Below, piece by piece: positions 1-22,843 of a stretch of 22,843 nt of DNA. Position 1 is the stretch's first letter; every line of letters begins with the position of its first letter. Both the position numbers and the translations under genes were made by a program. The stretch is from IMG/VR virus record IMGVR_UViG_3300031675_000531, positions 1 to 22,843 of that record; one strand, 5' to 3'. This stretch comes from a virus. Under the pieces are notes generated by a model that was not told where the DNA came from, ran no database searches, and saw only the letters and a list, made by a program, of their open reading frames with translations.

Positions 1-17
1 GCCGCCCTTTTAATAAA

Positions 18-941
18 TTAGTTTAGTGATTTGATTATCTTAACAATTCCTGGTGTTTCAGTTAAATTACTTTCCCATTTACTGTATTTAGATACTGCTT
101 TTTCTTTCATTAATGATTGATCTGCATTTGACAATTCAACAATCTCACACCCTCTTGCTGATGCTGTTTCTTCAAACTGTCTTGCATCTTCAGTTGTCCA
201 TCCTCTTTCAAGTGTAGCAACTTCTTTCGCTACTGCGTTTAAAGTTTCTTGTTCTGACGCAGTTAATGTGTCATAAAACTTTTTACTTACAACTATGTCT
301 GTTAAAAACAATGAGTGATTTGATTTTAAGAATTTTTTACCTTCTTTAAATCTAATGTATGTAGTATCTCTAAAATCTACATCACTCTCTTGTTTAAATT
401 CTTTTCTTTCGATTGCGTTTAGACCTAGGCTTTCCATGTACTCTTTTGTAACTGGATTGCTATTAACTAACACTGTTTTACCTGCAAAGTCTTCAATTGT
501 AGGTATTGAATCAAAAGAACCAAATGCTCTGTATCCACCCGAGTAAGTGTATGCTAATCCTACCATACCTCTTTGTTCTAAGTGACTGTTTATGTGTGTA
601 CCAACTTTTCCATCTAACACTTTAGTTGCGTGGTCATGTGATTCAAACATCCATGGCATGTCTAGTACATTGTGTAGGCCGCCTAAATCTGCTACCTCAA
701 CCTGTGCTATTGAAATGTCGTCATTTTTTAATGATTCAAATAGATTTGAATAATCAATTTTTTTACCATATTGTGATTCGTACTCATTAAAGTCAGCAAT
801 TAGTTCAACCTGTAGTTCTCCGTTGCTTCTTTTTTCTAACAACTCTTTGAATGCTGTTGCTGGTCTCATTACAACTTCTGCAGGGCATGGGCCAAACCCT
901 TGTTTGTTAGTTGATAAAATCAACCATTTTAGTGTTTTCAT
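18..941 (-). CDS. TRAP-transporter DctP-like solute-binding protein, no signal peptide
   Basis: The 307-residue product matches the DctP fold of TRAP-transporter substrate-binding proteins. It has an early FKELLEKRSNGELQVEL stretch (the usual 'snG.v.v' element), a GGYRAF motif near 135-140, an AGKTVLV strand at 153-159, and a late helix with LTASEQETLNAVAKE. In cellular homologues this protein sits in the periplasm and delivers carboxylates to a DctQM permease. Two things are odd. The N-terminus goes straight into the first strand with no signal peptide, so the product should stay in the cytoplasm. At the place where the family has GlkIRV, with the ligand-carboxylate arginine, the sequence reads GKTVLV, so Leu158 replaces the arginine. 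No permease gene is near. The start is fixed by AAGGAG at 952-957, ten bases upstream. It is a stand-alone gene downstream of the helicase on the same strand. The family call is firm; the function is open. Confidence 0.85.
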   Translation of the reverse strand: MKTLKWLILSTNKQGFGPCPAEVVMRPATAFKELLEKRSNGELQVELIADFNEYESQYGKKIDYSNLFESLKNDDISIAQVEVADLGGLHNVLDMPWMFESHDHATKVLDGKVGTHINSHLEQRGMVGLAYTYSGGYRAFGSFDSIPTIEDFAGKTVLVNSNPVTKEYMESLGLNAIERKEFKQESDVDFRDTTYIRFKEGKKFLKSNHSLFLTDIVVSKKFYDTLTASEQETLNAVAKEVATLERGWTTEDARQFEETASARGCEIVELSNADQSLMKEKAVSKYSKWESNLTETPGIVKIIKSLN

Positions 942-1102
942 ATTGCGCCATCTCCTTATATTGCAATTTAATTTAAATGTATTTACTGGATATTTATCTG
1001 GATTATTAGGATTAGTCCAATCAAACTGGTAATATACTCTATTTCGCTTGAATTATATTAAGTTAGTAATGAAACTGATAATATGCTACTGTATTGTGGC
1101 TA
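942..1102. other. Intergenic region between helicase and DctP-like gene
   Basis: This is 161 bases of AT-rich DNA, the longest non-coding stretch in the window. It holds the Shine-Dalgarno of the DctP-like gene and, at 991-998, a minus-strand GATAAATA, one base off the T4 late octamer TATAAATA. I saw no convincing hairpin terminator and no plausible small gene in it. It probably carries the promoter for the DctP-like gene. Confidence 0.5.
952..957 (-). promoter_or_regulatory. Strong Shine-Dalgarno for the DctP-like gene
   Basis: Read on the minus strand this is AAGGAG, ten bases before the ATG at 941-939. Most genes in this window have weak or no Shine-Dalgarno sequences, so this one stands out and fixes the start that lacks a signal peptide. 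Confidence 0.7.
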
Positions 1103-2569
1103 TTACTGATCTTCGTCTGAGTGTAGCTCGTTTAACAGTTGTCTTAGTTTGCCACCTTCAACTGATGCCTTAACTTTACCAATGTCATCACCTTTACGAG
1201 GATCTGGCATCTTTGGTTCGTTTGATGTGTCTGCTGTTACTTTTGAAGTTTGTTTTAGAGAATCATATATCTTATTCTTACCCTGTGTGTTGTAACTTTG
1301 TGACTCTTCTTCATCCAGACTGCTGATTCTCAAACTGTCTACATTAAATTCTAAGTCTACTTTTTGTCCAACACCACTAGATGATCTAGTTTTCATAAAC
1401 TGTATTTGATATCTGCCACGTTCTTTCATTGCTCTACTTGTAAAGATACCGATCACATTATCTGCTGTTTGTATCTTAGATAGTCCGCCTGAGATGTGAG
1501 AGTGATCAAATTCTATTTCTTCAACACTTGCTCTGTTTAACTGTGATGCTGTTGCTAACACACATTGTTTTTCAACAACCAAGTTTCTTAATTCCTCAGA
1601 CACATACTTGTCTTTGATAAACAAGTCTGCAGGTGATATTCTTTTGCTCTTAGGCATCATGAGATCCAAGTAATCAATTAGTATACAATCTATTTTCTTT
1701 TTTGATTTAAGTTCTAATTCTTTTAGATACGTTCTAATATCTAGTACATTACTTCCACTTGGCAAATATTTGATCTGCAAGTTACCTGATTTTTTCTTTA
1801 ACATTTTAACTTTCATCTCAACGTCATCTAGTTGCTTCATTACTGATCTTGTTGGAATGTTAGTCATCATGGCATCTAGCCTCATTGCCGTTAGTGCTTC
1901 TGATAATTCAAAAGAGATGTAACAAACATTAAGTCCGGCTGTGGCCCAATTAACTGCAAGATTCTGCAAGAACAAACTCTTACCTGCTCCTGATCCACCT
2001 GCGAAGATGTTTAGCTCTCCTCTGTTAAATCCACCAAACAGTTTCTTATCCAAGTTAGCCCACCCTGTGCTTATCTGTCCGTTGTTATCTTTTAATGCTT
2101 GTAGTCTACCTTTCGGATCTTCGAAATAGTCTGTACCCATATCTCTTGTAAGTCCTACACTGACTGCTTCTTTAACCATGTCCTCAACAGGACCATAATC
2201 ACCTTTCTCTAAAAGATCAGCTGATGATAGTATTGCTTGTTCAAGTGCTTTGTGTCTTGAGAATGTTTCAAACTCGTCTAGTAGCCAGTTGAAGTGTGCT
2301 GGATCTAAATCCTTTGCTTCTTTTAATTGTATTTCGTGTTCTGCATTTATCTGTGCTACTTCCGGCATCACTTTGTAATCGTCCATATAGTCTTTAACAA
2401 ACTTTGCTATAGGTTGCAGTTTACGATCAAATGATTTAGGATTGAATATGTTCTGTGCTCTAGCAAACGATTCAGCATCTGCTAATAACATTTCAATATA
2501 CAATTTCTGTACATCAAATGAATAGTTCTTAGCCTGGTGTTGCTCTTCGTTGTTATTATAATCAGCCAT
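1103..2569 (-). CDS. 41: Replicative DNA helicase, T4 gp41 / DnaB family
   Basis: The 488-residue protein is a hexameric replicative helicase of the DnaB/gp41 type, which unwinds DNA at the phage fork and partners the primase. The N-terminal third is helical. The RecA-like core follows, with STGWANLDKKLFGGFNRGEL leading into Walker A (AGGSGAGKS, about 190-198), YISFELSE near 218-225, Walker B ILIDYLDLM near 297-304, and ASQLNR at 341-346, where DnaB proteins have the glutamine sensor. The length is close to T4 gp41 (about 475). The C-terminal tail is charged and low in complexity, and may be the primase-binding end. Its start overlaps the primase stop by 8 bases, indicating coupled translation of the primosome pair. 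Confidence 0.95.
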   Translation of the reverse strand: MADYNNNEEQHQAKNYSFDVQKLYIEMLLADAESFARAQNIFNPKSFDRKLQPIAKFVKDYMDDYKVMPEVAQINAEHEIQLKEAKDLDPAHFNWLLDEFETFSRHKALEQAILSSADLLEKGDYGPVEDMVKEAVSVGLTRDMGTDYFEDPKGRLQALKDNNGQISTGWANLDKKLFGGFNRGELNIFAGGSGAGKSLFLQNLAVNWATAGLNVCYISFELSEALTAMRLDAMMTNIPTRSVMKQLDDVEMKVKMLKKKSGNLQIKYLPSGSNVLDIRTYLKELELKSKKKIDCILIDYLDLMMPKSKRISPADLFIKDKYVSEELRNLVVEKQCVLATASQLNRASVEEIEFDHSHISGGLSKIQTADNVIGIFTSRAMKERGRYQIQFMKTRSSSGVGQKVDLEFNVDSLRISSLDEEESQSYNTQGKNKIYDSLKQTSKVTADTSNEPKMPDPRKGDDIGKVKASVEGGKLRQLLNELHSDEDQ

Positions 2570-3575
2570 ACATCTTTCTCTTTAAATCTATTTTCAGTTT
2601 ACTTGATTCTGTTGTTTTTAATATAGATTGTATCGTAAACAGTCTACCGTATTTTAACACAGCATCAGCCACATCGTCAACTCCATCTTCCCATTCTGGA
2701 AAAGCAACTGACCATCCAAACTCCAATGCTTGGTTAATAAGTTTTTGACCAGGAGCATCTCTGTCTGGTACAACTATTACTCGTCTGTTTAGATTATTAA
2801 TCAATTCTTTTTGTATATCATTTATCTCCGATCCAAGTATGCTCACACCAGAAACGGTAATAGCATCAAACGGACCTTCTGTTACTAGCACAAATTTTCT
2901 TGACCAATCCTGTGCATCCATGTTGAACACATATCCAGGCTGTACATCTGTGTAATACTTGACCCTATCAGACTGTTCGAACATCCTACCCGTGAAGCCC
3001 ACTATGTCTCCTCTCCAGTAAAACGGTATTAGTAATCTTTTGTTTACGTCCCAATGCTGATCCGGAGAATACATAAAGTCATACCAGTCGGCACCGATAC
3101 CTCTACTTTTTAAATAATTTAATAATGCATCTATCTTGTTCCATTGTGGCTCTGTTAAATCTTTTGCAACATATTTTTCTAACCATACTTCTAGGTTGTG
3201 TGTATTCTTTGGCAATTCTCTTTTACTAAATGTAACAAATTTTTTCTGCTCGTATTTTGTGTCTCCTTCTTCTTCACGCATGGCTTCGATGGCCATTTTT
3301 CTTATAGTATCATCTGGAATATTAATGTAGCCCATAAACGTTCTCATCTTTTGATTCAGTTTACGACCAATAACATAGTTTGCTTTGAACCCACAGTTAA
3401 AACAATGAAATGATATTGTGCCATCTGCACTGGTCATTATTCCTCCACGTTTCTTTTTGTCTGCTGTCTCTCCATTGTGTACACAACAAGGTGCATTGAA
3501 ACTTATCCAACCACTGGGTGTTTTCTTTTTGTTCGCAGGTAGAGATGTCAGAATAGTATTCTGTATCACGTTCAT
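2562..3575 (-). CDS. 61: DNA primase, T4 gp61 family
   Basis: This 337-residue protein is a TOPRIM primase that makes RNA primers for lagging-strand synthesis. A zinc-binding module at the N-terminus has Cys30/Cys31 and His33, then Cys58 and Cys61 (FHCFNCGF). The TOPRIM domain has LVTEGPFDA with Glu233 and VVPDRDAPGQ with Asp271 and Asp273, the metal-binding residues of the family. The length matches T4 gp61 (about 340). It overlaps the helicase start by 8 bases and lies ten bases behind the structural gene at 3586. I see no Shine-Dalgarno in front of the ATG, so it may depend on read-through from upstream or on a leader-independent start. Confidence 0.92.
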   Translation of the reverse strand: MNVIQNTILTSLPANKKKTPSGWISFNAPCCVHNGETADKKKRGGIMTSADGTISFHCFNCGFKANYVIGRKLNQKMRTFMGYINIPDDTIRKMAIEAMREEEGDTKYEQKKFVTFSKRELPKNTHNLEVWLEKYVAKDLTEPQWNKIDALLNYLKSRGIGADWYDFMYSPDQHWDVNKRLLIPFYWRGDIVGFTGRMFEQSDRVKYYTDVQPGYVFNMDAQDWSRKFVLVTEGPFDAITVSGVSILGSEINDIQKELINNLNRRVIVVPDRDAPGQKLINQALEFGWSVAFPEWEDGVDDVADAVLKYGRLFTIQSILKTTESSKLKIDLKRKMYG

Positions 3576-3585
3576 AAACTATATT

Positions 3586-4392
3586 TTACTGTCTATATAG
3601 GATTTTGTCAATAAGACCGGTATTTCCGGAATCGTTTTGCCAACTAAATCTAACTGCTTGGTAAACACCATAAAAGTTGTAGTTGGTAACACTTGTAGAG
3701 TTTGAAAAACTATTTGTTCGCGAGCCTGCACCATCCATGGTAATATCAAACCAATCTGTGTTTCCAGGTGTAACTGCCATTGTGCCTTGTACTCTCAAAC
3801 CACCTGAGAAGTTTCTAGTATACACTGCGATCGTGTGCAGTGCTTTGTTATTATTTTCGCTTGGTCTTGCACTAATAGAGCCTGATGTTTTTGCCATTGG
3901 TCCTTGTGCTGATTCAAAACTTGATATTTCTGTACTTGCTACTGCTTCCGGATATGCTCCGTCTAATACTTCTAGTGTTCCTGCGGCATTATATCCTGTG
4001 TCTGCATACGTTACAATAGTACTACCATCGTCTGTTAATTTTTGTTTTATACTGTAATTGTAAAACTTTGCCTCTAATTTTAGTAGGTCGCCTGGTGTGA
4101 TATCAACTGTTGCTGTGCCTTTAGTTGCAATAGTACTTCCGTCGTCTATTACTTTTAAAGTACGTGTTAGCACACTCTTTTTGCTATCGGTATCGATAAT
4201 ATTGATCTCGTATGTCTTGCCCACTATATTCTGAGCCTTCTGATCCTCATTCTTAAACGTGAATGATACAGGATTAGTGACCCCTCTATGTAATGTTAAC
4301 CGTCTATCGTACACTTTCGAGTTCCTTCCATGATAACCACTTTGATACGCAATTACCACCTGATTTATTAAATACCTTTGTACTGTTTGCAT
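3586..4392 (-). CDS. Probable virion structural (tail/baseplate-type) protein
   Basis: The 268-residue product has no catalytic motif and looks like a beta-rich virion protein: many Ser, Thr, Gly and Asn, alternating strand patterns, and no membrane segment or signal peptide. The stretch from about 32 to 80 (LTLHRGVTNPVSFTFKNEDQ, then YEINIIDTDS) resembles the N-terminal beta domain of baseplate proteins such as BppU, which polarise and describe strain-like ranges. The six-residue motif DDGSTI occurs twice (83-88 and 121-126), hinting at an internal repeat. A perfect T4 late octamer lies 17-24 bases before the start, which agrees with a late structural gene. It is placed directly upstream of the early-type primase and helicase genes. 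The structural role is inference; the exact part of the virion is unknown. Confidence 0.6.
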   Translation of the reverse strand: MQTVQRYLINQVVIAYQSGYHGRNSKVYDRRLTLHRGVTNPVSFTFKNEDQKAQNIVGKTYEINIIDTDSKKSVLTRTLKVIDDGSTIATKGTATVDITPGDLLKLEAKFYNYSIKQKLTDDGSTIVTYADTGYNAAGTLEVLDGAYPEAVASTEISSFESAQGPMAKTSGSISARPSENNNKALHTIAVYTRNFSGGLRVQGTMAVTPGNTDWFDITMDGAGSRTNSFSNSTSVTNYNFYGVYQAVRFSWQNDSGNTGLIDKILYRQ

Positions 4393-4408
4393 AATACATA
4401 TTTAACAG

Positions 4409-4416
4409 TATTTATA
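4409..4416 (-). promoter_or_regulatory. T4-type late promoter (TATAAATA)
   Basis: The minus strand reads CTATAAATACTG. TATAAATA is the exact -10-like octamer recognised by the T4 late sigma factor gp55, which needs no -35 element. It lies 17-24 bases upstream of the ATG of the structural gene, so the transcript would start only about ten bases before the coding region. It is the only perfect octamer I found in an intergenic position in the window. Confidence 0.65.
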
Positions 4417-4424
4417 GATATAGA

Positions 4425-4799
4425 ATGAATGAAATTTTTAATACATTAAAAGACAAATTTCCTTTTTTAAGTCTGATCAGAAAGGGCGATTTGGAGTTTG
4501 TGGGCATAGTACAAAACGAAGACACAAACGTTATCAGCTTTTACGACTATGGACGTTTGATGTTGCCAGCAGACAAGATGAAATTCTTAAAATGCGGTGA
4601 TATTTGGTGGACTGAGTCAAATAGAAAACTACCAATTAACATCTTCTTAAAAGGTGATTTTAGATACTTTAGGTCTACACTAATAACGTTGAACAGTAAA
4701 GACGTTGAAATAGTACACGGTCCTACTGTTAGACTTTCTGAAATATCAAAGAAACGAGTAAAAAGAAGAACTATTCAGTTAGTAAGAAGACCTATCTAG
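4425..4799 (+). CDS. Hypothetical protein, basic C-terminus
   Basis: The 124-residue product is not one I recognise. It has an alternating hydrophobic pattern in the first 90 residues (LEFVGIVQNEDTNVISFYDYG, then LKCGDIWWTES), suggesting a small beta-rich fold, and ends in a strongly basic tail (KKRVKRRTIQLVRR) that could contact nucleic acid. There are no cysteine clusters, membrane segments or signal peptide. It is alone on the plus strand, divergent from the structural gene 32 bases away and convergent with the lysine-rich small gene, with which it shares its stop site. The ATG at 4425 is the first in frame. Confidence 0.75.
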   Translation: MNEIFNTLKDKFPFLSLIRKGDLEFVGIVQNEDTNVISFYDYGRLMLPADKMKFLKCGDIWWTESNRKLPINIFLKGDFRYFRSTLITLNSKDVEIVHGPTVRLSEISKKRVKRRTIQLVRRPI

Positions 4800-4939
4800 T
4801 CTTTAGCTTTTTCAATATACTTTTTATAATATATCGTCAGTGGATTATCCGCTTGATAACGACACTCAGTCGAAGGCATAGGATAGCTTTTTTTCTTCTT
4901 ACGTTTTTTGGAAAGTTTTTTAGTCTTTTGATTGTGCAT
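4796..4939 (-). CDS. Small lysine-rich protein, 47 residues
   Basis: A short open frame fills the space after the DnaE-like gene. It begins at the ATG at 4939-4937, inside the end of that gene (20-base overlap), and ends at TAG at 4798-4796. The product starts MHNQKTKKLSKKRKKKKSYP and continues with an acidic and aromatic second half ending YIEKAKD. The N-terminus is a dense run of Lys and Arg, typical of small nucleic-acid-binding or scaffold peptides. There is no clear Shine-Dalgarno, so translation would rely on coupling. It is supported by filling the gap exactly and by overlapping its neighbour as the rest of the block does; a chance open frame of this length is still possible. Confidence 0.5.
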   Translation of the reverse strand: MHNQKTKKLSKKRKKKKSYPMPSTECRYQADNPLTIYYKKYIEKAKD

Positions 4940-5510
4940 CAAAACTATATTTAGCTTTGGCAATCAAATTCATCTGCACCACAATTGCCTGTGCATATGC
5001 AACAGCATGTGACTTCTTGAAGAAGTATGATCCGTCTTTAGGTTTTATCCACACGTCTTTTATTATATCAACCCAGTCCTTGTACATTAGTCCTCTTTTA
5101 GCAGGACGTATAATTGCTAGTACAGCCGCAAGTTGTTCTATTGTTTTAGGTTCAAGTTTGTTTACAATGTTAAAGTGTCCGTTTAGATGAAACAATTGGT
5201 CTACTACTGTAGAATCTTTTAGCATATCCCAATCAGGCTCTTGTATCATAAGTTCAACAAGCTGTTGTTCTGATTTTACTTCTTTGTAGAGATTTACATT
5301 AAGACAATCAATTTTAAAGTATCCTCTGTCCTCTGCTTTTTTATAATCTAATGAGCTGTGTCCTGTAACTGGATGTTCTGGTACAGCATGGAAGTATACA
5401 CCGCTCTTGTGTTTTTCTGTTTTGTCACCTTTGATCATTGTTGCAGGAGTATGTTTGAATAGTTTCAATACTCCGTCTCTGTCAAAAAAGTCTATGTCTA
5501 CATCAGGCAT
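4920..5510 (-). CDS. Miniature DnaE-like (DNA polymerase III alpha) core protein
   Basis: The 196-residue product looks like a compressed C-family polymerase core. It opens with MPDVDIDFFDRDGV, matching the DnaE motif lPDfDiDF, so Asp5 and Asp7 fit the first two catalytic aspartates. KHKSGVYFHAVP (about 34-44) sits where DnaE has HacGVviap. GYFKIDCL at 63-70 fits lvKfDfLGL, so Asp68 fits the third aspartate. VNKLEPKTIEQLAAVLAIIRP (116-136) fits the finger region before RPGp, and FFKKSHAVAYA (163-173) fits FnkSHaaaYa. A cellular DnaE is about 1,100 residues; the PHP, tau-binding and OB parts are absent, and the spacing between motifs is much shorter. It overlaps its neighbours on both sides in the replication block. 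It could be a polymerase, a non-catalytic relic or a DNA/dNTP-binding accessory. Confidence 0.75.
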   Translation of the reverse strand: MPDVDIDFFDRDGVLKLFKHTPATMIKGDKTEKHKSGVYFHAVPEHPVTGHSSLDYKKAEDRGYFKIDCLNVNLYKEVKSEQQLVELMIQEPDWDMLKDSTVVDQLFHLNGHFNIVNKLEPKTIEQLAAVLAIIRPAKRGLMYKDWVDIIKDVWIKPKDGSYFFKKSHAVAYAQAIVVQMNLIAKAKYSFDAQSKD

Positions 5511-5676
5511 TTTTCTTTTTGTAATCCTTTATTGTTTTGTTTAATTCTCCACCTTCAAAGTTTGGCAGATTTATTAACGTGTTTAACACTTTATTATTTG
5601 GATCAAGTTTATAAACTTCTATACCCAGTGAGTTTATAAATCTATCATCCATTGCTGTTTTAATAAATTTTCCCAT
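5503..5676 (-). CDS. Small hypothetical protein, 57 residues
   Basis: A short frame runs from ATG at 5676-5674 to TGA at 5505-5503. It begins MGKFIKTAMDDRFINSLGIE and ends in a lysine-rich KDYKKKNA. Its start overlaps the stop of the 81-residue gene by one base (TAATG), and its end overlaps the DnaE-like start by 8 bases, the same coupling seen throughout this block. It fills exactly what would otherwise be a 165-base gap. It has no recognised motif. The tight fit on both sides is the main evidence that it is real. Confidence 0.65.
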   Translation of the reverse strand: MGKFIKTAMDDRFINSLGIEVYKLDPNNKVLNTLINLPNFEGGELNKTIKDYKKKNA

Positions 5677-5921
5677 TAGTGTACTGTTCCTTTTCTTTTA
5701 GCTTCATAATGTTGGTCAAATTTCTTTTTAGTTCCAGGTTGTAATACTTCTAAACAGTCTAACATCTTGTGATATCCCTTGCTTACTTGAACTTTATGAT
5801 TCATTTCAGGCATACAAATTTTTCCAACTTCGCCATTGTGTTTAATGTGTACAATCATATCTCCTTCTTGGATGTCAAATTCTAGTTCACCGTCTATTTC
5901 AATTTTTATTTTCTTACTCAA
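5676..5921 (-). CDS. Hypothetical protein, 81 residues, TTG start
   Basis: The product begins MSKKIKIEIDGELEFDI and is a small, mostly beta-patterned protein with a basic end (KRKGTVH). I do not recognise a family. The start is TTG, not ATG; it is fixed by a perfect AGGAGG at 5928-5933 six bases upstream, and it overlaps the stop of the zinc-finger gene by 8 bases. It is followed by the 57-residue gene through a TAATG junction. The position inside the replication block suggests a linked role, but nothing in the sequence shows it. Confidence 0.75.
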   Translation of the reverse strand: MSKKIKIEIDGELEFDIQEGDMIVHIKHNGEVGKICMPEMNHKVQVSKGYHKMLDCLEVLQPGTKKKFDQHYEAKRKGTVH

Positions 5922-6603
5922 TTCTAGCCTCCTTTGCTGTGTCTTGTACCAACATATGGTCGGCTGGAAAACTTTTAAATTTGTTAGCCCAGTACTCTGG
6001 ATTAATAAATCGTTGTGTTATTTGTAACTGTTCGTCACTAAATGATTTTAACATCTTCTTGCCTGCCTTGCAACCTAACAACAACCACGGACTTAATTTG
6101 CCTTGCTGTATGTGTGCCACTGCTCTGTTGGTATTGACAAGTCTAAAGTAGTCTGACCATTGTGCATTTTGTTCAGTTGCCCAATCCATCATTGTTGCGA
6201 TGCTTCTTTGCAGTGCCGCTTCGATTGGTTCTATCTTTAATGTCTCTATTAGATATGCTTCGTATAGATCATCTCTGGCCCAATGATCTAATTTAATTTT
6301 TGATTGTAATACATAGTCAATATATTTTTCTGGATATAATGGATTAATATGCATAATGAATCTACCAAATTTTACAAATGCATTATAATAAGAACTGCCG
6401 CAGAAGTCTTCATATGTCTTTGGCTTTTTTGCATTGTGTTGATGCACTTCATAGAATCTTTGAAATACCATAAAAGCGTTCACTACCCACTTCTCATCTC
6501 GTTGTAGATATCTTCTTTTTGGTTCGCATAGGTGTACTTGCAAAGTTCGTTCTTTCGCAAACTCCTTACTGCAATAGGTACATTTATTTAGACTGGGTGC
6601 CAT
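5914..6603 (-). CDS. Hypothetical protein with N-terminal C2HC zinc finger
   Basis: The 229-residue protein opens with a finger-like motif: Cys8 and Cys11 (KCTYCSKEF), then His24 and Cys26 (LQVHLCEPKRR), spaced C-x2-C-x12-H-x-C with the Phe and Leu expected of a treble-clef or C2H2-type finger. The rest is helical and rich in aromatic residues, without a known catalytic motif. The finger suggests nucleic-acid or protein binding. Its start lies inside the end of the preceding gene (20-base overlap), and its end overlaps the TTG start of the next, so it belongs to the same operon as UvsW. The function is not recognised; a DNA-bound replication or recombination accessory is one possibility. Confidence 0.75.
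   Translation of the reverse strand: MAPSLNKCTYCSKEFAKERTLQVHLCEPKRRYLQRDEKWVVNAFMVFQRFYEVHQHNAKKPKTYEDFCGSSYYNAFVKFGRFIMHINPLYPEKYIDYVLQSKIKLDHWARDDLYEAYLIETLKIEPIEAALQRSIATMMDWATEQNAQWSDYFRLVNTNRAVAHIQQGKLSPWLLLGCKAGKKMLKSFSDEQLQITQRFINPEYWANKFKSFPADHMLVQDTAKEARIE
5928..5933 (-). promoter_or_regulatory. Perfect Shine-Dalgarno (AGGAGG) before a TTG start
   Basis: The minus strand reads AAAGGAGGCTAGAATTG. AGGAGG with a six-base spacer decides the TTG start of the 81-residue gene. It lies within the last codons of the zinc-finger gene, so the pair is translationally coupled. Confidence 0.75.
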
Positions 6604-7051
6604 GTGCTTCTAATAATTCCTCTAGTTCTCGGTCAGTAATAATTTTGTCCAACGTTTCTAAATCAGCTTCTTTCCAAGTTGGGTAGATTTGTTGTAATTG
6701 TTTTAATGACTTGTTAGGCACACGTTTCATTGGTTTAATCCATGGATGGAATTGATTCTGTAATGCACCACACATAGCAGTTAATATCCATAATAGCTTT
6801 TTGTGTTTGCCTAATGTAAAGCAGTGTTTGTTGACACACTCGTTAACCATCTCAACATAGTGTTCAACAAAAAATTGATCTTTAGATGAAACACTTGAAG
6901 CATATCTCATTAACATATAAGGTGAGTATAATGACTTTTCATGATCATCGATCCTGTCATAATAGTCTTTGTTTCTGTAGTCTACTGCTTTAAGACCATT
7001 ACGAAGTTCAAAAAACTTTCTTTTACTTTTTTCTTTTGATTTTGCTGGCAT
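6584..7051 (-). CDS. Possible clamp-loader small subunit (gp62-like)
   Basis: The 155-residue product resembles phage clamp-loader A subunits in layout rather than in clear motifs. There is a basic N-terminus, then SLYSPYMLMRYAS (about 41-53), a paired-asparagine segment MVNECVNKH, a hydrophobic helix with a conserved-looking tryptophan, WIKP in the middle, and a C-terminal helix ending TDRELEELLEAHG. T4-type gp62 proteins share a PfivNr...NemN...kW pattern and are of similar or slightly larger size. In T4 the gene is beside gp44 and gp45, neither of which is in this window, so context gives only general support (UvsW operon). It overlaps the upstream gene by 29 bases. The gene is firm; the name is tentative. 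Confidence 0.4.
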   Translation of the reverse strand: MPAKSKEKSKRKFFELRNGLKAVDYRNKDYYDRIDDHEKSLYSPYMLMRYASSVSSKDQFFVEHYVEMVNECVNKHCFTLGKHKKLLWILTAMCGALQNQFHPWIKPMKRVPNKSLKQLQQIYPTWKEADLETLDKIITDRELEELLEAHGTQSK

Positions 7052-7271
7052 ATTTTAATCCGAACATTGTACAGTCTTTTGCTGATACAAATGTTAATTT
7101 TACTTTACTATTCATGTGTTGTAAACCTGAAAGTTTATCATTTAATTTTACTTGAGATAACCAATCAAAAAAATCTACTGCCCAGTTCCGGTCCATCCAT
7201 ACAGGAGTCCCATCACTAGTAATGATTATCGGTGCATCTATCTTAATTGTTTTCCTACCAGCAAGAGCCAT
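7023..7271 (-). CDS. Hypothetical protein, 82 residues
   Basis: A small basic protein beginning MALAGRKTIKIDAPIIITSD, with a central DRNWAVDFFDWLSQVKLNDK helix and a lysine-rich C-terminus (KIKRKK). There is no recognised family, membrane segment or cysteine cluster. It overlaps the preceding gene by 17 bases and the following one by 29 bases, which places it firmly in the UvsW operon. It may be a small DNA-binding or replisome accessory, but this rests only on charge and position. Confidence 0.65.
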   Translation of the reverse strand: MALAGRKTIKIDAPIIITSDGTPVWMDRNWAVDFFDWLSQVKLNDKLSGLQHMNSKVKLTFVSAKDCTMFGLKYASKIKRKK

Positions 7272-7758
7272 AATCTATCTGTTCGCATTGTCTTGATATG
7301 TCTTTTACAAAGTAAGCACATACTGGATTTCTTTTATTCTCTAGCGGCACTGCTAGTAGTTGTCCTGATTTAATTTTAGGAAAGTACCATTTAACTTCTG
7401 TGTAAATGTCTACAACGTCAATAGGATAAAAGTCAGGCTTAACGCTCTCTAACGGATTAAATGTAAAAGCATCAAAGCCTCTATCATTTAAACTTGTTAT
7501 AGGTAACACATGCATTTCTTGTTGTCCTGCTTCACCTATTAACATTTTCCAGTCCAATGGCATTTTTATTTTCCACTTGCCTATCTGTAACACAGCCGCT
7601 GGTGCATTAAATGATTCTAAAAATATTAAAGGTATGTAAAAGAAGTCTGGTTCGTTTGGATCTGCGTTATCCAATACGGCAAACCTCAAATTTTCATCTA
7701 CAAATTCTGGAATCTTTTCCAGCTTGTAGGTTCTGTTATCTAGTGTAAGGATTTTCAT
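7255..7758 (-). CDS. Hypothetical protein, 167 residues, behind UvsW
   Basis: The product is a soluble, beta-patterned protein with a central FYIPLIFLESFNAPAAVLQI stretch (about 40-59) and a MPLDWKMLIGE segment. It has no signal peptide, metal cluster or nucleotide-binding motif, and I cannot assign a family. The N-terminal 23 bases overlap the end of uvsW and its last codons overlap the next gene, so it is in the middle of a coupled run. The neighbours suggest a DNA-metabolism or late-transcription role, as inference only. Confidence 0.7.
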   Translation of the reverse strand: MKILTLDNRTYKLEKIPEFVDENLRFAVLDNADPNEPDFFYIPLIFLESFNAPAAVLQIGKWKIKMPLDWKMLIGEAGQQEMHVLPITSLNDRGFDAFTFNPLESVKPDFYPIDVVDIYTEVKWYFPKIKSGQLLAVPLENKRNPVCAYFVKDISRQCEQIDYGSCW

Positions 7759-9202
7759 AATTTATCTTTTCTATATTATACGGGTAATTTGCCTCTTTGT
7801 AAAACTTTTTCCTTGCCGTTAAGTGTCTTTTTGCAAACTTGCAAGAACTGGTAATGTCCCATATCTGTACATTGTCCTTATCTTCTGCTTTACGAATGCC
7901 TCTACCGATTGACTGTATGACTCTTACGAATGATTTGCCAGGTTCAATAAGAACAAGATTGAATATCCTAGGAATATTAATTCCAACGGATGCGACCCCA
8001 TAAGTTGCAATAATAATTTTATTTGTTGCAGTAGACACTTCATCGTACTGTTCCTTCCTATCGACATTCTTAGTTGATCCAGATACGAAAACTGAATCTT
8101 CCAGCTGTTCTTGTAATATTTCGCCAGCTGATATTCTATCAACTAGTACTAATGTATTTCCTGATGAGGATATATCTTTAATGGTGTTCGCCACCCATTT
8201 CATTCTGACTTTATCTGTAGTTAGCCATTTAAGTTCTTCTGCATAAGTTTTAAACATTGGATGGTCTTGCGTCTGCAAAACATTTACATGACAGTTTGCA
8301 AGTACTCCTTTGTCTTGTAGTTCACTTGCTTGTATTCTATGTGTTACATCACCTATGCTACATTTCAATCCCATAAACTCGAAGTCTGCTTTAGGAACTG
8401 TGCCTGTTAGTCCCCAACGTATGCCACAGTGTGCAAACGGTCCTGTTAATAATCTTTTTAGTACATCTGCTTTGGCCATGTGTACTTCATCTATAATCAC
8501 TGTGTTAATTCCTTTTATTGCTTCTGCAAATGCTTCTGAGTGTTCGTCTTTACTTTTCTTTTCTAATATGTTTAATGATTGCCAAGTTGCAATAGTGTTA
8601 AATCTTCCCAGCTCTTTTCTGTCTCCATAGTACACACCTACATCTAGTTCACAAGCAATAAAATCTTCTTCTGTTTGTGTTACTAGACTTTTGTTTGGTA
8701 CTATTGTTAGTGTACGTCCGTATGGCTCAACCAGTTGACATAGTGCCGCAGTGATTATTGTTTTACCTGCTCCGGTGGCTATCTCTTGTATGCACTGTGG
8801 ATTTTCTATAAATTTGTTTATTGTTTCAACTTGATAATCTCTTAACTCAACAGACTGTCCTGCCATTGGATGTGTTGCAGGCCATTTGATATGACTTAGA
8901 TAATCTTTGTCTACTGCTTTAAACTCAAAGTTGTGTTGTTCTCTAAGATCCTCCATCTCAACATATACTCCACCGTCCTCTAGTATAGGAAGTATTTGAT
9001 CAACGAGGTTAAGGTATGTTGTGCCGCCTAATCCAAAGAACGAAACCTTACCGTCCCATCTGCCTAGCTTCACTGCTGGAAGATGTCTAGCATATGGTAT
9101 TTCGTATTTGAATTTATTGGATAATCTCTTACGCCAGTCGAGAGACAAGTTCTCGAACTTTACATTTACTTCGTCTTTGATTACTAATTTACAACTGCTC
9201 AT
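7736..9202 (-). CDS. uvsW: UvsW-type SF2 DNA/RNA helicase
   Basis: This 488-residue protein matches T4 UvsW, a helicase that unwinds branched DNA and R-loops and drives the shift from origin- to recombination-dependent replication. The N-terminal 95 residues are the UvsW DNA-binding domain (PAVKLGRWDGKVSFFGLGG at about 42-60). The helicase core has RDYQ (121-124), Walker A ATGAGKT (142-148), DEVH box (238-241), LTGT (265-268), a motif V-like ATYGVASVGIN (399-409) and the motif VI arginine finger in QSIGRGIRK (430-438). The length is near that of T4 UvsW (about 500). Its start is directly after the stop of the HARP-like gene, without a gap, and its end overlaps the next gene by 23 bases. Confidence 0.95.
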   Translation of the reverse strand: MSSCKLVIKDEVNVKFENLSLDWRKRLSNKFKYEIPYARHLPAVKLGRWDGKVSFFGLGGTTYLNLVDQILPILEDGGVYVEMEDLREQHNFEFKAVDKDYLSHIKWPATHPMAGQSVELRDYQVETINKFIENPQCIQEIATGAGKTIITAALCQLVEPYGRTLTIVPNKSLVTQTEEDFIACELDVGVYYGDRKELGRFNTIATWQSLNILEKKSKDEHSEAFAEAIKGINTVIIDEVHMAKADVLKRLLTGPFAHCGIRWGLTGTVPKADFEFMGLKCSIGDVTHRIQASELQDKGVLANCHVNVLQTQDHPMFKTYAEELKWLTTDKVRMKWVANTIKDISSSGNTLVLVDRISAGEILQEQLEDSVFVSGSTKNVDRKEQYDEVSTATNKIIIATYGVASVGINIPRIFNLVLIEPGKSFVRVIQSIGRGIRKAEDKDNVQIWDITSSCKFAKRHLTARKKFYKEANYPYNIEKINYENPYTR

Positions 9203-10567
9203 TTAAAGTTTCACTATAATTCTATCATGCCAATCATAACTGCTCGGCTGATGATCATTATAATACAACTTTTTTGGAAGATTGTCTAGCATTCTTTTTA
9301 GGTTATCGGTACCTGCTGTGTAATAACCGCCACCTAGTGCTACTAAAGATGCTTTTGGTTTTATTTTACTTTTTATTAATGCTCTAGGTATTCTATTTCT
9401 AACAAAAATTACCTTAGTGTCTTTGTTTATAAATTTAAACTGTTTGCTCATTTGGTTTAGTTCAAATATATTTTGAAACATATCTTGAGTAATTTGGTTA
9501 CTAACAACAGCGACTCTTTCACTTCTTGTCCAATTGTCTTTTAGGTCTTTTTGGTATACAGGTTCTTTGGCTTCAAATCCCCAAGAACATTGAGTCATTA
9601 TGTCAATGCCTGCTCTTTTGAAAGCATTAAGCCAACCCCAAAATTCTTCTACTTCTTCCCTAGTTGTGATGTCACCACTAACAGGCATCATTAATGGAAA
9701 AGCATCTAGTTCTATCAGTCCTTGTACAACTTCATCTCTGTTATAATCGTTGTTGTCGATCCACAACTTGTCCGAATCGTTGTGTGCTATTGCTCCGCCT
9801 ATAGTTGTGTCTGCCGGTACGTTCATTCCTCTAGCAGATATACCAAAGTTTTTCAAACTGTCTACTTGTTGTATTAATGGTAAACCTTTAATGTTGTTGT
9901 CCCAATACTCTTGCATTGACTCTGGTGCACTGTGTAGTAAAACCTCGTTGCCGATAACACTTGCTGACGGTTTTTTAAATCCTATAATTTCTTTTTTAAC
10001 TTCGTCGTAATCATTTAAAATAGATTCGTCGACAAATTTAAAATCGTATCTAGCGGCAATCAATGTTAGATAGTATGCAGTCACATCAGAATGTGTAAAT
10101 GTCCATTTCTTTTTCTCTCCATCGTATATTGCATAGTTCATAGGAAGTCCACGATAATCTTTCAATGCTCTAATTAACTGTATAAGTTTTTTATTGTACG
10201 GAAATCTTATCTCTATCTTTTCTATTCCGTCTTCATCCATGTATTTTTCAATGCTTTTATCGAAGTTAATAACCCTAAACTCTTCATCATACTTCGGTGT
10301 GTCGAGCAATTCTTTGATGTTCATGCCATGTTGTTGAAACTTTGTAAGATACCTCTTTAAGATCACCAGTGCTAATTTGGCTTGTTTTTCAGTCCAGGCA
10401 TATTGAGCTTCTGCCAATGATCTCACAGTTTCCTTATCCTTTGGATGCGGTTGGATCTTTGAATTAGGCGTTTTTGGATCAGGCCCCCAAAAATAATCAT
10501 TATATGCTAGTATTTTAAGTGCTTCGTTAACGGTTTTTGGTAAATCTGTGTGCATATTGTCCATCAT
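9203..10567 (-). CDS. HARP-like domain protein upstream of UvsW, no helicase motifs
   Basis: The 454-residue product begins with a helical region having a TEKQAKLALVILKRY segment (about 59-73). It then has a stretch at about 115-180 resembling the HARP domain of annealing helicases such as SMARCAL1: IRFPYNKKLIQLIRALKDY, then a YDGEKKKWTFTHSD element and a helix. The C-terminal half alternates strands and helices like a RecA-type fold but has no Walker A, DExx or arginine-finger motif. It heads the operon that includes uvsW and has a good promoter just upstream. Fork or D-loop binding in cooperation with UvsW is the likely role, as inference. The start could also be at the second ATG codon or at Met5; there is no Shine-Dalgarno to choose between them. 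Confidence 0.6.
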   Translation of the reverse strand: MMDNMHTDLPKTVNEALKILAYNDYFWGPDPKTPNSKIQPHPKDKETVRSLAEAQYAWTEKQAKLALVILKRYLTKFQQHGMNIKELLDTPKYDEEFRVINFDKSIEKYMDEDGIEKIEIRFPYNKKLIQLIRALKDYRGLPMNYAIYDGEKKKWTFTHSDVTAYYLTLIAARYDFKFVDESILNDYDEVKKEIIGFKKPSASVIGNEVLLHSAPESMQEYWDNNIKGLPLIQQVDSLKNFGISARGMNVPADTTIGGAIAHNDSDKLWIDNNDYNRDEVVQGLIELDAFPLMMPVSGDITTREEVEEFWGWLNAFKRAGIDIMTQCSWGFEAKEPVYQKDLKDNWTRSERVAVVSNQITQDMFQNIFELNQMSKQFKFINKDTKVIFVRNRIPRALIKSKIKPKASLVALGGGYYTAGTDNLKRMLDNLPKKLYYNDHQPSSYDWHDRIIVKL

Positions 10568-10588
10568 ATTTTAGATAATTATTAGTAT

Positions 10589-10616
10589 ATTATAACATAT
10601 TTGGTAAAGCAGTCAA
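10589..10616 (-). promoter_or_regulatory. Sigma70-like promoter for the HARP/uvsW operon
   Basis: On the minus strand TTGACT (10616-10611) is followed after 16 bases by TATAAT (10594-10589). This is five of six and six of six against the bacterial vegetative consensus. Transcription would begin about 15 bases before the ATG at 10567. The plus strand of the same gap shows only weak -10 candidates (TATATT, TATAAC). A host-type promoter fits early or middle expression of the operon by the host polymerase. Confidence 0.6.
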
Positions 10617-10618
10617 CC

Positions 10619-11095
10619 ATGAAAAAGATAAAAAGTAAAAGTGTAAATGTTAAAAAACAACTGAAGATCAAGTTGGAAAACACTCTGACTAGACACAAGA
10701 ACATTGTTGGCTTTAGACCCACCGAAGCCCAAGCATACAGTTGGTTTAGATATCTAAATAAAACATTATTCAACAACAGATTGCCAATGGTTCCACTATA
10801 TGTAAAAAGTATACACAAAGATTGGGGCAGATGTGTTGCTAATTGGGATAATAGAAAAACTCCTAAAGGTAAATTTGATCAAAGAGTTATACCATATCAT
10901 ATAGAAGTAGATTATTATATAGAACTACATCTTAAATTTCCTAAGTGGAAAGACTTTATAGAAACGTTAGCACACGAAATGGTGCATCTATACCAAATGA
11001 CTTGGTTGAAAGATCCTTACTCAAATCACAATGCAAACTTTTTTGCTTGGAAAAGTAAATTTAATGCGGCCGGATTACGTCTGGCTAGATGCTAG
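10619..11095 (+). CDS. SprT-like zinc metalloprotease
   Basis: The 158-residue protein has the zincin signature LAHEMVHLYQM: His119, catalytic Glu120 and His123, with the third ligand probably His137 in SNHNANFF, followed by the GLRL element. This HExxHxxQ...H layout is the SprT family, which includes the DNA-protein-crosslink protease SPRTN. The N-terminal 25 residues are strongly basic (MKKIKSKSVNVKKQLKIK) and may bind DNA. I chose the ATG at 10619; a TTG at 10601 in the same frame adds six residues but lies within the promoter region of the divergent operon. It is an isolated plus-strand gene. Its end overlaps the convergent glycan gene by 21 bases. The substrate is unknown; phage-DNA-linked protein removal or prohead processing are possibilities. 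Confidence 0.85.
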   Translation: MKKIKSKSVNVKKQLKIKLENTLTRHKNIVGFRPTEAQAYSWFRYLNKTLFNNRLPMVPLYVKSIHKDWGRCVANWDNRKTPKGKFDQRVIPYHIEVDYYIELHLKFPKWKDFIETLAHEMVHLYQMTWLKDPYSNHNANFFAWKSKFNAAGLRLARC

Positions 11096-11830
11096 TTCTT
11101 TCTCAAACTCCGCATAAGTTATAACTCTACTGTTGCCTAGGTCAGTACCTGTCTGAAAATGATTCATATAGTCAGGTGGATCGTCATGTACTACTGTGTA
11201 GGTTACATAAGGTCTCATTTTTAACATATCTCTGAATTGTTTCAACCATCCTTCGAATATTGCATCGCTATGTCTCTCACCGTAGTTCTCTGTGTCTTGG
11301 TATATATTATTCAATTGGTCCTTGCCATATTCTCTAAAGTCAAATCCTATCAAATAGATATTCTTGTGTCCGTGTACACCAGCAGTCCAGAAGGCCGCGT
11401 TACCCGAAATCCAATGAGGATTGTTAGGTATAAGGTGCAACATGCCTTTGTGTTGTTTCCTGTTAACTTCTAGTGCAGGAGCATAGTGAAAACAGTTTTC
11501 ATAAACTTTGTCCTCACACATCTTTACTGTTACTTTGGTATCCACTGAAAAAATAAAGTCGGGCATAAAGTCTCTATACAATGCATTACATCCATAAGTT
11601 TGTCCTGTTGCTTTTAGTTTGTTTAGGTCAAACTCTTTACGTGAAGGTCCGTTGCCTATACAGTACGCATTTCCTCTAGGGACTGCTTTCACTCTGTCTT
11701 CGAAGAATCCTGTTTCTTGTATACGTTCCCCCTTACGTATTATTGTGTTCAAGACAATAGTTTCACCTGCATATGGTGTCCATTCAATAGGATGTATTTC
11801 AGGCTTGCCGCCAATTTTTATAGTTTTCAT
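11075..11830 (-). CDS. DUF115 / CstII-type sialyltransferase-like protein
   Basis: The 251-residue product has IGNGPSRKEFDL at 58-69, the nucleotide-binding signature of DUF115 proteins and of the GT42 sialyltransferases (GNGPSl.e.d). It is followed by GCNALYRDF (80-88) and PDFIFSVD (90-97), where these families have rcN.fy and the D/N that contacts the sugar nucleotide. A later segment, ISGNAAFWTAGVHGHKNIYLIGFDF, is typical of DUF115. No signal or membrane segment. It is the last gene of the leftward glycan operon, with a 4-base overlap (ATGA-type) with the gene upstream, and a GAGGAG in front of its start. A glycosyl- or sialyltransferase is likely; the sugar is not known. Confidence 0.65.
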   Translation of the reverse strand: MKTIKIGGKPEIHPIEWTPYAGETIVLNTIIRKGERIQETGFFEDRVKAVPRGNAYCIGNGPSRKEFDLNKLKATGQTYGCNALYRDFMPDFIFSVDTKVTVKMCEDKVYENCFHYAPALEVNRKQHKGMLHLIPNNPHWISGNAAFWTAGVHGHKNIYLIGFDFREYGKDQLNNIYQDTENYGERHSDAIFEGWLKQFRDMLKMRPYVTYTVVHDDPPDYMNHFQTGTDLGNSRVITYAEFEKELASSQT

Positions 11831-12699
11831 TTTAAATATTTCTCCTCAAGTCTTGCTTTAATTCTAGTCCATGGTAGTCCTTGTTCGATTTCGTCTTTAA
11901 ACCATTCTGTGTATGCAAGTTTGTGTGCCCACCCTAATCTGTTAGGCATCGCTGGTGTATTAATGTCGCACAGTTTTAAATTGCCAACATCATGGCACAA
12001 ACTGTCTTCAGAGACAAAAACTGGCACACCACTAATAATTGCTTCCATGGCAGGATTAGAACTGTGATTAACCACAGCCCATGTTCTTTCTAATGTGTTC
12101 TTAAAATCAGTATCATCATAAGTTCTAAAATCTCTCTTAGGTAAACGAACTTTAACATTTTGAAAATCACTTTCTTTAAATTGGATAGTATTACGAGGGT
12201 GTGGTCTAACAAGTATTGGTCGAGCAGTATATTTTCTAATTTCACTTATTTGTTGCTCAATCCAAGTTGACATCTTTGGAAGTCCTTTCCATTGTTCTGA
12301 TGCATCGTGTTGTCCGCATATAACAATTATGTCACCTGTCGGGTTCCACGGCTTGAGTGTGTGTTTGAATAATGACCAACGCTTATCATCAAACTCTTGA
12401 TTGGCAAAGTCTGCCTGTCTGTTGATACCATTAATTCCTATCTTAAAACTTTCATTTCTTCTAAGACCACCGACTTCTAACACAATAACAGGTCTTCCGG
12501 TGGATCTAAATTCATCCCATATCCTTTTATAGTTTTCCATTCGTCCACGCCACAGCACACTCCATATTACTGCCACGTCTGCATTACACGACCTATTGAG
12601 AACTACTGTGTCTCCTGCATCTTGTAAACTCTTTATAAATGCGTCGAATATGGGTTTTGAATTTTGTGGTCCATATTCTGTCCAAACTTCTATCTTCAT
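11827..12699 (-). CDS. KpsC/KpsS-like polysaccharide glycosyltransferase, paralog 1
   Basis: The 290-residue protein has the two hallmarks of the capsule KpsC/KpsS (beta-Kdo transferase-like) family: ILVRPHPR (162-169) and VVNHSSNPAMEAIISGVPVF (209-228), the sugar-nucleotide-binding half of a GT-B fold. Canonical KpsS is nearer 390 residues, so this is a short form, in which the N-terminal half is cut down. Its last 35 residues (WAHKLAYTEWFKDEIEQG) match the ends of three other proteins in the window. It is six bases behind the GT-A gene and overlaps the DUF115-like gene. A role in transferring an acidic sugar to a surface glycan is inferred; the donor is unknown. Confidence 0.7.
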   Translation of the reverse strand: MKIEVWTEYGPQNSKPIFDAFIKSLQDAGDTVVLNRSCNADVAVIWSVLWRGRMENYKRIWDEFRSTGRPVIVLEVGGLRRNESFKIGINGINRQADFANQEFDDKRWSLFKHTLKPWNPTGDIIVICGQHDASEQWKGLPKMSTWIEQQISEIRKYTARPILVRPHPRNTIQFKESDFQNVKVRLPKRDFRTYDDTDFKNTLERTWAVVNHSSNPAMEAIISGVPVFVSEDSLCHDVGNLKLCDINTPAMPNRLGWAHKLAYTEWFKDEIEQGLPWTRIKARLEEKYLK

Positions 12700-12705
12700 A
12701 AAATA

Positions 12706-13578
12706 TTATTTTAATTGTTTCCAGTAATCAACAGTAGGTTCAGAACGTAAATCATTACGTGATGACGCACCGATTTTTTTACGATTGCCTTTCATGTGAT
12801 CCATATACTGTCCTAACTCACTGTTAACAAACACATGGTGTCCTTTTACACCTTTCCAGTAACCTATATCGTTTACTTGTATGTTTTTTTCTTTTCTATA
12901 TATTTTTGACAAGTGCCAAAACACATACGAGTCATGCCATTCTAATAATTTAAATACTTCGTCTGTAACATAAAGATTTTCCCAATCATTTACAAAGTTT
13001 TGTATCTCTGGATGTTTCATGTTATACCCAACGAATCCACACTCTGGATATTTGCCACCGTCGTTTAGTTTTGGATTCTCACGACCTAAGTATGTTAACA
13101 TTGTTTCTTGTGGTAATACATTTTTAAAAAAGTCTATCGGTGTAGGTCTAAATGAAAATGTATCTCCGTCGATCCACACAACATAATCATATTCTTTTGA
13201 ATTACGTACAGCATTTACAACACAAAATACTTTGTTTGAAAATCTCACAGCGGCCCAAAGAAATGATCCTTTGTTTTTGTCGTTTCCGCCCATTGCTTGT
13301 AGTTCTGCTGGACGTCTTACTCCGCCTTCTATTTCTTCTAACTCTCCGTTTGCAACAGGATCGTTTTTGTGTTTGTTTTTAAATTTGAATAATTCTGGCT
13401 CGGCAGTGTTAAGGTCTATCCATTGTATCCTATCATATTTGCATTCAGGTTTAGGCTCTTCTGCATATACTACTATGTCAACTTCTTTTGGAAATTGCTC
13501 AGCCATAGACTCGATACCTTTCTTACCGTATTGTTCCCAACAGCCAGGCTTGTATGATGTGATAACTTTGATTTTCAT
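12706..13578 (-). CDS. GT-A fold glycosyltransferase with DxD motif
   Basis: The 290-residue protein starts with a beta strand, MKIKVITSYKPG, and has VVWIDGDTFSF (133-143), in which Asp137 and Asp139 form the metal-binding DxD of GT-A enzymes. It is followed by ECGFVGYN (179-186), like the e.gf.g.n acceptor-site motif in GT8/GT32-type and similar transferases. The segment RFSNKVFCVVNAVRNSKEYDY before the DxD is the usual helix leading to it. No membrane anchor. It is part of the leftward operon, 16 bases after asnB and six bases before the KpsC/S-like paralog. It transfers a sugar from a nucleotide donor, probably onto the same glycan; which sugar is not visible. Confidence 0.75.
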   Translation of the reverse strand: MKIKVITSYKPGCWEQYGKKGIESMAEQFPKEVDIVVYAEEPKPECKYDRIQWIDLNTAEPELFKFKNKHKNDPVANGELEEIEGGVRRPAELQAMGGNDKNKGSFLWAAVRFSNKVFCVVNAVRNSKEYDYVVWIDGDTFSFRPTPIDFFKNVLPQETMLTYLGRENPKLNDGGKYPECGFVGYNMKHPEIQNFVNDWENLYVTDEVFKLLEWHDSYVFWHLSKIYRKEKNIQVNDIGYWKGVKGHHVFVNSELGQYMDHMKGNRKKIGASSRNDLRSEPTVDYWKQLK

Positions 13579-13594
13579 AATATTGATATTTAAT

Positions 13595-15343
13595 CTACCT
13601 GGTCATGTTGTATTTTTTAATCCAATCACTAACAATCCATGCAGGTATAAGTGCCTTGCCGGCTTGCTGACTAGCTTTCGTTACATCTAGTTTAGAATTT
13701 TCGCCTGTTCTTTCTTTGTAAAATTTATTCAATTTAGAACTTGTACTAGTAGTCAGCCAATGCCCAACAGGAACAGTCCATCCAGTTTTTACTTTATTAA
13801 TAATTTCGTTTGGTAATTTGCCTAGGTATGCCTTCTTAATAAAAGTTTTAGTATCGTTTTTATCAGGACCTAATTTCGAATCGGTGTGCATACTCATACA
13901 ATATTGCATAAACATTTTTGTTGCTAATGGGAAACGTCCTTCCATACTGTAGGCCATGCCGTACTTGTCGTTTCTATTAAACATTTCTTCTGGTACCTGA
14001 GCAACACAGTCTAACGCCATATATGATCCTATAGGGTCATTAGAATTCCACAATTCTCCTGAATAGCATTTACGAAATTCTTTTATTAGTATATCATCAC
14101 TTATAGGATTATCGGTTAATTGCAATGGACGTTTTATTCTCTTTAGCCATAGTGCTAGAACATCGTCCCATGTCTCTATTTTTGTTTTACCTATTTGTTT
14201 TTGTAGCCACTGTGGATTTTTCATTTTCCAGTACTTTGGATATCCAGCAAGTATCTCGTCACCCATATCCCCAGCCATTGTAACTACAATTTCGTTCTCT
14301 GATAAAAACTTATTAGTAGAACAATACATCGACATACTAGGATTGTATACAGGTTGTTCCATATAATATATGCTGTTGTCCCAACATTCTATAAATGTTT
14401 CAGGAGTTGCTATAACTTCTTTATGATTAAAATTATTTTGTTGTGCAATTATCTTGGCACAGTTAGCGTCACTATTATAATCTTCATCTGCTTGTACATT
14501 AGGTTCCATTCTGTTTGTAAATGTATTTGCTTCACCTTTTAATTGTTTTAACTCATACGCAACCATGCTTGAATCAAGTCCGCCACTTAGGAATACACCA
14601 ATTTTTCTTCTACCTATTGAACACATCTCAACTGTTTTTTTTACGTTTGTTCTAAACTCTTCTGCATTAAATTGTTTGTTACTTGTAGGTTTAATATAAA
14701 CTCTGTGTGTTTGTGTGATTTTTTTATCGACCATATTGTATACTATGGTCTCTCCTGCTAGTAATTTTTTAATTCCTGTAAAGAATGTATTGCGTAACGC
14801 ATTGATTCCAGTCCTTGCCATGAAACTTACTGCAAGATTGTCCATTGTTCTGCTGTTAGGAACTTTATCTAACATGCCTTTTATCTCAGAACCAAAAACC
14901 AATCCTTCTTTGATTTCTGCATAGTACACAGGTTTTATACCTGCATGATCTCTGCTTAATGTAAGTGTGTTTTTATCAACTTCGTAATACGCAAAGCCGT
15001 GCATAGAATCTATTTCATCAACAAACAATAAGCCAAATTTATCTAGTCCCCAAGCAAGTAGTTCAGTATCACAGCCGGTTGTGTCTGTAAAGTCTTTATA
15101 TTTTTCTTTTAATTCGTAGTAATTAAATATTTCTCCATTATAAACAAGTTTGTTTCCTTGAGGTGTTGTCCACGGCTGTGTAGCATCACCTGGCTCACCC
15201 ATTATGCTTAACAAGTTGTGCCCTAGAGTTATATTTTCGTTGTGCCAAACACTCGACCCGTCAGGTCCTCTGTGCTTACATATATCTATAAATTCTTTTA
15301 TAAATTTTGGATTGTGTTCGGTTATACCGTATATACCACACAT
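13595..15343 (-). CDS. asnB: Glutamine-dependent asparagine synthetase / amidotransferase (AsnB family)
   Basis: The 582-residue protein is a class II glutamine amidotransferase joined to an ATP-pyrophosphatase synthetase domain. Cys2 (MCGIYGI) is the glutaminase nucleophile, with HRGPDG (24-29), NGEIFN (69-74) and the GCDTE loop (90-94). The synthetase domain has the PP-loop FLSGGLDSS at 251-259. All these residues are intact and the length (about 550-630) is normal, so it should be active. In metabolism it makes asparagine from aspartate; in polysaccharide loci the same family amidates uronic-acid sugars, and this position between glycosyltransferases favours that second role as inference. 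It joins the KpsC/S-like gene upstream through TAATG with an AGGA before the ATG. Confidence 0.92.
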   Translation of the reverse strand: MCGIYGITEHNPKFIKEFIDICKHRGPDGSSVWHNENITLGHNLLSIMGEPGDATQPWTTPQGNKLVYNGEIFNYYELKEKYKDFTDTTGCDTELLAWGLDKFGLLFVDEIDSMHGFAYYEVDKNTLTLSRDHAGIKPVYYAEIKEGLVFGSEIKGMLDKVPNSRTMDNLAVSFMARTGINALRNTFFTGIKKLLAGETIVYNMVDKKITQTHRVYIKPTSNKQFNAEEFRTNVKKTVEMCSIGRRKIGVFLSGGLDSSMVAYELKQLKGEANTFTNRMEPNVQADEDYNSDANCAKIIAQQNNFNHKEVIATPETFIECWDNSIYYMEQPVYNPSMSMYCSTNKFLSENEIVVTMAGDMGDEILAGYPKYWKMKNPQWLQKQIGKTKIETWDDVLALWLKRIKRPLQLTDNPISDDILIKEFRKCYSGELWNSNDPIGSYMALDCVAQVPEEMFNRNDKYGMAYSMEGRFPLATKMFMQYCMSMHTDSKLGPDKNDTKTFIKKAYLGKLPNEIINKVKTGWTVPVGHWLTTSTSSKLNKFYKERTGENSKLDVTKASQQAGKALIPAWIVSDWIKKYNMTR

Positions 15344-16323
15344 TACATTCCTAACTTTTCTTTAAATCTTTTGAACACCGTACCATTTCTAATTTCTTTT
15401 TCACTCCACAGTTTATATCCGAGATCGTTAAGCCATTGAGTCCTGTCGGGATATTCCGGAGTTTCTATGTTGTTTAAATCTTTGTTAGCTACTGGCCAAC
15501 TAATTGCAAGGTCTGAGGTATTAAACGTAGGTATCCCGCGAACACAAGAGTCAACACCGGCAGTGGAATTATGTGTAACAACAGCATGACAATTAGATAT
15601 TGCTTCTTGGAAATGGAATCTATAATACTTTTTTTCATCTCCTTGAAAGAACTTTTGTCCTACAATAACTTCTACATCGTCTGGAAACTCTTTTATTCGT
15701 TCTTCTATATGAGCAACATGATTTGGATGAGGTCGTACAATAAATTTTCTATCTGTCATAGGTCTCAATTTTTCATAAACTCCGTTGAACCATTCAATAG
15801 GATCGAGATTGTTCATACTCCAATTGTCTTTAGGTTGTAGCACAAACAGAATTGGATCCTCTTGATCGGATTTTCTCCATGGTTCGCTTTTAACATTCCA
15901 TCTGGTTTTTGCGGCCTCCCATCTATCAGGAGGACTGTTATCTGACAAGAAGTCGCCGTTGTTCATGGGTGAAAATAATGAAACTCGCCAGTGGTGTTTA
16001 TCACCGTGTACATTGCCAAAACTTGAAAGTAATCCTCCGTCAAATGTTATTATTTTAATTCCTTTTTTCTTTGCACGTTCTACTAGGTCTCGTCTACGTC
16101 CCTTGGTGTGATGCATTTGATTACTGCCACCATATCCAAACATGCAACCGATTGGTGCAGTTGGCTCCATTTCATCTTTAGTCCAATCCCCAGTCTTTGT
16201 TTCATTAATCATTATGGGTTCGTCACCACAAGCTCGTATACCTTCAGCCATGTATTGCAAGAGATCATAACTTGCTCCTCTACGTCTATCTTTTACTGTT
16301 CTTCTAAATATTTCAACTTTCAT
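15343..16323 (-). CDS. KpsC/KpsS-like polysaccharide glycosyltransferase, paralog 2
   Basis: The 326-residue protein is the longest of four paralogs. It has FIVRPHPN (194-201) and AVVTHNSTAGVDSCVRGIPTF (247-267), the capsule-synthesis signature, and ends with WLNDLGYKLWSEKEIRNG, matching the other paralogs. The N-terminal half is basic (KDRRRGAS, KGRRRDL) and has ITFDGGLLSSFG near 92-103. It belongs to the RPHP-containing pair, with the product of 11827-12699. A good Shine-Dalgarno (GGAGA) precedes the ATG, and the gene overlaps its upstream neighbour by 11 bases. It is probably a soluble, membrane-peripheral glycosyltransferase using an acidic sugar nucleotide; this is family inference. Confidence 0.7.
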   Translation of the reverse strand: MKVEIFRRTVKDRRRGASYDLLQYMAEGIRACGDEPIMINETKTGDWTKDEMEPTAPIGCMFGYGGSNQMHHTKGRRRDLVERAKKKGIKIITFDGGLLSSFGNVHGDKHHWRVSLFSPMNNGDFLSDNSPPDRWEAAKTRWNVKSEPWRKSDQEDPILFVLQPKDNWSMNNLDPIEWFNGVYEKLRPMTDRKFIVRPHPNHVAHIEERIKEFPDDVEVIVGQKFFQGDEKKYYRFHFQEAISNCHAVVTHNSTAGVDSCVRGIPTFNTSDLAISWPVANKDLNNIETPEYPDRTQWLNDLGYKLWSEKEIRNGTVFKRFKEKLGM

Positions 16324-17128
16324 CTAGTATTCTCCATGCATAACCGTTGCTTATTTCTTCTGCTGTGAATTGACCGTATGCCATTGAATAGTATAACGGT
16401 TCTCTGTCAATGTAGCAAGGGTTTTCTATCTTTGAGAAATCTGTTTCTGATATAGGTGCACAGGCATTATGCACATTAGTAAAACACGGAATACCTCTAG
16501 TAGTAGCTTCTAATGTGATATTTGAATTGTAGGTAACAATAGCATAAGCATCATTCCAATCTATCGGTCCACTAGGTGCAGTATTATCTTTGCCTGTCAC
16601 TATCATTCCTCCGTCGTCATTGTATCCTATAATTGGATTGTATCCTTTATTCTTTACTATTATTGGACGATCGGTATTAGCTTTAAGCGTCTCTAGTGTT
16701 TTGTCTAGCCAGTCGTGTACTCCAAAAAATTCTTTTATAGCATTAGATGGCGGGCATACAATAATGTTCTTTCCGTTTTTCTTCCATGGGTTAATAGGCC
16801 ACGGAAATGATTTTTTAAAACGGTCATCGGGTCTGTCTTCTTGCCAGGTCTTTAAATGATTGTTCTTTACAATTTTAGTGTAGTAAGGATTGTTTCTTGT
16901 TTCACCCCAATACGGTCTGTCCATATAATAAAAATCAATCTTGTTTTTTTCTGCCCATTTGTATACTAGATGTGTTCCACGTAGCACTCCAAACATCACA
17001 GCTTTAGTACAATCTTTTTTATTAATAATGTCATTAGGTAATAATTTTTTTGCATTAGGTAGTCCTTGCACTGCCCAGTCGACATATTTCTCTGTGGGTT
17101 GTCTATTAGTAGAACTAACGTAAATCAT
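16313..17128 (-). CDS. KpsC/KpsS-related protein, paralog 3 (lacks RPHP)
   Basis: The 271-residue protein keeps the second motif of the family, TYNSNITLEATTRGIPCF (199-216), but at the RPHP site it reads PIIVKNKGYN. It is closest to the product of 18947-19759: both have a YYMDRPYWGE / FWFTDTPYFG element near 67-79, IIVCPPSNAI / ILVCPSSAGI, and the end QFTAEEISNGYAWRIL. The pair forms a separate subfamily with a swapped donor-site loop, so the donor may differ or one step may be non-catalytic. The start is the ATG at 17128, 45 bases behind GT61. Part of the leftward glycan operon. Confidence 0.6.
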   Translation of the reverse strand: MIYVSSTNRQPTEKYVDWAVQGLPNAKKLLPNDIINKKDCTKAVMFGVLRGTHLVYKWAEKNKIDFYYMDRPYWGETRNNPYYTKIVKNNHLKTWQEDRPDDRFKKSFPWPINPWKKNGKNIIVCPPSNAIKEFFGVHDWLDKTLETLKANTDRPIIVKNKGYNPIIGYNDDGGMIVTGKDNTAPSGPIDWNDAYAIVTYNSNITLEATTRGIPCFTNVHNACAPISETDFSKIENPCYIDREPLYYSMAYGQFTAEEISNGYAWRILDES

Positions 17129-17173
17129 TACTCATATTTAAGGTTGTCTTGTTACCAGATGTAAATTACCAAT

Positions 17174-18256
17174 TTAATCTAAATGTCTAACTAATTCTGC
17201 AACGTTCACTTTGAAATTAATTAAATCGCTTTTTCTTTTTATGCCTGCAGGCTTTTTCTTACCATCCATTGGTATCGGTACTGCTTCGGCTATATAAAGT
17301 TCGTGCTTCAACCCTAGGTGATGTGAAAGTATTGGATAAACTTTTTTATGAATCATTTTAGGCTCTTGTATTTCGATAACTTTAGTTCCACGTTTACACC
17401 ACAGTAAGTTTACTAATCCTGCACCGTGAGCCGCAACAATGTGTGTTGCTTCTGCAAACGTTTTCATCTGTTCTCTTATACTCATATTTTCGAGGGCAAC
17501 TGCTTCGTACCCTTTAAGTGCTAATAGTAGTTCATCGGAGTTTGTTAGTTTTCTTGTTTTAGCACCTGGACGTAACACAACTATTTTCCTGTGTGCTGTT
17601 GTACCTTTGAGTCCAGGACGTCCTTTGAAATGTTTTAGCCATGGAGCCAAGTGAGGAGTAATAACGCCATCTCTAGAATTGCTTAGACTGGGCACTAGTA
17701 AATGTCTAAACTGCCATGTTTCGCCTTTTGGCATCACTATAACTTTGACCTCGGGAAATAATTCTTTGATACATTTTTTAAGATACTTGCTTTCGTTTGC
17801 TAACACGTAGCAGTATCTTGTAAAATCTGTGGACCATCTCTTTTCTAAAAGTCTAAATTTAGATATAACGTCAATCCAAATATGCCATGGATTTTCTGCA
17901 CTTGCTTCATCAATTGGTAACCATACGTAATGATATTTCTTGTCAAAGTATTCGGTAGTAGGTGGTAATACAACATCCACATCATCACTCCAGTCATTCC
18001 AAAGTTTGTGTGATTTTTGAGGCTTATGTTTGCTGGCATGTGTGAGTCCCCAAACATAATTGGTTATAAGTTTGTTAGCCATAGTAACAAGTACTGGGCA
18101 AGTGTTTACCTTAACATTATGAAATTCTGCGACGAACGTTGGTAAACTTGTAAAGTTTGGATCAATATCTTCATGGTATGGCACGGCATAATCATAACCA
18201 TTATCTACCATTTCCCATTTGTCTAAAAAGTATTTGATCGAATCTATGTTTTTCAT
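17174..18256 (-). CDS. GT61-family glycosyltransferase
   Basis: The 360-residue protein has the complete GT61 (DUF563) signature in its C-terminal domain: VVLRPGAKTRKLTNSDEL (226-243), then ALENMSIREQMKTFAEATHI (254-273), and AAHGAGLVNLLWCKRGTKVIEI (275-296), with the HGAGL loop at 277-281. This family includes EGT-type and xylosyl/GlcNAc transferases, and in bacteria is common in LPS and capsule loci. The N-terminal half has HIWIDVISKFRLLEKR, the usual linker. No signal peptide or membrane anchor. It is the first gene of the leftward operon, with the shared divergent promoter directly upstream. Confidence 0.88.
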   Translation of the reverse strand: MKNIDSIKYFLDKWEMVDNGYDYAVPYHEDIDPNFTSLPTFVAEFHNVKVNTCPVLVTMANKLITNYVWGLTHASKHKPQKSHKLWNDWSDDVDVVLPPTTEYFDKKYHYVWLPIDEASAENPWHIWIDVISKFRLLEKRWSTDFTRYCYVLANESKYLKKCIKELFPEVKVIVMPKGETWQFRHLLVPSLSNSRDGVITPHLAPWLKHFKGRPGLKGTTAHRKIVVLRPGAKTRKLTNSDELLLALKGYEAVALENMSIREQMKTFAEATHIVAAHGAGLVNLLWCKRGTKVIEIQEPKMIHKKVYPILSHHLGLKHELYIAEAVPIPMDGKKKPAGIKRKSDLINFKVNVAELVRHLD

Positions 18257-18258
18257 GT

Positions 18259-18291
18259 TTGCATTTTGTCAGTAAGTATACTATAATTATA
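18259..18291 (+). promoter_or_regulatory. Promoter for the rightward glycan operon
   Basis: TTGCAT at 18259-18264 is followed after 17 bases by TATAAT at 18282-18287, a perfect -10. Transcription would start about 12 bases before the ATG at 18307. The -10 lies inside TATAATTATA (18282-18291), which reads the same on both strands and also serves the opposite promoter. Confidence 0.6.
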
Positions 18292-18314
18292 CTACTAAAC
18301 AACAGCATGAGCAA
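18286..18314 (-). promoter_or_regulatory. Promoter for the leftward glycan operon
   Basis: On the minus strand TTGCTC (18314-18309) is followed after 17 bases by TATAAT (18291-18286), a perfect -10, with a leader of about 22 bases to the GT61 ATG. It overlaps the rightward promoter, and the two share the palindromic TATAATTATA. The -35 falls inside the first codons of the divergent SGNH gene. Confidence 0.55.
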
Positions 18315-18972
18315 ATTATTATCAAATGGGTGTAGTTTCTTAACACCGAGAAACAAAGACGGGGTAGAAACATTTACCACAAAAATCTTAGCGGAAGGTT
18401 ACAATCTAGAATTGTTTAACCTTGCAATGGGTGGTCGTGGTAATACTAGAATAAGTTTTTCAACTAAGGTTTGGTGTGAGCAAAATAATAATGAAGATGT
18501 TTTTGCTGTGATAGGGTGGTCCAGTGCAGTAAGGAACGACTACATAACAGACGATGGGTGGAAGAAAGGCCGTATACCCGGTACCGATCTTACTTGGCGG
18601 ACTTGGAAGACATTAGACAATGTAAGTTTTATACGAAAACAACAAGGCTGGGATATAGAAAGCAATCTTACTATGAAGTTTCTTAATAATGTTTTTGATT
18701 TGCAAAATTATTTTGAACGTAAGCAAATACCTTATGTGATGTATAACTCTCTGCCTAACGACTTTGGTAATGGCACCGAAGACTTTACTATAATTAGAAA
18801 TGCAATCAACATGGATAGATTCTTTAATCCAAAAGTGAGTCAACTTGAATTTGCCTCTGATAAAAATTTAATAGTAAGTCCTAACGATCCACATCCGTCA
18901 GCCGAAGGCCACGAACAGTGGGCAAAACAATTAAAAGAGTTTATAGATGTTAACAATTTACGCACCATTTAA
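18307..18972 (+). CDS. SGNH/GDSL-type hydrolase
   Basis: The 221-residue protein has the block I serine in SNGCSF (Ser10), the block II-like GGRGNTR (42-48), which carries the oxyanion Gly/Asn, and block V NDPHPSAEGH, with Asp194 and His196 as the rest of the triad. Such enzymes add or remove O-acetyl groups on polysaccharides, or cleave esters. There is no signal peptide or membrane segment, so it acts inside the cell or is released at lysis. I chose ATG at 18307, which places GCSF near the N-terminus as usual; a TTG at 18259 would add 16 residues and overlaps the promoter. First gene of the rightward operon, overlapping the next by 26 bases. Confidence 0.78.
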   Translation: MSKLLSNGCSFLTPRNKDGVETFTTKILAEGYNLELFNLAMGGRGNTRISFSTKVWCEQNNNEDVFAVIGWSSAVRNDYITDDGWKKGRIPGTDLTWRTWKTLDNVSFIRKQQGWDIESNLTMKFLNNVFDLQNYFERKQIPYVMYNSLPNDFGNGTEDFTIIRNAINMDRFFNPKVSQLEFASDKNLIVSPNDPHPSAEGHEQWAKQLKEFIDVNNLRTI

Positions 18973-19759
18973 TAATAAAAATAGCAAAGCATACGAAGTC
19001 TTCGATGGTGTGCAAAAGTCTTGGCCCGAACAAACAAAATTGTTAGACAATCAAACTGAAATAGAACCAGTAGCAAACAGTATGTTTTGGGGATTCGTTG
19101 GCAATAATAGAGCTATGGTTAAAAAACTTGAAGCACGTAAGCACCAGTTTTGGTTTACAGATACTCCGTACTTTGGAAGATTTGATAATAATAATTTAAA
19201 ACCAGACAATCATTATTGGCGTATTTGTAGAAATAAAATTCATGCATCATATATTAAGATGTGCAAGTCAGATAGATTTGATAAATTTGGAATTAAAATT
19301 AAAGCACCTAACTTTAAAGGTAGTTACATATTGGTATGTCCTAGCTCAGCTGGTATACACAACTACTTAGACAAACCTAATTGGACAAATGACATCGTAG
19401 CACAAATTAAAAGGTACACAGATAGACCAATAAAAATTCGACAAAAGCCCCGAGGTAGAGGTACATCAGGACCAAGTGAAGCAACAGTTCCCTTATCTGA
19501 GGATCTCAAAGACGCTTGGGTATGTGTAACAAGTTGTTCGATAGCCGCCGTTGAAGCACAGTGTATGGGCATACCTGTTATATGTGATGAAAAAAGTTTT
19601 GCTAAAGAAGTTGGTGGACAAGAACTTGCAGACATTGAAAATCCTTTCTTTGTTGGTTGTGAAGATTGGGTATACAGTTTGGCTTATCAACAGTTTTCAC
19701 CAGAAGAAATTGCCAACGGTAAAGCAGTAGAGATATTAATGGACAAAGGATTATTGTGA
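18947..19759 (+). CDS. KpsC/KpsS-related protein, paralog 4 (lacks RPHP)
   Basis: The 270-residue protein pairs with the product of 16313-17128. It shares FWFTDTPYFGR (68-78), ILVCPSSAGI (128-137), VTSCSIAAVEAQCMGIPV (194-211), and the end YSLAYQQFSPEEIANGKAVEIL. At the RPHP position it has IKIRQKPRG. It is on the other strand from the other three paralogs, so the family has been duplicated and dispersed on both arms of the cluster. Its ATG at 18947 lies in the last codons of the SGNH gene, and its TGA overlaps the GTG start of the methyltransferase. Its precise activity is not visible. Confidence 0.6.
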   Translation: MLTIYAPFNNKNSKAYEVFDGVQKSWPEQTKLLDNQTEIEPVANSMFWGFVGNNRAMVKKLEARKHQFWFTDTPYFGRFDNNNLKPDNHYWRICRNKIHASYIKMCKSDRFDKFGIKIKAPNFKGSYILVCPSSAGIHNYLDKPNWTNDIVAQIKRYTDRPIKIRQKPRGRGTSGPSEATVPLSEDLKDAWVCVTSCSIAAVEAQCMGIPVICDEKSFAKEVGGQELADIENPFFVGCEDWVYSLAYQQFSPEEIANGKAVEILMDKGLL

Positions 19760-20397
19760 AAATAGAAAAATTAAGCGAGGGGCTATGGGTTCCGTCCGCA
19801 GATGCTCAGATAGAACAATGGCGTGAAAAAGGAAAGCCATTCATGCAGGAAACTGGACTCAATGAGTTTCTTCAATGGTGCGAAAATCAACATAAAAAAT
19901 TTAATCTAATAGTAGATGTGGGAGCATGGTGCGGAACATGGACATTGGCCATGCAAAAATATGCAAAAAATATACATTGTTATGAACCAAACAAAATACA
20001 TTATGAATGCCTTACAAGAAATGTAGCACGATATAATCATGTTAGATTGTACAATCAAGCAGTTGGTAATGAAGATGGATTTGTTAAACTAACTGAGGAG
20101 TCTGCCACACAGAATACTAGAGTCCTAATGGAAAAGGGAGAAACAAAGATCAATAAATTAGATTCCTTAGACACAACAGGCATTGACATGATTAAGATAG
20201 ATGTCGAGGGCCTCGAAATGGAAGTTCTTAAAGGTGCAGGAAAAATTTTAGAAAATGTTGAATACTTAATGATCGAATTGAATGGTAATAGTGAGAAATA
20301 CGGTAGCAGTAAAAAGGATATCAAGGAACATCTGAAATCCCTCGGGTTCAAGGTATTAATGAAAACCTGGCCTGACCTTGTCTATTACAAAGCATAA
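19756..20397 (+). CDS. FkbM-type SAM-dependent methyltransferase
   Basis: The 213-residue protein has the SAM-binding motif I DVGAWCGTW (54-62), motif II acidic end CYEPN (75-79), CLTRN, and the FkbM signature DMIKIDVEGLEMEVLKGAGK (144-163). FkbM proteins methylate hydroxyls on sugars and natural products, and are frequent in LPS and capsule loci. The start is GTG, supported by AAAGGA five bases upstream and by overlap with the stop of the previous gene; an ATG is not available in a better place. It is followed directly by a second FkbM-type gene through TAATG. Confidence 0.85.
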   Translation: MKIEKLSEGLWVPSADAQIEQWREKGKPFMQETGLNEFLQWCENQHKKFNLIVDVGAWCGTWTLAMQKYAKNIHCYEPNKIHYECLTRNVARYNHVRLYNQAVGNEDGFVKLTEESATQNTRVLMEKGETKINKLDSLDTTGIDMIKIDVEGLEMEVLKGAGKILENVEYLMIELNGNSEKYGSSKKDIKEHLKSLGFKVLMKTWPDLVYYKA

Positions 20398-20999
20398 TGT
20401 ACGAATACTTAGAAAAACTAAAAGTCAAACACGAGTTCATGCCAGCAAAGATCTTAGACATAGGTGCTTGGAATGGTTTTTGGACTAACAATGTTAAAAA
20501 AATCTGGGCAGAGGCAGAATACACATGCATAGAAGCAGGACAAAAGCATGAGAAGAAGTTGAAAGAAATTACGTCCAACTATCATATCGCAGTGTTAGGA
20601 GATTCGAATAGAGAAATTAAAATGCATCTGGCTGAAATTTCAAAAGGCAACAAAAAGAAAATAACGTACACAAAAGGTTCCAGTGTGTTTGGTGTGTATG
20701 AAAATTATGAGTTGAGACAGATGCAGACACTAGATGAGTTAGTGGGCAGTGACGCACAGTTTGATTTGGTAAAACAAGACGTTCAAGGTGCAGAGATTAT
20801 GATAATGAAAGGTGCTCCAGAGATTTTTAAGAGAGCAAAGTATGTGATACAGGAAGTGAACCTACACAAGGATGAAAATTTTCCAGACATGCCCCATGAA
20901 GAAATAATGGACAGTTACATGAGCACATTGGGATTCAATAACAGCGACATCATAGCCACGCACGACGGATTAGATCAAGTGGACAAGATCTACTTTTAA
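20397..20999 (+). CDS. Second FkbM-type methyltransferase
   Basis: The 200-residue protein has DIGAWNGFWT (21-30) as SAM motif I, CIEAG in place of EPn at motif II, and DLVKQDVQGAEIMIMKGAPE (123-142) as the FkbM block. The QDVQGAE form, with Gln in place of Glu, and the lost EPN are departures from the typical enzyme, so substrate or activity may differ from its neighbour. It is probably a divergent copy of the gene before it, in the same transcript (TAATG junction). Its stop shares the TTAA tetramer with the stop of the convergent oxygenase-like gene. Confidence 0.8.
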   Translation: MYEYLEKLKVKHEFMPAKILDIGAWNGFWTNNVKKIWAEAEYTCIEAGQKHEKKLKEITSNYHIAVLGDSNREIKMHLAEISKGNKKKITYTKGSSVFGVYENYELRQMQTLDELVGSDAQFDLVKQDVQGAEIMIMKGAPEIFKRAKYVIQEVNLHKDENFPDMPHEEIMDSYMSTLGFNNSDIIATHDGLDQVDKIYF

Positions 21000-21598
21000 C
21001 CTCTATAAAAACAATTTTTATTATCTTTCATAAGAAATAAATTTAATGTTATTCTTTGCTCCACTTGATCACTTTCGTAACTGTGCCAAGTCTTGCCTTG
21101 TTGTCCGCAAAATATAAAAGTACTGTTAGGCTTCCATTCTGCTTCTTTAACAAACGCTTTTTCATTCTGCTCCGTGTACATTTTTGTTCCCACATTCACT
21201 TCTGGAGTTATGTAGGTTACACTGCTCCATATTTTTTCAAGCCCTTCTTGGTGTATGTAGAACTTATAAGGCAACGGTGGAGTCACAGAAATGTGGGCAT
21301 TGACAGATAGGTCTTCGAACCATCTATAATTGGGATATTGGTCACACAAAACTTTTGCATTATCTAAAATTATTTTAGCTATATCATGTATTTGATCATA
21401 GAACTTAATGTTATGATCAGTAAAATCTTTTGGAAATATATGAACAAGTCTGTCTTTGGGCACCTTTATGTTGAGACACTGATCTTTAAGTTTAACGAAT
21501 TCTTCTTGTGGCAATGTGTCTTCTATAATTTGATGCGACCATGGATCATTGATTGTGGTGCTGTCAATACATTTACTTACAAAATGCTTTCCTATCAT
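20996..21598 (-). CDS. 2OG-Fe(II) oxygenase-like protein
   Basis: The 200-residue protein fits the double-stranded beta-helix 2-oxoglutarate oxygenases. YIHQEGLEK gives His116 and Glu118 (HxE in place of HxD), YITPEVNVGTKMY (129-141) is the strand before the jelly-roll turn, and TWHSYESDQVEQRITLN gives His172 and Arg182, the third iron ligand and the 2OG-binding arginine. These enzymes hydroxylate proteins, sugars or small molecules and are common in marine T4-like phages. It overlaps the radical SAM gene upstream by 4 bases and has an AGGA before its ATG. The substrate is unknown; a glycan or the partner radical SAM product are candidates by position only. Confidence 0.7.
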   Translation of the reverse strand: MIGKHFVSKCIDSTTINDPWSHQIIEDTLPQEEFVKLKDQCLNIKVPKDRLVHIFPKDFTDHNIKFYDQIHDIAKIILDNAKVLCDQYPNYRWFEDLSVNAHISVTPPLPYKFYIHQEGLEKIWSSVTYITPEVNVGTKMYTEQNEKAFVKEAEWKPNSTFIFCGQQGKTWHSYESDQVEQRITLNLFLMKDNKNCFYRG

Positions 21599-22596
21599 TG
21601 CATACTTCCTATTTTACTAATTGTATTTTGTTGTTCTGCCTGTAATTTTGATTCCATGCCTCTTGTCCAGTTGCCGTTGAACTTAGCCCTAGAACAAGTG
21701 TTGCAGATCAAATTCTTTTTTTCTTCTGAGTATTTTTCAGCGTATATTATTTCGTGTTCTTTTTGCATGTTTTTCCATGCTCCCTCAATTCCGATTTCAA
21801 AAATGTTTCCATAGTCTGTCTTTCCTTCTGCATCATCACAACACAAAACTGCTTGTCCGCTCACTAACACTTCCATTCTCCTTAGTATACGTCCGGAGCC
21901 CATTGCACACCCTTGCATATAATTTTCTTCATCAATTACAGAATTGTATGGTTTAGTCCAATCACCATCCCCGTCGCCCATTCTATTTTCAACCCAGTTC
22001 TGTTTGGATTTCACTTTTCCAAGTGTAACGTCCTGATATTCTTTAATAACTTTGGCACTAGCAGTGGCCGATTGATTTTTGTGTTTAACACCGATTTTAA
22101 TCCTTTCTGAAAGTTTTGGATAGTTTTCTTTTACAAAGTTTAGACTTTTCAGTGTCTTGTCTTTTTTGATATTCATAAACTCCCATAGTTCTTCTGCGGT
22201 ATGTCCGATAACACTCATATGAACATTACCTATTAGGTGTTTGTATTTGTTTAAAATTTCACACTGTTTTTTAGTAAATGATACACCGTTAGTAGTAATA
22301 CCAACATTAATTTTATAGTGATTACACAGTTCCATGATGTACTCTAGATTAGGTTGCACTAGTGGATCACTGTATCTCCATGGACTAATAGCACACGCAT
22401 AATCTTTTACTTTGTATTTTTTTATAAGTGAACCGTAGTCGTGTAACAGCATACCTAATTGTTCTTTGGTCATTAGTTGACCGTGATATGTTTTGTCTTC
22501 ACTTAATGTGGTGTATGGACAACAATAACATTTTGCGTTGCATAAGTTGATAGGTTCAAATGCTATTGACGAGGGCAATGGTATCTCTCTATACAT
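21595..22596 (-). CDS. Radical SAM protein with SPASM-like C-terminus
   Basis: The 333-residue protein has the radical SAM cluster motif at Cys19, Cys23 and Cys26 (CNAKCYCCP), followed by the usual TIM-barrel pattern (ISPWRYSDPL, TTNGVSFT, HMSVIGH). The C-terminal part has further cysteines in a SPASM-like layout: Cys230, Cys252 and Cys253 in VLCCDD, then Cys298 and Cys301 in CNTC, with GNIFEIGIEGAWKN between. Such enzymes modify peptides or sugar nucleotides using auxiliary iron-sulfur clusters. It overlaps the small gene upstream by 8 bases and the oxygenase-like gene downstream by 4. Members of this type occur in surface-glycan clusters; the substrate here is not visible. Confidence 0.88.
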   Translation of the reverse strand: MYREIPLPSSIAFEPINLCNAKCYCCPYTTLSEDKTYHGQLMTKEQLGMLLHDYGSLIKKYKVKDYACAISPWRYSDPLVQPNLEYIMELCNHYKINVGITTNGVSFTKKQCEILNKYKHLIGNVHMSVIGHTAEELWEFMNIKKDKTLKSLNFVKENYPKLSERIKIGVKHKNQSATASAKVIKEYQDVTLGKVKSKQNWVENRMGDGDGDWTKPYNSVIDEENYMQGCAMGSGRILRRMEVLVSGQAVLCCDDAEGKTDYGNIFEIGIEGAWKNMQKEHEIIYAEKYSEEKKNLICNTCSRAKFNGNWTRGMESKLQAEQQNTISKIGSMQ

Positions 22597-22840
22597 TTTC
22601 TTTCACATAGTCGGTTAACCATTTTTCTAAAGCTGGGCCATCTAGTGGTTCTGGTGTGAGCCATTCTTGTACACCATGAGTCGAAGCCCATTTACCACTT
22701 GGCATTTGCCATGCATTGTGCTTAGGTTCTTCGACATGTCTGCCAACCATGTATCTCCGTGTACCAGGTCCAAATGGTTTGATTTCAGACTGGACTACGA
22801 TTAATCCCAGTTCATCGATCCACTGAAGCATTCTGTTCAT
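22589..22840 (-). CDS. Hypothetical protein at the right edge, 83 residues
   Basis: The product begins MNRMLQWIDELGLIVVQSEI and has a Trp- and Pro-rich centre (HNAWQMPSGKWASTHGVQEW) and a C-terminal helix LEKWLTDYVKENV. No known family is evident. The frame stays open to the window edge, so the true start may lie outside. It overlaps the radical SAM start by 8 bases, so the two are probably co-transcribed. A small precursor-like or partner protein for the radical SAM enzyme is a possibility, with no direct support. Confidence 0.6.
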   Translation of the reverse strand: MNRMLQWIDELGLIVVQSEIKPFGPGTRRYMVGRHVEEPKHNAWQMPSGKWASTHGVQEWLTPEPLDGPALEKWLTDYVKENV

Positions 22841-22843
22841 GTG

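Follow-up and report, generated by a model that had tools for sequence, protein, structure and literature searches.

Cyanophage PstS is a phage-borne solute-binding protein that is exported and serves the phosphate transporter of the host. By definition, TRAP solute-binding proteins, represented by SiaP, DctP, and IseP, are regarded as extracytoplasmic. Among DctP proteins, 96.8% have the arginine of the KIRV motif, and SiaP loses high-affinity binding when this residue is replaced (PMC4646407). The gene considered here lies at positions 18 to 941 (minus strand) of the window, the whole stretch of DNA that was analyzed, which is a 22,843-base IMG/VR virus record, and it encodes a 307-aa DctP (SBP_bac_7) homolog. 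Like SiaP, DctP, and IseP, the window DctP is predicted to adopt the complete fold over residues 1 to 307 (Z 29–31), and it scores above the Pfam cutoff. Unlike them, the phage family to which it belongs has no signal peptide, is found without DctM, lacks the KIRV arginine in the window protein and in most other members, and has an [E/D]xTxxR motif instead of the QENP-type loop. Cyanophage PstS and the window DctP are both phage-carried solute-binding proteins, but PstS belongs to a different family and is exported. An uncultured-phage entry, A0A6J7WKL0 ("TRAP transporter solute receptor DctP/TeaA"), and PHROG 31178 are related in sequence or fold and carry only automatic names or an unknown function; no description of either was found. 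A literature search on phage TRAP or DctP genes found nothing relevant, the "dctp" matches referring to the nucleotide dCTP.

A DctP homolog without an export signal

Membership in the DctP family, originally proposed from the sequence alone, was confirmed with Pfam PF03480 (117.6 bits against a cutoff of 23.4, E 8.5e-34) and NCBIfam NF037995 TRAP_S1 (89.7 bits, cutoff 50); the score against TIGR00787 was 98.1 bits, under its cutoff of 175. The AlphaFold2 model (55 sequences in the alignment) had a mean pLDDT of 94.4 and a pTM of 0.92, and a fold search with it gave a best Z of 31.4 (4xeq and 4nhb), with 286 residues aligned at an rmsd of 2.4. All 50 PDB entries listed were TRAP-type binding proteins, judged by title. 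Residue 1 of the model pairs with TRAP binding-protein chains at their starts at about residues 25 to 37, just past their signal peptides, and as modeled the window DctP is a whole two-lobed binding protein that begins where the mature form of an exported one would. The dN/dS ratio was ∼0.18–0.21 between the window DctP and its nearest relatives and 0.05–0.21 overall in the phages, so the protein sequence is under selection, and these values rule out decayed cargo or a degraded fold.

The original prediction placed the start at the first core strand under a strong Shine-Dalgarno sequence, and it had raised an upstream in-frame start in close relatives as the way in which a signal peptide might have been overlooked. 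The sequence AAGGAG (952 to 957, minus strand) precedes the ATG at 941 by 10 nt and is likewise present 5′ of the ATG in near relatives; a promoter and terminator scan around the gene gave nothing over chance level. The frame 5′ of the ATG is open for 37 codons and contains no ATG, GTG, or TTG, so a signal peptide cannot be added with a usual start, and the relatives begin at the same place. A signal peptide is absent in all 94 viral members inspected (83 and 11 further). The first-strand tryptophan, in the first core strand, is preceded by 4–9 residues in the 83 viral DctPs versus 28–48 in Bdellovibrionota sisters, and maximal 12-residue hydropathy is ≤1.34 in the viral proteins versus 2.08–3.07 in signal peptide–bearing bacterial sisters; no Tat-type hydrophobic stretch was found in the viral DctPs. 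The absence of an export signal in the family is well supported at the sequence level, and the phage DctP is probably cytosolic, as had been predicted. The predicted lack of a permease was borne out for its DctM part: DctM was not detected in the window nor elsewhere on the 28 viral records searched (∼2.7 Mb in total, window included, the records being fragments). It was found somewhere in 8 of 10 bacterial genomes carrying DctP relatives.

Ligand site and phylogeny of the family

The KIRV motif of TRAP structures lines up with T156-V157-L158-V159 of the window DctP, which puts Leu158 (468 to 470, minus strand) in the place of the canonical carboxylate arginine, equivalent to SiaP Arg147, just as first noted. 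That the loss of this arginine is the defining change was not upheld. The KIRV-site residue is arginine in 35, lysine in 14, and another residue in 34 of 83 viral relatives, and it is arginine in none of the 11 further viral DctPs (35/94 overall); the trait changed at least nine times on the DctP tree. Since the canonical arginine is kept in just 35 viral members, its loss is, as read from alignment and tree, a recurrent side feature of the clade, and the 35 keepers together with the repeated changes rule it out as a family mark.

What the family holds constant lies in three minus-strand motifs: TYSGGYR (T132–R138; 528 to 548) in the hinge strand, invariant in 60 of 60 family rows except at Y137 (Y or F); D-T-T-Y-I-R (residues 192–197; 351 to 368), replacing the canonical loop; and HSLFLT (residues 209–214; 300 to 317) in the second hinge strand. 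T132, Y133, S134, H209, and T214 are invariant in all 60 rows and not so in generic DctPs, whereas R138, the acidic residue 192, and R197 were present in 83/83 viral DctPs and in 11/11 more. The invariance of R138 and R197 means that another arginine is probably in the site, and R197 may well lie within the binding pocket. The caveat attached to the original prediction, that a nearby arginine might replace the missing one, may therefore apply. The pattern of invariant residues fits a kept, retuned binding site, and retention of the pocket is well supported by the alignment.

Direct searches with the window DctP returned only the same phage, in two copies, and a single relative at 67%. Fetching and searching 80 helicase neighborhoods gave six more members (30–41% identity); a scan with an alignment of those returned 327 viral contigs, and a wider alignment returned 476, with DctP-bearing records of up to 344 and 338 kb. 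The clade of the window DctP was not found among 50,697 isolate-phage records, so this collection offers no cultured representative of these phages; the few weak matches there (∼20–26% identity) were rejected, as they lay on short records lacking annotation or on a bacterial contig whose annotation is an ordinary TRAP DctP. The clade of signal peptide–less phage DctPs is large, conserved, and undescribed.

In a tree rooted with generic DctPs from the same genomes, the family forms a single clade (support 99). Thirty-four rows, all of them viral, make up the clade of the window DctP (support 90); viral copies stand together with chromosomal ones in a second clade, where neither kind has a signal peptide, and a third contains signal peptide–bearing bacterial DctPs plus two without; the signal-peptide state changed at least three times (undirected count). 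The Bdellovibrionota homologs (L089 and L092–L098) share the family clade and the TYSGG[YF]R and ExTxxR motifs but differ in N-terminal extensions that contain a hydrophobic stretch and in mostly keeping the KIRV arginine. Chromosomal copies L091, L099, L100, L103, L105, and L106 resemble the phage proteins in having no signal peptide, and those of L091 and L103 also lie next to the same AsnB-like enzyme as phage copies, but their setting is bacterial and the KIRV arginine is kept in 8/8 such rows. The expectation of a phage clade always without a signal peptide thus holds for every viral copy inspected but not as a phage-only trait. Two Bacteriovoracaceae metagenome-assembled genomes (L097 with L100, and L089 with L106) each encode a signal peptide–bearing member alongside one that lacks the signal peptide.

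Genomic setting and neighboring adenylating enzymes

The upstream neighbor of the window DctP is a DnaB-like replicative helicase (1103 to 2569, minus strand; PHROG 19, E 3e-72), followed by a DNA primase (2562 to 3575, minus strand; PHROG 47, E 1.5e-37). The helicase shares 53% identity with its counterpart in Pseudomonas phage PA5oct (287 kb) and 48% with the one in Agrobacterium phage Atu_ph07 (490 kb), and from this similarity the record is probably part of a large phage genome. Elsewhere in the window, positions 11075 to 22596 form a long island among family-less proteins, possibly surface-glycan or natural-product cargo, with an asparagine synthase that has a glutaminase domain (13595 to 15343), a GT61 glycosyltransferase, and a radical-SAM/SPASM gene; an SprT-like protein is encoded at 10601 to 11095 (plus strand; Pfam E 2e-7). 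Porin-type β-barrel-looking ORFs occur on the same phages (L002, 13797 to 14246, and L016, 11630 to 12646, both minus strand).

Across the family, DctP contexts include the phage genes for head maturation protease, large terminase, UvsX, and DNA polymerase, and the slot differs by lineage, being directly after the head maturation protease gene in L138/L142 and elsewhere among replication or metabolic genes. Tandem or multiple signal peptide–less copies per phage are present in L188 (5791 to 9405) and in records of L155 and L158, and the L188 copies adjoin a membrane protein resembling a sodium/solute symporter.

A cassette with an adenylating enzyme, which the original prediction did not foresee, is the better lead. 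In a marine lineage (L167, L169, L175, L180, and L182), an AsnB-like gene begins 4 nt inside the DctP stop, and in many other members such a gene lies 15–80 nt downstream. Overlapping genes of this asparagine synthetase/β-lactam synthetase–like kind have no recognized Pfam domain in L167 (1038 to 2210) and L182 (5047 to 6222). Bacterial contigs L091 and L103 carry the pair too, and L110 carries it with a different AsnB-like protein. In the partner enzymes of cluster 2, the sequence SGGIDS (PP-loop SGGxDS) is invariant in 16. Their model is weak outside residues 67–344 (mean pLDDT 66.8), and its core matches β-lactam synthetase (1mbz) and asparagine synthetase with Z of 14.5–12, the next unrelated group reaching 8.3. 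They have no Pfam domain (the glutaminase domain was checked, the N terminus being poorly modeled), and by sequence against the PDB, a single protein gave no match and a profile gave short PP-loop matches only. By its PP-loop and modeled synthetase-domain fold, the cluster 2 partner is a member of the asparagine/β-lactam synthetase superfamily.

A second PP-loop family is found close to DctP in freshwater lineages, where 11 of its 24 genes lie within 3 kb of DctP, with 2.35 expected (12 large viral records, which are nonindependent), and none of 20,000 shuffles was as high. DUF2061, AMP ligase, short-chain dehydrogenase/reductase (SDR), β-keto acid cleavage enzyme (BKACE), and TctC binding-protein genes are also near DctP in these lineages. 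The TctC/Bug binding proteins on DctP-bearing freshwater contigs (L148, 9118 to 10029 and 12383 to 13276; L137, 13241 to 14134) have signal peptides, and their genes are near those for BKACE, SDR, and AMP ligase, making up an organic-acid gene island. In the window's own lineage, DctP is followed, in order, by genes for a small conserved protein, a hydroxylase-like protein, and an AsnB-like protein, the last 1.24–1.27 kb downstream of DctP; this protein (cluster 22) matches other AsnB-like families over 34 columns only (Prob 70). No adenylating enzyme was found within 5 kb of DctP in lineages L138/L142, L159, and L176. Large phages gather cargo in islands, so closeness between DctP and an enzyme need not mean joint function.

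Proposed function and alternatives

Our best reading, tentative and given a little less than even confidence, is that the window gene encodes a DctP-type protein relocated to the cytosol that binds a carboxylate metabolite on behalf of a metabolic cassette carried by the phage. A solute-binding protein that had lost its export tag and its permease partner would have kept its two-lobed fold and the family ligand site (TYSGGYR, [E/D]xTxxR, and HSxFxT) under purifying selection. We infer that, inside the infected cell, it would close on a small carboxylate metabolite, R138 and R197 taking the charge role of the KIRV arginine that is variable here and serves in ordinary TRAP proteins, and that it would present or reserve the acid for the cassette. 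The usual partner, an asparagine synthetase/β-lactam synthetase–like enzyme, might then receive the acid and activate its carboxylate with ATP. A more specific form of the proposal, in which a cytosolic solute-binding protein holds the acid for a partner adenylating synthetase in a "binding protein–fed" biosynthetic cassette of large phages and some bacterial chromosomes, is possible but doubtful. The original suggestion that the fold has been repurposed stands in part: the lack of an export signal and of DctM and a full fold with a pocket-type signature speak for it, but the arginine loss is not defining and the trait is not phage-only.

The two main rivals are a sponge and an enzyme. The full binding fold, the invariant pocket signature, the missing permease, and the occurrence of DctP as a lone, movable gene at widely differing phage loci would also suit a cytosolic sink or sponge. 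Such a protein would need no enzyme partner and would sequester an organic acid of the host or a small acidic signal, either to control metabolism or to counter defenses. We regard this as unlikely, given that an adenylating enzyme is repeatedly found beside DctP in both phages and bacteria, at times with the genes overlapping, and given the existence of chromosomal bacterial copies and the PADLOC result, which gives no defense link (zero families matched); a sponge for an abundant metabolite would, moreover, require very high expression. THI5 is an example of an enzyme with a binding-protein fold, and a similar conversion, to an enzyme acting on a carboxylate of the same cassette, would agree with the missing export signal, with the invariant polar set of R138, acidic 192, R197, H209, and Y133, and with the metabolic neighbors BKACE, SDR, and AMP ligase. 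However, tight binding would account for these residues just as well, and the nearest signal peptide–bearing sisters retain the same motif, which leaves this an improbable account. Very improbable is a virion or prohead protein that enters the cell along with the DNA, for which the L138/L142 position directly after the head maturation protease gene could be cited; other lineages have DctP among replication or metabolic genes, chromosomal copies occur in nonphage contexts, and little speaks for the earlier suggestion of a virion or takeover protein, because the gene sits in so many different genomic slots. Least probable of all is an ordinary TRAP binding protein that takes an unusual export route to the permease of the host, a view that matches the fold and family score but not the 94 viral proteins without a signal peptide or Tat-type stretch, nor the absence of the canonical arginine from most of them.

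For a fold defined by work outside the cytoplasm, a clade without export signals suggests a second life inside cells. The invariant residues and the overlapping partner gene provide a concrete test set for the use of host organic acids by large phages.
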